Below are positions 1 through 59,954 of a stretch of 59,954 nucleotides of DNA, piece after piece. The stretch lies in NCBI GenBank assembly GCA_018716015.1, contig DVKM01000029.1:1-59954 (forward strand), written 5' to 3'. Below the pieces are notes generated by a model. It did no database searches and was not told the DNA's origin. It saw only the letters and a list, made by a program, of their open reading frames with translations. This DNA is from Candidatus Enterenecus stercoripullorum. Lineage in GTDB: Bacteria; Bacillota; Clostridia; Oscillospirales; Oscillospiraceae. Made by a program: the position numbers and the translations under genes. The stretch's first letter is position 1. Each line of letters starts with the position of its first letter.

Positions 1-1163
<1,163 letters not shown>

Positions 1164-1178
1164 TCTCAAACACTTTGG

Positions 1179-1210
1179 AAATCCCCGCCGAGTGGCGGGG
1201 ATTTCTTTTT
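1179..1210 (+). terminator. Intrinsic terminator of tuf
   Basis: A GC-rich stem (AAATCCCCGCC / GGCGGGGATTT) with a GAGT loop is followed by a T-rich run, 16 bp after the tuf stop codon. Confidence 0.9.
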
Positions 1211-1378
1211 CTCTATGGGATACTTTCAATGATCGTGGGAACAAAAGTCTGCCCCTGTGAGAAATGGAATGGAGCTGCTTTGTGTGGTTTCCTCTGCCCG
1301 ACGGAAGTAACGCTTTTCTTGCCTTCTGGCCCAGCATGTGGTAAACTAAGCAAAAACCATGCTGAAAGGGGGAGCTTG

Positions 1379-2251
1379 ATGGCTGTTACCCTTGTGGCTT
1401 CTTTCTTGCCCGATGAGGCGATCCAAGGCGTCCTCCAGTTCGGAGTGGCCGGGTTCACAGTGGAAAAGCTCTTCGGGGCTGTGATCGCGTCGGTGTTCTG
1501 CCTGCTGGTCATCAAGATTCTGCTGAAGCTCACAGACCGGGCCCTGCGCCGGGTCCACCTGGACAAGACGCTGAAGAAACTGATCCGGGGTGGGCTGAAG
1601 GCCCTGCTGCTCTTTGTGGGCGTGATTGTGGTGCTGGGCTGCCTGGGCATTCCGGTTACCTCCCTGGTGGCATTGCTGTCCGTCATCGGTCTGGCCCTCT
1701 CCCTGGCGGTGCAGAACTTTCTGTCCAATGTGGCGGGGGGACTGCAGCTACTGGTATCCAAGCCTTTTCAGATCGGGGACTATGTGGAGGCGGGAGACTG
1801 CGCCGGCACTGTGCAGGAGATCGGCCTGTTCTACACCAAGCTGAATACAACGGACAACAAGCTGGTGCAGCTGCCCAACAGCGGCATCGTCTCCCAGAAC
1901 ATCATCAACTATTCCAGCGAGGACAGGCGACAGGTGGAGCTGAGACTCAGCGCCAGTTATGACGCGCCGCCGGAGCTGGTGCGCAGGGTGCTGGGCAACC
2001 TGGTGGAGGCCCATCCACTGGCCTGCCGGGAACCCGCCCCACTGATCCATGTCTATGCCTACCGGGACAGCGCCATTGAGTACCTGGTTCGGGTCTGGTG
2101 CGAGAACTCCAATTACTGGACAGTGTATTTTGACCTGATGGATAGCGTCAAACCCGTTTTGGATCGGGCGGGCATCGAGATGACATATCCCCATATCAAT
2201 GTGCATCTGATGGAGGGGCAGGGAAAGAAAGAGGAGGAAACGTCACCATGA
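1379..2251 (+). CDS. MscS-family small-conductance mechanosensitive channel
   Basis: Membrane channel that releases solutes during hypo-osmotic shock. The ORF track opens at 1175, inside the tuf terminator. The ATG at 1379 is preferred because AAAGGGGGAG precedes it and the protein then starts where the family does, giving about 290 residues. Two or three hydrophobic segments occupy roughly residues 25-120. The pore helix TM3 is recognisable (GLALSLAVQNFLSNVAGG), followed by the beta domain (PFQIGDYVE) and a C-terminal alpha/beta domain. The stop overlaps the next start by 4 bp, so the gene is coupled to the two membrane-protein genes downstream. Confidence 0.92.
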   Translation: MAVTLVASFLPDEAIQGVLQFGVAGFTVEKLFGAVIASVFCLLVIKILLKLTDRALRRVHLDKTLKKLIRGGLKALLLFVGVIVVLGCLGIPVTSLVALLSVIGLALSLAVQNFLSNVAGGLQLLVSKPFQIGDYVEAGDCAGTVQEIGLFYTKLNTTDNKLVQLPNSGIVSQNIINYSSEDRRQVELRLSASYDAPPELVRRVLGNLVEAHPLACREPAPLIHVYAYRDSAIEYLVRVWCENSNYWTVYFDLMDSVKPVLDRAGIEMTYPHINVHLMEGQGKKEEETSP

Positions 2252-2940
2252 AAAGCTATCCCCAGGCCGCTAAGGGCCTGTACAAGGTTTTCTTGGGCCA
2301 GGCGCTGTCATCCACCATGGCCGTCCTGATGGCCGGAACCGCGATGGGGAGTATCGCGGCCCTGGCTGGTCTGGTGCTCAATCTGATGGGGCTGTACCAG
2401 GCGAAGGCGGATGACCGTGCTTATGGAATTGCCTTTCTGCTGGCGGCGTCCGCTTTGGCCGTCAATTTTATGTGCAATCTGGTGATCGAGGCCTACCCCT
2501 TCCTTGCCGGCATTGCCAGCCCGGTCAGGATTATGGTCATGATCCTGAACCTGGCCACCCTCTTTTTTGTATGCAAAGCCACCGCCGCCCTGTGCGTAAA
2601 GGTGGGCCAGGAAAAGCCGGCCAGATTCGCACGCCCCACACTGCTGGTCAACGTTTTATGTACGGCTGTATCCGTTGTGTTGACCATCATTTTGATCATT
2701 TCCACAATGGAGGATCTGATCGTGCCGCTGAGCAATCTTGTAATTTTCGTAAGCCTTCTGGGCAGCCTGTTGTATATCCTGTTCCTGTTCCGGGCCGGCA
2801 GGGCGCTGGATCAGGCAGCGGTGAGCGGCAATGGGATCGAAGCGGAAGAAGATTACGGCGACGACGGCTACGGCGATTATGAGGACTACAATGATTATGA
2901 CGACTATGATGACGAGGAAGAGGAGGAGTCGGATTCATGA
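2248..2940 (+). CDS. Polytopic membrane protein with a very acidic C-terminal tail
   Basis: Unknown function. About five or six hydrophobic segments fill residues 15-185. The last 35 or so residues consist almost entirely of Asp, Glu, Tyr and Gly (DYGDDGYGDYEDYNDYDDYD). The N-terminus closely matches that of the next gene (Y-P-x-A-A-x-G-L-Y-K-V-F-L), so the two are tandem paralogs. The next protein lacks the acidic tail. Overlapping start and stop codons with the MscS-type gene upstream suggest co-translation and possibly a shared envelope role; that link is inference. Confidence 0.8.
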   Translation: MKSYPQAAKGLYKVFLGQALSSTMAVLMAGTAMGSIAALAGLVLNLMGLYQAKADDRAYGIAFLLAASALAVNFMCNLVIEAYPFLAGIASPVRIMVMILNLATLFFVCKATAALCVKVGQEKPARFARPTLLVNVLCTAVSVVLTIILIISTMEDLIVPLSNLVIFVSLLGSLLYILFLFRAGRALDQAAVSGNGIEAEEDYGDDGYGDYEDYNDYDDYDDEEEEESDS

Positions 2941-3485
2941 GAAACTATCCCAACGCAGCGCAGGGGCTGTACAAAGTGTTCCTGTCCCAGATTTTGATGA
3001 TCATCGGCGTGCTTACGGCGTTCATTCTGATCGGGGGCATTGTGGCCCTGGTGGGCCAGGTGCTGTATCTGGTGGGGCTGTATCAGGCCAAACAGGATGA
3101 TGAAGGGTATGCGGGGGCATTCAGCCTGGCAATCATCAGCCTGATCGTCAGTTTCCTGGGCGGATTTTTTGGGGATTCGCTGATGGGCAATCTGTTCTCC
3201 CTGATCTCCTCCATTTTGGGATTTGTCATTCTCTACCTGGTGTGCTCCACCACCGCTCTGCTGGTGGGCAGCCTGGGCTTTGACGCCTTAGCCCGCCAGG
3301 GATATATCGTGTGGATGATCAACCTAGTTTGTACCATTGTCAGCGTGATCTGCGGAATTTTGCAGCTTGTTCCAGTGTTGAATCTGCTGACCATACCGGT
3401 TCTGCTGGTCACCGCAATCGCCTCCCTGGTGGGCGGCGTGATGTTTATTCTTTTTGTCTACCGAGCCAGCAAGGCGCTGGCCTGA
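2937..3485 (+). CDS. Polytopic membrane protein, paralog of the preceding gene
   Basis: Function not recognised. The 182 residues are mostly hydrophobic, with four or five probable membrane segments. The opening residues and the LVGLYQAKQDD stretch match the upstream paralog (LMGLYQAKADD). It overlaps the upstream stop by 4 bp and is the last gene of the three-gene unit, which ends at the hairpin at 3498. Confidence 0.8.
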   Translation: MRNYPNAAQGLYKVFLSQILMIIGVLTAFILIGGIVALVGQVLYLVGLYQAKQDDEGYAGAFSLAIISLIVSFLGGFFGDSLMGNLFSLISSILGFVILYLVCSTTALLVGSLGFDALARQGYIVWMINLVCTIVSVICGILQLVPVLNLLTIPVLLVTAIASLVGGVMFILFVYRASKALA

Positions 3486-3497
3486 GAAGATGTGCAG

Positions 3498-3531
3498 CGG
3501 CCCCAGGCAGCCATGCCTGGGGCCGAATTTT
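3498..3531. terminator. Bidirectional terminator between convergent genes
   Basis: CGGCCCCAGGC and GCCTGGGGCCG form an 11-bp stem around a short loop, followed on the + strand by AATTTT. It serves the rightward membrane-protein unit and touches the end of the leftward DUF4830 gene. Confidence 0.8.
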
Positions 3532-4084
3532 AGGGCTCTGAAGAGGCAACGGGCTGGGTGCCGCCGGGGGCCGGGGTGCCGCTGGGCGCGGCGCTGGCAT
3601 CCGGGCTGGCAGAGGGCTGGGGCATGGACAGACTGTGGACAAAGCTACCACTGGCGGACTGCACCTGCCCGCCAATGACCCGGTTGCGGTATACCAGCAG
3701 GGCGGCCTGGACGGCGTCCTCGCCGGTGGGGTAGTTGGTGATCTCATAGACATAGCGCTTGACCCGTTTGCCGCAGTAGTTGGTGAGGTCGAAGCCCTGC
3801 TCCGACTGCAGCGCCAGGTAGGAGGCATAGCTTTCGTCAAAGGTCTCCGGGATGAGAAGCTCCTCGGTGCTGATGGGCTGGGCGGAGACCTGCCATCCCA
3901 GACCGGCGAGATAGGCGATCCGGTCGTCGTTGTCCCGGATGTTGGATACCTCGGCCGCCGTGGTCACCGCCCGCTGGCCCAGCGTGAGGGCCAGGGCGAC
4001 GATCACCGCCAGGCAGCAGCACAGGGTGGTGATAGCCCCGGCCAGCAGACGCTTTTTGGGGATCCGCGCCGTCATGATGAACAT
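3530..4084 (-). CDS. DUF4830-domain membrane-anchored protein
   Basis: Unknown function. After a short basic N-terminus, residues 14-36 form a hydrophobic segment (signal anchor or uncleaved signal). The remaining 145 residues should be extracytoplasmic. Residues 50-125 (from NDDRIAYLAGLGW to the EITNYP region) match my recollection of the DUF4830 domain, common in Oscillospiraceae. The C-terminus is a low-complexity Pro/Ser/Ala/Gly tail. The gene is monocistronic, convergent with the membrane-protein unit and divergent from the pseudouridine synthase gene. Confidence 0.75.
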   Translation of the reverse strand: MFIMTARIPKKRLLAGAITTLCCCLAVIVALALTLGQRAVTTAAEVSNIRDNDDRIAYLAGLGWQVSAQPISTEELLIPETFDESYASYLALQSEQGFDLTNYCGKRVKRYVYEITNYPTGEDAVQAALLVYRNRVIGGQVQSASGSFVHSLSMPQPSASPDASAAPSGTPAPGGTQPVASSEP

Positions 4085-4224
4085 ACCGAACCACTCCGTT
4101 TCACAAATAGGTTGGGCTACATTGATACCTATGTAGGTTCGGAGGGGAATATGTTATATAGGAGAAAAGAAACTTCCGGGCTGCCGCACGCCTGCGGCCA
4201 GGGCCGGAACGAGGGGGAGAAGAT

Positions 4225-4929
4225 ATGGAGCGGCTGGATAAACGCCTGTCGTCCACGGGCCGGTGGAGCAGGAAGGAGGCCCGGGAGCTGATCCGCGCCG
4301 GCCGGGTGCGGGTGGACGGGCAGGTGGTTCGCGCCCCGGAGGAAAAGGTGGGGCGGCAGGTTCCGGTCATGGTGGACGGGGAGGACGTCGGGGGCGGCGG
4401 TCCGGTTTACCTGATGATGAATAAGCCCGCTGGCCTGGTGTCCGCCACCGAGGATCCCAGGCAGGAGACGGTGCTCTCTCTGCTGCCGGAGCGGTACCGG
4501 CGCCTGGGGCTGTTTCCAGCGGGCCGGCTGGATAAGGATACCGAGGGCCTGCTGCTGCTCACCAACGACGGCCCCTTGGCCCACCGGCTGCTGGCCCCCA
4601 AAAACCATGTGGACAAGGTGTACTATCTGGAAGTGGACGGCGCGCTGGATGAGGCGGACTGCCGGGTGGTGGCAGAGGGGATGACCCTGCCGGACGGGCT
4701 GACGTGCCTGCCGGGAAAATTGGAACCATTTCCCGGGGAAAACCGAGGATATATCACCATTCGGGAGGGGAAATATCATCAGATTAAGCGGATGATGGAG
4801 GCCCTGGGCAAGCCGGTTACCTATCTGAAGCGGGTTAGATTTGGCCCGCTGACGCTGGATGAAACCTTGGAAAAGGGTGGTTGGAGAGCACTAACGGAGG
4901 AGGAAATTCGGGTTCTTTTTGGGCAATGA
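4225..4929 (+). CDS. RsuA/RluB-family rRNA pseudouridine synthase
   Basis: Isomerises a uridine in rRNA to pseudouridine; the RsuA subgroup acts on 16S U516. An S4 RNA-binding domain covers residues 1-50 (S-R-K-E-A-R-E-L-I-x-x-G-R-V-x-V-D-G). The catalytic domain follows, with the motif GRLDKDTEGLLLLT, whose Asp is the expected nucleophile. The late motif GKYHQIKRM is also typical. The 234 residues match RsuA size. RBS GAGGGGGAG lies just upstream of the ATG. I assign the family confidently, but not the exact target base. Confidence 0.92.
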   Translation: MERLDKRLSSTGRWSRKEARELIRAGRVRVDGQVVRAPEEKVGRQVPVMVDGEDVGGGGPVYLMMNKPAGLVSATEDPRQETVLSLLPERYRRLGLFPAGRLDKDTEGLLLLTNDGPLAHRLLAPKNHVDKVYYLEVDGALDEADCRVVAEGMTLPDGLTCLPGKLEPFPGENRGYITIREGKYHQIKRMMEALGKPVTYLKRVRFGPLTLDETLEKGGWRALTEEEIRVLFGQ

Positions 4930-4973
4930 AACAAAAGTTGTGGCAAATTCAACAAAAAAATTTGAAGAAACTA

Positions 4974-5002
4974 TTGAAATCGGCAAGATAAGCGGATATA
5001 AT
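4974..5002 (+). promoter_or_regulatory. Sigma-A promoter for the CdaR/PucR-type gene
   Basis: TTGAAA and TATAAT are separated by 17 bp. The start codon at 5079 lies about 70 bp downstream. Confidence 0.75.
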
Positions 5003-5078
5003 GAATTCACTTGAACTTGATCTGTTCAATTTGACGGAGCCGGGGAGGGTTCCTTGGCGAAGAAAGGGGAAATAGAAA

Positions 5079-6170
5079 ATGTCCAGCCGGATTTTTCAGA
5101 GCATCGTTTTGCAAATGAAAGACTGTTCCGACAGGGCTGTGGGCGTCATTGACGAGCAGGGCACCGTGGTGGCCTGCAATGACCTGCCCTGTATCGGTGA
5201 GAAGTGGAGCAATGTGGCGGCGATGCTGGCCACGGAACAGGACGCCCTTGTGGTGAACAATGGCTATACCTTCAAGACGCTGCCGGGCTGGAACGGCCAG
5301 TTTGACTATGCCGCCTTTGCCAGGGGGGAGGACGAGCAGGCCGCGCTGATCTGTTCCATGGCAGTGATCGCCCTGAACGGGGCCAAGACCTACTATGAGG
5401 AGAAGCACGACGAGGCGACCTTTGTGAAGAATATCCTGTGTGACAACATTCTGCTGGGAGACATCTATGTCCGGGCCAAAGAGCTGCACTTTGTCTCCGA
5501 GGTGCCCCGGGCGGTGATCCTGGTGCGCCAGCTGGGCACCCCTGACGTGGCTGCCATTGACGTGATCTCCGGGCTGTTCCCGGACCGTCAGAACGACTAT
5601 GTGCTGTCCATCAGCGAGACGGATGTGGCGCTGGTCAAGCAGCTGGGGGAGAATGCCGACTCTCGGGAGGTGCAGAAGATCGCCCAGACCGTGCAGGAGG
5701 CCCTGACCCGGGAGCTGGGGATCAAGACCGTGGTGGGTGTGGGCACTATCGTCAACCATGTCCGGGATCTGGCCCGGGCCTATAAAGAGGCCCAGGTGGC
5801 TATCGACGTGGGTAAGGTGTTCGATACCGAGCGGTCTATCATCAACTATGAGAATCTGGGGATCGGCCGCCTGATCTATCAGCTGCCCACCACCCTGTGT
5901 GAGATGTTCCTCCAGGAGGTCTTTAAGAAGAACCCCATCGACGCGCTGGATCAGGAGACTCTGTTCACCATCAACAAGTTTTTTGAGAACAACCTGAACG
6001 TGTCCGAGACAGCCCGAAAGCTGTTCGTACATCGCAATACCTTGGTTTACCGGTTGGAGAAGATCAAGAAGCTCACCGGCCTGGACCTGCGGGAGTTTGA
6101 CGATGCCATCACCTTCAATGTGGCGCTGATGGTCAAAAAGTACCTGGTCTCCCGAGGAATCGACTCCTGA
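5079..6170 (+). CDS. CdaR/PucR-family transcriptional regulator
   Basis: Cytoplasmic DNA-binding regulator. The C-terminal 60 residues form the PucR-type helix-turn-helix (NVSETARKLFVHRNTLVYRL), followed by the usual LTGLDLREFDDAITF tail. The middle resembles the GGDEF-like domain of this family, and residues 1-120 look like a small sensor domain. The length of 363 aa is typical of the shorter CdaR-like regulators. No adjacent sugar-diacid or purine pathway gene identifies a ligand. It is monocistronic, between its own promoter and terminator. Confidence 0.85.
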   Translation: MSSRIFQSIVLQMKDCSDRAVGVIDEQGTVVACNDLPCIGEKWSNVAAMLATEQDALVVNNGYTFKTLPGWNGQFDYAAFARGEDEQAALICSMAVIALNGAKTYYEEKHDEATFVKNILCDNILLGDIYVRAKELHFVSEVPRAVILVRQLGTPDVAAIDVISGLFPDRQNDYVLSISETDVALVKQLGENADSREVQKIAQTVQEALTRELGIKTVVGVGTIVNHVRDLARAYKEAQVAIDVGKVFDTERSIINYENLGIGRLIYQLPTTLCEMFLQEVFKKNPIDALDQETLFTINKFFENNLNVSETARKLFVHRNTLVYRLEKIKKLTGLDLREFDDAITFNVALMVKKYLVSRGIDS

Positions 6171-6184
6171 GGTGGACTGCCCCA

Positions 6185-6219
6185 GCGCCGCCGCGTATTC
6201 AATGCGGCGGCGCCTTTTT
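6185..6219 (+). terminator. Intrinsic terminator after the CdaR/PucR-type gene
   Basis: A perfect 10-bp stem GCGCCGCCGC / GCGGCGGCGC with a 9-nt loop is followed by CTTTTTG. Confidence 0.92.
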
Positions 6220-6307
6220 GTAACCCTTTGTTTCTTTTGCGGCGGGTCCCCGGAGAAAAAGTTGACATAACAATATGGCGGATTTTGTGGATATCAGGGA
6301 TATTATG

Positions 6308-6336
6308 TTGACACCGCGGGAATTACCCTATATAAT
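6308..6336 (+). promoter_or_regulatory. Consensus sigma-A promoter of the ftsEX operon
   Basis: TTGACA, a 17-bp spacer and TATAAT both match consensus. The site lies about 55 bp before the ftsE start. A second TTGACA at 6262 has no good -10 partner. Confidence 0.9.
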
Positions 6337-6393
6337 GAGGAATAGTTACGCAGCATCCCATAAGTTACAAAGCGGTTACAGGGGGGCCCTTTT

Positions 6394-7086
6394 ATGATAC
6401 GGCTCATGGACGTATTCAAGGAATACGACAATGGAACCAAGGCGCTCAAGGGTATCAACCTGCGCATCGACGACGGAGAGTTCGTCTTTCTGGTGGGCCC
6501 TTCTGGTTCTGGAAAATCTACCATCATCAAGCTGCTCACGGCGGAGGTGTCCGCCACCCAAGGCCGGGTGATGGTCAATGGCTATAATCTGAACAACATC
6601 CGCCAGTGGCAGATCCCCCATATGCGCCGTACCCTTGGCGTCATTTTCCAGGACTTCCGGCTGATCGAGAAAAAGACGGTGCGCAGCAACCTGGAGTTCG
6701 TCATGCGGATCATTGGTGCCAGCCCCCGGGAGATGCGCCGGCGGATTCCCTATGTCCTGGATCTGGTGGGGCTGGGGGACAAGGCGGATGTGTATCCCAA
6801 TGAGATGAGCGGTGGTGAACAGCAGCGGGTGGCCATCGCCCGGGCGCTGATCAACAACCCCCAGATGATCATTGCCGACGAGCCCACGGGAAATCTGGAC
6901 CCCCAGCGCTCCCTGGAGATCATGACGCTGCTGGAGCGGATCAATTCCATGGGTACCACCATGCTGGTGGTCACCCATGAGAAGGAGTTGGTCAACCGTT
7001 TCTCCAAGCGGGTGGTGGCCATCCAAAACGGGGAGCTGGCCAGCGACGAGCGGGGGGGATATTATCAGTATGAAAAATCGGTTTAA
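6394..7086 (+). CDS. ftsE: Cell-division ATP-binding protein FtsE
   Basis: ATPase of the FtsEX complex, which uses ATP hydrolysis at the septum to activate a peptidoglycan hydrolase through FtsX. Visible motifs are Walker A GPSGSGKST (about residue 36), the signature MSGGEQQRVAIARAL, Walker B MIIADEPTGNLDP and the H-loop VVTHE. At 230 aa it is normal length. ftsX starts 17 bp before its stop, so the two are translationally coupled. The adjacent M23 hydrolase gene supports the division role. Confidence 0.97.
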   Translation: MIRLMDVFKEYDNGTKALKGINLRIDDGEFVFLVGPSGSGKSTIIKLLTAEVSATQGRVMVNGYNLNNIRQWQIPHMRRTLGVIFQDFRLIEKKTVRSNLEFVMRIIGASPREMRRRIPYVLDLVGLGDKADVYPNEMSGGEQQRVAIARALINNPQMIIADEPTGNLDPQRSLEIMTLLERINSMGTTMLVVTHEKELVNRFSKRVVAIQNGELASDERGGYYQYEKSV

Positions 7087-7960
7087 TATCGGCTACTTCA
7101 TTACCGAGGGCTTTCGCAGTATTTTTGCTCACGGGCTGATGTCCTTTGCTGCGGTGTGCATGATTGTGGCCTGCCTGCTCATCATGGGCTCCTTTTCCCT
7201 GGTGGCCATCAACGCCGAGCGGATGCTCAGCCAGGCGGAGGATGACAACGAGTTTCTGGCCATCATCGACGAGACCTATACGGATGCGCAGATCGGGCAG
7301 CTTCAGGCCCAAATTGAGGGTGTGAGCAACGTGGCTTCTGTCACCTTCATCACCCGGGAGGAGGCCAAGGCGAACTACCTGGGCGATTATGCCGACGAGG
7401 GGCTGTATGCCGACATTCCCGACGAGGTGTTTCGGGACCGCTTTTCCGTCCATGTGGTGGATCTGGAGCTGTTTAGCCAGACGGTGGCAGAGGTGGATGC
7501 CCTGACTGGGGTGGTCAGTATCCGGGCTATGGGCGAGCTAGCGGACGGCTTTGTCACGGTGCGCAATGTGGCCACCGCCCTGGCTACCGCGCTGGTGCTG
7601 ATTCTGGCGGCGGTGTCCCTGTTCATTATTTCCAACACCATCCGGCTGGCCACCTTCGCCCGGCGGGAGGAGATCGCCATCATGAAGATGTGCGGCGCCA
7701 CCAACGGGTTTGTCCGCTGGCCCTTTGTCTTTGAAGGGTTGATGCTGGGCCTGACGGGGGCGGTGATCGCGTTTTTTGTCCAGTGGGGCATCTATGCCGC
7801 CATTTACCGGGCGGTGGTGGCCAATGGGGCCATCGGGATGTTTCCCCTGTTGAGCTTTGGGGCCATTTGGGCTCCGGTGCTGGGTGTCTTTCTGCTGGCC
7901 GGCGCGCTCATCGGCGCGTGCGGTTCCGGCTTCGCAATTCGCCGATTCCTTCAGGTGTGA
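7070..7960 (+). CDS. ftsX: Cell-division permease-like protein FtsX
   Basis: Membrane partner of FtsE that relays ATPase motion to an extracellular hydrolase. The true start is the ATG at 7070 (MKNRFNIGYF), 31 codons inside the ORF-track call. An N-terminal TM segment (about 20-45) is followed by an extracytoplasmic domain of about 120 residues. Three C-terminal TM segments follow, with the FtsX/MacB-type stretch FARREEIAIMKMCGATNGFVRWPF. The length is 296 aa. RBS is the G-rich stretch just upstream, inside ftsE. Confidence 0.96.
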   Translation: MKNRFNIGYFITEGFRSIFAHGLMSFAAVCMIVACLLIMGSFSLVAINAERMLSQAEDDNEFLAIIDETYTDAQIGQLQAQIEGVSNVASVTFITREEAKANYLGDYADEGLYADIPDEVFRDRFSVHVVDLELFSQTVAEVDALTGVVSIRAMGELADGFVTVRNVATALATALVLILAAVSLFIISNTIRLATFARREEIAIMKMCGATNGFVRWPFVFEGLMLGLTGAVIAFFVQWGIYAAIYRAVVANGAIGMFPLLSFGAIWAPVLGVFLLAGALIGACGSGFAIRRFLQV

Positions 7961-7973
7961 AAAGGAGGCTCTT

Positions 7974-9203
7974 ATGAAGAAGAAAACACAGCGTATCATT
8001 GTGATCATCATGGCCCTGGCCCTGCTGGTTTCCGTTTTGGTGCCTGCCCTGGGCACGCTGGCGGCGGCGTCCATCACTCAGGGGGATATTGACGAGCTGG
8101 AAAACGAGCTCAGCGAGATCACTCAAGAGAAGGAAGAGGTACAGCAGGAACTGGACTCTATCCGGAATGACCTGGATCAGGCGGAGGAGCAGGTGAATCT
8201 GATCCAGAGCCATCTGCTCCTCACTGAGGAGCAGATCTCCGCCAGCCAACTGCTGCTGGACGAGTATGACGCCCAGATCGCTCAGAAGGAGAGTGAGATC
8301 GCCCAGCTGGAGGAGCAGGAGGCGGAGCAGTACGAGGAGTTCTACACCCAGGTACGCTGGCTGGAGGAGACGGGCCCTGTGTCCTATCTGGCGGTCTTCT
8401 TCCAGGCGTCCAGCTTCTCCGAGATGCTGGACTACGCCATGCTGATGCTGGATATTATGGATTACAGCGAGCGGATCATCACCCAGCTGGAGCAGACCCA
8501 GGCAGAGCTGGACGCGGCCCGGGGCGAGCTCCAGGACTCCCGGGACGCCCAGGCTCTGGTTCAGGCGGAGCTGGAAGCCCAGCAGGCGGAGCTTGCCGCC
8601 CGGCGGCAGGAGGCTCAGGCGCTATACGCCAGCATTGCCCAGACAGAGGCGGAGCTGGTGGCGAAGGAACAGCAGCTGGCGATAGACGAGGCGGAGATGG
8701 CCGATGCCCTGGAAGAGGCGGAGCGGAAGTACGCCGAGCAGATCGCCAACGCCAACGGGAATAACGACGGGGTGTACGCCTGGCCGCTGCCTGGCTACTA
8801 TAACATCTCTTCCCGCTTTGGCTACCGTATCCATCCCATCTATGGCACATCGGATAACCACCTGGGCAACGACGTGCCTGCCCCCGCCTGGACCCCCATC
8901 CTGGCGGCTCAGGACGGGGTGGTCACCTTGTCTCGGTATAACTCCTCCTATGGCAACTACTGCATCATCAACCACGGAGGGGGCTACTCCACCCTGTACG
9001 CCCACCAGATTACCTTGCCCCTCGTGTCCGAGGGGGACACGGTGACCAAGGGCCAGGTCATCGGCTACATCGGTACCTCCGGGGACTCCACCGGCTACCA
9101 CCTGCACTTTGAATTGCGCATCAACGGCACCCGGGGCGACTCCCTCATGTTGTACCCCGGCATGACTTTCTATTGGAAAGGAAGCCCGATTCAGGGCGGC
9201 TGA
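7974..9203 (+). CDS. EnvC/PcsB-like murein hydrolase with M23 (LytM) domain
   Basis: Secreted peptidoglycan hydrolase, probably activated by FtsEX. Start at 7974 after AAAGGAGG. Residues 1-30 are a signal peptide ending near TLAAAS. Residues 35-255 are a long Glu/Gln/Ala-rich coiled coil, as in EnvC, CwlO and PcsB. The C-terminal M23 domain (about 275-390) has the zinc ligands HLGND and HLHFE, so it looks catalytically intact, unlike the degenerate LytM regulators. It lies 13 bp after ftsX, in the classic ftsE-ftsX-hydrolase order. Confidence 0.93.
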   Translation: MKKKTQRIIVIIMALALLVSVLVPALGTLAAASITQGDIDELENELSEITQEKEEVQQELDSIRNDLDQAEEQVNLIQSHLLLTEEQISASQLLLDEYDAQIAQKESEIAQLEEQEAEQYEEFYTQVRWLEETGPVSYLAVFFQASSFSEMLDYAMLMLDIMDYSERIITQLEQTQAELDAARGELQDSRDAQALVQAELEAQQAELAARRQEAQALYASIAQTEAELVAKEQQLAIDEAEMADALEEAERKYAEQIANANGNNDGVYAWPLPGYYNISSRFGYRIHPIYGTSDNHLGNDVPAPAWTPILAAQDGVVTLSRYNSSYGNYCIINHGGGYSTLYAHQITLPLVSEGDTVTKGQVIGYIGTSGDSTGYHLHFELRINGTRGDSLMLYPGMTFYWKGSPIQGG

Positions 9204-9322
9204 ACAGGGATTGATAGGCTTTGTTTTCAAGGATGAGAGGCGTGGGCGGGGCCCGCGCCTCTTGTAACATCAGGAGCGGAATTCAGATAAAATTCAGTAT
9301 TGCTCTAAGGAGGTGCAGTCAC

Positions 9323-10483
9323 ATGGAAGAACAACTGGTACAGAAAAGGGAGAAGCGCCGCGGCTGGCTGCCCGGCTGGGGGAAGATTTTGATTTCGGTA
9401 ATCCTGACCTTGGCTATCTCCACCGCCGGCTGGTGCCTGCTGCTGGGCCGGAGCGGCCTGGCGTTGATGGAGGGCTGGCTGCTGGCCCGGTTCGCCTTTG
9501 TGGACACCGGAGCGAATTTGGATGCCGCGGCGGACCAGGCCCTGAGTGGGCTGGTGTCCGGGCTGGGGGACCGCTGGTCCTACTATCTGGACGGGGAGAG
9601 CTACCAGCAGACCCGGCAGCGCCGGGCCAACAACTATGTAGGCATCGGCGTGACGGTAAACGCGGTGGACCGGGAAGAGGGCCTACTGGTACTCTCAGTC
9701 ACCCAGGGCGGCCCGGCGGAAGCGGCGGGCGTGGTGGCTGGAGACGTGATTACTGAAGTGGACGGGGTGCCCATCGCCGGAGACAACCGGTCAGAGGGTA
9801 CCAGCCTGGTCACCGGGGAGGAGGGAACTCAGGTAGAGCTCACTCTGCTGGGGGAGGATGGAACCACCCGCAGGGTGACCTGTACCCGGGCCACTTTGCG
9901 CAACCCCTCCGCGCTGGGACAGATGCTGGAGGATGACATTGGCTATGTCCAGCTGACCAACTTCTATTCCGGGGCTGCCGACAGTTTCCGGGAGGAGGTG
10001 GACGCCCTGGTGGAGCAGGGGGCCCGGGGCCTGATTATCGACGTGCGCAGCAACCCCGGCGGGTACATCTCCGAGCTGACGTCTATCCTGGACTACCTGT
10101 TGCCTGAGGGGCCGGTGTTCCAGCAGAATCCCCGCTGGGGAAGCCAAAGCGTGTATGTATCGGATGCCAGCTGCATTGACCTGCCCATGGTCACCCTGGT
10201 GAACGCCGACACCTATTCCGCGGCGGAGCTGCTGGCCGCAGAACTCAAGGAGTTCCAGGGCTCTCCGGTGGTGGGTACCGTCACCTCTGGCAAGGGCTAT
10301 TCCCAGATCACGTTCCCCCTGATCAACGGGGGTGGGCTGGGGTTGTCCACCGCCACTTACTGTACCGGAGAGGGCAACTCCCTGATTGGGGTGGGCATTA
10401 CCCCCGATGTGGAGCTGGAGCTGTCCGAAACGGAGGATAACCAGCTCCAGGCGGCCATAGAGCGGATATTGGAGCAGATGTAG
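9323..10483 (+). CDS. S41-family C-terminal processing protease (CtpA-like)
   Basis: Membrane-anchored serine protease facing the cell exterior. Start at 9323 after AAGGAGG. One TM anchor covers about residues 20-42. A PDZ domain follows (YVGIGVTVNAVD to GDVITEVDG), then the tail-protease domain. The catalytic Ser is in NADTYSAAELLA and the general-base Lys in VTSGKGYSQ. The length of 386 aa is typical. It follows the ftsEX-hydrolase block, as in many Firmicutes, and may process envelope proteins there; the substrate is unknown. Confidence 0.93.
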   Translation: MEEQLVQKREKRRGWLPGWGKILISVILTLAISTAGWCLLLGRSGLALMEGWLLARFAFVDTGANLDAAADQALSGLVSGLGDRWSYYLDGESYQQTRQRRANNYVGIGVTVNAVDREEGLLVLSVTQGGPAEAAGVVAGDVITEVDGVPIAGDNRSEGTSLVTGEEGTQVELTLLGEDGTTRRVTCTRATLRNPSALGQMLEDDIGYVQLTNFYSGAADSFREEVDALVEQGARGLIIDVRSNPGGYISELTSILDYLLPEGPVFQQNPRWGSQSVYVSDASCIDLPMVTLVNADTYSAAELLAAELKEFQGSPVVGTVTSGKGYSQITFPLINGGGLGLSTATYCTGEGNSLIGVGITPDVELELSETEDNQLQAAIERILEQM

Positions 10484-10490
10484 AGACGAA

Positions 10491-10521
10491 CGACGCCCGC
10501 CGCGTTTCGCGGCGGGCGTCG
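10491..10521. terminator. Long GC hairpin between convergent ctpA-like and degV genes
   Basis: CGACGCCCGCCGC pairs with GCGGCGGGCGTCG around a short loop. There is no long T tract on the + side, so termination efficiency is uncertain, but the position between convergent stops supports the call. Confidence 0.65.
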
Positions 10522-10541
10522 CTGATAATGGGTGATTGGAT

Positions 10542-11378
10542 TTATTTGCGCAGGAACAGCACGCCCAGAGTGTTGGGCCCGCAGTGGGCGGAGATGGTGC
10601 AGCCAGCCTGGCCCACAATGATCTCGTCAAAGCCGTACTGCGCCACCTGGTCGTGCACAGCGGCTACAGTCTCCGGCTTGCAGGCGGCGTGGATGATGAC
10701 GCACCGGTCCTTGCGGTAGTCGCCCGCATCCAGCTGGTCCCGGACATAGTCCAGCAGGACCTTGTCAAAGACGCCCCGGTACTTCTTGCCCACGGCCATC
10801 TTACCGTCGGACAGGACGATACAGGGCTTGAGCTTGAGCAGGTTGGCCCCCAGGGCCACCACGGAGGAGCAGCGGCCGCCTTTGGCCAGATAGTCCAGCC
10901 GGTCCACCACAAAGGTGGTGGCCACCTTGTCCATGAGACCGTTTACCATCTCCACAATGTCTGATGCCTTCTCTCCCCGCAGGGCGGCCTCGGCGGCCTC
11001 CACCACCAGCAGGCCCTGGCCCATGGTCAGGTTGCGGGAATCCACCACATAGACGTTGTCAAAGTCCTCGGCGGCGATGACGGCGTTCTGGTGGCAGGCG
11101 GAGAAGTTCTGGCCGATGTTGAAATGGATGACCGCCTCGTAATCCCTCGCGTACTTGTCGAAGACCTCCTGGTAGTCCACCACATTGACGGCGGCGGTGG
11201 TGGGCAGGCTGCCCCCTGCGGACACGTGGGCGAAGATATCCCCTGGGTGGATGTCCACGCCGTCCCGGCCGGTTTTCCCATCCTGAGTGACGTAAAGGGG
11301 GGTCAGGGTGATGTCATAGCGCTCCAACAATTCCGGGGTGAGATCACAGGTGCTGTCAGATGTAATTTTGATTGCCAT
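10542..11378 (-). CDS. DegV-family (fatty-acid-binding) protein
   Basis: DegV/FakB-type proteins bind a fatty acid and present it to a fatty-acid kinase. The N-terminus has the family motif ITSDSTCDL. The SLPTTAAVN stretch and the C-terminal H-C-G-P-N segment are typical. The length of 278 aa matches the family. A second DegV protein of identical length lies at 57527-58363, and the two differ widely in sequence. The gene is monocistronic with a leader of about 170 nt behind a readable promoter. Confidence 0.92.
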   Translation of the reverse strand: MAIKITSDSTCDLTPELLERYDITLTPLYVTQDGKTGRDGVDIHPGDIFAHVSAGGSLPTTAAVNVVDYQEVFDKYARDYEAVIHFNIGQNFSACHQNAVIAAEDFDNVYVVDSRNLTMGQGLLVVEAAEAALRGEKASDIVEMVNGLMDKVATTFVVDRLDYLAKGGRCSSVVALGANLLKLKPCIVLSDGKMAVGKKYRGVFDKVLLDYVRDQLDAGDYRKDRCVIIHAACKPETVAAVHDQVAQYGFDEIIVGQAGCTISAHCGPNTLGVLFLRK

Positions 11379-11553
11379 GTAAAACCTCCATGCGCATCAG
11401 GCGCTGTGGGGAAAGGCCCGGCCTGTTCCCTCTTGTTTTCGCTACTTTGCGGCACACGGCATCGTGCCGCCAGGGACCAAAGCAACCGATCCAGGGATTT
11501 TTTGTGATCAGTTGCGTGCAAAATGGGGGAAATGGATCCCCTTGGCCCAGAAT

Positions 11554-11581
11554 ATTATATCAGGTTCCGGGGAAATTGCAA
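11554..11581 (-). promoter_or_regulatory. Sigma-A promoter of the degV gene
   Basis: On the minus strand, TTGCAA and TATAAT are separated by 16 bp. The leader before the GTG/ATG region is about 170 nt and contains the inverted repeat GCGGCAC / GTGCCGC. Confidence 0.65.
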
Positions 11582-11632
11582 CGGCATCTTTACCGGCCTG
11601 CCCACATAGTCTGACATGAGGTGGAGCTATGT

Positions 11633-12358
11633 ATGGTAGGCCGGATCCGATTCTATCAGGAAAAGGGAAGGGGAAGCGTGGGGGTGGAGTACCTGGGGGC
11701 GCTGACCTTGATAACGGCGGCGCTGTATGTGCCGCCGGGTCTGTCCCAGCGGCGCTTGAACCGCAGGTTGGCCAAGCTGGAGCGGCAGCTGGCAGGCATG
11801 GGCGTGGGACGGGTGGTGTTGCCAGAGGGATTCCCCTACGCAGACCGGCTGGGCAGGCTGCGGCCGGTGGACACCCTGGGCTTTTACCGGGCGGTGGCAG
11901 ATGTGCTGGCGCTGGAAGCTCTAAGCAGGGTCAGAGCGGATGTAGAGCAGGGGAGCGTGGCCCTGAGTGCGCCCTGGCTATGCCCGGAGCTGCGGCGGAC
12001 GGCCCAGCGGCTGTGTACCCAGGTGCGCGCCATCCGCATCGACGTGCCCCAGGAGGGGGAGGATTACGCCAGGTGGCTGCAGCGGCAGTACGGGCTGCCG
12101 GTGGTGCCCCGGTCGGGCCAGGTGGATGTGACTGTGGCCTTTGGCCCGGGGGAGCGGGCACAGGGATGGACGCTGCGGCTGTATGACCGGCCCCGGCTGG
12201 GCGGCCTGCGCCTATATGCCCGGGACCTGGAGCTGCCCCGGGACTGTAACCAGCAGCTGCTGGCTCTGCTCTGGGAGGGGGGAGCCGTCAGGCGGGAGGA
12301 CCTGTACGCCCTCCCAACCACGGCAGAAGAACCGCACCGGGAGGACCCCTTGCAATAA
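11633..12358 (+). CDS. Uncharacterised protein, 241 aa
   Basis: I do not recognise this protein. It has no obvious signal or membrane helix except a mildly hydrophobic stretch at 18-35 (LGALTLITAALYVPPGL). It is rich in Arg and Leu. The ORF track starts at GTG 11621, but the ATG at 11633 is better placed behind GAGGTGGAG. It lies directly upstream of the yebC promoter, which overlaps its last codons. A sporulation or stage-specific role is possible, but nothing in the sequence shows it. Confidence 0.7.
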   Translation: MVGRIRFYQEKGRGSVGVEYLGALTLITAALYVPPGLSQRRLNRRLAKLERQLAGMGVGRVVLPEGFPYADRLGRLRPVDTLGFYRAVADVLALEALSRVRADVEQGSVALSAPWLCPELRRTAQRLCTQVRAIRIDVPQEGEDYARWLQRQYGLPVVPRSGQVDVTVAFGPGERAQGWTLRLYDRPRLGGLRLYARDLELPRDCNQQLLALLWEGGAVRREDLYALPTTAEEPHREDPLQ

Positions 12359-12378
12359 AACAGCAGCTGTGATATAAT
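12350..12378 (+). promoter_or_regulatory. Sigma-A promoter of the yebC-type gene
   Basis: TTGCAA, 17 bp, then TATAAT. The -35 box overlaps the last codons of the preceding gene. Confidence 0.8.
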
Positions 12379-12437
12379 ACCTCACGAATTTTTGCCCAAA
12401 CAAGAGATAACACCAGAACGAAGGGAACGATCATTCC

Positions 12438-13166
12438 ATGTCAGGACATTCCAAGTGGCATAATATTCAAAAGACCAAGGGGGCGGCGGACGCCAAGCGC
12501 TCTCAGATCTTCACCAAGATTGCCCGGGAGCTTATCGTGGCTGTGAAGACCGGCGGCAGCGGAGACCCCAATAACAACGCCCGTCTGGCCACCGTGGTGG
12601 CTAAGGCCCGGGCGGCCAATATGCCCAACGACAACATCAAGCGCACCATTGAGAAGGCCCTGGGCTCCGGCAACTCCAATGATTACGAGGCCATTACGTA
12701 CGAGGGATATGGGCCCAGCGGTGTGGCCGTCATCGTAGAGACGCTGACGGACAACCGTAACCGTACCGCCTCTGAGGTGCGCCATTACTTCGACAAGTTT
12801 GGCGGCAACCTGGGGGCCACCGGCTGCGTGTCCTGGTCCTTTGACCAGAAGGGCGTGCTGGTTATTGAGCGGGAGGACCTGGACGAGGACACTGCCATGA
12901 TGGACGCTCTGGACTGCGGCGCGGCCGATTTTGAGGCGGAGGACGAGTGCTTTACGGTGTATACCGCTCCAGAAGACTTTGCCGGGGTGCTGGCCGCCAT
13001 GGAGGGGAAGGGGTATACCTTCCTGTCCGCCAAGGTGGAGATGGTGCCCCAGAACTATGTGACCCTCACCGACCCCAAGGATGTGCAGAACATGGAGAAG
13101 CTCATCGACATGCTGGAAGAAAACGACGATGTGCAGAACGTCTACCATAACTGGGAGCAGAGCTGA
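12438..13166 (+). CDS. YebC/PmpR (TACO1-like) family protein
   Basis: Conserved cytoplasmic protein, described in the literature as a transcriptional regulator and more recently as a ribosome-associated factor helping difficult peptide bonds. The signature N-terminus SGHSKWHNIQ-K-K is present, as are the NMPNDNIKRTIEKA and TDNRNRTASEVRH motifs. At 242 aa it is full length. It has its own promoter and terminator. Which role applies in this organism cannot be told from the sequence. Confidence 0.96.
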   Translation: MSGHSKWHNIQKTKGAADAKRSQIFTKIARELIVAVKTGGSGDPNNNARLATVVAKARAANMPNDNIKRTIEKALGSGNSNDYEAITYEGYGPSGVAVIVETLTDNRNRTASEVRHYFDKFGGNLGATGCVSWSFDQKGVLVIEREDLDEDTAMMDALDCGAADFEAEDECFTVYTAPEDFAGVLAAMEGKGYTFLSAKVEMVPQNYVTLTDPKDVQNMEKLIDMLEENDDVQNVYHNWEQS

Positions 13167-13188
13167 GCAGGAAACAGAAACGAAACAG

Positions 13189-13222
13189 CCGGCAGGGGCC
13201 TTTTAAGGTCTCTGCCGGTTTT
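13189..13222. terminator. Terminator between yebC-type and MATE genes
   Basis: CCGGCAGGGGCC pairs imperfectly with GGTCTCTGCCGG, followed by TTTT on the + strand. It separates convergent genes. Confidence 0.85.
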
Positions 13223-13239
13223 CCATTGAACCGTTACCT

Positions 13240-14646
13240 TCAGTTTCTCAGCGGGTCTGCCTTCCAGTTGCGCACCAGGTGGTCAAAGATAATGGCAAAC
13301 AGGGTTGAGGTGGTGATCACGGCAATGGTGTCCGCGATGGGTTCGGCCAGGAATACTGCGGTGTCCTGGGAGATGGGAAGGATCCGGGGTAGCAGGAAGA
13401 TCAGGGGGACCAGGAGGATGATCTTGCGCAGCACGGCCAGGAACAGGCTGACCCCCGCCTTGCCCAGAGCCACAAAGGTTTGCTGGCAGGCCATTTGGAT
13501 GCCGAACAGAACGCTTGCGGCCATATAGACCCGCAGTGCGCCGCGGGTATAGAGGCCCAGGGTCCCGTCTGGGGGCGTAAAGATGCCAATGACCAGCTGG
13601 GGTATAAATTCGCAGATGGCCCATATCGCGGCGGCGTAGACCAGGCAGGTGATAAGCAGCACCCGGAAGGTTTTGACCACCCGGTCAATCTTGCCGGCCC
13701 CGAAATTGAAGCTGGTGATGGGCTGGGCGCCTTGGGTCAGGCCTTGCAGGGGCAGCATGGAAAACTGCATCACGCTGGACAGAATGGTCATGGCACCCAC
13801 CGCGGTATCGCTTCCATACAGCTGCAGCTGGATGTTGAAGCAGATGGAGATGACGCTCTCGGTCAGCTGCATGACAAAGGGAGACAGCCCCAGAGCGACG
13901 CTGGGCCACAGGATGCTGGCTGACGGGCGCAGGTTAGGAATTTTCAGGCGCAGATAGCTGCGGCGACTGCACAGAAACCAGACGGTGAAGGCCGCTGAGA
14001 TTGCCTGGGAAATGATGGTGGCCAGGGCGGCGCCCGCCACCCCCATTTCAAAGCCGAACATGAGAATGGGGTCCAGGATGATGTTGAGCACCGCGCCGAT
14101 GACCACGGTGAGCATGCCGGTGACGGTGTAGCCCTGGGCGTTGATGAAGGCGTTCAGCCCCAGGGAGAGCTGCACAAAGACGGTGCCCGCCAGGTAGATG
14201 CTGAAGTACTCCCAGGCGTAGCCGATAGTGGCCGGAGAAGCGCCGAACAGATCCAACAGCTGATACCCACAAACCAAGAAAACGGCGGTCAATACCATTC
14301 CCACCACAATAAGGGCGGCGGTACAGTTGCCCAGGATCTTCTCTGCGGTCTCCTGATCCCCCTTCCCCAGAAAGATGGAGGCCCGGGGGGCGCCACCCAT
14401 GGATACCAGATAGGCAAAGGCGGAGATGGCAGTGATGAGAGGGAAGCAGACCCCCACCCCGGTCAGGGCGGCCTCCCCGATGCCCTCCAGATGGCCGATG
14501 TACATACGGTCTACCATGTTATATAGGACGTTGATGACCTGGGCGATGATAGCCGGCACGGCCAGCCGGAACAAAAGCTGCCGGATGCTGCCAGTACCCA
14601 GATCAGGAGCGGCCTTTTGGGCAGGGGTGCTGTGGTGGGAACACAT
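13240..14646 (-). CDS. MATE-family multidrug/sodium antiporter
   Basis: Polytopic exporter, usually driven by H+ or Na+, for cationic compounds. About 12 membrane segments can be counted. The first MATE repeat opens with GSIRQLLFRLAVPAIIAQVINVLYNMVDRMYIG and the second repeat begins near residue 240. The ORF track extends to 14739, but the minus-strand ATG at 14646 (MCSHHSTPAQ) gives the normal N-terminus and about 468 residues. A GGAGG lies upstream at a rather long spacing. The substrate is unknown. Confidence 0.9.
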   Translation of the reverse strand: MCSHHSTPAQKAAPDLGTGSIRQLLFRLAVPAIIAQVINVLYNMVDRMYIGHLEGIGEAALTGVGVCFPLITAISAFAYLVSMGGAPRASIFLGKGDQETAEKILGNCTAALIVVGMVLTAVFLVCGYQLLDLFGASPATIGYAWEYFSIYLAGTVFVQLSLGLNAFINAQGYTVTGMLTVVIGAVLNIILDPILMFGFEMGVAGAALATIISQAISAAFTVWFLCSRRSYLRLKIPNLRPSASILWPSVALGLSPFVMQLTESVISICFNIQLQLYGSDTAVGAMTILSSVMQFSMLPLQGLTQGAQPITSFNFGAGKIDRVVKTFRVLLITCLVYAAAIWAICEFIPQLVIGIFTPPDGTLGLYTRGALRVYMAASVLFGIQMACQQTFVALGKAGVSLFLAVLRKIILLVPLIFLLPRILPISQDTAVFLAEPIADTIAVITTSTLFAIIFDHLVRNWKADPLRN

Positions 14647-14724
14647 GATGGGGAAATGCCTCCTTACGCTGTAGGCAGCCATGGGCCGCGATATGGGGAA
14701 ATGCGGGAAGAGATAGTAACGCAT

Positions 14725-14758
14725 AAAAAATCGGAGCAAGCAAAAAAGCTTGCTCCGA
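14725..14758 (-). terminator. Original host terminator of tRNA-Ser(GCT), now separated from the intact gene
   Basis: On the minus strand, an 11-bp stem (TCGGAGCAAGC / GCTTGCTCCGA) is followed by TTTTTT. It sits immediately 3' of the tRNA remnant at attL. Before integration it would have ended the tRNA-Ser transcript. Confidence 0.85.
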
Positions 14759-14760
14759 CG

Positions 14761-14822
14761 TGGCGCGGAAGGAGGGATTTGAACCCTCGCGCGGCTTTCA
14801 CCGCCTACTCCCTTAGCAGGGG
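14761..14822 (-). pseudogene. attL: 3' remnant of tRNA-Ser(GCT)
   Basis: This 62-bp stretch is identical to 53602-53663. It contains the anticodon-loop 3' part, variable arm, T arm, acceptor 3' strand and CCA of tRNA-Ser. The 5' half of the tRNA is missing, because phage DNA begins at 14823. It is the left attachment site. Confidence 0.95.
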
Positions 14823-14860
14823 CTTAAAAGCGCTGGAATTTCAACGGATACAGGCATTTT

Positions 14861-14880
14861 GCTTACTGTGCTGCTAACTA
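14861..14880 (+). repeat. Candidate integrase arm-type sites next to attL
   Basis: Two GCTWACT units lie 12 bp apart (GCTTACT-GTGCT-GCTAACT), in the gap between attL and the integrase stop. A near copy (17 of 20 identical) lies at 53481-53500 near attR, in the same orientation. Integrases of this class bind direct repeats on both arms; that these are the sites is inference. Confidence 0.6.
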
Positions 14881-14886
14881 TATTTT

Positions 14887-15981
14887 TCATTTGAGCGTGT
14901 TTACGGCTGCTACGGCATCTGCCGTGTCTGGATGGATATACCGCTGGGTCGTACTGAACTTAGTGTGTCTCATGACCTTCTGAATCACGCTAGGGGCCAC
15001 ATTGTTTCCAAGCGCCAGAGCCGTGGCGGTAGTGTGCCGGCAGGAATAGGGCGGAAGGTCCCGGACGCCAGCGCGCTGAAGCGCGGCGTGATACTCTTCA
15101 TAAAACGTCCAGCGGTTCATTCCGACCACATATTTTCTCCCGTTGCTGGTCTCAATCAGGTTTTGCAGGACTGGGGCCAACAGGTCAGGAAACACGATGG
15201 GCGTCTCCTTGCGCTTTTTGGTTTTCAATCCACAGCCTACGATCTCGTTTTTATCCCATTGTACCATATCCGGTTCAAACTGGCAGAGTTCGCCGGGCAT
15301 CATACCGGTATAGATCATCAGCAATACGCAGCCGATGATCCGGTCCCCTTTTTCGTATGCGTCCCACAGTTTATGCAGCTCGATCTCGGTGAAGGGCTGC
15401 AGCTCCTTCTCATCCAGCGGCGGGAGCCGAATGAACTGGGCCAGGTTTGTCCTGGCAGAGCCCTCGGCCACAGCCCTGGTGTAGAGATGGGACAGCAGGG
15501 TTTTCATGTCTTTCGCCGGATAGTAGGTCGGCGCCTTGTCATCAATGCAGTCCTGGAGCATGTTGATGGTGATCGCATCCATGCGCTTTCCGGCCAGCGG
15601 CTCCAGCTTATTCCATGCGATATTAAAGGCGGTCTGCTTGGATTTAGACAGGTCCAGCATATCACTTTTGCTCCAGCCTGTCCAGTAGTTGCGGAGCGTG
15701 GGGGACTCGACTTCCTCCACCGGCGCCGCCGCATAGGCCAGGGCCTCCCGCTTTGTGGCAAAGCCGCCCTTCCACTTCCGCTTCTGGTGGATCTTCTTCT
15801 CCTCGCCGTCTGGGTATATCTCCGTGGTCCAGACCGCCGTCCAGGTCCGCCCCCGCTTGATGGCGCAGCCCTGGCCGTTGCCCCGGGTGCGCCGGCTCCT
15901 GGCCGGGTTCTGCTCAGCTCCGCACTGACAACAGAACTTACTGTCGTCCGGTATTTCCGCATGGCACTTCCGGCACTTCAT
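14887..15981 (-). CDS. int: Tyrosine recombinase (prophage integrase) with N-terminal zinc ribbon
   Basis: Catalyses integration and excision at the tRNA-Ser att site 65 bp downstream. Residues 1-25 form a CxxC-x12-CxxC zinc ribbon (MKCRKCHAEIP, CCQCG). An AP2-like arm-binding segment (about 38-85), a SAM-like core-binding domain (about 92-180) and the catalytic domain follow. Tyr nucleophile in QRYIHP near the C-terminus. The Arg-I region reads YTGMMPGEL, with Met where most relatives have Arg. The box-II motif reads YSCRHT, with Ser in the usual first His position. The length of 364 aa is normal. It may be a subfamily variant rather than a dead enzyme. Confidence 0.93.
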   Translation of the reverse strand: MKCRKCHAEIPDDSKFCCQCGAEQNPARSRRTRGNGQGCAIKRGRTWTAVWTTEIYPDGEEKKIHQKRKWKGGFATKREALAYAAAPVEEVESPTLRNYWTGWSKSDMLDLSKSKQTAFNIAWNKLEPLAGKRMDAITINMLQDCIDDKAPTYYPAKDMKTLLSHLYTRAVAEGSARTNLAQFIRLPPLDEKELQPFTEIELHKLWDAYEKGDRIIGCVLLMIYTGMMPGELCQFEPDMVQWDKNEIVGCGLKTKKRKETPIVFPDLLAPVLQNLIETSNGRKYVVGMNRWTFYEEYHAALQRAGVRDLPPYSCRHTTATALALGNNVAPSVIQKVMRHTKFSTTQRYIHPDTADAVAAVNTLK

Positions 15982-16138
15982 TGACTTTTTACCCCCATTC
16001 CGTTAAAATGGAAGGGCAGTATTGCCTGGCACGGTTTACTGCCCCGGGTCCCCCGCATCTGGTTGCCGCCGGAGGCGGGGGGTTCTTTTGCTCCCCTTTA
16101 CTATACGGAACATTCGTTCTACAAGCAAGCCTTTTTAT

Positions 16139-16171
16139 ACCTCCCCCGGAAAATGATCCGGGGGAGGTTTT
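16139..16171 (+). terminator. Strong hairpin between integrase and leftward genes
   Basis: A perfect 12-bp stem ACCTCCCCCGGA / TCCGGGGGAGGT has a 6-nt loop and T-rich DNA on the + side. No + strand gene precedes it, so it may act as a structural block rather than as a normal terminator. The rest of 15982-16212 shows no gene. Confidence 0.45.
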
Positions 16172-16184
16172 CGTGTTTTCGGGG

Positions 16185-16210
16185 GAAATCCGCAGACGTG
16201 TGCGGATTTG
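16185..16210. repeat. Dispersed palindromic repeat, copy 1
   Basis: GAAATCCGCA-GACGTG-TGCGGATTTG, with 9- to 10-bp arms and a 6-nt centre. It lies 2 bp past the stop codon of the leftward coiled-coil gene. Confidence 0.85.
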
Positions 16211-16212
16211 GG

Positions 16213-16479
16213 TCATTGGGCCTTCTTCAGCTCGGCCACGTCCCTGGACAGGGCGCGGATCGCTGTTTTCAGCAAGTCGATTTCTTCCTCCATCTGCTCC
16301 ACGCGGCTCTTGGGAGCCAGGGCCTCCAGCAGGGTTTCATGGCCCTCTGCCAGCAGCTTCAGCTGGGGGATCACAGCATTTTCCTGGGTTACGGCCACCT
16401 TGGTGAGGGTGGTCTGGACCTGAGACAACATCTCATCATGCTTGGACAGCAGATCTAAGATTTTTTCTTCGTTGGTCAT
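16213..16479 (-). CDS. Small coiled-coil prophage protein, 88 aa
   Basis: Function unknown. The whole protein is predicted amphipathic helix with heptad-like spacing of Leu, Ile and Val. It has no Cys and no membrane segment. It lies in the leftward lysogeny block between the integrase and a SHOCT protein. RBS AAAGGAT precedes the ATG. It resembles the short helical proteins often found in Firmicutes prophages near the integrase. Confidence 0.7.
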   Translation of the reverse strand: MTNEEKILDLLSKHDEMLSQVQTTLTKVAVTQENAVIPQLKLLAEGHETLLEALAPKSRVEQMEEEIDLLKTAIRALSRDVAELKKAQ

Positions 16480-16505
16480 GTGTATCTATCCTTTCTAGTG
16501 GATGG

Positions 16506-16531
16506 CAAATCCGCAGACGCATGCGGATTTG
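16506..16531. repeat. Dispersed palindromic repeat, copy 2
   Basis: CAAATCCGCA-GACGCA-TGCGGATTTG, perfect 10-bp arms. It lies 2 bp past the stop codon of the leftward SHOCT gene, the same placement as copy 1. Confidence 0.88.
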
Positions 16532-16533
16532 GG

Positions 16534-17049
16534 TTAAAGCCCAAGAAGCTGCTTCTTCTTGGCGTCGTACTCCTCCTGGGTAATGGCTCCAGCATCCAGC
16601 AGCTGTTTGTACTTCATAATTTCATCTGCAGATGTGTTCCCTGGCTCAGCAGACAGCGTGGCTGCCTTTTCCTTTTCTGATAGCGCAGTTATTGCCCTTG
16701 TGGCCTCAGTAAGTAAATCATCTGCAAGCTGGTTTTGCTCTTGCAGCTCTGCTATTGATGCCGTTTTCAGCATAGAGGCAAGTTTTGTATCGGCATCGAC
16801 GGCACGTTGAAAGGCATCAAACCCTGCTCCAACAGAATTAGCATCTATCCCTGGTACTTTCCCCACCGAAGAGAACAGTTTTTCAATTTTACGCTGAAGC
16901 TCTGGTAAAACATGTTCATTTCTATAAAGGCCTTTATCTGATATAGATAACCTAATTTCCATATCTTTCTGAGCGCAATCAGGGCATAGCCCATGCTCAT
17001 TGACACGGAGGAAAAGGCCAGAAGCTCCACATTGTTTACAACGAGCCAT
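16534..17049 (-). CDS. Zinc-ribbon and SHOCT-domain protein
   Basis: Residues 1-28 form a zinc ribbon (CKQCGASG, then CPDC). A helical middle region spans about 40-130. The last 32 residues form a SHOCT domain (the YKQLLDAGAITQEEYDAKKK pattern), a short helical module found at protein ends and thought to mediate oligomerisation. Its specific role is unknown. It is transcribed leftward with the repressor, so it is probably expressed in the lysogen. The region is visibly lower in GC than the late genes. Confidence 0.82.
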   Translation of the reverse strand: MARCKQCGASGLFLRVNEHGLCPDCAQKDMEIRLSISDKGLYRNEHVLPELQRKIEKLFSSVGKVPGIDANSVGAGFDAFQRAVDADTKLASMLKTASIAELQEQNQLADDLLTEATRAITALSEKEKAATLSAEPGNTSADEIMKYKQLLDAGAITQEEYDAKKKQLLGL

Positions 17050-17080
17050 GATGTCCTCCTATTCTGCCTGGTAAGGTAAC

Positions 17081-17851
17081 TCAATACTTCGCGCGGAGCT
17101 CCACCACCCGGCCGATGACCCGGACGGGCAGGCGCTCCGCATCGGCGGCGCTGTAAAACTGCACATCGTGGACCGGGTTGGTGGGGATCAGAGAGATCCC
17201 ATCCGGCCCGTATTTTATTTTTTTGACGGTGGCGCTGTCCCCGTTGACCAGCACCACCACGGTGTCGCCGGTCTCGGCGCTGTCCTGCTTGCGGACGATG
17301 ACCACGTCGCCCTCCATCATCCGGGGCTCCATGCTGTCCCCCTTAATGCGGAGGCCGAAAAACTCCCCCGTGGCAGCCAGGGCGGCGTCGATCTCCTCAT
17401 AGTCCACGATATCTGTGATGGCCTCAATGGGGATGCCGGCAGCCACATCGCCCAGGACGGGAATGCGACGGCCACATTGCTGAGCCATTTTGATGAGGTG
17501 ATCCATTGATTGAACCGCAGCGTTGATAGTCTCATCCTGCGCCTCTATGACTCCTTGGTACAAATCGTTTAATTGCTGCGAGGTTTTGAGCTTTTTGCTT
17601 TCATCCGAGATATGCTTTTCTCCTTCTCCAGAGAACAGCCAAATTGGGGTAGTATGAAGAATATCGCTAATTGGTCCAAGCTTCCCAGAGAATGAGCTGC
17701 TTTTACCCTTCTTCCAATCAGTGACAGTTTGAGAAGATATGTTCAACATATCGGCAAAATCTTTTTGAGATATATTGGACTCTTTCAGCAGTTCAAAAAT
17801 TCTGCTTCGAATATCATCATAGCTATTTAGAAGTTTATCCAAAAATCTCAC
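17081..17851 (-). CDS. CI/LexA-like phage repressor (HTH + S24 peptidase)
   Basis: Maintains lysogeny by binding operators and is inactivated by RecA-stimulated self-cleavage. An XRE-type HTH covers residues 15-70 (SQKDFADMLNISSQTVTDWKKG). The S24 domain follows, with cleavage site VAAGIP (Ala-Gly), catalytic Ser in GDSMEP and catalytic Lys in ATVKKIKYG. All active-site residues are present, so SOS induction is plausible. The start is GTG at 17851. The length of 256 aa is typical. It is divergent from the early operon across a 140-bp operator region. Confidence 0.94.
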   Translation of the reverse strand: MRFLDKLLNSYDDIRSRIFELLKESNISQKDFADMLNISSQTVTDWKKGKSSSFSGKLGPISDILHTTPIWLFSGEGEKHISDESKKLKTSQQLNDLYQGVIEAQDETINAAVQSMDHLIKMAQQCGRRIPVLGDVAAGIPIEAITDIVDYEEIDAALAATGEFFGLRIKGDSMEPRMMEGDVVIVRKQDSAETGDTVVVLVNGDSATVKKIKYGPDGISLIPTNPVHDVQFYSAADAERLPVRVIGRVVELRAKY

Positions 17852-17900
17852 CGTCCTGTTGTGCTAATCGCTAAAAATCAGAAAAACTCTTATAATAAGG

Positions 17901-17929
17901 TTGACATTCAGAAATTTTCTGATTATTAT
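17901..17929 (+). promoter_or_regulatory. Rightward early promoter with operator in the spacer
   Basis: TTGACA, 17 bp, TATTAT. The spacer contains the perfect palindrome TCAGAAATTTTCTGA (17908-17922). A further half-site TCAGAAA lies at 17878-17884. A dimer bound here would block RNA polymerase directly. The repressor encoded next door is the expected ligand (inference). I could not find a convincing leftward promoter. Confidence 0.85.
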
Positions 17930-17991
17930 GACCTTATAACATAAGCCGAGCATATCACAAAAATAGACTTGGTGCAAGACAAAAGGTAAAC

Positions 17992-18174
17992 ATGGGGGAG
18001 GTGAAAGAGGTGAAGGTCACGTTCAAACTCAAAGGCGCCGAAGACCTGGATGCCTTAGTTGAAACATTGTATCGGCAGATCAATGAGATGCGAGCGACAC
18101 TGAACAAAATTGGGCAGGTAACGCTGGAACTGGAGGCTGAGGTAAATCAGCCGCCGGCAGATACCAGCGGCTGA
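17992..18174 (+). CDS. Small helical protein, first gene of the early operon
   Basis: 60 aa, function unknown. It begins with alternating charged and hydrophobic residues (VTFKLKGAEDL) and continues as a helix. It occupies the Cro position but shows no HTH. The start is ambiguous: the ATG at 17992 has a weak RBS, while the GTG at 18010 has GGGGGAGGTG at good spacing and would give 54 aa. Confidence 0.65.
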   Translation: MGEVKEVKVTFKLKGAEDLDALVETLYRQINEMRATLNKIGQVTLELEAEVNQPPADTSG

Positions 18175-18185
18175 TCAGGGAAGGT

Positions 18186-18401
18186 TTACACCGTGAATGC
18201 AACAGATATTTTCGCGTCATCCGGTATTATTTTCACCTGGACGCCGTCGGAAGGCAATAACTCTGTCGCGTCATGGAGGGTCGTATATTCGTCCAGAGGA
18301 AGAGGCTTATTGCAATTCGGGCATTTTCTTGGACGACGATTTTCGAGCCCTTCTTTGTTCAGTGTAAAGAAGCAACCGCAGGTGCATTTGATCAAAACCA
18401 T
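18186..18401 (-). CDS. Small zinc-ribbon protein on the opposite strand of the early region
   Basis: 71 aa, function unknown. CTCGC and CPNC give four Cys suitable for one zinc ion; the rest has no other recognisable domain. The ORF track starts at 18434, but the minus-strand ATG at 18401 has AAGGGGGTG at ideal spacing. It is convergent with the preceding gene and its start overlaps the leader of the following HTH gene, so its transcript is antisense to early mRNA. Confidence 0.68.
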   Translation of the reverse strand: MVLIKCTCGCFFTLNKEGLENRRPRKCPNCNKPLPLDEYTTLHDATELLPSDGVQVKIIPDDAKISVAFTV

Positions 18402-18472
18402 TGTTTCACCCCCTTTCCGCCCACATTTTACCACGGGCAGGGAAGGGGGACAAGGAGGGAGGTGACAAATAC

Positions 18473-18679
18473 ATGATCATGCGGATCAAGGAGCTGCGGC
18501 TGGAGCGAGGCCTGGATCAGTACAGCTTGGCGTCTTTAATGGGGGTTCAGCAACCGGTAATATCCGGGTGGGAGAAGGAAATCTACCTCCCCAGAGCCCG
18601 GCAGCTTCCCCTCCTGGCCCGGGTGCTGAGCTGTTCCATCGACGAGCTGTTCACCCAGGAGCCCGAGGCGGCCAGCTGA
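18473..18679 (+). CDS. Small XRE-family HTH protein (Cro-like candidate)
   Basis: 68 aa, essentially a single XRE helix-turn-helix (LASLMGVQQPVISGWEKE). RBS GGGAGG precedes the ATG at 18473; the ORF-track start at 18401 has none. Its size and position make it a good candidate for Cro or another lytic-switch regulator. It is followed after 41 bp by a second XRE gene. Confidence 0.85.
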   Translation: MIMRIKELRLERGLDQYSLASLMGVQQPVISGWEKEIYLPRARQLPLLARVLSCSIDELFTQEPEAAS

Positions 18680-18720
18680 TCCCCACACCATAAGCATACT
18701 ACCCCGAGGAGGTTTTGACC

Positions 18721-19173
18721 ATGCAGGCAGACTGCAAAAACATCTATCAAAGAGCCCGGAAAGTTGCGGGCCTGACCCAGGAAAAAGCGGCGGAGATGAT
18801 GGGCATCTCGGTGCGCTCCCTGGCGGACTACGAGACGGGGGTGCGCATCCCGCCCAACGACACCGTGGAGCTGATGGTGATGGTGTACAACAGCCAGCTC
18901 CTGGCCACCCAGCACCTGCGCAACTCGGCGCAGTTTGCCCGGGACCTGCTCCCGGACATGGAAGGGATGCGGCTGCCGGAGTCGGTGCTGACCCTGGTGG
19001 ACGCCATCTATGACTTCGCTGACGACAAGCTGGATCGGGAGCTCATCGACATCGCCCGGGACGGCGTCATTGAGGCTGGGGAGCGGGCCCAGTTCGATCG
19101 AATTGTACATAAACTCAAAGAGATCATCGCCGCGGCCATGGCCGTGAGCTGCACGGAGGGATCAACATCATGA
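18721..19173 (+). CDS. XRE-family HTH regulator with C-terminal helical domain
   Basis: 150 aa. The HTH covers residues 8-60 (LTQEKAAEMMGISVRSLADYETG). The C-terminal 90 residues are helical with no recognised domain. Start at ATG 18721 after GAGGAGG; the TTG at 18715 in the track is an upstream extension. The stop overlaps the next start by 4 bp. It probably regulates early or late phage transcription. Confidence 0.85.
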   Translation: MQADCKNIYQRARKVAGLTQEKAAEMMGISVRSLADYETGVRIPPNDTVELMVMVYNSQLLATQHLRNSAQFARDLLPDMEGMRLPESVLTLVDAIYDFADDKLDRELIDIARDGVIEAGERAQFDRIVHKLKEIIAAAMAVSCTEGSTS

Positions 19174-19385
19174 CATTGCCTGAACTCAAAGAACTGGATC
19201 GGGCTGTTATCACCCCGGCGATAGCCGCCGACCTGCTGGAGTGCGATCCGAATTGGATCAGGCAGGCGGCCCGGAAGCGCCCGGACCTGCTGCCATTCCC
19301 GGTGATGGTGGTCAAAAGCAGGGTTAAGATCCCGCGGCTGCCATTCATCAAATTCATAGAGGGAGGGAATCAGGATGAAGCATGA
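19170..19385 (+). CDS. Small DNA-binding-like protein (excisionase-type candidate)
   Basis: 71 aa. The stretch ITPAIAADLLECDPNWIRQAAR looks like a winged-helix/MerR-like recognition segment, as in phage excisionases and small AlpA-type regulators. It is followed by a basic, Pro-containing end. The start overlaps the upstream stop. A role in excision is possible but not proven. Confidence 0.7.
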   Translation: MTLPELKELDRAVITPAIAADLLECDPNWIRQAARKRPDLLPFPVMVVKSRVKIPRLPFIKFIEGGNQDEA

Positions 19386-19461
19386 CATCGTGAAAGTGAC
19401 CGGGGGAATTTCATTTCTCGCCCTGTTCCTGCTGCTGGGAGTCTCCCATGGGTGGGCGTAA
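19375..19461 (+). CDS. Micro-ORF: 28-aa single-membrane-segment peptide
   Basis: Too short for the ORF track. ATG at 19375 behind GGGAGGG, TAA at 19459. Residues 12-24 are hydrophobic (ISFLALFLLLGVS) after a short Lys-containing start. It overlaps the preceding gene by 11 bp and is followed at once by a hairpin. A leader peptide or small membrane peptide are both possible. Confidence 0.45.
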   Translation: MKHDIVKVTGGISFLALFLLLGVSHGWA

Positions 19462-19466
19462 AAAAT

Positions 19467-19514
19467 CCCCGCTGGATGCGGGTACATCCAACGGGGCCGG
19501 TGAGCGAGCTCACC
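19467..19514 (+). terminator. Two consecutive hairpins, candidate attenuator
   Basis: First stem: CCCCG-TGGATG pairs with CATCCA-CGGGG around CGGGTA with one internal mismatch. Second: GGTGAG-CGAG-CTCACC. No T run follows, so a simple Rho-independent stop is unlikely. They lie between the micro-ORF and the replication gene. The rest of 19515-19569 shows no gene. Confidence 0.5.
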
Positions 19515-19569
19515 ATGAGAACACTTGTAGTATAGCAGATCTTTTGATGGTTGACAAGGGGGTGGGAGC

Positions 19570-20400
19570 ATGCCATTGACCAGAATTCAGGGATATGGCC
19601 ATGTGGCGGCCAGGTATGGCCTGGAGGAGGCCATCTTCCTGGACGGCATCGTCCACTGGTACCGGGTGAACCGGGCGGACGGGCGTAACTACCATGACGG
19701 CCGGTGGTGGACCTACAACTCCATCGCCGCCTACACGGACCAGTACCCCTGGTGGTCTGCCAAGCAGATCCGCCGGATCGCGGCCAGCCTACGGGACCAG
19801 GGGGCACTGCTTACCGGCAATTACAACACCAACGGCCGGGACCGGACCATCTGGTACAGCCCAAGCGATGAGGCCCTGGCCCTGTACGGTATCCCTGCCG
19901 AGGATGCCCAAACGGGAAATTGCATTTGCCCAAATGGGCAAATGCAGATGCCCGAACAGGCAAATGCAGATGCCCAAACGGACCAACCATTACCATGTAG
20001 TTACCATGAGGTTACAAACACACCCCCCTATAGTCCCCCCATGGGGGACCCGCAGGAGGAGAAGCCAAAACCAAAGGCCAAGCCCAAGAAAACGGAACCT
20101 TACAAGCTGGACTGGTTTGAGGCGTTCTGGAAGATATACCCCAGGAAGGACAACAAGCAGGCGGCCTTGAGGGCCTGGTGCAAGCTCAAGCCGGACCGGG
20201 CGCTGTGCGGTGTGATGGCCGCGGCGCTGGAGCGGGACAAGTACTCCAAGCAGTGGTGCAAAGACGGCGGGGAGTTCATTCCCATGGCATCCACCTGGAT
20301 CAACCAGAGCCGGTGGAATGACCAGGGGGTGGATCAATCTCAGCTCCCGGATCCTCCGGATGACGGAGGCTGGGCTCCTGACCCGGAGGTGATCGAGTGA
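19570..20400 (+). CDS. Phage replication-organiser (O/DnaD-like) protein
   Basis: Probable origin-binding and helicase-loading protein of the phage. Residues 1-95 look like the winged-helix domain of phage replisome organisers (WYTYNS-type start, QIRRIAASLRDQGALLTGNYN). Residues 110-170 are a Gln/Pro/Lys-rich linker encoded by iteron-like repeats. The C-terminal 90 residues (FEAFWKIYPRKDNKQAALRAW) match the DnaT/DnaD-type C-terminal module of such proteins. The 3' end overlaps the start of dnaB, the standard partner. Confidence 0.82.
   Translation: MPLTRIQGYGHVAARYGLEEAIFLDGIVHWYRVNRADGRNYHDGRWWTYNSIAAYTDQYPWWSAKQIRRIAASLRDQGALLTGNYNTNGRDRTIWYSPSDEALALYGIPAEDAQTGNCICPNGQMQMPEQANADAQTDQPLPCSYHEVTNTPPYSPPMGDPQEEKPKPKAKPKKTEPYKLDWFEAFWKIYPRKDNKQAALRAWCKLKPDRALCGVMAAALERDKYSKQWCKDGGEFIPMASTWINQSRWNDQGVDQSQLPDPPDDGGWAPDPEVIE
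19903..19981 (+). repeat. Iteron-like repeats inside the replication gene, candidate phage origin
   Basis: Two direct copies of GGCAAATGCAGATGCCC at 19937 and 19959 (22-bp period) are flanked by two GATGCCCAAACGG units. GCATTTGCCC-AAAT-GGGCAAATGC (19922-19945) is a perfect palindrome overlapping the first copy. As in lambda, where the origin iterons lie within gene O, this suggests an origin inside the initiator gene. Confidence 0.7.
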
Positions 20401-21791
20401 ATGGGGAAGTGATGGGAACCGGCGGGGAGGCACAGCAGTCGGTGATTGGCTCCATGCTTATCGATGACCGTTGCGTACCTGTTGTACTTGCTAAGATACG
20501 GGCGGAGGACTTCACCGACGGCACCTGCCGGGCCACCTTCCGGGCCATCCAGAAACTAATCCTATCCGGCCGGCCGGTGGACCCAGTGACCGTGGTGGAT
20601 GAGATGGCAGGCAAAGAGGGGTATGTCCAGTGGCTGCGGCAGGTGATGGAGCTCACCCCTACTGCTGCCAACGTGGAGACCTACATAGACATCACCAAGC
20701 GATCCGCTCAGCTGTACCAGCTCAGGTCTCTGGCGGACCAGATGCTGGCCACCTTTGACCTGGACAGCGCCGCCGCCTTGGTGCGCAAGATGTCTGGCCT
20801 GCTCTCCTCCGCCTCCCGCATGCCCCGGATGACAGGGGTGGAGCTGGCGGCGGACTTTCTGGACCGGATGAAGCGCACGGACAAGCCAGAGTACATCCCC
20901 TGGGGCATCCCCTCAGCGGATCGGATGGCCTACGCGGAGCTGGGGGACATGATCCTGCTGGGTGGCTATGCCTCCGCCGGAAAAACCCTGTTGTCAATCC
21001 TCATGGCCCTGGGCCAGGCCAAGCGGTACCGGGTGGGCTACTACACCCTGGAGACCAAACCGGAGAAAATGGCTGACCGGATTTTTGCCCATCTGGCCAA
21101 GGTCCCCTTGGACAAGATCAAGACCCGGGACTTCGGGGACGGAGAGTGGGCCAGGATCGCCCAGGCAGCTAGCGACTATGCGGTTCATTGCCCCTTTGAC
21201 ATCATCCGGGCGGCCGGTAGCAGTGTAGATGATATCGCCGCGGATGCAGTAGGACACGGTTACCAGATCGTTTATGTGGACTACCTCCAGCTCATTGAGG
21301 CGCCGGGCATCCGTCCAGGGGATCGCTACGCAACGGTGACCGCTGTCAGCCGTGGGCTGAAGCTGTTTGCGCAGAGCACAGGGACAGCGGTGGTCGCCCT
21401 GGCCCAGCTGTCCCGACCGGACAAGGTGGGCAAGGACAAAAAGCCAGTACCGCCCTCCATGGCCTCCTTCCGGGAGTCCGGCCAGATCGAGCAGGACGCG
21501 GATATGGCGTTTTTACTCTGGAGTGCGGAGCAAGAGAATAATCAGGCGCGCCGGGTGCTGAAGCTGGCCAAAAACAAAGAGGGCCGGAAGTTTCGGGTGG
21601 AGCTGGACTTTGACGGCGCCACCCAGACCATGACGGAGGTTGAGTCTGAGGGAAGGCAGGTGGCGGCCAAGTTTAGTGCGAATGGCCGTGCCATCCAGCA
21701 ACGCAACCGTGCCAAGGCCAAACAAATGACATTCGAGGAGCTGTCGGCAGGAGAGGGGGACAACCCGTTTGAGAACGAGCGAGATCAGTAA
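20397..21791 (+). CDS. Replicative DNA helicase (DnaB-like)
   Basis: Hexameric helicase for phage DNA replication. N-terminal DnaB domain at residues 10-110. RecA-like domain: Walker A GGYASAGKT (about 195), Walker B IVYVDYLQLI, and the sensor region VVALAQLSRP with GQIEQDADMAF. Start GTG overlaps the previous stop (GTGA); an ATG five codons in is an alternative. At 464 aa it is full length. It follows the organiser gene, forming a standard initiator-helicase pair. Confidence 0.95.
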   Translation: MNGEVMGTGGEAQQSVIGSMLIDDRCVPVVLAKIRAEDFTDGTCRATFRAIQKLILSGRPVDPVTVVDEMAGKEGYVQWLRQVMELTPTAANVETYIDITKRSAQLYQLRSLADQMLATFDLDSAAALVRKMSGLLSSASRMPRMTGVELAADFLDRMKRTDKPEYIPWGIPSADRMAYAELGDMILLGGYASAGKTLLSILMALGQAKRYRVGYYTLETKPEKMADRIFAHLAKVPLDKIKTRDFGDGEWARIAQAASDYAVHCPFDIIRAAGSSVDDIAADAVGHGYQIVYVDYLQLIEAPGIRPGDRYATVTAVSRGLKLFAQSTGTAVVALAQLSRPDKVGKDKKPVPPSMASFRESGQIEQDADMAFLLWSAEQENNQARRVLKLAKNKEGRKFRVELDFDGATQTMTEVESEGRQVAAKFSANGRAIQQRNRAKAKQMTFEELSAGEGDNPFENERDQ

Positions 21792-21984
21792 GCAAGTGAA
21801 TATCCTCCTGTTGGAAGCGGGGCGGCATGAAAAATTGGCGGCGATATCCAGGGAAGATGTCATTGCCAAAGGTCATCGGGAGACCGCGAGGGCGCTGAGG
21901 CTGGCGGCCCAGTTTATCAAGCTGCAGGTCAAACTCATTCCGATTTCTAAGGGGCTTGCCCTTAAGAAATATAAAATTTTTTGA
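21769..21984 (+). CDS. Small basic protein, 71 aa
   Basis: Not recognised. A helical, Lys/Arg/Ala-rich protein starting at TTG 21769 after GGAGAGGGGG, inside the 3' end of dnaB. It overlaps dnaB by 23 bp and ends 13 bp before parA. The translation looks like a compact helical DNA-binding or adaptor protein, but no known motif is visible. Confidence 0.55.
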   Translation: MRTSEISKQVNILLLEAGRHEKLAAISREDVIAKGHRETARALRLAAQFIKLQVKLIPISKGLALKKYKIF

Positions 21985-21997
21985 AAGGGAGATCACC

Positions 21998-22780
21998 ATG
22001 AGAACATTTGCAATTTTGAATATGAAGGGTGGCGTTGGGAAGACCACCACCGCCATCAACCTGGCATACATCCTGGCTACCGCCTACCAGCAGCGGGTAC
22101 TGCTGGTGGATGCAGATGGCCAGGCTAATGCCACCCGGGCCCTGCTGCCGGCCGGGGAGTATGACGGGCTGACTGCTCTGCTGTCTGGCCATGTGATCTG
22201 CTACGACGAGGTCGTTGAGCATACAGAAATCAGCGGGCTGGACATGGTTCCGGCAAGCAACTCTCTTTGGCAGATCGACCTATCCTGCATCACGCGGGAT
22301 GGCCCCGGTACGCTCAGAGCTCTGCGGGATATGCGGGACGCCATTACAGAGGACATCGCCTACGACGTGATGATCATTGATTGCCCGCCCAGCTTTTCCG
22401 GGGCCTGCGCCGCAGCCATTGCGGCCAGCAACAGTATCATCATCCCGGTACTGCCTGATGCTTTCTCCGCCGAGGGAATGGAGGATCTGGTGGCGCAGAT
22501 TGACGGAGTGCGCAGGATCCAGCCAGATGTGCGCATTGCCGGCTGTTTGATCAACCAATTCCACACGGCGGATGTAGTGCTTGACGCTACGGAGTACCTG
22601 CGGGAGTCAGCGCCTGTACCCGTATTTGACACGGTGATCCACCGCACCGATAAGGTGTTGGAATCCACCTGGGCGCATCAGCCGGTGCTGCTCTGGTCTC
22701 CCCGTAGTTCAGCCGCCCGGGATTTTCGGTCCTGGGTGCGGGAGCTAGTGGCAAAGGAGGCGCTGTGTAATGGCCGGTAA
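21998..22780 (+). CDS. ParA/Soj-type partition ATPase
   Basis: Walker-type ATPase that moves DNA cargo over the nucleoid. The deviant Walker A motif KGGVGKTT starts at residue 10. Walker A' is VDADGQAN, and Walker B lies in VMIIDCPPSFSG. Start ATG 21998 after AAAGGGAG (the track start at 21956 lies within the preceding gene). At 260 aa it is typical. It overlaps the DUF3102 gene by 11 bp. Its presence suggests a plasmid-like phase or active segregation of replicating phage DNA. Confidence 0.95.
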   Translation: MRTFAILNMKGGVGKTTTAINLAYILATAYQQRVLLVDADGQANATRALLPAGEYDGLTALLSGHVICYDEVVEHTEISGLDMVPASNSLWQIDLSCITRDGPGTLRALRDMRDAITEDIAYDVMIIDCPPSFSGACAAAIAASNSIIIPVLPDAFSAEGMEDLVAQIDGVRRIQPDVRIAGCLINQFHTADVVLDATEYLRESAPVPVFDTVIHRTDKVLESTWAHQPVLLWSPRSSAARDFRSWVRELVAKEALCNGR

Positions 22781-23741
22781 ATTTAATTTGGCGGAGCACC
22801 TAAAGCCGGGAGCAGCTGCCTCGGTGCGGGATATTGAGACCATCACCGCCGAAATTCTAAATGCTAAGAGAGCTGGGGGTGAGGCGATCCTGCGCATCGG
22901 GCAGGCGCTCCTGGATGCTAAGTCCATGCTTCCCCATGGAGAGTGGCTGCTCTGGCTGGAGGAACGGGTAGACTTCTCCGAGCGAGCCGCTCAGAACTTC
23001 ATGCGGCTGGCCCGGGAGTACTCAAATCCGCAGACGCTTGCGGATTTGGGCGCCTCCAAAGCCCTGGCGCTGTTGGCCCTGCCCGCCAATGAGCGGGAGG
23101 AGTTCCTGGCCGGGACTCATATTGTCTCCGGCGAGGAGAAGACGGCGGCTGAAATGTCCGCCCGGGAGCTGGCCCAGGCCATCCGGGACAAGGAGCAGGC
23201 ACAGGCAGATCTGCGCGCAGCAGAGGAGGCCCGGGAGAAGATGGCCCAGGACATGGCCATAGCCAACGCTCGGTTGTCTGGGCTGCGGGAGGACCTAGAT
23301 AAGGCAAAGGCGGCAGAGGCTGCCGCTGCGGAGGAGCTGGCTGCCATGAAAGCTCGCCCGGTGGATGTGGCTGTGGAACAGGTTGTAGATGAGGCGGCCA
23401 TCCAGAGGGCCAGGGCGGAGGCTGTGGCCGAGATGCAGGCCAAGGTGGACAAGGCTCAGGAGGCCAGGAAAGCGGCCGAGGCAAAGCGGAAAAATGCGGA
23501 GGAAGCCCTGGAGCAGGTACGGATCCAGCTTGAGGCGCAGGCCAAGGCGGAGAAGCGGGAAGCTCTTGGCGCAGATAAAGACCTGGCCCTGTTCGACGTG
23601 CTGTTTGCCCAGGTGCAGGACCAGATCAACCGGATGCAAGGGGTTCTGCTCAAGGTCAAGGCCAAGGATGCCCAGAGGGCAGATGGCCTGCACAGAGCCC
23701 TGTTGGCCCTGGCTGATAAGGTCCGGGAGGTGGCGGGATGA
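22770..23741 (+). CDS. DUF3102 protein with long coiled coil, probable ParB-like partner
   Basis: 323 aa. Residues 15-115 match DUF3102 (ITAEILNAKRAGGEAILRIGQALLDAK, FSERAAQNFMRLAREY), a family seen beside parA in mobile elements. Residues 125-275 are a continuous Ala/Glu/Lys coiled coil. The C-terminal 45 residues form another helical segment. Residues 86-94 are encoded by the dispersed palindromic repeat. A role as DNA-binding partner of ParA is inferred from position. Confidence 0.82.
   Translation: MAGKFNLAEHLKPGAAASVRDIETITAEILNAKRAGGEAILRIGQALLDAKSMLPHGEWLLWLEERVDFSERAAQNFMRLAREYSNPQTLADLGASKALALLALPANEREEFLAGTHIVSGEEKTAAEMSARELAQAIRDKEQAQADLRAAEEAREKMAQDMAIANARLSGLREDLDKAKAAEAAAAEELAAMKARPVDVAVEQVVDEAAIQRARAEAVAEMQAKVDKAQEARKAAEAKRKNAEEALEQVRIQLEAQAKAEKREALGADKDLALFDVLFAQVQDQINRMQGVLLKVKAKDAQRADGLHRALLALADKVREVAG
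23023..23048. repeat. Dispersed palindromic repeat, copy 3 (coding)
   Basis: CAAATCCGCA-GACGCT-TGCGGATTTG, perfect 10-bp arms, inside the DUF3102 gene, read as the peptide SNPQTLADLG. Confidence 0.88.
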
Positions 23742-24082
23742 TCTATCGAGCGATGGCGGTGCAAAAACTCACCGAAGAGTATGGCAAATTCAAGGGTGAC
23801 CGCTACCAGGAGGTCATGAAATCGGCCGTCTTTGAGGCGCTGGTCAACTTCTGCGAAAACGACGAGTTTGCCCAGGCCGTTGTCCAGGGGGGCAGTTTCG
23901 CCGACTGCATGAAGGCGGTATCCAAAAACATCAAGTCCTCCCTCTCGGATCTGGAGGCATACCGTCGGGCTGCGGCCTTCTACTTCGATGGGGCTGAGGT
24001 CAAGATGACGCTCACCATCCAGCTGGAGCCCGCCCAGGCCGAGAGCCATGATATTGTCATCGACCTGGCAGACTTTCTGTGA
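23738..24082 (+). CDS. PcfK-like protein
   Basis: 114 aa. The pattern of an early helix (MAVQKLTEEYGKFKGDRY), a central Phe/Asn-rich helix and a C-terminal beta segment matches my memory of the PcfK family. That family was named from conjugative plasmid pCF10 and is common in Firmicutes prophages next to PcfJ. The molecular role is unknown. The start overlaps the DUF3102 stop by 4 bp; the interrupted pcfJ follows after 12 bp. Confidence 0.72.
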   Translation: MIYRAMAVQKLTEEYGKFKGDRYQEVMKSAVFEALVNFCENDEFAQAVVQGGSFADCMKAVSKNIKSSLSDLEAYRRAAAFYFDGAEVKMTLTIQLEPAQAESHDIVIDLADFL

Positions 24083-24094
24083 GGGGGTGGAACA

Positions 24095-24415
24095 ATGAAG
24101 CGGACAGTACAGGAGCAGGCCATCCTGGATAACTGGCCTGTTGTCACCGCGGACGACATCGAGATGATGAACGACGAGTTCCCCCACTACATCTTTTTTC
24201 ACCGCCGGAAGGACGGCAGGGTGGAGTATCACACCTCCTGCTGTGGCAAGACCGAGGTGATTGAGCCTGTGCGCCGCACGGAGCTGCCTTGGGGAAATGC
24301 CCTGCTGGATGCCAGTTACCACAATCAGCTGCACACATGTCCCTGGTGCAGTAGGAAGGTGACCATGAAAGACCTGAGCAAGGCCGGCAAGCGGAAGGGC
24401 CTGGCTGCGTACTGA
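24095..24415 (+). CDS. PcfJ-like protein, N-terminal fragment ending at an in-frame TGA
   Basis: 106 aa. The start ATG follows GAGGGGGTG. The end contains a zinc-binding CPWC and the stretch VTMKDLSKAGKRKGL, which in intact PcfJ-like proteins I recall continues directly into the segment found just after the stop. The upstream Cys pair (SCCG) may complete the zinc site. The reading frame is the same as that of the next ORF, so one TGA codon (24413-24415) separates the two halves. Confidence 0.75.
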   Translation: MKRTVQEQAILDNWPVVTADDIEMMNDEFPHYIFFHRRKDGRVEYHTSCCGKTEVIEPVRRTELPWGNALLDASYHNQLHTCPWCSRKVTMKDLSKAGKRKGLAAY

Positions 24416-25792
24416 TTGGTGGTGCTCCTTCATGGGGATGAGCAGGCCTTGTATGCGGATGCGCTCTCCCTGCGAAAGGATTATGAGGCCATGGCTGACC
24501 TGACTGCCCGGCCAACGTATTGGCTGTGCAGCGGCTACCGCTTTTCCGCTGGAGAGGTCATGGAGATAGACTACCAACTATGGGCCGAAGGGGTTATCAC
24601 CTGGGAGCGGGGCCAGCTGGGCCGGAAAAAGGAGGTACAGGAGCCTTTCAAGAAAGGCAGTCTCTCCTTCTACACCCATGATTCCTATGCGGTCATCGGC
24701 CGGGATGTACTGGAAGACCACCCACTCTACCGGTACTGCCAGTACTTTCACGGTTGGCAATATCGGCCCGGCGGGGGCCGCGGCTATGCCCATAAGTTTC
24801 ATGACCTGATCTCCTATCTCGCCGCGTACAGCATGTATCCCCGGCAGATTGAGATGCTGGTGAAGGCCGGGCTCTATCAGCCGGTAGGCGAACTGATTTG
24901 GAACCGGAAAAAGTTTGCCGCCGCCATTGACTGGGAGGAGCCGGATATTCGCAAGGCCATGGACCTGTCCAAGGGGGAGATCAGACAGCTGTTTGCCATC
25001 CGGCCGGACTTCGGCGCTCTGGAGTGCCGGGCCTACGCAAACCGGCATTTGGGCACATCCTGGGATGTGGAGGATGCGGCCACCTTTTGGGTTATGTGGG
25101 GGCTGGAGTTGCGGCCCATGGAGGTGCTGCGGTTCTGCCGGCGGTATCAGCTGCCGCTGGGCAAGCTCCTGCGCTATCTGGAGCGGGTGACCGGTGGGGA
25201 TAGCTACGGCTTAGTCTGGGCAGAGGCCTTTACCATCTACCGGGATTACCTGGAGGCCGCCTACCACTTGGGCTGGTGCATGGAGCACAGTGCGGTGCTC
25301 TGGCCAGAGCTCCTGCTTTCCGCCCACGATGAGGCCACAGATCAGTGGGCCCAGGTCCAGCTCCGGGAGGCCGAGGCGGACCAAAAAGCAAAACGGCCCC
25401 GAGGGGCCAAGGAGCGGGCCCGGAAGTATGAGTTTGAGCTGGACGGCCTGCTCATCAAAATGCCCATGTCCGCGGCGGCCATCAAGCTGGAGGGGAAGGC
25501 CCTGCATCACTGTGTGGGTGGATACGCCAAGCGCCATCTGGAGGGGGTGCTGACCATCCTGTTCCTCCGCCGGGTAGAGGCGCCTAACACCCCCTACGTG
25601 ACCATCGAGATGCAGGGCAATCAGCTCCGGCAGATCCATGGGTTAAACAATGATGTGGGACAGGTCTCCCCCAGGGTCAGGCACAAGGGATTTTTGAGTG
25701 CCTGGCTCCGGTGGCTCCAGGCCGGGAGTCCCAGGAACGAGGACGGCACGCCGAAGCTGCCGAAAAAGCGGAAGGGGGCTGTTGTGGCATGA
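24416..25792 (+). CDS. PcfJ-like protein, C-terminal fragment after the in-frame TGA
   Basis: 458 aa open in the same frame immediately after the stop. The PcfJ core is clear near the end: AAIKLEGKALHHCVGGYA followed by TILFLRR and VTIEMQGNQLRQIHG. Intact family members run to about 560 aa, equal to both fragments together. The first codon, TTG, has no well-placed RBS, so the fragment may be untranslated unless TGA is read through. The stop overlaps the next start (ATGA). Role of PcfJ is unknown. Confidence 0.75.
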   Translation: MVVLLHGDEQALYADALSLRKDYEAMADLTARPTYWLCSGYRFSAGEVMEIDYQLWAEGVITWERGQLGRKKEVQEPFKKGSLSFYTHDSYAVIGRDVLEDHPLYRYCQYFHGWQYRPGGGRGYAHKFHDLISYLAAYSMYPRQIEMLVKAGLYQPVGELIWNRKKFAAAIDWEEPDIRKAMDLSKGEIRQLFAIRPDFGALECRAYANRHLGTSWDVEDAATFWVMWGLELRPMEVLRFCRRYQLPLGKLLRYLERVTGGDSYGLVWAEAFTIYRDYLEAAYHLGWCMEHSAVLWPELLLSAHDEATDQWAQVQLREAEADQKAKRPRGAKERARKYEFELDGLLIKMPMSAAAIKLEGKALHHCVGGYAKRHLEGVLTILFLRRVEAPNTPYVTIEMQGNQLRQIHGLNNDVGQVSPRVRHKGFLSAWLRWLQAGSPRNEDGTPKLPKKRKGAVVA

Positions 25793-26112
25793 CACGGGAT
25801 ACGGCGATTGTGCAAATTGAAAGTCTGAAAGATTACTGCGAGCGCATGGCAGACGATGACGAAAGCGGTTCTCATGTTTTTGATTTAGATGGACAGGCCC
25901 TGGACCGTGCCCTCTCCGCCCTCCGCCCCGTCAGCCGGGAGCAAGTGGAGAAAGTGTGGGCTGGGTGCGAGAAATGCCACAATCAATCTAACTGGCCGGC
26001 CTGGATTGAGAAGGGATTTGTATACTGCCCTAAGTGCGGGACTCCGCTTACATCGTGGGCGTGGAAGAAACAAATAGAGAGATTGGAGACGCTGAAAGAT
26101 GCGGACGATTGA
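25789..26112 (+). CDS. Small Cys-rich phage protein with zinc-ribbon-like pairs
   Basis: 107 aa. The track ORF starts at 25711, but the ATG at 25789 overlaps the upstream stop and fits. Residues 1-45 are acidic helix. CEKC (about 64) and CPKCGTPL (about 84) form two CxxC pairs around Trp-rich loops. Proteins of this pattern are frequent in clostridial prophages. No enzymatic motif is seen. Confidence 0.75.
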   Translation: MTRDTAIVQIESLKDYCERMADDDESGSHVFDLDGQALDRALSALRPVSREQVEKVWAGCEKCHNQSNWPAWIEKGFVYCPKCGTPLTSWAWKKQIERLETLKDADD

Positions 26113-26389
26113 TGCCGACCAGCTGGCCGATGGCTTGAAACTGCACCGTCAACCAACGGGCCAAAAATATGAGACAGACAGGCAGTGGGCCGTTGGCTAT
26201 AATGCAGGATTAGAAAGGGCACTATATAGCATCGCTCATGCGCCCACCCTCACCCCGCCGAACGAGCCGTTGACCTGTGTGGGGTGCTATTGGCAGACAC
26301 ACGGTTCGATTGGAAAATGTATTGACTGCGTACGGGAGAAAACCGATAACTACTACCGCTGCCCGCCGGAGGGAGAGGAGGACACCTGA
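26099..26389 (+). CDS. Small Cys-containing hypothetical protein
   Basis: 96 aa. MRTIDADQLADGLKL at the start and APTL-type motif (SIAHAPTL) are typical of a group of short prophage proteins that begin IDAD and contain A-P-T. The C-terminal half has CVGC and CIDC, a possible zinc site. It overlaps the previous gene by 14 bp and touches the next start. Function unknown. Confidence 0.72.
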   Translation: MRTIDADQLADGLKLHRQPTGQKYETDRQWAVGYNAGLERALYSIAHAPTLTPPNEPLTCVGCYWQTHGSIGKCIDCVREKTDNYYRCPPEGEEDT

Positions 26390-26715
26390 TGGACATTGAG
26401 AAGCTGATCGAGAGTGCGGAACACTGTGATCTTGGTGCCTGTGCTGACTGTCCAAGTATTGGACGCGCCTGTTGCAGAGAACGCACAATGGGCGAATTGG
26501 CGCGAGAATCTAAGCGGCTCCAGGCCGAAAACGAGAAGCTGCGGGAAGAGCTGGAGCAGATGGCCGCCTGTGTCTACTACAAGCCCGGCGGGATGTGCGG
26601 ATATGGAGGCGACGACCCGGCCAACGTTTGTGTGCTTGGGCCTTGTAACTACGAGATTTCGACCCAGGAGGTTCTGACTGAACTGGAGCAAGCGAAAGCG
26701 GCGCGCAGGCGTTAA
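26389..26715 (+). CDS. Cys-rich hypothetical protein with coiled-coil middle
   Basis: 108 aa. Residues 12-30 hold five Cys (CDLGACADC, CC), residues 35-60 are a coiled coil (ESKRLQAENEKLREELEQM), and four more Cys follow. Function unknown. It starts one base inside the upstream stop and is the last rightward gene before the hairpin at 26703. Confidence 0.7.
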   Translation: MDIEKLIESAEHCDLGACADCPSIGRACCRERTMGELARESKRLQAENEKLREELEQMAACVYYKPGGMCGYGGDDPANVCVLGPCNYEISTQEVLTELEQAKAARRR

Positions 26716-26723
26716 GCCTGCGC
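26703..26723. terminator. Short GC hairpin at the end of the accessory cluster
   Basis: GCGCAGGC-GTTAA-GCCTGCGC spans the stop codon of the preceding gene. No T run follows on the + strand, so it may stabilise mRNA or weakly terminate. Confidence 0.45.
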
Positions 26724-26781
26724 ACCGCCCTGATTGCAAAGCCCGGTTATCACCTGCCGCATTCCCTGCTTGGAGAGGATG

Positions 26782-27042
26782 TTACTGGTCCTCCAGGTCA
26801 GCGGCCGGAATATCGTTTTCCAGGTTGTCCCGGGCCAAATCGGTGTCGATCTCCGGGTAGATATTGGAGGGAATGGGCCGCTCGTGAAAGACCTTCATTT
26901 CAGGCCCGGAGGTCCCTGGAATGATGGGGTTTGCCTTGACTTTTCCGTGTTTGGCTTTCCCTTGAATCTCCGGGACTGGTGGAGCACTGTTTCGGGGCCG
27001 CGTGTGGGTCCAATCAGGACGGGCCATGCCTTTCTTTGCCAT
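26782..27042 (-). CDS. Leftward small basic phage protein, 86 aa
   Basis: Coding on the minus strand within the otherwise rightward region. The ATG at 27042 follows GAGGTGATTTC. The protein opens MAKKGMARPDW and continues with PPVPEIQGKAKHGK, a pattern I associate with a short conserved protein of gut Firmicutes phages. The C-terminus is acidic. The longer minus ORF in the track (to 27267) is an upstream overrun. The + ORF covering this region (26734-27150) lacks an RBS and phage-like character. Function unknown. Confidence 0.7.
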   Translation of the reverse strand: MAKKGMARPDWTHTRPRNSAPPVPEIQGKAKHGKVKANPIIPGTSGPEMKVFHERPIPSNIYPEIDTDLARDNLENDIPAADLEDQ

Positions 27043-27130
27043 GAAATCACCTCGGAAATAGGATTTCCCGAAACGATAAAAATACGCATGAAGCAGATAC
27101 AACAGTGCTCTGGCCAAAAGGAGGCCGCCC

Positions 27131-27289
27131 ATGCTAACCATTACAATTAAAGTCAACGCCCCACCCGGCCAGGCCATCGGGATCAAGGAACACCTGGCCA
27201 TGTGTCTGGAGCAGTACGGAGATACCAGGGTGGTCTCCATAACAGAAGATCTGCCGGAACAAATCAAAATGAAAGGAGAGAGGAAATGA
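27131..27289 (+). CDS. Small protein, 52 aa, missed by the ORF track
   Basis: ATG at 27131 behind AAAAGGAGG. The protein opens MLTITIKVNAPPGQAIG and contains a central helix, then VVSITEDLPEQ. Its last codons contain the RBS (AAAGGAGAG) of the next gene, whose ATG overlaps its TGA. The tight coupling and strong RBS argue that it is real. Function unknown. Confidence 0.72.
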   Translation: MLTITIKVNAPPGQAIGIKEHLAMCLEQYGDTRVVSITEDLPEQIKMKGERK

Positions 27290-27465
27290 GCGAGGGAATG
27301 ACCGTGCCGACCTGCTGCCTCAGCTGCCGGTGGTGGAAGTGTCTATCTGCCACTTCTACGCATACCACTAAAGCCTGCCATCTGTTCTTGCAGACTGGGG
27401 TTCGGAACGGGAGAAAAGGGGATGTTTGCGCTACTTGGGAGCCAAGGGGGGATACAAAGGGATGA
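27286..27465 (+). CDS. Small Cys/Trp-rich protein, 59 aa
   Basis: ATG at 27286 overlapping the previous stop. CCLSCRWWKC and a later CATWEP suggest a metal-binding knuckle. This resembles short phage proteins with C-x2-C-x2-W features and no known function. It overlaps the next gene by 4 bp. Confidence 0.68.
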   Translation: MSEGMTVPTCCLSCRWWKCLSATSTHTTKACHLFLQTGVRNGRKGDVCATWEPRGDTKG

Positions 27466-27674
27466 AGATTTTCAAAACATGTGTTCGTGGGTGCATCTAT
27501 GTGGCCTGGATGGTGGCGGCGGTGGCGGTCCTTTTTTATCCATGCATCCAGTATGTGCAGACACAGACCATGGACCAGGAGACTCTGCTGCTCCACGCTG
27601 TCCTTGGATTTGCCCTGATCTACTCTGGGACGGAGTTCTGTGACTTTCTGAAACGGAGGTGGCAGGATGGGTAA
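27462..27674 (+). CDS. Small two-helix membrane protein, 70 aa
   Basis: Hydrophobic stretches at about 10-28 (CIYVAWMVAAVAVLFYP) and 42-58 (LLLHAVLGFALIYSG) suggest two membrane segments, with a basic C-terminus. It overlaps both neighbours. Function unknown; it is an early-region membrane protein, not obviously part of the lysis set. Confidence 0.68.
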   Translation: MKIFKTCVRGCIYVAWMVAAVAVLFYPCIQYVQTQTMDQETLLLHAVLGFALIYSGTEFCDFLKRRWQDG

Positions 27675-27876
27675 ACAATCCCGAAAGCGCAATCTCCGTC
27701 GGATCAACATTGTGGTCACAGCCCAGACGGTGGGCAGCCTGGCCTATCTGGCCAAGATGTGCAACTACCCTGAGATCGGCATGGCGGTGGACAAGCTGAC
27801 CCGGGAGAAGATGCTCAGTCTGCGGGCCTGGGGCTCCGGGAGTCGGCGGGCAAAGCGGGGTGATCACGATGGCTAA
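27667..27876 (+). CDS. Small basic protein, 69 aa
   Basis: Basic ends (KQSRKRNLRRIN and RRAKRGDH) flank a helix-rich core (VGSLAYLAKMCNYPEIGMAVDKLTREKM). The pattern suggests a small nucleic-acid-binding protein, possibly ribbon-helix-helix-like, but no family is recognised. It overlaps the HUH endonuclease start. Confidence 0.65.
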   Translation: MGKQSRKRNLRRINIVVTAQTVGSLAYLAKMCNYPEIGMAVDKLTREKMLSLRAWGSGSRRAKRGDHDG

Positions 27877-28675
27877 GGTCCTGCGCACAGTGGAGGCGGG
27901 TAGGCTGCGGTATGCGGTGCTCTACGACCGATACTCGCCGGCCGACCCGCCCCGGGCCCGGGCGGAGAAGCAGCGGGCCAGCTCAGCAGCCCGGCAGGCG
28001 CTCAACATGAGGACCAGCTGTCAGCGGTTGGAGTGCCTGCTGTTTTCCAACTTCGGCCGGGACGATTGGCTGGTGACTCTTACATATGATGACGCGCACC
28101 TGCCAGCAAACTGGGAAGCGGCCATCAAGCAGGCCAAAAAGTTTATCCGCACTCTGCGAGAGCACCGGCGGCCGCGAGACCAGCCTCTACGCTATGTCTA
28201 TGTGACAGAGGACAAGCACGGCGATGGGCGCGTCCACCACCACATGGTGGTCAACGGCACCGGCGAAGATATGGAGACCTTCCGCTCATTATGGACCAAT
28301 GGGATCGTTCTGATGCAAAACCTCAGGCCCAGAGAGTTCCCGGCCTTGGCCCGATATCTCACTAAGGAGCCGCGGGAGTACGGCCGGGTGGATGTGGGCG
28401 CCCGGAATTGGTCCGCATCCAGAGGTCTGGCCAAGGCGGTGGCGCCGCCGGCGGAGATCGTGCCAGACATCTTGACCCTCCAAGCTCCTCCTGGAGCATA
28501 TATATTAGAAAACGAGGGGACGATGGTCAATGAGTTCGGCAACTACCAATTCATCAAATACCTTATGCCGGACCAGGAGGACTACCGGGTGCCTCTGGAG
28601 GTATCCACCGACCCGGAGCTGGACCTGACGCCCTGGCGGTACGCGCCGGAGCGGCGGAAGAGGAAAACTGCATAG
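27869..28675 (+). CDS. HUH Rep-like endonuclease (REP_ORF2-G2P type)
   Basis: Resembles replication initiators of rolling-circle ssDNA phages, which nick DNA through a Tyr. Motif 1 WLVTLTYDDAHLP (about residue 67). Motif 2 GRVHHHMVV, the His-bulky-His metal site (about 118). Candidate motif 3 LARYLTKE (about 160), with Tyr followed by Lys. A second Tyr/Lys segment (NYQFIKYLMP) lies later. The ATG at 27869 is preferred over GTG 27860 because GGGGTGAT precedes it. The protein is 268 aa. Whether it replicates the phage, acts in packaging, or is cargo is unknown. Confidence 0.82.
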   Translation: MAKVLRTVEAGRLRYAVLYDRYSPADPPRARAEKQRASSAARQALNMRTSCQRLECLLFSNFGRDDWLVTLTYDDAHLPANWEAAIKQAKKFIRTLREHRRPRDQPLRYVYVTEDKHGDGRVHHHMVVNGTGEDMETFRSLWTNGIVLMQNLRPREFPALARYLTKEPREYGRVDVGARNWSASRGLAKAVAPPAEIVPDILTLQAPPGAYILENEGTMVNEFGNYQFIKYLMPDQEDYRVPLEVSTDPELDLTPWRYAPERRKRKTA

Positions 28676-28746
28676 CTCTTATATTTATTGCACTTGCAAG
28701 CATGTATAACAAATGGAAAAGTGTTTGAAAAAAGGGGGCCAAAGCA

Positions 28747-28950
28747 TTGCAAACCAAAGAAAAGTGTGGTAAACTAACGGTGAAAGATGGATGGCTGATG
28801 TGTCCGGCCTGCGGAAGGCAGAAGGTCCTCCGGCTGAGACCAGGGACACAAGCCAAAGACCTGCCGGTATACTGCAAGCGATGTGGGCAGGAGTCCATCG
28901 TAAATATCGACCAGAGCCTGAGCCAACGTCGAGACCCGACAAGCGCCTGA
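28747..28950 (+). CDS. Cysteine-rich KTR-type protein (Com-like)
   Basis: 67 aa with two CxxC knuckles (CPAC, CKRC), matching the Cys_rich_KTR family pattern C-P-x-C-G ... L-P-x-Y-C-x-x-C. It starts at TTG 28747 behind AAAAAAGGGGG. The last dozen codons overlap the RNA/terminator element at 28914. It sits at the early/late junction, consistent with a regulatory role like Com-type proteins, though this is inference. Confidence 0.78.
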   Translation: MQTKEKCGKLTVKDGWLMCPACGRQKVLRLRPGTQAKDLPVYCKRCGQESIVNIDQSLSQRRDPTSA

Positions 28951-28994
28951 GCCTATGACCACCCGATTGGGAGTCGTGGCTTGGGCGCTTTTTT
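28914..28994 (+). ncRNA. Structured terminator-like RNA element, copy A
   Basis: Layout: GAGCCTGAGCCA, small hairpin (GTCG-AGACC-CGAC), AAGCGCCTGAGCC, inner hairpin (ATGAC..CCC-GATT-GGG..GTCGT), GGCTTGGGCGCTT, then TTTT. The strands AAGCGCCTGAGCC and GGCTTGGGCGCTT pair over 13 bp, with two G-U pairs. The first GCCTGAGCC can compete for the same 3' strand. The architecture matches copy B at 34031, though both hairpin sequences differ. Confidence 0.75.
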
Positions 28995-29016
28995 GTTTGC
29001 CCGGAGGTGATAGCCC

Positions 29017-29397
29017 GTGGCCCTAAAACCGCCCAGGCCTTGCCGACATCCTGGCTGCGGTGTGCTGACCAGGGATGGATACTGTGCCCAGCACAAGCCC
29101 AAACAGGCCGGCCGCCGCCAGTCCGCCCAGTGGCACAGCTGGTACTCGCTGCCCATCTGGACGGAGGACCTGCGGCCGGGGCAGCTGCTCCGGGAGCCTT
29201 TCTGCCGTGAGTGCGCCTGCCATGGCATACGGACGCCGGCCACCGACGTGGACCACATCCGGGAGCACCGAGGCGACTGGGCGCTGTTCACCGCCCGGGA
29301 CAATCTCCAGAGTCTGTGCCACTCCTGCCACAGCCGCAAGACCATGCGGGAGCTATGGCAAAATCGGCGGGAAAATTCCGGCGGAAGCAGGCGATAA
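29017..29397 (+). CDS. HNH endonuclease
   Basis: 126 aa. Zinc-binding Cys residues (CRHPGCG, CAQH, FCREC, CHSCH) surround the HNH core: DVDHI, then DNLQSLCHSCHSRKT. In HK97-like phages an HNH nuclease next to the terminase assists cleavage at cos during packaging. Start GTG 29017 after GGAGGTGAT. It is the first gene of the late packaging/head module and follows the terminator-like element A. Confidence 0.93.
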   Translation: MALKPPRPCRHPGCGVLTRDGYCAQHKPKQAGRRQSAQWHSWYSLPIWTEDLRPGQLLREPFCRECACHGIRTPATDVDHIREHRGDWALFTARDNLQSLCHSCHSRKTMRELWQNRRENSGGSRR

Positions 29398-29452
29398 GCG
29401 GGCCAGCTTTGGGCGCGGGCGCGTGGCCTGGGTGCGCAGGCGCGCCCGGGCG

Positions 29453-29500
29453 AGAAATTTTTGCAAATTTCCTTCACCCTCCCCCCGGGGCAAAAAAGTT
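29453..29500. other. Non-coding gap, candidate cos region
   Basis: The gap between the HNH gene and the methyltransferase holds ATTTTTGCAAAT, a C-rich block CCCTCCCCCCGGGGC and an A run. The abrupt AT/GC switch and the HNH-terminase neighbourhood are what one sees at cos sites of HNH-bearing phages. No cut site can be read from sequence alone. Confidence 0.3.
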
Positions 29501-29583
29501 TCGGCGGGAAGATGTAAGACCGCAAGCCAGCCTTCGTGAGGGATTTTTTCCCCACGAAAATTCTCAAGAAAGGACCCAGTGCA

Positions 29584-30342
29584 TTGGATAGATTGGAAAA
29601 GGCTCGAAATATCCGGCTGCATCATTGTGACTGCCTGGTGGGGATGAGCCGAATCGAGACGGGAAGTGTGGATCTGGTGCTGTGTGACTTGCCTTATGGG
29701 ACGACGAACTGCTCTTGGGATTCTGTGATTCCATTTGAGCCTCTTTGGGAACACTACCGCAGAATTTTGAAACCCCGCGGGGCTGTGGTGTTGACGGCTG
29801 CACAGCCCTTTGCCACCGACTTGATCAATAGTGCCCGGTCACTGTTCCGGTACGACCTGGTTTGGGAGAAAACAGGACCGGCTGGTTTTGCGAATTCACA
29901 TAAGATGCCGATGAGGGCCCATGAGTTGATATTGGTGTTCTATCGGCGCCTCCCCAAATACCACCCTCAGGAACTGGTCCCATTGGATCGGCCCATTGTG
30001 AGGAAGGGAAAGCCAAAGTCGCAGGATGGGGTGTATCACGGACTTGGAAAGGCTAGTATACAGCGGTTTACCAACTATCCTAGGTCGGTCTTGCATTTTA
30101 GCAACCGAAAAGGGAAGCGGGTGCATCCCACCCAAAAGCCAGTGGAATTGATGGAGTATTTAGTGCGGACCTATACAGACCCAGGGGACCTTGTTGTAGA
30201 TAACTGTATGGGAAGTGGGACCACTGCCATTGCCTGCCTGAACAGCAGACGGCGGTTTGTGGGATTTGAGACGGATGTACGGTATTATGACGTAGCCTGT
30301 CAGCGTGTTAATAAGTGGGAGCCAGCAGCGTGTGCGAGGTGA
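29584..30342 (+). CDS. DNA N-methyltransferase (DNA adenine/N4-cytosine type)
   Basis: About 252 aa. Catalytic motif IV is DLPYG (in VLCDLPYGTT), the target-recognition region is central, and motif I is NCMGSGTTA (FxGxG-type) near the end, preceded by HPTQKPVELM. This is the beta-class order (IV before I). No restriction partner is seen, so it is likely an orphan phage methylase that protects DNA or marks it. TTG 29584 has AAAGGA at good spacing; GTG 29536 (track) has none. GC content is visibly lower than in the neighbouring genes. Confidence 0.88.
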   Translation: MDRLEKARNIRLHHCDCLVGMSRIETGSVDLVLCDLPYGTTNCSWDSVIPFEPLWEHYRRILKPRGAVVLTAAQPFATDLINSARSLFRYDLVWEKTGPAGFANSHKMPMRAHELILVFYRRLPKYHPQELVPLDRPIVRKGKPKSQDGVYHGLGKASIQRFTNYPRSVLHFSNRKGKRVHPTQKPVELMEYLVRTYTDPGDLVVDNCMGSGTTAIACLNSRRRFVGFETDVRYYDVACQRVNKWEPAACAR

Positions 30343-30346
30343 TGAT

Positions 30347-30832
30347 ATGCCGGGACCGAGACAGCCCACGGATGTGATCAAGGCCAAGGGGCGAAAGCAC
30401 CTGTCCAAGGCCGAGGAGGCCCAACGGCGGGCCGGGGAGGTGCAGGTGGAGCGCCCCAAGACGGTGAAGGTGCCCAAGTGGGTGCCGGAGGACCTGAAAA
30501 AGGACTTCCGGGCCCTGGGCAGGAAGCTGCTGGCGGCGGGGCTGTACACCGATCTGGACGGGGACACCCTGGGGCGGTACCTCATTGCCCAGCGGCAGTA
30601 CCTTATCGCCACGGAGGAGACGGACAAGGCCCTGGCCCGGAAGGACCAGGAGGAGGCGGACGCCTGGGGTAAGGTGTTGGACCGGCATTTTAAGCAGGCC
30701 CGGGCGTGCGCTAACGACATGGGGCTGACGGTGACCAGCCGGTGCCGGCTGGTGGTGCCGGACAGCCCGCAGAAGGGGGAGGAGGACAATCCCTTCCTCC
30801 AGCTGATCCAGGGAGGCCAGAAACGTGCCTGA
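30347..30832 (+). CDS. terS: Terminase small subunit, P27 family
   Basis: 161 aa. It starts MPGPRQPTDVI-KAKGRKHLSKAE, typical of P27/phi105-type small terminases, then a helical centre and an acidic end (PQKGEEDNPF). Binds packaging DNA and recruits TerL. Start ATG 30347, 4 bp after the methylase stop; stop overlaps terL by 8 bp. Confidence 0.92.
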   Translation: MPGPRQPTDVIKAKGRKHLSKAEEAQRRAGEVQVERPKTVKVPKWVPEDLKKDFRALGRKLLAAGLYTDLDGDTLGRYLIAQRQYLIATEETDKALARKDQEEADAWGKVLDRHFKQARACANDMGLTVTSRCRLVVPDSPQKGEEDNPFLQLIQGGQKRA

Positions 30833-32558
30833 CCTGATGACCCTGGCCCAGGATGTCCAGGTGCCGGCGCCGGAGGATGGGGCCCAGCTGCGGTATAACC
30901 AGGAGGCTGTGGACCGGGTCATGGGGTTTTTCTCTCTGCTGGTGTTCGGCCAGAACGAGTGGGCTGGCAAGCCCTTTGCCTTGCTCCCCTGGGAGAAGCA
31001 GGCCATCCGGGAGTTTTACGGCGTCCAGGTGCTGGACGACGACGGCAACTGGGTGCGCTATCGCCGATTTCTCTATGACGAGATCGCCAAAAAGAACGGC
31101 AAGAGCGAGTTTGCCGCCGGCCTGGGACTGTACCACTTGCTGGCAGATGGGGAGGCCAGACCCCAAGTGGGCATCTTCGCGGCTGACAAGACCAACGCGG
31201 ATATCATATACCAGTGCGCCAAGTACATGGTGGAGTACACCGCCCTGAGCCAGCCCCGCCACCGGCCCCTGGCCTGGTGCCGGGACAGCGTGCGGGAGAT
31301 CCGTACCCGGTTTGGCGGGGTGATGAAGGTCTACTCCTCCGATGCCGACACCAAGCATGGGTACAGCTTTTCCGCGATTTTGTTTGATGAGCTCCACGCC
31401 CAGCCCAACCGGCGCCTGTGGGATGTACTTACCACTGGATCGGACGCGGCCCGGCGGCAGCAGGCGGTGATCGTGCTCACCACCGCCGGGGATGACCCGG
31501 ACCGAAAGAGTATTGGCTGGGAGATCCACGAGAAGTGCCGACGGCTGTTGGCCTGGCGCCGGGGGGAGCCGGAGCAGCCCCTGGACCAGGATGACCCCCA
31601 GTGGTGCCCCATTATGTACGGTATCAGTACTCTTACCGGGGACGACCCGGACAAAATCGCCGCCCTGGACATCTACGATGAAGATCTGTGGAGGCAGTGT
31701 AATCCATCCTATGGGGTGACCATCAAGCCCAGGCAATTCCGGGCGGACGCCCGGGCGGCCCGGCAGAGCGAGGTGGCGGAGCGGAATTTTCGCTGGCTGC
31801 GGCTCAACCAGTGGATCGCCACCAAGGACGTGGGCTGGCTGCCTCTGACCTTGTACGACAAGAGCCAGGTGGGCCCCTCGGCCAAGGCAGAGCGGGAGGA
31901 ATGGGTCCGGGAGAACCTGACAGGCAAGCAGTGCTATGGAGGGCTGGACCTGTCCACCACCACTGACCTGACGGCCTTTGTGCTCATCTTCCCGCCCCAG
32001 CCGGGGCTGGACACCTGGGTGGCCCTGCTCCAGGCCTGGCGGCCCCAGGAGGGCGTGCTGGAGGCGGAGCAGCGGGATCATGTACCCTATCGGGATTGGG
32101 CCCGGGCGGGCTTTTTGGAGCTGTGCCCTGGGGATATGATCGACTATACCCAGGTGGAGGAGGCCATCGCCCAGGCGGCGGAGATCTACCAGCTGGAGAT
32201 GCTGGGGGTAGACCCCTACCTGTCCCGGACGCTGACCCAGCGCCTGAGCGAGCGGGGGCTGACCGTGGTGGAGATCCCCCAGACCATGACGCACATGAGC
32301 CCAGCCATGAAGGAGCTGGAGCGGCTCATCCGAGCTCATGAGATGCTCCACGTCCACAATACCTGCGCCCGCTGGTGCTTTGGTAACGTCCGGTGTGCTG
32401 TGGACGGCAATGAGAACCGAAAGCCGATGAAAAACCGCAGCATTGGCCGCATTGACATCGCCGTTGCCTGGATCATCGCCGTGGCCACGGCCATCGTGGC
32501 CCAAAACCAGAAGCCGGACTTAGCGGCGGCTATGGACCGGCCAGGCTGGGGAATGTAG
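30825..32558 (+). CDS. terL: Terminase large subunit
   Basis: 577 aa motor and nuclease of the packaging machine. The ATPase domain has the Walker-A-like KKNGKSEF (about residue 90) and Walker B/catalytic LFDELHAQP. The RNase H-like nuclease domain begins at the Asp in GLDLSTTTDLTAF (about 375), and later acidic residues are present (RIDIAVAW). Start is GTG overlapping terS. A long antisense ORF of 597 aa here is a shadow. Confidence 0.97.
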   Translation: MPDLMTLAQDVQVPAPEDGAQLRYNQEAVDRVMGFFSLLVFGQNEWAGKPFALLPWEKQAIREFYGVQVLDDDGNWVRYRRFLYDEIAKKNGKSEFAAGLGLYHLLADGEARPQVGIFAADKTNADIIYQCAKYMVEYTALSQPRHRPLAWCRDSVREIRTRFGGVMKVYSSDADTKHGYSFSAILFDELHAQPNRRLWDVLTTGSDAARRQQAVIVLTTAGDDPDRKSIGWEIHEKCRRLLAWRRGEPEQPLDQDDPQWCPIMYGISTLTGDDPDKIAALDIYDEDLWRQCNPSYGVTIKPRQFRADARAARQSEVAERNFRWLRLNQWIATKDVGWLPLTLYDKSQVGPSAKAEREEWVRENLTGKQCYGGLDLSTTTDLTAFVLIFPPQPGLDTWVALLQAWRPQEGVLEAEQRDHVPYRDWARAGFLELCPGDMIDYTQVEEAIAQAAEIYQLEMLGVDPYLSRTLTQRLSERGLTVVEIPQTMTHMSPAMKELERLIRAHEMLHVHNTCARWCFGNVRCAVDGNENRKPMKNRSIGRIDIAVAWIIAVATAIVAQNQKPDLAAAMDRPGWGM

Positions 32559-32567
32559 GAGGTGCCC

Positions 32568-32747
32568 ATGAAGAAGTTGATGAAAAATCTGGCCCGGTAT
32601 GCCATGGACCTGGTACTGGCGGCGGGAGCCGCCGCCGTGGCGGTGGGCGCCGGGATGATCTACCTGCCGGCGGGGCTGATCACCGGGGGCGTGCTGGCCA
32701 TCGCCGGGGCGGTGCTGTCCAGCGTGAGCGGAGGTGATGGCGGATGA
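32568..32747 (+). CDS. Small membrane protein between terL and portal
   Basis: 59 aa with two hydrophobic segments (LVLAAGAAAVAVGAGMIYL and LITGGVLAIAGAVLSSV). ATG 32568 follows GGAGGTG. The end overlaps the portal start by 4 bp. Small two-TM proteins at this position are common in HK97-type Firmicutes prophages; role unknown. Confidence 0.72.
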   Translation: MKKLMKNLARYAMDLVLAAGAAAVAVGAGMIYLPAGLITGGVLAIAGAVLSSVSGGDGG

Positions 32748-34027
32748 GCCTGTCCAAAGGGCTGCGGGCCCTGGCGAGGGCACCGGTGCGCGCCAAGGCC
32801 TTGACAGTGGACAACCTGATTGCAGCCGGGTACCCATCGGAGGGCACCGAGGTGACGGAGGACTACGCCCGGAAACTGAGCGTGGTGGACCGGTGTGTGG
32901 AGATCCTCAGCGACTCCATATCCAAGCTGCCCATCTACGTCTTTGACAGCCGGACCAGGCAGCGGCTCGATCACCCGCTGCTGTACCTGCTCAACACCAG
33001 GCCCAACGAGGCGATGAGCCCCAGCGTAGCCAAGAAGCTGGTGGAGACCTGCCGTCTGGAGGGGGGCAACGGATACCTGTGGATCGTGCGAGACCGCCGG
33101 ACGGCACGGCCGGAGGAGCTGATCCCGGTACCCTGTCGGCTGGTGCAGCCATGGCGGGACCTAGCCGGTCGGGTGTGGTATGACGTGACCCACCCTGTGA
33201 CGGGGGAGGCCATGCGCCTGCCTAACGAGGACATGGTCCACGTCAAGGGGGCTAGCCGGGATGGGCTTAAGGGAATCAGCGTGCTGCGGAGGGCGGCGGA
33301 GGCCATCCAGTCCGCCCGGGCCCAGCAGCAGTACGGCCTGAGCTACTACGAAAATGGTGGTCAGCCCTCCGGGGTGCTCAAAACGGACTCCGACATTGGC
33401 GGATACGCTAAGGGGACGGATGGAAAGCCTCTGCAGCGCGCAGACGGCAGCTATGTGACCAGGCGGGACGTCATTCGCCAGGAGTGGGAGCGGGTTCACA
33501 TGGGGCCCAGCAACAGCCACCGGGTGGCCATCCTGGATCTGGGCCTGGACTACAAGCCTATGACAGGGAGCAACGCCGACGCCCAATTTATCGAGAGCCA
33601 GGAGGTCAGCGTGAAGGATCTGGCCCGGTACTTCGGTGTGCCGTTGTACAAACTCCAGGAGGGAAAGCAGTCCTACAGCTCCAACGAGCAGAACGCCATC
33701 GAGTACGTGGTGGGCACCCTCCATCCCATCGTCACCCAGTACGAGGAGGAGCTGAGCTATAAGCTACTCACCGACCCGGAGCTGACGGCGGGGGTGGAGG
33801 TTCGCATCAACATGATGGCGGAGCTCAAGGGGGATACCACCGCCCGGGCGGCCTGGTACAAGGCCATGCTGGAGGAGGGTCCCCTGTCTGTCAACGAGGT
33901 ACGGGCCTTGGAGGACCTGCCGGACATCCCCGGCGGGGACGAACACCGGGCCAGCCTAAACTATGTGCCCCTCTCCCGGTGGCCGGAGCTGAGCATGCTC
34001 CGGGCCAGAGGGAGCGAAACCGAATAG
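32744..34027 (+). CDS. Phage portal protein, HK97 family
   Basis: 427 aa. Forms the dodecameric portal through which DNA enters the capsid. Typical features: VVDRCVEILSDSISKLP near residue 45, then P-L-x-x-L-L-N-x-R-P-N, a central wing/stem, and GVPLYKL plus QNAIEYVVGTLHPIV in the C-terminal half. Length is normal. The stop is followed almost directly by the terminator-like element B. Confidence 0.95.
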   Translation: MSLSKGLRALARAPVRAKALTVDNLIAAGYPSEGTEVTEDYARKLSVVDRCVEILSDSISKLPIYVFDSRTRQRLDHPLLYLLNTRPNEAMSPSVAKKLVETCRLEGGNGYLWIVRDRRTARPEELIPVPCRLVQPWRDLAGRVWYDVTHPVTGEAMRLPNEDMVHVKGASRDGLKGISVLRRAAEAIQSARAQQQYGLSYYENGGQPSGVLKTDSDIGGYAKGTDGKPLQRADGSYVTRRDVIRQEWERVHMGPSNSHRVAILDLGLDYKPMTGSNADAQFIESQEVSVKDLARYFGVPLYKLQEGKQSYSSNEQNAIEYVVGTLHPIVTQYEEELSYKLLTDPELTAGVEVRINMMAELKGDTTARAAWYKAMLEEGPLSVNEVRALEDLPDIPGGDEHRASLNYVPLSRWPELSMLRARGSETE

Positions 34028-34030
34028 GGG

Positions 34031-34113
34031 GAGCCTGAGCCAGAGCCCGCAAGGGCCAGCGCCTGAGCCGGGGCGGGGAGACCCGCCCTTGACTCAGGCG
34101 CTTTTTATTTTTT
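34031..34113 (+). ncRNA. Structured terminator-like RNA element, copy B
   Basis: Layout: GAGCCTGAGCCA, hairpin GCCC-GCAA-GGGC, CAGCGCCTGAGCC, inner hairpin GGGCGGG-GAGA-CCCGCCC, then CTCAGGCGCT, then TTTTTATTTTTT. The long stem AGCGCCTGAG / CTCAGGCGCT is 10 bp. GCCTGAG of the first block can pair with the same CTCAGGC. The element lies between portal and protease in the middle of the head operon. Confidence 0.75.
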
Positions 34114-34128
34114 GAGGGGAGTGAGGAT

Positions 34129-34866
34129 GTGAACGAGTTTTGCAAGGCTGCCCGCATTGAAAAGTCGGCGGCCGTGGATGAGGGGGAGCTGGCGCTGATC
34201 AACGCTCAGGCCCTCCGGCCGCTGGCGGCAGAAGAGGTGTTTGTTTTCCGTCTGGCGGCCTGTGACGACCAGGTGGACCGGGATTTTGAGCGGTTCACCA
34301 AAGACTGCTTGGAGGCGCTGGCCCCGCTGTACGTGGGTAAGCCGGTGCTCAAGGACCACCAGTGGAGGGCCGGAGAACAGACCGCCCGGGTGTATGCCGC
34401 CCAAGTGGAGACCCGGGACGGTGTGAGCCGGCTGGTGCTGCGCTGCTACATGCCCCGGACGGAGGGGACGGCGGAGACCATCACCGCCATTGAGAGCGGC
34501 ATGCTCCGGGAGTGCTCCGTGGGGGTTGCAGTGGGCCGGGCGACCTGCTCCATCTGCGGAGCCAACCAGCTGGAGACGCTGTGCAAGCATGGCGGCGGAC
34601 GGGAGTACGACGGCCAGGTGTGCCACTTTGACCTGGACGACCCCAGGGACGCCTACGAGGTGAGCCTGGTGGCGGTGCCTGCCCAGAAGGAGGCGGGAAT
34701 TATCAAGGCCAAGCGGTACGGCGGCGCTCAGCCGCTGGAGGACACAGACCCACCGGGGGGAGGCCCCGGAGACGATAGCCAGAACTGGCAGGCCAAGGCC
34801 CTGCTGGAACTGGAGAAAAACCGATTTAATTTGGAGGGAAGCGAAGATGAGACGCAAACTGATTGA
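34129..34866 (+). CDS. HK97-type prohead protease with Cys/His insert
   Basis: 245 aa. Processes scaffold and capsid during head maturation. The conserved His is probably in VLKDHQWR (about 75), and the nucleophile Ser region in MLRECSVGV (about 128). Between them and the final AYEVSLVAVPAQ there is a Cys/His-rich insert (CSICGAN, CKHGGG, CHFD), a likely zinc knuckle seen in some prohead proteases. Start is GTG after GGGAGTGAGG. The 3' end overlaps the capsid gene by 20 bp. Confidence 0.85.
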   Translation: MNEFCKAARIEKSAAVDEGELALINAQALRPLAAEEVFVFRLAACDDQVDRDFERFTKDCLEALAPLYVGKPVLKDHQWRAGEQTARVYAAQVETRDGVSRLVLRCYMPRTEGTAETITAIESGMLRECSVGVAVGRATCSICGANQLETLCKHGGGREYDGQVCHFDLDDPRDAYEVSLVAVPAQKEAGIIKAKRYGGAQPLEDTDPPGGGPGDDSQNWQAKALLELEKNRFNLEGSEDETQTD

Positions 34867-36082
34867 ACTCAAGCAGCAGCGCGCCGCCCAGCTGGAGGCG
34901 GCGGAGACCGCCCTGAAGGCGGGCAAGCAGGAGGACTACAACTCCAGCATGGAGCAGGTCCGCAACATGAACACCGAGATCAAGTCCATCCAGGACCTGA
35001 TCGAGGAGCAGGACCGGAAGTTCCTGGAGAAGGCGGACGACCCCCAGGTGGAGAAGGACAAGGCTGGGGAGCGGGGCAACGCCCTGATGAAGGGGGAGAA
35101 GGTGACCTTTGAGGTCTCTGAGGTCCGAAAGGCCCTGTGGGGGGTGAACAAGTCCATCACCCTGGCCACCGGCACCCTGGTGCAGCCCACCGGGGCTGGT
35201 GCCAACATCCGGGACAACCTGGAGACTGCGGTGAGCTCCATTGTGGATCAGGTGCAGGTGCAGGACCTGACCGGCATGGGCTCTCTGCTGGAGCCCTATG
35301 TGATCACCGAGAGCGACGCCAAGGGGGGCAAGGTGACCACCAACGCCGGTACCGCCCGCACCGCCTCTGCCGACCCCACCTTCGGGGTGGCCAAGATCGC
35401 CCCCTATGAGCTCAACGTGACCAACTACGTTGACCGGAACATCTCCCGGCTGTCCCCGGCCAACTACTACGCCAAGATTTACGGCATGGCCATGCGGGCC
35501 ATGCGCCGGAAGCTGGCCGAGCTCATCGTCAACGGCGACGGTCAGGCCACCCCGGACATGTACGGCATGAAGAACGCCAAGAACCAGGCGGGCAACGAGA
35601 TCTTCGCCTCGGTGAACCTCTCTGCCATCGACGAGAACACGCTGGACGAGCTGTTTTATGCCTACGGCGGGGATGAGGAAATCGCCGGCAACGCCCGGCT
35701 GTTCCTGAACAAGGCAGACCTGAAGGCCATGGGCAAGATCCGGGGCACGGCGGACAAGAACCGGGTTTATAAGGTCCACCCAGACATGGGGAATCCCAAC
35801 ACCGGCATGATCGAGGATGGGGGCAACTTCGTGCCCTACACCATCGTGTCCGCCCTCACCGCTCTGTCCGGCTCCACCGCCGGGGCGGCTGCCATCCAGA
35901 CCATGCTGTATGGCAGTCCCATGAACTACATCCTGGGCCTGTTCGGACCCTACTCCATCCGGGTGGATGATTCTGTCAAGGCCGTGGAGCGGATGCTCAC
36001 GATCCTGGGCGACGCCTTTGTGGGCGGCAACCTGGCCACCCATTACGGCATGGTGGTGGGCACCCTGCCCGCCACCGGCTGA
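34847..36082 (+). CDS. Major capsid protein, HK97 fold
   Basis: 411 aa. The first 70 or so residues are a coiled-coil delta/scaffold domain rich in Glu, Gln and Lys. It is probably removed by the protease upstream. The body shows the HK97 pattern, with the E-loop region around TNAGTARTASADPTFGV and the helical spine near NYYAKIYGMAMRAMRRKLAELI. Strong codon bias. Start ATG follows GGAGGGAAG. Confidence 0.93.
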   Translation: MRRKLIELKQQRAAQLEAAETALKAGKQEDYNSSMEQVRNMNTEIKSIQDLIEEQDRKFLEKADDPQVEKDKAGERGNALMKGEKVTFEVSEVRKALWGVNKSITLATGTLVQPTGAGANIRDNLETAVSSIVDQVQVQDLTGMGSLLEPYVITESDAKGGKVTTNAGTARTASADPTFGVAKIAPYELNVTNYVDRNISRLSPANYYAKIYGMAMRAMRRKLAELIVNGDGQATPDMYGMKNAKNQAGNEIFASVNLSAIDENTLDELFYAYGGDEEIAGNARLFLNKADLKAMGKIRGTADKNRVYKVHPDMGNPNTGMIEDGGNFVPYTIVSALTALSGSTAGAAAIQTMLYGSPMNYILGLFGPYSIRVDDSVKAVERMLTILGDAFVGGNLATHYGMVVGTLPATG

Positions 36083-36087
36083 TTGCC

Positions 36088-36426
36088 ATGGCGCTGAGCG
36101 AGGAGCGGAAGGCCAGCCTGCTGGCCTACTGCAAGCTGACCGAGCTGGCGGATGACCCGGACGTCCAGGTGCTGATCCCCATCCTCTATGACGGGGCGGT
36201 GGAGTACTTGGCGGACGCGGGCGTCCAGGAGCCGGAGGATGGCGCAGCCCGGTCCCGGTATGACCTGGCGGTCAATGCCATGGTGCTGGACGGCTGGGAC
36301 AAGCGGGGTATGACCGTCACTGAGTCGCTGAAGGACAACCCAGCCTTTCGGCTGCTGGTCAACCAGCTTAAACAAACCCAGCCGGTATCAAATCCGCAGA
36401 CGCTTGCGGATTTGGGGGTGAGCTGA
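36088..36426 (+). CDS. Head-tail connector (gp6-like) protein
   Basis: 112 aa. Helical, with LLAYCKLTELADDPDVQVLIPILYDGAVEYL typical of HK97 gp6-like connectors. The C-terminal decapeptide SNPQTLADLG is encoded by palindromic repeat copy 4 and looks like an insertion at the gene end. Stop overlaps the next start by one base. Confidence 0.85.
   Translation: MALSEERKASLLAYCKLTELADDPDVQVLIPILYDGAVEYLADAGVQEPEDGAARSRYDLAVNAMVLDGWDKRGMTVTESLKDNPAFRLLVNQLKQTQPVSNPQTLADLGVS
36389..36414. repeat. Dispersed palindromic repeat, copy 4 (coding, gene end)
   Basis: CAAATCCGCA-GACGCT-TGCGGATTTG, identical to copy 3 and read in the same frame as SNPQTLADLG, four codons before the stop of the connector gene. 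Confidence 0.88.
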
Positions 36427-36983
36427 TGCCAACAGATCATGTGGACACCGGCAGACTGGACGAGCGGGTCAAGGTGCTGGAGTTTGCCGAGCAGAGCCCG
36501 GACGCCTGGGCCTGGAGACAGGCCCGGCTTACCTGGGCCAAGGTGGAGCTGTCCACCCGGCACAACGTGTGGTCCGTCCACGGCATCGGCGCCACCGGGG
36601 TGACCATGACCATGCGGAAGCAGGCCCTGCGTCTTGGTAACGCCCTGGAATGGAATGGGCGGCACTGCTTTATCACTGCCATCGAACCCATGGGCCGCAA
36701 CCACATAGAGGTGAGCGCGGCGCTGGTGACCATTGCCCAGTGCGAGGACAAGGTGGCGGGGGTGACCTTCCCAGCCAGCGTGACTGAGAAATACATGGGC
36801 CACGACCAGCTAGAGCCCTATGCCACCAACGTGCTGCGGCATGTGCTGGTGACGCCCAAGGCCATCCAGCTCAGGCCCGGGCAACTGGTGGAAGTAGACG
36901 GGATGGCCTGGCCGGTGACTCTGGCCCACACCCTGGATCTCTGGCACAACGAATATGAGATCGAGAGGACGGTGGACCTGTAA
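36426..36983 (+). CDS. Head-closure / head-tail adaptor protein
   Basis: 185 aa. RLDERVKVLEFAE at the start and the beta-rich continuation resemble SPP1 gp16/HK97 adaptor-type head-closure proteins, but it is longer than the usual 110 aa. The second half (LEPYATNVLRHVLV onward) looks like a repeat of the same beta-domain. Function assigned by position between connector and neck protein. Confidence 0.7.
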   Translation: MPTDHVDTGRLDERVKVLEFAEQSPDAWAWRQARLTWAKVELSTRHNVWSVHGIGATGVTMTMRKQALRLGNALEWNGRHCFITAIEPMGRNHIEVSAALVTIAQCEDKVAGVTFPASVTEKYMGHDQLEPYATNVLRHVLVTPKAIQLRPGQLVEVDGMAWPVTLAHTLDLWHNEYEIERTVDL

Positions 36984-37462
36984 TGCTGGAGATGCAGTTG
37001 GACACCCGGGAGCTGGGGGAGTTGGCGACCCGTCTGGACCGGGCCCCAGAGGTGATCAGGGAGGCCAGGCGGCAGGCCATGGAGCAGGCCGCACCCAAGC
37101 TGCAGGGCCTGGTGACCGCCGAGATCGGCGGCACCGGCAAGGTGCAACGGTGGCAACAGGCCTATGTAGGCAGCTGGGGCGGCTATGCCGCCGTCCGGCC
37201 CAAGGCCAAGACCTTCGCCCAAGACAACCGGGGGAAGGTCACCCGCTACCAGGTGGGAGCGGTGACCAACGCTATCAACGCCGGCCACCGCTTCCCCAGC
37301 CCCAGCGGGCGCAACCGGGACTATCGGCCCCGTATCCGCAGCGGGCAGCAGCGGGTTCCAGGACGGCATTTTTACGAGTCCGCCCAGGCCAAGGTGCCCC
37401 AGGTAGCCCAGGAGGCCGCCCAGCAGATGGCGGACGCGCTGATCTCACATCTGGAGGGATAA
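36983..37462 (+). CDS. HK97 gp10-like neck/tail protein
   Basis: 159 aa. N-terminal helix (LGELATRLDRAPEVIREARRQAM), beta-rich centre, and a C-terminal helix starting after GRHFYESAQAK match the gp10-like minor tail/neck family. Start overlaps the previous stop by one base. Confidence 0.8.
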   Translation: MLEMQLDTRELGELATRLDRAPEVIREARRQAMEQAAPKLQGLVTAEIGGTGKVQRWQQAYVGSWGGYAAVRPKAKTFAQDNRGKVTRYQVGAVTNAINAGHRFPSPSGRNRDYRPRIRSGQQRVPGRHFYESAQAKVPQVAQEAAQQMADALISHLEG

Positions 37463-37465
37463 CCA

Positions 37466-37933
37466 GTGATCACACCCAACGACATCATGGACCGGATCGC
37501 GGAGCTGGTGGCGGAGAAGTTCCCCGGGGAGGACATCCACCGGGAGCTGTGCCCCCAGGGCTTCACCCGGCCCTGCACGCTGATCGTGCAGGACGAATGC
37601 AACTGCAATGTGGGCTTTGGCCCCGACATTGTGGAGCTGACCCCGGTGTTCACCCTGACCACCTTTGTCCAGGTGGACGAGTACCACCACAGCCACCTGG
37701 CCGGGATGCACCAGCGGCAGATGGCGCTGGCCGGTCTGTTTCTCCCAGGCTATCTGAAGGTAGGAGACCGGGCGCCTAAGGTCACCGGCTTGAAGATGGC
37801 TGGAGGCTATGACTACGATACGGTGACGGTTACCTTCTCGCTGACATTGAGTCGCAGTGATTTTGAAATTATCGAGCAGCGCCCCGTAATGGAGCAGCTG
37901 CACTTGAGACAGGAGGCAACGACATATGGCTAA
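37466..37933 (+). CDS. Phage tail terminator-type protein (DUF6838-like)
   Basis: 155 aa, GTG start. Position just before the sheath gene and the pattern (helix MDRIAELVAEKFPGEDIHRE, then beta strands) fit the tail-terminator family found in PBSX-like phages. It would cap the tail tube. It overlaps the sheath gene by 8 bp. Confidence 0.75.
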   Translation: MITPNDIMDRIAELVAEKFPGEDIHRELCPQGFTRPCTLIVQDECNCNVGFGPDIVELTPVFTLTTFVQVDEYHHSHLAGMHQRQMALAGLFLPGYLKVGDRAPKVTGLKMAGGYDYDTVTVTFSLTLSRSDFEIIEQRPVMEQLHLRQEATTYG

Positions 37934-38999
37934 TCTCAATTCGCCCAGCATCAACGTGACATTCACAGAGCTGGGCATTTCCGCCATCAACCGGGGCAGC
38001 AAGGGAACGGTTGCGGTGATTCTGCGGGACGCCGCAGAGGTAGACCCCGTGGCCTTGACTCAGGCAAGCCAGATCCCAAATACGCTGGGGGCGGACAACC
38101 AGGCCTATCTCCGACGGACCTTCCTTGGGTACGTGAACCCGCCCAAAAAGGTGATCGTCTACGTTACCGACGAAGAGGACACCAATCTGGCGCAGGCTCT
38201 GGCCTATATGGCTACCCAGGACTTTGACTATCTTGTGGGTCCGGCGGACTGCACCAGCACCGAGGCGGCGGCCATTGCCACCTGGGTGGACAGCCAGCGG
38301 ACCAATAACGGGGCTAAGTACAAAGCGGTGCTGCCCAACCAGGCCTCGGATAAATACCCCATCATTAACTTTGCGGCCACCGGGATGACGGATGGGACGG
38401 AGACGTACACCACGGCGGAGTACTGTTCCCGGATGGCCGGACTGATCGCCGGGACCCCTATGAAGATCTCAGCCACCTATGCCCCACTGCCGGAGTTGAC
38501 GGATGTGGACCGGCTGACCAAGGAGGAACTGAGCGAGGCGGTAAATGCGGGGAAGCTGGTGCTCAAGTGGGACGGCCGTCAGGTGAAGGTGGATCGGGCG
38601 GTGAACTCCTTTGTCACCACCACCCAGGGGATGCTGGACAGTTTCAAGAAGATCAAGATCGTGGAGATCATGGATCTGATCCGCACCGATGTAACCGCCA
38701 CGGCCGAGGACAGCTACATCGGGAAATACGCCAACACCTACGACAATAAGCTGCTGCTGGTTACGGCCATCCGGGGCTATTTCATGGGGCTGGAACAGGA
38801 CGACCTGGTGCAGCCGGGCTACACCGTAGACATCGACGTGACAGCCCAGGAGCAGTGGCTTGCAGCCAAGGGCGTGGACACCAGCGAGATGACCGAGCAG
38901 GAGATTCGGGCGGCGGACACCGGCACAAATGTATTTTTGCTGGTACAGTGCAAGATCCTGGACGCCATTGAGGACATCGACATCAATATTGAGATCTGA
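37926..38999 (+). CDS. Contractile tail sheath protein (XkdK-like)
   Basis: 357 aa. Forms the contractile outer tube. N-terminal INVTFTELGISAINRGSKG and the VNPPKKVIVY segment are typical of PBSX XkdK sheaths, and the C-terminal domain with YIGKYANTYDNKLLLVTAIRGYF matches the conserved sheath core. The presence of a sheath defines a myovirus-like particle. Confidence 0.94.
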   Translation: MANLNSPSINVTFTELGISAINRGSKGTVAVILRDAAEVDPVALTQASQIPNTLGADNQAYLRRTFLGYVNPPKKVIVYVTDEEDTNLAQALAYMATQDFDYLVGPADCTSTEAAAIATWVDSQRTNNGAKYKAVLPNQASDKYPIINFAATGMTDGTETYTTAEYCSRMAGLIAGTPMKISATYAPLPELTDVDRLTKEELSEAVNAGKLVLKWDGRQVKVDRAVNSFVTTTQGMLDSFKKIKIVEIMDLIRTDVTATAEDSYIGKYANTYDNKLLLVTAIRGYFMGLEQDDLVQPGYTVDIDVTAQEQWLAAKGVDTSEMTEQEIRAADTGTNVFLLVQCKILDAIEDIDINIEI

Positions 39000-39010
39000 G
39001 GAGGGATAGC

Positions 39011-39433
39011 ATGCTGGATCAGAGAGTGATGAGCGGCACCTGGGGGCAGGTGTGGGTGGACGGAGAACTGTGGGCGGAGCTGAGCGCCTTCCAGGCTAAG
39101 TATACCTATAACAAAACCGATATCAACATGTGCGGGGAGATGACCGTGGGCAGCAAGGTGACTAACGTCAAGGGCACCGGCTCCATCACGGTGCACAAGG
39201 TATACACCCGCAACCACAGCCGCAGCGACCAGATCCTGGCGGGCAGGGACGTGCGGGCCACCATTGTGGGCAAGCTGGACGACCCGGACGCCTATGGCGC
39301 GGAGCGAGTGGCATTGTACAACGTCAGCTTTGATGATGAGACCATCATGGATTTTACGGCAGGCAGCCCCGGATCCACCACCCACCCCTTCACGTTCAGC
39401 CGCCGGGAGTGGCTTGATACGGTGAGCGCATGA
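39011..39433 (+). CDS. Tail tube protein (XkdM-like)
   Basis: 140 aa. Inner tail tube subunit, expected after the sheath gene in PBSX-type tails. It starts MLDQRVMSGTWGQVWVDG, and MCGEMTVGSKVTNVKGTGSI is typical of XkdM. RBS GGAGGGAT. Confidence 0.92.
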   Translation: MLDQRVMSGTWGQVWVDGELWAELSAFQAKYTYNKTDINMCGEMTVGSKVTNVKGTGSITVHKVYTRNHSRSDQILAGRDVRATIVGKLDDPDAYGAERVALYNVSFDDETIMDFTAGSPGSTTHPFTFSRREWLDTVSA

Positions 39434-39452
39434 CCAGGTAAGGAGTATTGGC

Positions 39453-39848
39453 ATGAGTAAATTTTTGGACCAGATTTTACGGCCGGAGGTTCAGAGTGTC
39501 CAGGACGCTTTGCCCACGGCGGAGTATGAGATCAAGCGGCTCAGCCGCCTGTGTGGGGAGCGGGTATCCGTCACCCTCAAGGCCCTGCCCTATGGCAAGA
39601 CCCAGGACCTCAAGAATATAAGCGCGGACGTGGAGATCCATATCCTGCTGGCAGGCTGCCAGGAGCTGAGAGACCCGGCGCTCCAGGCTAAATTCGGCGG
39701 GGCCACCCCGGTGGAGACGGTGAAGGCCATGCTGCTGCCTGGAGAGATTGAGGATCTGTCTCGGGCAGTGGAGCGACTGACGGGATATCGCCAGAATACC
39801 ATCCGTGAAATAAAAAACGGATCAGGGAGGGCAGCGACCCGGACCTGA
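39453..39848 (+). CDS. Tail assembly chaperone, short form (XkdN-like)
   Basis: 131 aa, located between tube and tape-measure genes as in all long-tailed phages. The body matches XkdN-type chaperones (ERVSVTLKALPYGKTQDLKNI). The 0-frame tail after the slippery site (GSGRAATRT) is short. A minus-1 shift at 39812 gives a longer second product, described separately. Confidence 0.92.
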   Translation: MSKFLDQILRPEVQSVQDALPTAEYEIKRLSRLCGERVSVTLKALPYGKTQDLKNISADVEIHILLAGCQELRDPALQAKFGGATPVETVKAMLLPGEIEDLSRAVERLTGYRQNTIREIKNGSGRAATRT

Positions 39849-39973
39849 CCCTCCTATGGTGGTTGTTTCGCTACAAAAACGTGATGCCATGGGAAGTCTA
39901 TGGACAAAACCAGGGCTACCGGGACCTGGCCTGTGCCATGGCGCTCCGTGAGATAGAGCTTCGCAATAAGTAA
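39812..39973 (+). CDS. Minus-1 frameshift extension of the tail chaperone (long form)
   Basis: The heptamer A AAA AAC sits in frame at 39812-39818. After a -1 slip, the frame is open for 51 more codons to TAA at 39971 and encodes a protein-like sequence (LTLLWWLFRYKNVMPWE, LACAMALREIELRNK). It ends 13 bp before the tape-measure ATG. The long form would be about 173 aa. Equivalent G/GT frameshifts are conserved in long-tailed phages. The extension is absent from the ORF track, as it has no start codon of its own in frame. Confidence 0.88.
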   Translation, partial: KKRIREGSDPDLTLLWWLFRYKNVMPWEVYGQNQGYRDLACAMALREIELRNK

Positions 39974-39986
39974 GGGGGGTGGGATC

Positions 39987-42077
39987 ATGCCGAAAAACGG
40001 AGTCAGCTTATATTTTACCATCCGGGACGGCGGGTCCCAGGTGCTCAGCGCCATTGGGGATAAAACCAAGGCGCTGGACAAAGAGACTCAGAGCCTGGCT
40101 CAGGCTCAACAGGCCCTTCAAAAGGCCAATGAAAGCCTGACACGCCGCCAGACAGAGCTGAAAACCGCCCTGGAAAAGAGTCAGGTAGCGGTGAAGGACG
40201 CCAGATCGGAATTTCGGAAGCTGCATGACGAGGCCAGCGGGAACAAACTCCAGGATGCCATTGAGGAGCAGGAGGAGCTCAAGCGCTCCCTCCGGGATGT
40301 GGAAGATCAGCTGAAGAGCAATTCCAAAACCTTTAATGAGTACCGGGAGACCCTGCGCAAAGGCAGTGCGGGGAGCGGCTCCGGCGGAAGCGGCTCGTCG
40401 GTGCTGTCCACCCTGGGGCAGGCGGGCGCCTTTGCGTTTCTGGGTGACGCGGCGGCTCAGTGGGGCACCACCCTGGCGGACTCGGCCTTTGGCAACGGAG
40501 CCGGATCAGTGCTCAGCTCCGCCCTGTCCGGGGCAGGCAGTGGGGCGGCGATTGGCTCAATGATAGGGGGGCCGGTTGGCACTGCCATCGGTGCAGCCTT
40601 GGGCCTAGTGGTGGGTGGTTTATCCGGCGGCTCCCAGATCTATGAGGAGCAGGACGACGCATTCAAAAGCTACGTCCAGGAGGGCGCGGAAAGCGCCCTG
40701 TCTGATCAGCAGGAGCGGACGGAGACTGGCTCCACCATTGCTGGAAGCCGGGAGCAGACCCAGATGGCCTTTGCCCAGCGGCTGGGCAGCGACGAGGCGG
40801 CGGCGGAGTACCTGGCCCAGGTGCGGACCATGGCGGCCCGTACCAACTACGGCTACGACGAGATCACCGGCTACTCTAAACTGCTGCTCAACAGCTACGA
40901 TCCGGAGGAGGTCTTTGGGGTACTTCAGTCCCTCAGCGACGCTACAGCGGCATTGGACCTGTCCAGCAGCGACATTGAAGTGATGATCTCCGGCCTGAGC
41001 CGGATGCGCACCACGGGGAAAGCCACGCAGGAGTATCTGAACTTCTTTTCGGAGCGGGGCGTGGACGTATATGACGCTCTTGGACAAGCCATTGGGGTGG
41101 ACAAGAGCCAGGTTTCCGATATGGTGACCGACGGCGAAATTGGCGGCGTGGAGGCAGCCCAAGCGATCCTGGACTACATTGACCAGGAGTTCGGCGGGCT
41201 GAGCGAAAAGCTGATGGGCACCTATGATGCTATGGTGGATAACTTGTCTGATGCTGAGGCCAATTTGCAGGCTCGGGCCGGGGAAGGATACAACGAGACC
41301 CGAAAGCAGGGAATCCAGGCCCAGCAGGAGTGGATGGAGGATAAGGAGGGCGAACTGGGCGACGCCTACTCTATGATCGGGCAGTGGCAGGCCAGCCTGG
41401 AAAACTTGGCAGAGGAGTATGAACGGGCCGCTTTGGACGCTGTGATGAGCGGCACGGCGTCTGACCTCTATGAAGGTAGCGATCAGCAGGCCCGGCTGGA
41501 AGAGCTGGCCCAGGAGTACCAGAGCGCCCTGGCGGACTATGAGGCCGGCAATGAGGAGGCAGGAGCCAGAATGGGGCAACTGCTGGCAGAAGCCCAGATC
41601 ATCGCGCAGAACGAGTACAACGCCAGCGAAGGTGCACAGCTGGCGCTCCAGTCCCAGCTGGATTTGGCTGAAACCATCCGAGAGGACACGGCCAGCAATG
41701 AGGCGTACTGGAACGCTGGATATCGAAAGGGGCAGGAGTTCAGTAAGGGCATGGCTGCGGCCTGGTGGCGCGGCGGCAGCTCTGATGTAGAACCTGGCGC
41801 CATGATTCTGAACGCGGCGGGCGAGGTTGTCCCCGCGGGCGGGTATGCCATGGGGCTGGATAGAGTCCCCTACGATAATTTTCCCGCTCTGCTCCACGAG
41901 GGGGAGCGGGTGCTGACGGCCAACGAGGCCAGAGCCATGGACCAGGCCAACGGTGTACAAGTGAGCATAGGGTCGGTGTCCATCGGCGGAAGTCTGGGTG
42001 GTGTATCCATCCTGGATATTGCCATGGAGATTGCCAAAGAGCTGGAGCGGGCGGCTGTGGTAGCAGTCCCCAGATGA
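39987..42077 (+). CDS. Tail tape-measure protein
   Basis: 696 aa. The N-terminal 120 residues are coiled coil, followed by a Gly/Ser/Ala-rich hydrophobic region (AAIGSMIGGPVGTAIGAALG), a long helical centre and the C-terminal motif GLDRVPYDNFPALLHEGERVLT common in Firmicutes tape-measure proteins. Length sets tail length; this is short next to XkdO of PBSX, so a short tail is expected. Confidence 0.9.
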   Translation: MPKNGVSLYFTIRDGGSQVLSAIGDKTKALDKETQSLAQAQQALQKANESLTRRQTELKTALEKSQVAVKDARSEFRKLHDEASGNKLQDAIEEQEELKRSLRDVEDQLKSNSKTFNEYRETLRKGSAGSGSGGSGSSVLSTLGQAGAFAFLGDAAAQWGTTLADSAFGNGAGSVLSSALSGAGSGAAIGSMIGGPVGTAIGAALGLVVGGLSGGSQIYEEQDDAFKSYVQEGAESALSDQQERTETGSTIAGSREQTQMAFAQRLGSDEAAAEYLAQVRTMAARTNYGYDEITGYSKLLLNSYDPEEVFGVLQSLSDATAALDLSSSDIEVMISGLSRMRTTGKATQEYLNFFSERGVDVYDALGQAIGVDKSQVSDMVTDGEIGGVEAAQAILDYIDQEFGGLSEKLMGTYDAMVDNLSDAEANLQARAGEGYNETRKQGIQAQQEWMEDKEGELGDAYSMIGQWQASLENLAEEYERAALDAVMSGTASDLYEGSDQQARLEELAQEYQSALADYEAGNEEAGARMGQLLAEAQIIAQNEYNASEGAQLALQSQLDLAETIREDTASNEAYWNAGYRKGQEFSKGMAAAWWRGGSSDVEPGAMILNAAGEVVPAGGYAMGLDRVPYDNFPALLHEGERVLTANEARAMDQANGVQVSIGSVSIGGSLGGVSILDIAMEIAKELERAAVVAVPR

Positions 42078-42087
42078 GGAGGTTCAG

Positions 42088-42855
42088 ATGCAGCGGTATG
42101 TCATCCTGAAGAACACCGAGACGGGCCAGGAGCTGACGCTGCCAGTGACTCCATCGTCCTACCCCATGGCGGCAGGCCGGGCGGTGGAGACCCTGGACAT
42201 GGCCGAGACCGGGCAGATTACCCTTCCGGGCCTAAAGAGCCTGTTTGACAAGACGATTGAGGGGATGTTCCCGGCCAAACTTTACCCGTTTTGCGCGCCT
42301 GGAGCGGTGGCGGATCCCAGATACTACATCGAGCTATTGACCCAGTGGAGCGCAGACGCGCAAGTCTGCCGGTACATCGTCTCGGGAACAGGGATCAACG
42401 TCCCGGTGCTGCTGGGTCCGCTCTCTTATGGAGAGGCAGACGGCAGCAACGACGTGCAATACACCCTGCCCATCCGGGAATACCGATATCTGGAAGAGGT
42501 TGTGGTGGAGGAGACTGGAAACAGTTCCCGGCCGGTGGAGCCTGCCGGAGAACCGGAGACGGCGGACCGTTATACCGTGGTCAAGGGGGATTGCCTTTGG
42601 ACCATCTGCCGGCGCATTTACGGGGACGGATCTCTGGCTTACAAGTTGGCCACGGCCAACAACATCAGAAACCCGAACCTGATCTATCCGGGGCAGGTAC
42701 TGGAATTGCCGGATAAAGCGACCTTGTCTGGCTTGGCGGCAACGGCTGCACCTCAGACGACCACAGCACAGCAGACTACACAGGAAGTACGGGAAACGGT
42801 CAGGAAAACCTTAGGCCTGAAGAGTGAGAAACCGCTGTTTACAACATTGAGGTGA
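42088..42855 (+). CDS. LysM-containing tail protein (XkdP-like)
   Basis: 255 aa. A beta-rich N-terminal region is followed by a LysM domain (DRYTVVKGDCLWTICRRIYG, then NPNLIYPGQVLELP), as in PBSX XkdP. Links tube/tape to the baseplate hub. RBS GAGGAGG. The C-terminal 45 residues are Thr/Gln-rich. Confidence 0.92.
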   Translation: MQRYVILKNTETGQELTLPVTPSSYPMAAGRAVETLDMAETGQITLPGLKSLFDKTIEGMFPAKLYPFCAPGAVADPRYYIELLTQWSADAQVCRYIVSGTGINVPVLLGPLSYGEADGSNDVQYTLPIREYRYLEEVVVEETGNSSRPVEPAGEPETADRYTVVKGDCLWTICRRIYGDGSLAYKLATANNIRNPNLIYPGQVLELPDKATLSGLAATAAPQTTTAQQTTQEVRETVRKTLGLKSEKPLFTTLR

Positions 42856-42859
42856 GACT

Positions 42860-43858
42860 GTGCAGCCCTATGTAAAAATCCGGACAACGGACCCGGACGG
42901 TACCACGGCCAACATCACAGAGCTGTGCCGGTCCATCACCTGGAGCGGGGACTGGCGCAATGCCGCCAGGACCTTGGCCTTCTCCCCGGTGGTCAGCGCT
43001 GTGGATAAGAATCTGCCTCGGGCCCCCACAGAGCTGGGCGGCTCGGCTCAGTTCTGGGGGGAAACTGGGCTGCTGATGGACGCCTATTCCCTGGAGCGGA
43101 CCCGGGACAGCCTGGGCAATACCATCGATGTGGTGGCCTATGACCGGGGACTGTACCTGACCCGGAACAGCAAGTTTTTCCGAGTGACTCAGCAGACCCC
43201 GGAGACAGTGACTGCTGCTTTATGCGGAGAATATGGCATCCAAGTGGGACAGCTGGCCGCTACTGGGGTCCCAATCACCCGAAACTTCCTGGGGGTGAAC
43301 CTCTACAAGATCATTATGACGCTGTATACTCTGGCTGCGGACCAGACGGGCAAAAAGTACCGCATCCGCTTTAAGGGGGCCAAGCTGGAAGTGGTGGAGA
43401 TGGGCCTGTCTGAGGAGTCCATCCGGCTAATGCCAGGGAGCAACCTACTGGTGTGCACCACCACAGAGTCGGCATCTAAAATGACTAACTCGGTGGCCAT
43501 CTACGATGACAACTTCAAGCAGATCCAGGTTCAGGAGGATAGTGAGGCGGTGGCTCTCTATGGTCTAATGCAGACGGCCATCAAATCCACTTCATACGAG
43601 GACCCAGTAGCCCATGCCAAGCAAATTTTGGCAGAGAATGGTCTCCAGACAGATATCACGGTGCAGGCCCTGGGGAATCTGAAACTGATCACTGGGAATA
43701 CGGTGGCGCTCCAGGAGCCAGTGACGGGTATCTACGGGAAGTTTTGGATTATCAGCGATACCCACACTTGGCAGCGAGGGCTTTACCAGACTAAGCTGAC
43801 ATTGTCCCTGGAAGCCTTGATGGACGCGCAGGAGGCCGGAAGTCTGCCAAAGGAATAG
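42860..43858 (+). CDS. Baseplate hub protein (XkdQ-like)
   Basis: 332 aa, GTG start. YVKIRTTDPDGTTANITELCRSITWSGDW at the start and the later VALYGLMQTAIKS match the XkdQ/YqbQ late-control family, the structural homologue of the T4 gp27 hub. Follows XkdP as in PBSX. Confidence 0.88.
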   Translation: MQPYVKIRTTDPDGTTANITELCRSITWSGDWRNAARTLAFSPVVSAVDKNLPRAPTELGGSAQFWGETGLLMDAYSLERTRDSLGNTIDVVAYDRGLYLTRNSKFFRVTQQTPETVTAALCGEYGIQVGQLAATGVPITRNFLGVNLYKIIMTLYTLAADQTGKKYRIRFKGAKLEVVEMGLSEESIRLMPGSNLLVCTTTESASKMTNSVAIYDDNFKQIQVQEDSEAVALYGLMQTAIKSTSYEDPVAHAKQILAENGLQTDITVQALGNLKLITGNTVALQEPVTGIYGKFWIISDTHTWQRGLYQTKLTLSLEALMDAQEAGSLPKE

Positions 43859-43866
43859 GAGGGAGC

Positions 43867-44373
43867 ATGATGGAAGGCAACCCATACGCACGGATCATAC
43901 AGTTGATGCGCAGCGAGAGCAGTGAACAAACCGGGACCGGCGAGAGCCAGAGCGCAGGGCTTGGAGCAAGCCCTTGCAAAATGCGGCTTGGGGTTGTGCG
44001 GCAAAAAGTGCCGCTGACAATTACTGTTGCTGGGGTTGAGCAGCCTACGCAGGCGCTGAAGATCAATGAGCGGCTGACCAGGGACGCTGAGTGGAAGGTG
44101 CAGGTCACCAGCCCGGACAGCGATTACAATGAACTTTCCGGATCGCTGGCGGGGCCGGTAACCTGCCCGGGAGGCCATGGTTCACCGGTACTGGGTCAGG
44201 TGACTGGTGGACAGATCCAAAGTAAGGACACCATAATCGGTAAGGATACACCATCCGGGATGGCCACGGTGAAGCAGCTGGAGGTTGATCTTGATGTGGG
44301 GGACCAGGTGCTACTGCTCACCGAGGACGACCAGATTTTTTACATCCTGATGAAGGTGGTAGACGCCGTATGA
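43867..44373 (+). CDS. DUF2577 baseplate protein (XkdR-like)
   Basis: 168 aa. MEGNPYARIIQLMR start, an OB-like beta domain, and the C-terminal DQVLLLTEDDQIFYILMKVV match DUF2577. Position is that of xkdR. The protein carries a Ser/Gly-rich linker around residues 18-40. Overlaps the next gene by 4 bp. Confidence 0.88.
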   Translation: MMEGNPYARIIQLMRSESSEQTGTGESQSAGLGASPCKMRLGVVRQKVPLTITVAGVEQPTQALKINERLTRDAEWKVQVTSPDSDYNELSGSLAGPVTCPGGHGSPVLGQVTGGQIQSKDTIIGKDTPSGMATVKQLEVDLDVGDQVLLLTEDDQIFYILMKVVDAV

Positions 44374-44798
44374 GTATTTTCCCCATGATTCAACCGCCAG
44401 AGGTAAACCAGCTCTCAGCGTCGGCCCTCCCCCTGTGCCAGGAAGTGGCCTGGGACTACCAGCGCAACGTGCCCATCTGGCGACGGGGCGAGCCGGTGAT
44501 CGTCACAGGCAAAGAGGCTGTGAAGGTGTGGATCTGGAAAGCGCTACACACTGCCCGGTACCGCTATGAGATCTATTCCTGGACCTACGGCAACGAATTT
44601 GAGAGCCTGGTTGGGCAGGCCTATACTCCAGGTCTTAAGGAGGCGGAAGCCCCCCGGTATTTGCGGGAGGCGCTGATCATCAATCCCTACATTACCGCTG
44701 TGACTGGGATTACCGTGGACTTTTCCGGTAGCCGGCTGGATGTGAGTGGCCGGGCAGAAACCATTTATGGAGAGGTGGAGTTCCATGCCGATCTTTGA
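44370..44798 (+). CDS. DUF2634 baseplate protein (XkdS-like)
   Basis: 142 aa. WKALHTARYRYEIYSWTYGNEFE is typical of the DUF2634 (gp25-like wedge) family. Overlaps both neighbours. Confidence 0.9.
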   Translation: MSIFPMIQPPEVNQLSASALPLCQEVAWDYQRNVPIWRRGEPVIVTGKEAVKVWIWKALHTARYRYEIYSWTYGNEFESLVGQAYTPGLKEAEAPRYLREALIINPYITAVTGITVDFSGSRLDVSGRAETIYGEVEFHADL

Positions 44799-45861
44799 AA
44801 ACGAAACCCCGGAGACCATCAAGACCAGGATTTTGGAGCGGATGAGTACGGAGCTGCAAACCAGAGAGGGCAGCTACACGAACGACATGGTGTCCCCAAT
44901 GTCTTTTGAGATCTGGCGCTGGTGTATGACTATGGATGAGCTGATCACAGCCTTCTACGTGGACGAGAACAGCGGGAAGTATCTTGATGACCACGCCACC
45001 CTGTTGGGACTCGCCCGGAAGGTGGGGACCCGGGCATACGCCACTATCCACTTCACCGGTCGGGATGGGACCATTGTGCCGGCTGGCACAGTGTTTCTTG
45101 CACCTACCGGATTGGAATACAGCCTTGTGTACGATGTGACACTGGCCGACGGGGAGGGGGAGGGATACCTTCAGGCAGGAGCCGTGGGTGATGCCTACAA
45201 TGCAGAGGCTGGAGAGATCACCCAGATCCTGCGCAACATCTCTGGGCTGACGAGCTGGAACAATGAAGCGGCCCAGGGTGGTACAGACCCGGAGAGCGAC
45301 GCTGACCTGTTTGCCCGTATTGACCGGAGGCGGAAGGACCCGGGCACCAGCGGAAACGAGGCCCATTACCGGGAGTGGGCCCTGGAGTGCGATGGGGTGG
45401 GTGCCTGCAAGGTAACAAAGCTGTGGAACGGGCCGGGAACGGTGCGGGTGTTGTTGGCCGGATATGACCGACAACCGGTGGATGAGGATGTGGTGCAGGC
45501 CTGCTATGACTACATCGAGGAATATCGCAGACCAATTGGGGCGGATGTTACAGTGGTTTCTGCTACGGGAACGGCGATTAATATCGCGGCCAAACTTGTC
45601 CTAAAAAATGGCGCGGCTCTTCCTGATGTGAAGACTATGTTCGCTGTCAAACTAGACACCTATCTTCAGGAGCTGGCCAGTGAGTATTTTCAGGCATCTG
45701 CAACTTATCCTTACACCTTGTATTATAACAGGATCGCCGCGCTGTTGATGGCGGTGGAGGGGGTGCAAGATTACTCTACACTGCTGGTCAACGGCGGGAC
45801 ATCAAATATTACCATCGGAGAGACGGCAGTGCCAGTGATGGGGACGGTGACATTGGAATGA
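44785..45861 (+). CDS. Baseplate J-like wedge protein (XkdT-like)
   Basis: 358 aa. The ATG at 44785 overlaps the previous gene by 14 bp; the track start at 44746 lacks an RBS. FENETPETIKTRILERM and TDPESDADLFARI match Baseplate_J, the gp47/gpJ family that forms the baseplate wedge. Confidence 0.94.
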   Translation: MPIFENETPETIKTRILERMSTELQTREGSYTNDMVSPMSFEIWRWCMTMDELITAFYVDENSGKYLDDHATLLGLARKVGTRAYATIHFTGRDGTIVPAGTVFLAPTGLEYSLVYDVTLADGEGEGYLQAGAVGDAYNAEAGEITQILRNISGLTSWNNEAAQGGTDPESDADLFARIDRRRKDPGTSGNEAHYREWALECDGVGACKVTKLWNGPGTVRVLLAGYDRQPVDEDVVQACYDYIEEYRRPIGADVTVVSATGTAINIAAKLVLKNGAALPDVKTMFAVKLDTYLQELASEYFQASATYPYTLYYNRIAALLMAVEGVQDYSTLLVNGGTSNITIGETAVPVMGTVTLE

Positions 45862-46394
45862 AAAACCTGATGAACTATCTACCGGACTGGAACAAGGACA
45901 GCCCGGAGACTGTGACCATCCAGGAGGCTATCCAGCCGGAGATAACGAAGCTCTGGGAGGCCCGTGATGACTTGCTCTTGCAGCTCAACCCGTGGACGGC
46001 TACCTGGGGGCTGGACTATTGGGAGAACGGACTGGGGCTCCAAAGCCTGCCCCAGGAGAATCTTGCTCAACGCCGGGCAAATGTGGCGGCAAAGCTCAGA
46101 GCCCGGGAGACCACCACCCCGGCCCTGGTCCGGGAAGTCTCTGAAACCATCCTGGGCGTGCCGGTGACGGTGAAGGAGATCTTTAGTGGGTATCGAGTGG
46201 AGATCTGTTTCGACGCACAGGGAGAGCTGCCGGAAGGGATGGAGGCTCTGCGCACCCAGCTCGATCAGATCATGCCGGCCCACTTGGCATGGGACTTTTT
46301 GATTACCATGACGCCGTCCCTGTATGTGGGGGGGCATTTTACCAGCTGGTGCAGCACGGCCCTGCCTGTGCTGGAGGATGAGGAGGAGACCTGA
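45858..46394 (+). CDS. DUF2313 baseplate protein (XkdU/YmfQ-like)
   Basis: 178 aa. It connects the wedge to tail fibres. The pattern NYLPDWNKDSPETVTIQ..E, RRANVAAKLRARETTTPALV and VKEIFSGYRVEI matches the family. Overlaps both neighbours (ATGA type). Confidence 0.9.
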   Translation: MKNLMNYLPDWNKDSPETVTIQEAIQPEITKLWEARDDLLLQLNPWTATWGLDYWENGLGLQSLPQENLAQRRANVAAKLRARETTTPALVREVSETILGVPVTVKEIFSGYRVEICFDAQGELPEGMEALRTQLDQIMPAHLAWDFLITMTPSLYVGGHFTSWCSTALPVLEDEEET

Positions 46395-47419
46395 TGTACG
46401 GAATTGTCTTTACAACGGTGGGGGAGGCACTGCTGGCCAGCCTGGGTACTGGGGAGAGTTTGATCATTACCCGTTGTATGGTGGGTAGTGGGTCTATCGG
46501 TTCGAGGGAGGCGGCCAAGGCCCTGACCGACCTGGTCCAACCGGTGGCAGCGGCCACCAGCACCAAGCCCATCCAAAAGGATAACAATGTTTCACTGATC
46601 GTAGAGTATCGGAACGATCTGAACGGCGGGCTGGAAACTGGGTTTGACATTACCGAATTTGGCATATGGGCGCAGACAGGCAGCCAGGCGGAGGTAATGC
46701 TGCTTCGGGGGGAATTGTCCGACCATCCCCATCCCATTGAGGCCTATACGCCGGGTTCCGGTGTGGAGACGCAGCGCTTTCCGGTATCGGTGGGGGTACG
46801 TGATGACTGTCCGGTGACGCTGGCATATCCCGCACAGGCATTTATGACGGCGGATGATGTGACCAACCACTGCATTTCCGTTGTCCTTCCCCTGTTCTTA
46901 GCGCAGGCGGAAACGATCCTGGCCCATATCAAGACCTTGGGGGAGGTGCTTATCCCGGCCGAGGGATGGGGGCAGGCCACCCAGGAGGACGGGGAATTCC
47001 CGTATTATTTGGAGATGCCCTGCAGCGAAGTGCTGGTCACCCACAACGCCGAAGTGATGGTGGATGACAATAGCCTACGCACGGCCTGGGATTGCGGCTT
47101 GTCACCCACTATGGAGACGCTGGACGGGTATCTGCGCTTCCGGGCGCGGCGGATCCCCGCAGAGCCTATCCTGTGTCATATAACCCTGTTCCGAGAGGGC
47201 GGCACCGGAGGGACGGGAGGGGCCACCGGGAGCGGCGGCTATCAGCTGCCCATTGCATCCGAAACCACCCTGGGCGGTGTGATGATCGGGGACAACATCG
47301 ACATTGATGAGGATGGGCGTATCACCCCAACCGGGGCCACGCTGTCCGAGGAACAGACGGCAACGTCCCAGGACATACAGGGCATTATCTCTGATGTGTT
47401 CGGGCCTGACACCGAATAA
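46394..47419 (+). CDS. Tail fibre protein with DUF3751-type N-terminus
   Basis: 341 aa. The N-terminal 150 residues (from MYGIVFTTVGEALLAS) are like phage tail-collar/fibre proteins that anchor to the baseplate. Residues 190-265 share a domain with the protein at 48197 (METLDGYLRFRARR versus VETLDGYLRFRAIF). A Gly-rich linker precedes a C-terminal beta segment (LGGVMIGDNIDIDEDGRI). Confidence 0.82.
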   Translation: MYGIVFTTVGEALLASLGTGESLIITRCMVGSGSIGSREAAKALTDLVQPVAAATSTKPIQKDNNVSLIVEYRNDLNGGLETGFDITEFGIWAQTGSQAEVMLLRGELSDHPHPIEAYTPGSGVETQRFPVSVGVRDDCPVTLAYPAQAFMTADDVTNHCISVVLPLFLAQAETILAHIKTLGEVLIPAEGWGQATQEDGEFPYYLEMPCSEVLVTHNAEVMVDDNSLRTAWDCGLSPTMETLDGYLRFRARRIPAEPILCHITLFREGGTGGTGGATGSGGYQLPIASETTLGGVMIGDNIDIDEDGRITPTGATLSEEQTATSQDIQGIISDVFGPDTE

Positions 47420-47446
47420 AACAACAAATTTCAGGGGGTAAAAATC

Positions 47447-48175
47447 ATGGCAACAACCAAGTATATTTCCACTCAAAACTTACAAGAGGCCCTGGATCTG
47501 GTGAAAGCAAAGGTTGTCCTGAAAGAGACCGGGAAGGGCCTGTCCACCAACGACCTGACCAATGAGCTGAAACAGAAGTGTGACCAGGCCGCCACAAAGG
47601 TGGAGCAGTTGGAGGCGACCGGAGGCCAGGCCAACGTGATCGAGAAGATCAAGGTCAATGGCACTGAGCAGCAAGTGGGCGCGGAGAAGGACGTGAACAT
47701 CACTGTCCCGACCAAGGTATCCGACCTGACCAACGATTCCAAGTTCCAGACCGAAGAGCAGGTCAACGCCAAGATCAGCGCCGTGTATAAGCCCGGTGGC
47801 TCCCTGGCCTTTGCATCCCTGCCCGAGCCGTCCGCCACGGTGTTGGGCATGGTGTACAACGTGACGGACGGATTCACCACCACGGACAACTTCTTGGAGG
47901 GCGCAGGCAAGGCCCACCCTGCGGGGGAAAACGTCGCGGTGGTTGACGTTGGAGAGGGCAACTATAAGTTTGATGTGCTTTCCGGCTTTGTCGACCTGTC
48001 CGGATATACCAACACGGAGGGCATGACCCAGGCCATCGGCACGGCCAAGCAGGAAGCCATTTCTGCCGCCGCCAGCGCCACGGACACTAAGCTGGCCACG
48101 TATGTCAAGGCTGCTGATCTGGTGGCTGCCACCACCGAGGAAATCCAGGCCATGTTCACCAGCTGGACGGCCTGA
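47447..48175 (+). CDS. Tail-fibre-associated protein, 242 aa
   Basis: Specific family not recognised. Helical N-terminus, then TKVSDLTNDSKFQTEEQV, a pattern common in phage fibre shafts, and a beta-rich segment around residues 115-190. C-terminal Ala-rich helix. RBS AGGGGGT. Follows the fibre gene, so it probably belongs to the fibre complex. Confidence 0.7.
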   Translation: MATTKYISTQNLQEALDLVKAKVVLKETGKGLSTNDLTNELKQKCDQAATKVEQLEATGGQANVIEKIKVNGTEQQVGAEKDVNITVPTKVSDLTNDSKFQTEEQVNAKISAVYKPGGSLAFASLPEPSATVLGMVYNVTDGFTTTDNFLEGAGKAHPAGENVAVVDVGEGNYKFDVLSGFVDLSGYTNTEGMTQAIGTAKQEAISAAASATDTKLATYVKAADLVAATTEEIQAMFTSWTA

Positions 48176-48196
48176 ATCTAACGAGGGGGTGGCCCA

Positions 48197-48613
48197 ATGC
48201 CAGACATTGACTACATCAACAAACAAGGGCTTCAAGCCGCCCTTGACAAGCTACTCACTCTCTGTCTGACCAAGTCAGAGGGTGCGGCTATCACCGGTGC
48301 GCTGGAAGTGCTGGCCGCTGCCGTGATGTTCCCGGCTGTCAACCTGTCAATCCCGGCCACCGGCTGGCAGTCCGGGACGGTGGGGAGATACACCGTATAC
48401 CGTGACATCACGGCAGAGGTAACGGCGGCGGACAGCGTGGACGTGGCCCTCTCTGCGGACGGGCTTGACACGGCTGTGTCCTGCGGAATGTGCCCGACGG
48501 TGGAAACATTGGACGGGTATTTGCGTTTCCGGGCAATCTTTGCGCCGGTAACAACGATAACAGGAGAGTACCGCATAATTCGCGGTGCGGCTCAGAATGA
48601 GGAGGAAACCTGA
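48197..48613 (+). CDS. Small tail protein sharing a domain with the fibre gene
   Basis: 138 aa. A short N-terminal helix is followed by a 75-residue domain (PATGWQSGTVGRYTVY to ETLDGYLRFRA) that repeats part of the 46394 protein. The domain may be a small carbohydrate-binding or capping fold. RBS GAGGGGGTG. Overlaps the next gene by one base. Confidence 0.72.
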   Translation: MPDIDYINKQGLQAALDKLLTLCLTKSEGAAITGALEVLAAAVMFPAVNLSIPATGWQSGTVGRYTVYRDITAEVTAADSVDVALSADGLDTAVSCGMCPTVETLDGYLRFRAIFAPVTTITGEYRIIRGAAQNEEET

Positions 48614-48819
48614 TGGGCTATGGATCTGTCAATATCGGCTATGTGCCGGAAATAAACGTGCCCAACGGCCTGGTGCAGTTGGACAATAACGGCCTGATTC
48701 CGGAGCAATTCCTGCCCGGTTCCGGCTTTGTGGAGATGGAGAGCAGCATCCCCGTTGCAATTCGCAAACAAAAGACCCTGTACGGCCTGATCCTGGCTGA
48801 TTTCGGAGGTGGTAACTGA
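48613..48819 (+). CDS. Small protein of the fibre cassette, 68 aa
   Basis: Contains VQLDNNGLIPEQFLPG, a motif common in phage fibre shafts (L-D-x-x-G-x-I-P). Possibly a short fibre linker. Overlaps both neighbours by one base (TGATG). Confidence 0.65.
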   Translation: MGYGSVNIGYVPEINVPNGLVQLDNNGLIPEQFLPGSGFVEMESSIPVAIRKQKTLYGLILADFGGGN

Positions 48820-50456
48820 TGGCGCGGCAGTCTATTGCATCAAAACCAGTTGGGACTACTATAAAAATCAATGAGTTTGGATCACCTGTGGAATACATCA
48901 TTGTTCACCATGGGAGACCGAGTGACATGTATTCTGAGACCTGCGATGGAACGTGGGTGTGGAGAGTTGATCAGGGAGAGGCTCGCAGATATGCTGATTC
49001 CAGCACTGCATATTCTACCAGCGAAATCAATGCGCATCTAAACGGTGATTTTCTGGATCGATACGATGAAGATTTTCGCAACGCCATCAAAGATGTGAAA
49101 ATTCCGAGTACCTATGCTAACTATTCTAACGAAGTTAATAGCGGAGAAAATGGCTTACCGTGCAAGGCATTTATACTTGGATATAAAGAGATGGGAGCAG
49201 GTCATGCAACTTTTGATTCAATGATCTGTGTTGACGGGGCAGTACTGGACTATTTCAAAGAAGATGCTGTAAATCGACGCAAAGGAAACAGAAACCTTCA
49301 TTATTGGACAAGAAGTAGCATCACTATAAATTCCAGGATTGTAACTGTGTCTGGCTATGGTGGCTCGGGGAACTTTTCCGCAGATATAAGCGTCACGAGC
49401 CAAGTGCCAACAATTCGCCCCGCCCTTATTCTGCCTTCGACTGTATATGTGGATGATGACGGGAGCGTAGTCCTAAACCAGCCGCCCACGGCGCCCGGAA
49501 GCATCAACGTGACCAACGTGGTAGCGGGAAATAAGGCCGCCATCGCCGTCACGGCAGCCACAGACCCGGACGGAACCATCGCAAGCTATATCTATGACCG
49601 GAGCGTGGATGGGAGTGCATGGCAGCAGATCGCCAACGTCAACGCTCGCTCCTATCAGGATATGGTGAGCGCGGATTGGGGAACTGTGGCCTATCGGGTG
49701 TGCGCTGTTGACAATGATGGGGCCAGCGGCCCCTATGTGACCAGCAATACCAGCGTGGTCAATTCTGGGTGGGTGATTCTGTCTGGCCCTGCCGATGCCA
49801 TGGGGAGCAAACCTGCGCCGTTTGAGTTTGCGGTGACACCGTCCATCTCCGGTGTGACCCAATCTAGCAACATCTCCGTGGAGATCACCTTAGACGGGGT
49901 AAGTGTGTACAGTCAGGCGGTGAGGGCTGGAACTGAAATCACCGTCGGTATTGACACCCGGATCATGAAAACCGGCAACCACAGCATTGTGGTGACTGGC
50001 ACCTGTGCGGGCTATGTCCCGGCAAGCAAAGAATATACTTTCTCAGTCCCCAGTATCGACCTGAGTGACGGTGGGCGGCTGGAGCAGCTGGAAGGGCCGG
50101 ACGGTCAGGCCATTTTCCCCGTGACCCTGCCCCGTGCGGTGGTTGGGCTTGATGTCTACGGCGTAGAGAGCAAGGTGCATTCTGGTGCATATACCGGGAG
50201 CGGGACATACGGCAGCGGCAACCGAAACACCCTAAATTTTGACTTTGAGCCGAAACTGGTCATCATCCAGGGAACCAGCGGGAGAACGGCCATCCTGACC
50301 AAACCGTCCGGCATCGGCGTGAGTATTGGCCCGTCTGACACCGCCCAGATCAATGTGACGTGGAATGGCAACAGCGTGAGCTGGTATAGCAGACAGAACG
50401 CCGCCAACCAGATGAACACCAATAGCGAGAGCTATTCCTATACCGCATTCGGATAA
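48819..50456 (+). CDS. Receptor-binding tail protein: DUF6273-like + fibronectin III-like domains
   Basis: 545 aa. Residues 10-220 resemble DUF6273 (WVWRVDQGEARRYADSSTAYS, the ending IRPALILPSTVYVDDDGSVV), a lectin-like domain found in Firmicutes surface and phage proteins. Residues 225-315 form a fibronectin-III-like repeat (APGSINVTNVV to VAYRVCAVDNDGAS). Residues 325-410 are another Ig-like fold. The C-terminal 110 residues are a separate beta domain (TLNFDFEPKLVIIQGT). The first domain is coded by clearly AT-richer DNA than the rest, suggesting recent exchange. Confidence 0.78.
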   Translation: MARQSIASKPVGTTIKINEFGSPVEYIIVHHGRPSDMYSETCDGTWVWRVDQGEARRYADSSTAYSTSEINAHLNGDFLDRYDEDFRNAIKDVKIPSTYANYSNEVNSGENGLPCKAFILGYKEMGAGHATFDSMICVDGAVLDYFKEDAVNRRKGNRNLHYWTRSSITINSRIVTVSGYGGSGNFSADISVTSQVPTIRPALILPSTVYVDDDGSVVLNQPPTAPGSINVTNVVAGNKAAIAVTAATDPDGTIASYIYDRSVDGSAWQQIANVNARSYQDMVSADWGTVAYRVCAVDNDGASGPYVTSNTSVVNSGWVILSGPADAMGSKPAPFEFAVTPSISGVTQSSNISVEITLDGVSVYSQAVRAGTEITVGIDTRIMKTGNHSIVVTGTCAGYVPASKEYTFSVPSIDLSDGGRLEQLEGPDGQAIFPVTLPRAVVGLDVYGVESKVHSGAYTGSGTYGSGNRNTLNFDFEPKLVIIQGTSGRTAILTKPSGIGVSIGPSDTAQINVTWNGNSVSWYSRQNAANQMNTNSESYSYTAFG

Positions 50457-50471
50457 GGAGGAAACGAACCC

Positions 50472-51119
50472 ATGAAGATCATAGCGAAAACCCCGGCCAG
50501 CAACGGGGCTTACCCGCCCCCCCAGGATTGGGGCGGGCTTGTGCCACCGGAGGGCTACTATCAGTGGCCGGATAGCCTGGACACGGCTGATTTTTACGTT
50601 CACAGCGGCTTTGTGACGCTGACCACAGCCCGCAACCTGGTCATGGACTACGAACCGAACACTGAGGCGTGGGAGGCGTGGAAGAGCACACAGCCAGACC
50701 CTATTGACGAGGCCAAAGTCAAGAAAGAGGCGGATCTGTCCGCCGCCTGTAATGCGGCCATCGTGGAGGGCATGGACGTGGAGACCGTCCAGGGAACAGA
50801 GCATTTCAGCCTGGAAGAGACTGACCAGATCAACCTGACTGCGGCGCACAGCGCGATCCAGGCCGGGGCACCCGGCTATCCATATCATGCAGATGGGAAG
50901 CTGTGCCGGATGTTTGCGGCCCAGGAGATCAACGCGATTTCCGCCGCCTCCATCGCGCACAAGCTGTATCACACAACGCTGTGCAACCATCTCCTTACCT
51001 GGGTGAGACGGGCAGAGACCATCGAAGAGGTTAACGGCATCACCTATACCGCCGAGGGTATGCCCGAGGATCTCGCGGCCAACATGGCGCAGATCCTCTC
51101 CACCGCTCAAAATGGGTAG
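50472..51119 (+). CDS. Fibre-associated protein with DUF4376-like C-terminus
   Basis: 215 aa. The N-terminal part is Pro/Trp-rich (PPPQDWGGLVPPEGYYQWPD). The second half (SLEETDQINLTAAHSAI, PYHADGKLCRMF) matches the pattern of DUF4376-type tail proteins. It may act in fibre assembly. The end overlaps the next gene by 8 bp. Confidence 0.7.
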   Translation: MKIIAKTPASNGAYPPPQDWGGLVPPEGYYQWPDSLDTADFYVHSGFVTLTTARNLVMDYEPNTEAWEAWKSTQPDPIDEAKVKKEADLSAACNAAIVEGMDVETVQGTEHFSLEETDQINLTAAHSAIQAGAPGYPYHADGKLCRMFAAQEINAISAASIAHKLYHTTLCNHLLTWVRRAETIEEVNGITYTAEGMPEDLAANMAQILSTAQNG

Positions 51120-51564
51120 GGCGGGGCGTTACGTCCTTTCCATGCTCCTGTGGACATGGGGCGGGGCGGTTTATTTCCTACTCGAAGTGGCCTGGAAAAC
51201 CATAGGGGGCCACCCGGAGCGGATTAGCTGGACGATGCTGGTGGTGGCGGTGATTCTTTGTATCCCGATCGAGCGGTGCGGGGCGGAAGCGCCGTGGGAT
51301 TGGCCCATATGGCTCCAGGCGGTGGCCTGCGCTACCCTTGTGACAGCCGTGGAGCTGGTGGCCGGGGTTGTGCTCAATATCTGGCTGGGGCTTGACATAT
51401 GGGACTACTCTCATCTGCCATTAAACTTCCTGGGGCAGATATGCCCGCAATTCTCCGCCCTGTGGGTGGGACTATGCCTTGTGTTTGTGCCTGTCTTTGA
51501 CTGGCTGCGCTGGGCCGTTGCGGGCGGTGAAAGGCCGCATTACACCTGGATGCTTAATTTTTGA
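51112..51564 (+). CDS. CmpB-like (putative ABC-transporter type IV) membrane protein
   Basis: 150 aa with about four membrane segments. VELVAGVVLNIWLGLDIWDYSHLP-LNFLGQICPQFS matches the CmpB-like family found widely in Firmicutes genomes and prophages. No ATPase is encoded nearby, so a transporter role is unproven. Position before the lysis genes suggests a late or lysogenic-conversion role. Confidence 0.75.
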   Translation: MGRAGRYVLSMLLWTWGGAVYFLLEVAWKTIGGHPERISWTMLVVAVILCIPIERCGAEAPWDWPIWLQAVACATLVTAVELVAGVVLNIWLGLDIWDYSHLPLNFLGQICPQFSALWVGLCLVFVPVFDWLRWAVAGGERPHYTWMLNF

Positions 51565-51580
51565 TGAGGGGGTGAATCCA

Positions 51581-51919
51581 ATGGTCCAGATGGATCTAGG
51601 GGCGCTTGCGGCAACGTTTATCGCGGCCCTGGGCATCCCCAGCACGATCATGGGGCTGTTTGTTTGGCGCCTGAAGAAATCGGTCGAGGCAAGGGATAAA
51701 GAGCAGGAGGCCCGAGCCAAGGCCCAGCAGGATTTTTTGGTATTGCTTGTACAGGGAAACCAGGCGGCTATCGCGCTGGGGGAGGCGACTGCCCACGCCA
51801 TGCAACGGGGACATACCAACGGCGACATGGAGGCCGCACTGAAGTATGCCACCCGTATCAAGCACGATCAGAAAGAATTTTTAAACAAACAAGGCGTGCA
51901 CGCCTTGATGAGCGAATGA
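51581..51919 (+). CDS. Small protein with N-terminal membrane helix, lysis cassette
   Basis: 112 aa. One TM segment at about 6-27 (ALAATFIAALGIPSTIMGLFVW) is followed by a charged coiled coil. Start ATG 51581 after GAGGGGGTG; the track start lies in the preceding gene. The layout resembles XhlA-type holin partners, but the identity is uncertain. It lies 13 bp before the holin gene. Confidence 0.68.
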   Translation: MVQMDLGALAATFIAALGIPSTIMGLFVWRLKKSVEARDKEQEARAKAQQDFLVLLVQGNQAAIALGEATAHAMQRGHTNGDMEAALKYATRIKHDQKEFLNKQGVHALMSE

Positions 51920-51932
51920 GGAGGACATATCA

Positions 51933-52232
51933 ATGGAAAATCTTGCTGTATTGCTACCGGTCATTGGTTTGCTGGTGGCCCTGACCAACATTGTCACCCA
52001 GGTGCTCAAACGGATGACCTGGGATAAGATGCCTACCAATGTAGTGGCCGTGATCGTAGCTATGGTCTTGACTGTGGCAGCCGGAATTGCCTATTGCCAG
52101 CTGAAGGGCTTGGCTATCACCTGGTATCTGGTGGTGGGCCTGATCGTGGGCGGCTTTGCGGTGGCCTATGCGGCCATGTTTGGTTTTGATAAGCTGAAAG
52201 AAATTCTGAACTGGGGTGACAAGGATGGCTAA
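51933..52232 (+). CDS. Phage holin
   Basis: 99 aa with three membrane segments (LPVIGLLVALTNIVTQVL, VVAVIVAMVLTVAAGIAYC, YLVVGLIVGGFAVAYAAMFG) and a charged C-terminus. Forms membrane lesions that time lysis. Overlaps the endolysin start by 8 bp. Confidence 0.9.
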   Translation: MENLAVLLPVIGLLVALTNIVTQVLKRMTWDKMPTNVVAVIVAMVLTVAAGIAYCQLKGLAITWYLVVGLIVGGFAVAYAAMFGFDKLKEILNWGDKDG

Positions 52233-53055
52233 GATCATGACCGCGGCTGCTTTTGTAGCCAAGGCCAAGGAAATCGCCACTGGCCACAAGACCACCTATA
52301 TGCTGGGCCCCTGGGGTTGGCCTTGCAACCAGAAGATGATTACTCGGGCCACCACCAACGGCAGCAATGCCCAGACCAACAAGCAATGGCTGTCCTACGC
52401 CTATGCTATTGAGGACGAGGGGTTTATTTTCGATTGTGTTGGGCTAATCAAGGGTATCCTGTGGGGCTGGTCCGGGGATATGTCCAGGACCTACGGCGGC
52501 GCTGGATATGCCTGCAATGGTCTGCCGGATCTCGACGCTGGCGGCATGATCAAAAGCTGCCCCGATGTATCCACTGACTTCTCCAACATTGTGCCGGGTG
52601 AAGTGGTATACATGCCCGGTCACATCGGAATCTATGTAGGGGATGGCGTGGTATCCGAGTCCACGCCCAAATGGAACTGGGGCGTGCAGCTGTCTACCTG
52701 CACCAATGTGTCCAAGACGAAGGTACCGGGCACAGTCGGCCAGAGGACTTGGACGAGCCACGGGCGTATCCCTTGGGTGGACTACGAGACCGCGGAAGAA
52801 ACTAAGGAGGATGAAGACGATATGGTTAGATACGAAAGACTGAGCGATATCCCGGAGGGGAGCGACTTCCGGGCCATCATTAATGACCTGATGGACGCTA
52901 AGATTATCAATGGTGATGGGTCTGATCCGGACGGCAATGAAGACCGTATTGACTTGAGCCATGATATGGTACGGCTGTTGGTCTTTAATTACCGTGCCGG
53001 TGTGTATGAGGAGGCAATCAAAGCCGCCGGTAAGGACCCGGATCAGTACAAATGA
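52225..53055 (+). CDS. Endolysin with NlpC/P60-type peptidase domain
   Basis: 276 aa. The catalytic Cys is in EGFIFDCVGLIKG (about residue 71) and the His in PGHIGIYVGDGVV, the usual Cys-His pair of NlpC/P60 enzymes that cut peptidoglycan stem peptides. The C-terminal 70 residues (SDIPEGSDFRAIINDLMDAKII) look like a wall-binding module. ATG 52225 is preferred over GTG/ATG further upstream. Overlaps the next gene by 4 bp. Confidence 0.9.
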   Translation: MAKIMTAAAFVAKAKEIATGHKTTYMLGPWGWPCNQKMITRATTNGSNAQTNKQWLSYAYAIEDEGFIFDCVGLIKGILWGWSGDMSRTYGGAGYACNGLPDLDAGGMIKSCPDVSTDFSNIVPGEVVYMPGHIGIYVGDGVVSESTPKWNWGVQLSTCTNVSKTKVPGTVGQRTWTSHGRIPWVDYETAEETKEDEDDMVRYERLSDIPEGSDFRAIINDLMDAKIINGDGSDPDGNEDRIDLSHDMVRLLVFNYRAGVYEEAIKAAGKDPDQYK

Positions 53056-53468
53056 AGATCCGGGCATCTACGCTGGCCCTGTGCGTGGCCTACATAGCGG
53101 CCTGCGTGGCCATCCTGTACGCGCTCAACCATGGCGGCATCCGGCTGCTATTCGCGTTGGTGACGTTGGTAAGTGGGGCCTTTCTGGGCTGGCTACTATG
53201 CTGGCTCCATGACCGTGGGGCCCTGACCTACAGCCATGTCATTGTCTCCTGGCTGATCGTAAACGGTACCTGTGTGCTATGGGGGGTGCTATACCTGGCG
53301 GCGGTCGGCGCGGAGCAGATCGCGGAGACCCTGGGCCGGTATGTGGTGACAGAGCTGCTAGGCACAGTCTGCTTTGCTCTGGCCAAAGCAACTGTCGAAA
53401 ATCTGAGCAAAAATAATAGCTGGCCGGATAAGACCAGCAAAAGCAGCGAGATCAAGAAGGATCTATAA
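53052..53468 (+). CDS. Small membrane protein at the prophage right end
   Basis: 138 aa with four hydrophobic segments and a Lys/Ser-rich C-terminus (SWPDKTSKSSEIKKDL). Coupled to the endolysin gene. It may aid lysis or be a lysogenic-conversion gene; nothing in the sequence decides. The last gene before attR. Confidence 0.72.
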   Translation: MKIRASTLALCVAYIAACVAILYALNHGGIRLLFALVTLVSGAFLGWLLCWLHDRGALTYSHVIVSWLIVNGTCVLWGVLYLAAVGAEQIAETLGRYVVTELLGTVCFALAKATVENLSKNNSWPDKTSKSSEIKKDL

Positions 53469-53480
53469 CTGCATAGATTC

Positions 53481-53500
53481 GCTAACTGTATTGCTAACTA
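53481..53500 (+). repeat. Candidate integrase arm-type sites near attR
   Basis: GCTAACT-GTATT-GCTAACT, two units 12 bp apart, 17 of 20 positions identical to 14861-14880. It lies about 100 bp inside attR. Confidence 0.6.
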
Positions 53501-53550
53501 CTGGTCACATCACGCTATATTTTCACACAGGTTTTCACGCCAAATGCCGA

Positions 53551-53598
53551 GAAAACGAAAAACCCCGAATCCGTTGGGATACAACGGGTTCGGGGTTT
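53551..53598 (-). terminator. Phage-supplied terminator for the restored tRNA-Ser(GCT)
   Basis: On the minus strand, a 16-bp stem (AACCCCGAACCCGTTG with one G-U) is followed by TTTTTCGTTTT just past the tRNA 3' end. It replaces the host terminator that was left at 14725-14758. Confidence 0.85.
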
Positions 53599-53601
53599 AT
53601 T

Positions 53602-53663
53602 TGGCGCGGAAGGAGGGATTTGAACCCTCGCGCGGCTTTCACCGCCTACTCCCTTAGCAGGGG
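53602..53663 (-). repeat. attR: direct repeat with attL
   Basis: 62 bp identical to 14761-14822, spanning the 3' part of the tRNA from the anticodon loop to CCA. Confidence 0.95.
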
Positions 53664-53692
53664 AGCCCCTTCGGCCTCTTGGGTACTTCCGC
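53602..53692 (-). tRNA. tRNA-Ser(GCT), intact, hybrid of host 5' and phage 3' halves
   Basis: 91 nt including encoded CCA. Acceptor GCGGAAG/CTTCCGC, anticodon stem CTCCC/GGGAG with loop CTGCTAA (anticodon GCT), a long variable arm typical of class II tRNAs, and TTCAAAT T loop. The 3' 62 nt come from the phage att core, so integration regenerates a complete gene. Confidence 0.96.
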
Positions 53693-53730
53693 AGGCAGAA
53701 TGGTAACGCTGACAGACAGCCTATTTTATT

Positions 53731-53817
53731 TGGCGGAGAGAGTGGGATTCGAACCCACGGCCCTTGCGGGTCACCGGTTTTCAAGACCGGCTCCTTAAAC
53801 CACTCGGACATCTCTCC
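53731..53817 (-). tRNA. tRNA-Ser(TGA)
   Basis: 87 nt including CCA. Acceptor GGAGAGA/TCTCTCC, anticodon loop CTTGAAA (anticodon TGA), long variable arm and GTTCGAATC T loop. It lies 38 bp upstream (in transcription) of tRNA-Ser(GCT) and was probably co-transcribed with it. Confidence 0.97.
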
Positions 53818-53900
53818 AGGTGGAGCAACCGCTCAAGTGCAAAAACTATCTTACCATATACCCACAGGTTTGTCAATGTGAAAATTCTCAGCGTGGCCCC

Positions 53901-53929
53901 TTGACAACGGGACTTTACTCCATTAAAAT
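53901..53929 (+). promoter_or_regulatory. Sigma-A promoter of the T-box/leuA unit
   Basis: TTGACA, 17 bp, TAAAAT. Confidence 0.85.
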
Positions 53930-53935
53930 AGAACA

Positions 53936-54201
53936 AACAAAAGGCGCAGATGGGAAGAAGGCATGGATGACCCCGCTTCAGAGAACCGGTGGCAGGTGGA
54001 AACCGGTGCGGAGGGCCGTGCGAATACTGGCCCCGGAGCCGCCGCCCCGAACCGTAGATGCAGTAGGGACGGACGGGCGATCCCGTTACAGGTCAAGGCC
54101 TTGCTGGAGGCCGGTGAGCGCCCCTGGGTAACCCGGGGCGGAATTAGGGTGGTACCGCGTAAGTTTACGCCCCTGACGATTTACAGTCGGGGGCGTTTTT
54201 T
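53936..54201 (+). promoter_or_regulatory. T-box riboswitch leader of leuA
   Basis: The hallmark AGGGTGGTACCGCG at about 54146 pairs with an uncharged tRNA acceptor. It is followed by a terminator (CGCCCCTGAC / GTCGGGGGCG plus TTTTTT, 54169-54201). Stem I lies upstream, with the AG-bulge/loop region near CAGAGAACCGG. After GAATA in the specifier region comes CTG, a Leu codon, which fits regulation of leuA by uncharged tRNA-Leu. The specifier assignment is inference; the T-box itself is clear. Confidence 0.93.
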
Positions 54202-54233
54202 GTTCCCCCGCATGAGCCAAAGGAGGACTCGCT

Positions 54234-55931
54234 ATGAACTTGAAACCCGGATTTCACAAGTACATTCCCTTCCAGCCCCAGCCCATTGAGGGCCGCACCT
54301 GGCCGGATCACACCATCCAGAAGGCGCCCATCTGGTGTTCGGTGGACCTGCGGGACGGCAACCAGGCCCTGATCGATCCCATGAACCTTCAGGAAAAGCT
54401 GGAGTACTTCCACACCCTGGTGGACATCGGGGTAAAGGAGATTGAGATCGGTTTTCCCTCTGCTTCGGAGACGGAGTTCGAGATCTGCCGGGAGCTGATC
54501 GAGGGAGGGCATATTCCAGACGACGTGACTATCCAGGTGCTGGTCCAGGCCCGGGAGCACCTGATCCGCCGCACTTTTGAGGCCATTGACGGGGCCAAAA
54601 ACGTGATTCTCCACTTCTACAACTCTACCTCTACACTCCAGCGCAAGGTGGTGTTCCACGCCGACTGCGACGCCATCACCAAGATTGCCACCGACGCGGC
54701 CGACCTGATCTACGAGATGGCCCAGCCGGTGATCGCCAAGGGGATGAATCTGCGCTATGAGTACTCCCCAGAGTCCTTTATGGGTACCGAGATGGACTAT
54801 GCCGCCGAGATCTGCGCTGCCGTGCTGGACCACCTCCACGCCACGCCGGAAAACCCGGTGATTCTCAACCTGCCTACCACGGTGGAGAACTGCATGCCCA
54901 ACCAGTTTGCCGATATGCTGGAGTATTTTCTCCGCAAGCTGAAGGGCAAGGAACGGGCCATTATCTCCCTGCATCCCCACAATGACCGAGGCACCGGTGT
55001 AGCCACCACCGAGTTGGGTCTGCTGGCGGGGGCGCAGCGGGTGGAAGCCACCCTTTTCGGAAACGGGGAGCGCACCGGCAACGTGGATATGGTCACCCTG
55101 GCCATGAATCTGTGGAGTCAGGGCATCGACCCAGAACTGGACTTCCACGACATCAACAAGATTCGGGACATGTATGAGCGGTGCACCAAGATGAAGGTGG
55201 GCGAGCGCCAGCCCTATGTGGGCCAGTTGGTGTTCACCGCCTTCTCCGGCAGCCATCAGGACGCCATCAACAAGGGCTTCCGCTATATGGAGGAGAGCGG
55301 CACCGATATGTGGGAGGTGCCCTACCTGCCCATAGACCCGGCGGACGTGGGCCGGCAGTACGAGCCCATCATCCGCATCAACTCCCAGTCCGGCAAGGGC
55401 GGGGCGGCCTTCGTCATGCAGCACACCTTCGGCTATGATCTACCAAAAGCTATGCACACGGAGTTTGGCGCCATTGTCCAGAAGGAGACTGACCGGGTGG
55501 GCAAGGAACTCCAGCCCCAGCAGATCTTTGATCTGTTTGACAAGGAGTACCTGTCCGCCCCTAAGACCTATCAGCTGGTGCGCCACAGCTTTCAGGAAGA
55601 CGCTCGCCACGGGGATGCCAGCTGGGTGAAGTTCCAGGGGGAGATTAGCTACAAGGGCAAGACCATGGCAGCCAGCGGCGAGGGCAACGGCCCCATCGAT
55701 GCCTTCTTCAACGCCCTGCACAGTATGCCCGAGGGGGCCATCGACGGCTACCAGTTCGTGGACTATCAGGAGCACGCCATTTCCTCCGGCTCGGACACTC
55801 AGGCGGTGTGCTACATTCACCTGAAGGACCCCAAGGGTGAGGACGTGTTCGGTGTGGGCAAGAGCCATAATATCAACCGGGCGTCCCTGCGGGCCATTCT
55901 GAACGCCATCAACCGCTCCCTGTTGAAATAG
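54234..55931 (+). CDS. leuA: 2-isopropylmalate synthase
   Basis: First committed step of leucine synthesis: acetyl-CoA plus 2-ketoisovalerate gives 2-isopropylmalate. 565 aa, the longer LeuA type. The DRE-TIM barrel has SVDLRDGNQAL at the active-site start, the metal-binding HPHNDRGTG, and the C-terminal LeuA dimer/regulatory domain from about residue 440 (GNGPIDAFFNAL, SDTQAVCYIHL). RBS AAAGGAGG. Controlled by the T-box leader directly upstream. Confidence 0.97.
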   Translation: MNLKPGFHKYIPFQPQPIEGRTWPDHTIQKAPIWCSVDLRDGNQALIDPMNLQEKLEYFHTLVDIGVKEIEIGFPSASETEFEICRELIEGGHIPDDVTIQVLVQAREHLIRRTFEAIDGAKNVILHFYNSTSTLQRKVVFHADCDAITKIATDAADLIYEMAQPVIAKGMNLRYEYSPESFMGTEMDYAAEICAAVLDHLHATPENPVILNLPTTVENCMPNQFADMLEYFLRKLKGKERAIISLHPHNDRGTGVATTELGLLAGAQRVEATLFGNGERTGNVDMVTLAMNLWSQGIDPELDFHDINKIRDMYERCTKMKVGERQPYVGQLVFTAFSGSHQDAINKGFRYMEESGTDMWEVPYLPIDPADVGRQYEPIIRINSQSGKGGAAFVMQHTFGYDLPKAMHTEFGAIVQKETDRVGKELQPQQIFDLFDKEYLSAPKTYQLVRHSFQEDARHGDASWVKFQGEISYKGKTMAASGEGNGPIDAFFNALHSMPEGAIDGYQFVDYQEHAISSGSDTQAVCYIHLKDPKGEDVFGVGKSHNINRASLRAILNAINRSLLK

Positions 55932-55992
55932 CAGCTTGCCATCGGTGGGGTGGATATGATAGGATGAAGAAAAACATCATAGGAAGGCTGGG

Positions 55993-56832
55993 ATGACCGT
56001 GAAAACTGCCGCGTTTATCGGCACTGGAAATATGGGGGGCGCTCTGGCCAGGGCAGCTTGCCGGGCCATCGGGCCGGGGGAGGTGGTGCTGGCCAACCGC
56101 ACGCTTCAAAAAGCAGAGGACCTTGCCCGGGAGCTGGGCTGCGCCGTGGCGCCGGACAACGCCCAGGCGGTGGAGAGCGCCCGGTATGTCTTTTTGTGTG
56201 TCAAGCCTCAGATGATGGCCGGCGTTCTGGCGGAGCTGGCCCCTGTCCTCCGGCGATGCCATGCGGCAGGGGAGGACAAGGTTCTGATCTCGGTGGCCGC
56301 TGGTCTGCGGCTGGCCGACCTGGCCCGGTCTGTCCAGGGAGCGGGCTATGATCCGGCGATCCTGCGGCTGATGCCCAACACCTGCGTGAGCGTGGGGCAG
56401 GGGGTGACCGCCATGTGCGCCCCGGCTGGAGTCGATGAGAAGGTGCTGGCAGAGGTGGAGAGCACCCTGAGCTGTTCCGGGGTGGTAACCCGGATTCCGG
56501 AAAGCCAGATGGACGCCTTTTCCGCCCTGGCGGGCTGCGGCCCCGCCTTTGTCTGCCTGTTCCTGGAGGCCCTTGCCGACGGCGGAGTCATGGCCGGTCT
56601 GCCTCGGAAGCAGGCCATGGAGTATGCTGCCCGGGTGGTCCTGGGGACCTGTGCCATGGCTTTGGAGCGCGACAAGCACCCTGGCGTCCTCAAGGATGAG
56701 GTCTGCTCACCGGCGGGTTCTACGATCGCCGGTGTGGCCGCGCTGGAGCGAGGGGGCTTCCGGGCCGCCGCCATGGAGGCGGTGCTGGCGGCCTGGCGGC
56801 GCAATGCCGAGCTGGGCAAGAAAAGATATTAA
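55993..56832 (+). CDS. proC: Pyrroline-5-carboxylate reductase
   Basis: NAD(P)H-dependent last step of proline synthesis. N-terminal Rossmann motif AFIGTGNMGGALA; conserved RLMPNTCVSVGQG and the C-terminal DEVCSPAGSTIAGVAALE. 279 aa, full length. It follows leuA after 61 bp and may share its transcript. Confidence 0.96.
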   Translation: MTVKTAAFIGTGNMGGALARAACRAIGPGEVVLANRTLQKAEDLARELGCAVAPDNAQAVESARYVFLCVKPQMMAGVLAELAPVLRRCHAAGEDKVLISVAAGLRLADLARSVQGAGYDPAILRLMPNTCVSVGQGVTAMCAPAGVDEKVLAEVESTLSCSGVVTRIPESQMDAFSALAGCGPAFVCLFLEALADGGVMAGLPRKQAMEYAARVVLGTCAMALERDKHPGVLKDEVCSPAGSTIAGVAALERGGFRAAAMEAVLAAWRRNAELGKKRY

Positions 56833-56844
56833 AAGGCGTAGGAA

Positions 56845-56878
56845 AAAGCGCGCCGACTGCCAGCAGTCGGCGCGCTTT
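56845..56878. terminator. Bidirectional terminator after proC
   Basis: A perfect 16-bp stem AAAGCGCGCCGACTGC / GCAGTCGGCGCGCTTT with a 2-nt gap, A-rich before and T-rich after. Separates proC from the convergent FUSC-like gene. Confidence 0.9.
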
Positions 56879-56906
56879 GACTTGTCAAGACATGGACCAT
56901 CTTTCC

Positions 56907-57473
56907 TCAATCCTTGGAGTGGGATCCGTCTTGAGGCTGGGACGGCTTGCTGCGGGCGGGTAGCGCGGCGTTGACCAGAAAGGCCACGGATACCCCCACC
57001 ATGGTCTCCAGCACCCGGGCGATGGCATAGTAGTGGCGCTCATTTCCGGTGACGCTGCCTGAAATGGCCATGATGCAGGGGAGAATGCAGGCCATGGTGC
57101 AGGCCGCCGGGCGGTGTAGCACCTCCGTACACAACCAGATGCCCACAACACAGGACAGGCCCAGCAGCACCGCCTTGAAGGGCCAGAAGGAGAGCAGGGA
57201 CTCCGGGATCAGGATCATCAGCGCGCCGATGACTGCCCCGACCAGAACCCCCAGAAAGCGGGACAACCCGACCTGAAGGGTCTGCTCCAGGGAGCTTTGC
57301 ATACACACCACGCAGGGGATGCAGGCGTAAAGCGGTCCGATATAGCCCAGCACGCCCGGATAGCTCTCGTTGTAAAGCAGTCCGAAGGGGATGAAGATCA
57401 GGTAGGACAGGGTGACTGCCACAGCGGTTTTGATGGTGCGCATGCCGATGTGGGGATGGGTTATCTTTCGCAC
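56907..57473 (-). CDS. FUSC / aromatic-acid-exporter-type membrane protein
   Basis: 188 aa with about six membrane segments. RTIKTAVAVTLSYLIFIPFGL at the start and the ERHYYAIARVLETMVGVSVAFLVNAAL ending match the ArAE/FUSC family that exports aromatic acids. It is shorter than full-length two-domain members and lacks the soluble C-terminal domain. Substrate unknown. It lies 53 bp after the second degV gene on the same strand and may form an operon with it. Confidence 0.82.
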   Translation of the reverse strand: MRKITHPHIGMRTIKTAVAVTLSYLIFIPFGLLYNESYPGVLGYIGPLYACIPCVVCMQSSLEQTLQVGLSRFLGVLVGAVIGALMILIPESLLSFWPFKAVLLGLSCVVGIWLCTEVLHRPAACTMACILPCIMAISGSVTGNERHYYAIARVLETMVGVSVAFLVNAALPARSKPSQPQDGSHSKD

Positions 57474-57526
57474 GTGTCATTCCTCCAACCAGCCCACAGG
57501 CAGCCGTTCCGGTGCCGGCGACCGGC

Positions 57527-58363
57527 TCAATAGGCGGCGATGATACCGCCGCTGTTGGCGTAAAAGGTGCTGATGCCCCGGGTCTCGGTAATCAGGATTT
57601 CAGAGAAATTGCAGTTTTTCCGGGCCAGCATCCGCAGGTATTCCGCCCGCTCCCGGCACAGGCAGTGGGAAATGCACAGCGTCTTTCCGTGGTGCCGTTC
57701 GTCGCGCACCATCAGATCGGTGAGCTTGCTCAGCGCCTGCTTGATGGATAGCGCCTGGGTATGTTTGCGGATCTCCCCCTCAGGGGTGGAACCCATCACC
57801 AGTTTAACACGCAGGGCGCCGGTTATCAAGGCCTGAGTTTTGGTCAGCCGTCCCGCTTTGCGCAGGGTATCCAGGTTTTCCAGCACAAACAGGGTGTTCA
57901 TCTCAGCGATATACCGGTCTGTCTCCGCCACCACCTGGGCAAAGGGAAGTCCATCCCCGGCCAGCCTCGCGATCTTCTCTGCCACCAGCGTCTCCCCTGC
58001 GGAGGCGGAGCAGGAGTTAAATACATGGAGGTTGCGGTCTGGGTGCTGCTCCCGAAAGAGCTGGGCGGCCTGCCAGGCGCTGTTGTGGGAGCCGGAAAGT
58101 AGGGCGGAGAGGGTGACCACATAGACGTCTCCCTCGGCGGCCTCATAGGCAGATAGGTACTCCGCCGGCGAGGGGCAGGCGGTGTGAGCGGCCTGCTCAC
58201 ACATGGCCATGGCGTCCGTGAGCAGCTCAGTGTCCAGAGTTTCGTCATCCCGGTACTCCGCCTCGCCCACATAGATGGTCAGAGGCACGTTGATATAAAG
58301 CCCGGAGGCGCGTTGCTGCTGGGTGAGGTCGCAGCAGCTGTCCACAATGATCTTAAAACTCAT
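57527..58363 (-). CDS. DegV-family protein, second copy
   Basis: 278 aa. The N-terminal IIVDSCCDLTQ replaces the more common SDSTCDL; later HTACPSPAEYL and the C-terminal YANSGGIIAAY are family-like. Same length as the DegV protein at 10542, with different sequence, so they are distant paralogs, possibly for different fatty acids. Has its own consensus promoter. Confidence 0.92.
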   Translation of the reverse strand: MSFKIIVDSCCDLTQQQRASGLYINVPLTIYVGEAEYRDDETLDTELLTDAMAMCEQAAHTACPSPAEYLSAYEAAEGDVYVVTLSALLSGSHNSAWQAAQLFREQHPDRNLHVFNSCSASAGETLVAEKIARLAGDGLPFAQVVAETDRYIAEMNTLFVLENLDTLRKAGRLTKTQALITGALRVKLVMGSTPEGEIRKHTQALSIKQALSKLTDLMVRDERHHGKTLCISHCLCRERAEYLRMLARKNCNFSEILITETRGISTFYANSGGIIAAY

Positions 58364-58408
58364 AATAAAAAGCTCCTAATATGATTTTTGAAATTATTTT
58401 GCCAAAAA

Positions 58409-58437
58409 ATTATAGCATAGAGGGAAGCGGAAGTCAA
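58409..58437 (-). promoter_or_regulatory. Sigma-A promoter of the second degV gene
   Basis: On the minus strand, TTGACT, 17 bp, TATAAT. The start codon lies about 45 bp downstream. Confidence 0.85.
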
Positions 58438-58487
58438 GAAAATGCAAAGAAAATTGATAGTGTGTGAAAAAAAAGACAAATTGGTAC

Positions 58488-58516
58488 TTGACGTGGGTGA
58501 TAATTCATAGTAAGAT
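58488..58516 (+). promoter_or_regulatory. Sigma-A promoter of fprA
   Basis: TTGACG, 17 bp, TAAGAT, divergent from the degV promoter with about 50 bp between their -35 boxes. Confidence 0.7.
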
Positions 58517-58593
58517 TGTCGGGAAAAGAACGGTGCACCGTGTGTGCGTCCGAAAGCATTTGCCAAACTGATTCTATTGAGGTGGAGTGTACC

Positions 58594-59763
58594 ATGAATT
58601 TTTCTTCTGGCGCCAGCGCGATCCGCTGTGTAGGTTGCTATGACGCTGACTTGGATTTGTTTGAGTGTCAGTATACGGTGCCGGACGGCATCTCGTATAA
58701 CTCGTATGTGATCCTAGACGATAAGATCGCCGTACTGGATACCATCGATCCCCGGAAAAGCGAGGAGTGGATGACCAATCTGGAAGAAGCCCTGGCGGGT
58801 CGGAAGCCGGACTATCTGATCATCCACCATATGGAGCCCGACCACTCGGGCAACGTGGCGCGGCTGGCCCGCTGCTATCCTGAGATGAAACTGGTGGGCA
58901 ATGCCAAGACCTTCACCATGCTGACCCAGTTCACTGGGGAGGACTATGCGGGGCGCACCATGATGGTCAAGGAGGGGGACACCCTAGGGCTGGGCAGCCA
59001 TACGCTGCAGTTTTTTATGGCGCCCATGGTGCATTGGCCCGAGGTGATGGTGTCCTATGAACAGACGGAGAAAGTGCTGTTCTCCGCGGATGGCTTTGGC
59101 CGGTTCGGCAACCCGGACAGATCGCTGCCCTGGGACGATGAGGCTCGGCGGTATTACACCAATATTGTGGGTAAGTACGGCACTCAGGTTCAGGCCCTGC
59201 TGAAAAAGCTCTTCGGGCTGGAGCTGCGGGCGATTTGCCCGCTGCACGGCCCCGTGCTGACGGGGGAGAGGATTTCCCGCGCTGTGGAGTTGTACGACCT
59301 GTGGAGCCGCTATGAGCCGGAGGAACGGGGGGTGCTGGTGGCCTTTGCCTCCATCCACGGGCACACCGCGCAAGCTGCCTGGGAGCTGGGGGAAATGTTG
59401 AACAAGGCTGGCGTAAAGGTGCAGGTCTTCGACCTGGCCCGACAGGACTGGGCAGAAGCGGTGGCCCAGGCGTTCCGGTACAGCGGGATGGTGCTGGCCG
59501 CTTCCAGCTATGATGCGGGCGTATTTACCCCCATGGCCCAGTTCCTATACCGGCTGAAGATGAAGAGCCTGCGCAACCGGGTGGTGGGCCTGGTGGAAAA
59601 CGGTTCCTGGGGACCCACGGCGCTGAAGACCATGCAGGAGGCCCTGGCAGAAATGAGAGACATGACGGTGGTGGAGCCTGCGGTAACCATTCGCTCCGCC
59701 TTGAACGCGGACAGCCGCGCGCAGATGGAGCAGCTGGCTGCCTCCATGGTCCAGGCAGTCTGA
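58594..59763 (+). CDS. FprA-family A-type flavodiiron protein
   Basis: 389 aa. Reduces oxygen to water (or nitric oxide) in anaerobes. The metallo-beta-lactamase-like domain (1-250) carries the diiron ligands HHMEPDHSG and CPLHGP. The flavodoxin domain starts at GVLVAFASIHGHTAQAA, the FMN-binding loop, and continues to VENGSWGPTA. The ATG at 58594 follows GAGGTGGAG; the track start is too early. No rubredoxin domain is fused. Confidence 0.94.
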   Translation: MNFSSGASAIRCVGCYDADLDLFECQYTVPDGISYNSYVILDDKIAVLDTIDPRKSEEWMTNLEEALAGRKPDYLIIHHMEPDHSGNVARLARCYPEMKLVGNAKTFTMLTQFTGEDYAGRTMMVKEGDTLGLGSHTLQFFMAPMVHWPEVMVSYEQTEKVLFSADGFGRFGNPDRSLPWDDEARRYYTNIVGKYGTQVQALLKKLFGLELRAICPLHGPVLTGERISRAVELYDLWSRYEPEERGVLVAFASIHGHTAQAAWELGEMLNKAGVKVQVFDLARQDWAEAVAQAFRYSGMVLAASSYDAGVFTPMAQFLYRLKMKSLRNRVVGLVENGSWGPTALKTMQEALAEMRDMTVVEPAVTIRSALNADSRAQMEQLAASMVQAV

Positions 59764-59794
59764 GGGCTGGAAAAGAGAGTATAGATGAGCGCAA

Positions 59795-59849
59795 CGCGTG
59801 GGGCGGGGCCGGAGTGAAAACTCCGGCCCCGCCCCACGCGATATTTTTT
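59795..59849 (+). terminator. Very long GC terminator after fprA
   Basis: A 20-bp perfect stem (CGCGTGGGGCGGGGCCGGAG and its complement) with a 6-nt loop is followed by ATATTTTTT. Confidence 0.93.
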
Positions 59850-59897
59850 GCCCTGCTGCGGTACAATAAAGCCAGACCACACGAGGAGGTGTATACC

Positions 59898-59954
59898 GTG
59901 AAAAAGAAAATCACTGTACAAGGCATCCGGAACTTTCAAGCCTACCTGCGCCAG
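59898..59954 (+). CDS. Start of a probable tyrosine recombinase, truncated by the window edge
   Basis: GTG at 59898 behind ACGAGGAGG. Only 19 residues are visible (MKKKITVQGIRNFQAYLRQ). The F-x-x-Y-L pattern is typical of the SAM-like core-binding domain at the start of phage-type integrases. The call rests on this short stretch only. Confidence 0.4.
   Translation, partial: MKKKITVQGIRNFQAYLRQ

Follow-up and report, generated by a model that had tools for sequence, protein, structure and literature searches.

A terminator-like RNA element recurring at KTR gene ends, perhaps a conditional terminator of mobile elements

What is the terminator-like structure that lies over the end of a small prophage gene and stops just short of the ribosome-binding site (RBS) of the following one, and why does it occur twice in the same prophage? 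The window, that is, the whole stretch of 59,954 nucleotides that we analyzed, is one whole contig of a 1.83-Mb, 114-contig assembly of Candidatus Enterenecus stercoripullorum. It carries a prophage with the gene order Rep, KTR, HNH, methylase, TerS, TerL, portal, protease and capsid, the last two presumed from their position. The close relatives of its KTR gene in named genomes come mostly from Oscillospiraceae MAGs and a Flavonifractor. Elsewhere in the window, a T-box leader (53938-54177, + strand) lies near two tRNA-Ser genes (gct and tga; 53602-53692 and 53731-53817, − strand).

Two copies of the element in one prophage

Both copies of the element, A and B (Table 1), contain what is expected of an intrinsic terminator, namely a stable G+C-rich hairpin with a T-run directly 3′ of it, and in both a direct repeat of the terminator 5′ arm, block 1, lies ahead of that arm. 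Copy A covers the last codons of KTR, whose TGA stop falls within block 2, and precedes HNH, which places it at the early/late junction as the initial annotation had it. That annotation also described two GCCTGAGCC blocks common to A and B, with hairpins between and after them that differ in sequence and yet stay paired. The sequence and our folding agree with this description, except that the two blocks are not identical to each other: block 1 begins with GAGCC and block 2 with GCGCC, and in A and B they agree at 10 of 11 positions.

Table 1. Genes and element parts around copies A and B (positions in the window; z against dinucleotide shuffles)
Feature	Position	Strand	Support or remark
Rep (replication initiation protein), upstream of KTR	27860..28675	+	synteny Rep-KTR-element-HNH
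KTR gene (Cys-rich zinc ribbon, 67 aa, TTG start)	28747..28950	+	Pfam PF14205, E 4.4e-12
Copy A, whole element (block 1, P1, block 2, apical hairpin, block 3, T-run)	28914..28994	+	
Copy A block 1, GAGCCTGAGCC	28914..28924	+	direct repeat of terminator 5′ arm
Copy A P1, small hairpin GTCG/CGAC	28928..28940	+	covariation
Copy A terminator hairpin (block 2 as 5′ arm, variable apical stem, block 3 as 3′ arm)	28942..28989	+	z −5.5; −33.4 kcal/mol
Copy A block 2	28942..28953	+	
Copy A block 3	28978..28989	+	
Copy A T-run	to 28994	+	
Shine-Dalgarno-like GGAGGTGA of the HNH gene	29003..29010	+	begins 9 nt past the copy A T-run
HNH endonuclease gene, downstream of copy A	29017..29397	+	Pfam PF01844, E 2.1e-7; PHROG 144
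Copy B, whole element, between portal and protease genes	34031..34106	+	noncoding; starts 3 nt past the portal stop codon
Copy B block 1	34031..34041	+	
Copy B P1, GCCC-GCAA-GGGC	34045..34056	+	folding, covariation
Copy B terminator hairpin	34058..34102	+	z −6.9; −39.8 kcal/mol
Copy B block 2	34058..34069	+	
Copy B block 3	34091..34102	+	
Copy B T-run	from 34102	+	

The two-block pattern was found only at A and B in the 1.83-Mb assembly and the reversed control gave 0 matches, so it stands above chance. Between 17.2 and 51.6 kb the + strand likewise has no other strong terminator-like structure; a single further match, inside a gene, is weak. When block 1, P1 and block 2 were folded alone their stability was not unusual (z −0.45 for A and +1.00 for B), and the case for P1 therefore rests on the comparison of relatives.

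Relatives, covariation and linkage to KTR genes

An exact-pattern scan of viral contigs returned 113 stretches, from which a filter on fold and T-run kept 24 relatives with 17 distinct sequences. The remaining stretches were mostly Pro/Ala/Glu-repeat coding DNA rather than relatives, and one that passed the filter (L019) was dropped as DNA of the same kind. The alignment of the 17 distinct relatives with A and B (A2, 19 rows) outlined the consensus GCGCCTGAGCC - P1 - AGCGCCTGAGCC - variable apical hairpin - GGCTYRGGCGCT - T-run. In about half of the stems in A2 a tandem U-G/G-U wobble replaces Watson-Crick pairs; these wobbles, together with a T-run that lies 3′ along the direction of transcription, point to the RNA level, so that of the two forms first proposed, RNA or cruciform DNA, we favor the former over the latter.

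P1 was evaluated in an alignment of 23 elements (A5). All 4 of its pairs show double changes, 88% of the cells are paired, and the covariation score was 0.491 as compared with 0.130 for shuffled alignments and a maximum of 0.191 for slid controls; none of 500 shuffles was as high on three measures. Among the elements examined, P1 is absent from L119, from copy A of L321 and from class 2. At phage-type KTR loci blocks 1 to 3 change jointly in further classes, GCCTGTGCC (L116 and L216), GCCAGTGCC (L121) and GCCAGAGCC (L167), and a second large class has block 2/block 3 resembling GCCGGTGCC/GGCACCGGC, with block 1 still GCCAGTGC.

A related element, GCCAGACGC-N3-GACGCAGAGCC followed by a terminator, stands at canonical KTR ends, including those of KTR genes downstream of tet(M) or tet(O); in KTR genes of the EPDAKTQSR type it reads GAGCCAGACGC-N3-GACGCAGAGCC, followed by a hairpin GATAAC...GTTATCGGCTC and a T-run. 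The canonical stem covaries as well, with double changes in 6 of 11 pairs. The proposal of a selected structure with compensatory changes, first made from A and B alone, is thus sustained by both stems, and the search for further homologs that it called for produced relatives with compensatory changes in P1. In L150 the KTR ORF stops upstream of the element and the element is kept, and in L132, L140, L141, L144, L145, L148, L151 and L152 the ORF ends after EPDA or its equivalent and the later bases still match. Since, moreover, class 1 reads block 1 and block 2 in differing frames and the element of genome G049 sits on a KTR remnant, what is conserved is the nucleotide sequence and not the peptide.

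The shared architecture consists of a tandem GCCnGnGCC motif, a covarying small hairpin between its copies (in class 1) and a terminator 5′ arm that holds the second copy. Elements with this architecture belong to an RNA family that is apparently undescribed and located mostly at KTR ends, in phages, mobile elements and tetracycline-resistance plasmids. No Rfam family scored above its gathering score, and the matches by E-value were at chance level. An uptake sequence or genome-wide repeat was rejected given the 0 to 4 copies per genome, as was an integron attC site, whose GTTRRRY-type ends are missing. In a related prophage (L188), a DUF3800-VIII RNA of Rfam (8036-8099) lies ~2 kb upstream of the KTR element.

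KTR (PF14205) is present in 81 of 300 genomes of the host family. For the linkage counts we left out two of 32 R1 rows, both antisense re-hits of a hairpin already counted, and one short fragment among the KTR rows, which gave 30 R1 rows and 125 KTR rows; R2 rows entered at E ≤ 1e-6 (55 rows). Matches of the R1 model lie at KTR 3′ ends in 19 of 30 cases, and a further 5 share the strand of a KTR gene at most 10 kb away; for the R2 model the numbers are 43 of 55 and a further 3. A 37-base probe matched 439 of 72,556 plasmid records, mostly from Campylobacter (160) and Escherichia (135); among 45 plasmid rows taken across the ranking most have an annotated KTR, one a conjugal transfer protein, and the rest are unannotated there. 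The canonical element follows tet(O) and KTR in pTet and, in pMD5057, lies at the end of a KTR gene located 3′ of tet(M); judging from its position, the KTR gene after tet(M) is presumably orf6 of Tn916. The KTR loci and plasmid copies bear out the link to other KTR gene ends that the initial annotation had mentioned.

We also compared HNH loci, 4 of 80 being dropped for having too little upstream sequence. Of 45 loci with KTR, 40 have the tandem motif ahead of HNH, against 0 of 31 loci without KTR (five composition-matched control motifs gave 0); part of this co-occurrence follows automatically from the overlap of the element with the KTR gene end. A terminator precedes HNH in 44 of the 45 and 11 of the 31, the KTR-less loci belonging to more distant phages. 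Taken together, the genomic comparison shows a strong linkage between KTR and the element, in part through the gene overlap.

Some phages carry a KTR gene without a 3′ element: in L197, L202 and L213 the element lies upstream of Rep and in L203 farther upstream, while none was seen just upstream of Rep in L194. The upstream-of-Rep elements of L203 (8430-8550; G145:C142), L202 and L213, phages whose KTR gene has no 3′ element, have a much longer P1, of 6-7 bp, and a shifted terminator arm, GAGCCAGAGC. In L216 the element is placed just 5′ of a KTR gene. Part of the apparent exceptions to the linkage can be accounted for: G049 has its KTR remnant, the G273 site is itself a remnant (below), in G145:C110 KTR was detected by tblastn and was not listed by the Pfam search, and contig G271:C22 ends ~200 bases past Rep. 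Genuine sites at other genes include an RlmN/Cfr-like gene (G253, G210 and G182) and a TetR-type regulator (G185), among others, and no KTR was found in the genomes of G253, G210 and G185, whose elements stand at the ends of these other genes. In three genomes (L279 172-965; L278 ~5560-6620, − strand; L275) a gene runs directly into a canonical element; it encodes a radical-SAM rRNA methyltransferase that by similarity falls between RlmN and Cfr, below both cut-offs.

A second element at the portal-protease junction, as in copy B, was rejected as a general feature: among the junctions read it occurs only in the window, in G247 (L181) and in G273 (L167), and in broken form in L321. The G273 site is a prophage remnant with a truncated portal gene and no Rep, KTR, HNH or TerL found nearby. 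When R1 was searched against 50 viral records, 43 matched, nearly all with one full-length sense match, so the two-copy condition stressed in the initial annotation is not typical. Copy B is an additional, lineage-specific copy of an element that is widespread and usually present once, and a KTR regulon is not a general feature, given that most phage records are single-copy.

Read-through and competing explanations

Of the 50 elements at the A position, 42 have an RBS-like site at most 40 nt past the stem. At A and B, as expected of attenuators, there is no space for a promoter between the terminator with its T-run and the RBS, so the downstream genes need either read-through or an internal promoter, which could lie inside the downstream gene; a scan for sigma-70-type sites only gave no + strand promoter candidate between 27.1 and 41.1 kb. 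At the typical phage position, where the element overlaps the KTR stop and precedes the HNH RBS, read-through is probably needed.

The element is best read as a conditional terminator of mobile elements, perhaps under KTR control. In the specific form that we tentatively favor, with confidence not quite reaching the even mark, it would be a structured intrinsic terminator built onto KTR 3′ ends that acts as an attenuator on mobile elements and is opened by KTR. The HNH-packaging genes, and the protease and capsid genes after copy B, would depend on read-through, as no promoter fits, and termination at the element would have to be partial or regulated. KTR might bind the nascent RNA at the tandem motif, which would prevent the second copy of the motif from forming the terminator, and a build-up of KTR would then open the passage from early to late genes. 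The attenuator reading is supported by the covariation of P1 and of the canonical stem, the conservation of nucleotides, the position of the RBS, the KTR linkage and the persistence of the element near KTR. The lack of P1 in L119, copy A of L321 and class 2 counts against it.

Control by KTR itself is one of two attractive possibilities, the other being a masking of block 2 by the ribosome (below). KTR has a CxxC...CxxC pattern and weakly matches PHROG 6417, a 'translational regulator' (E 5.5e-6 over 44 residues), its NCBIfam matches are all below cut-off, and its predicted fold (mean pLDDT 75) had no significant PDB match (0 of 147 with E ≤ 0.001). This weak PHROG match, the lack of a significant structural match and the elements at non-KTR genes count against KTR control. 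It is doubtful that KTR proteins constitute a new class of RNA-binding attenuation regulators controlling the terminators at their own gene ends; such regulators would recognize tandem GCCnGnGCC or GCC-AGA-CGC / CGC-AGA-GCC sites.

An ordinary strong intrinsic terminator, inherited with KTR and conserved through descent, transfer and the coding of the KTR C-terminus, would account for most copies being at one gene end and for the usual one copy per phage; gene-end terminators are common and even 11 of the 31 KTR-less loci have one before HNH. We nevertheless consider it unlikely. A bare terminator needs no conserved upstream sequence, while the tandem motif persists in noncoding copies and is kept across divergent KTR proteins (~25-63% identical to that of the window), P1 covaries, and an unconditional stop before the RBS of an operon gene would be costly.

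The pairing of block 1 raises other alternatives. With block 2 held open, block 1 pairs with block 3 at −27.1 (A) and −38.1 kcal/mol (B). The initial annotation saw here a possible antiterminator/terminator choice: block 1 can indeed pair with block 3, but we found no fold freeing block 3 as a mutually exclusive antiterminator would, and the pairing leaves block 3 paired by the T-run, which would make it a second terminator. As the block 1-block 3 hairpin also abuts the T-run, a simple antiterminator is unlikely; moreover, in the GCCRGTGCC phage class this pairing often covers only 7 of 9 positions (e.g., L217, L222 and L120), which also goes against the proposed choice. Over 59 elements, block 1 forms on average 8.12 of 9 pairs with its own block 3, compared with 7.44 after swapping (sd 0.11, maximum 7.81, 1000 swaps), relatedness being uncorrected, and with 6.67 of 9 when the upstream sequence was shuffled. 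In this test L187, L194, L202, L203 and L213 were without a terminator at the KTR end, and the upstream site stood in for L216 and L197. When 491 terminators were screened for repeated 5′ arms, 28 reached at least 9 of 11 identities, compared with 11 once the upstream sequence was shuffled; of the 28, about a dozen belong to the KTR element family, and the others are mostly simple repeats and chance matches.

These pairings would suit a ribosome-coupled or fail-safe terminator, in which a ribosome ending KTR translation masks block 2 and block 1 serves as an alternative 5′ arm, the direct repeat making termination dependent on, or proof against, the position of the ribosome. Among 33 KTR-end elements, 11 have the KTR stop codon within the 9-nt arm and 18 have it 9-20 nt past the first base of the arm, so that in 29 of 33 it falls in the arm or at most 20 nt past that base; block 1-block 3 is stable with block 2 open, an element's own block 3 is paired better than a swapped one, and in L196 a second 3′ strand, with a T-run of its own, lies opposite block 1. 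Copy B, L167, L175 and L182, however, are not at such a stop codon, class 2 reaches only 7 of 9 block 1-block 3 pairs, and the swap statistics carry no correction for relatedness. We judge this explanation rather improbable. In L196 (~10110-10210) and L179 there are two T-runs; block 2 pairs with the first 3′ strand and block 1 matches the second, GGCCTGGCTC, before the second T-run, possibly a nested pair of terminators.

A DNA-level site, be it iterons or a hairpin for the adjacent rolling-circle Rep or a recombination or packaging site, is very improbable even though Rep adjoins KTR in the phages, direct and inverted repeats resemble origins and some cargo genes end at the element, since the T-run lies 3′ along transcription after a co-directional gene, the stem contains G-U wobbles, and the two plasmid copies inspected follow tet genes with no adjacent rolling-circle Rep gene.

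Known systems and tetracycline-resistance elements

With intrinsic terminators used as attenuators the KTR element shares a G+C-rich hairpin and T-run directly before the downstream RBS; it differs from them in its conserved tandem motif, covarying P1 and repeated 5′ arm, and in overlapping a gene end instead of lying in a leader. The antiterminator proteins LicT and SacY bind RAT sites in the region of the terminator 5′ arm. The likeness is restricted to the proposed logic, a protein on nascent RNA that would prevent the terminator, as KTR is a zinc ribbon and no homology was seen. Com of phage Mu, which acts on the translation of mom, is also a small CxxC...CxxC protein whose gene lies immediately upstream of the one it regulates; the sequence likeness of KTR to PHROG 6417 is limited (E 5.5e-6 over 44 residues) and the candidate RNA site of KTR is a terminator. 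HK022 put works as RNA without a protein. Both put and the AlpA system resemble the KTR element as control by mobile elements of read-through at intrinsic terminators, although AlpA binds promoter DNA (PMC7969949).

The tet(M)-orf6 region of Tn916 is alike in having a KTR gene with a canonical element directly downstream of tet(M). In the parts consulted of two Tn916 papers, putative terminators are drawn on the maps, the attenuation described is that of the orf12 leader, and the KTR element is not described (PMC7288454, PMC9154091). The element is likewise undescribed in the parts consulted of the literature on KTR/PF14205, Cormatin, Tn916 orf6, prophage terminators, terminator overlap, Com and antitermination, a coverage outside which most subscription journals fall. 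Phage Cormatin of Flavonifractor plautii is tabulated as an induced prophage (PMC10197239).

KTR genes are found alongside tet(M) and tet(O) on both plasmids and conjugative elements. A conserved RNA at the 3′ ends of KTR genes provides a concrete, testable hypothesis for the role of KTR. If the proposed gate is real, it would add a layer of control to Tn916-type elements and to the early-late switch in a large group of gut phages. If KTR is in addition the regulator, it would gate the switch of gut phages from replication to packaging genes and, in Tn916-like elements, transcription from tet(M) past orf6 to the regulatory and transfer genes.

Finally, two further observations concern other loci. 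In L274 (5947-13289; G074:C7) three canonical elements lie on one strand within 7.4 kb, surrounding a row of BlaI-like, BlaR1-like and KTR genes and an ATPase gene resembling an ABC transporter. In L418, a match to Rfam sRNA_0030 (Enterococcus sRNA 30) at positions 564-728 lies upstream of tet(M) and covers the tet leader peptide.
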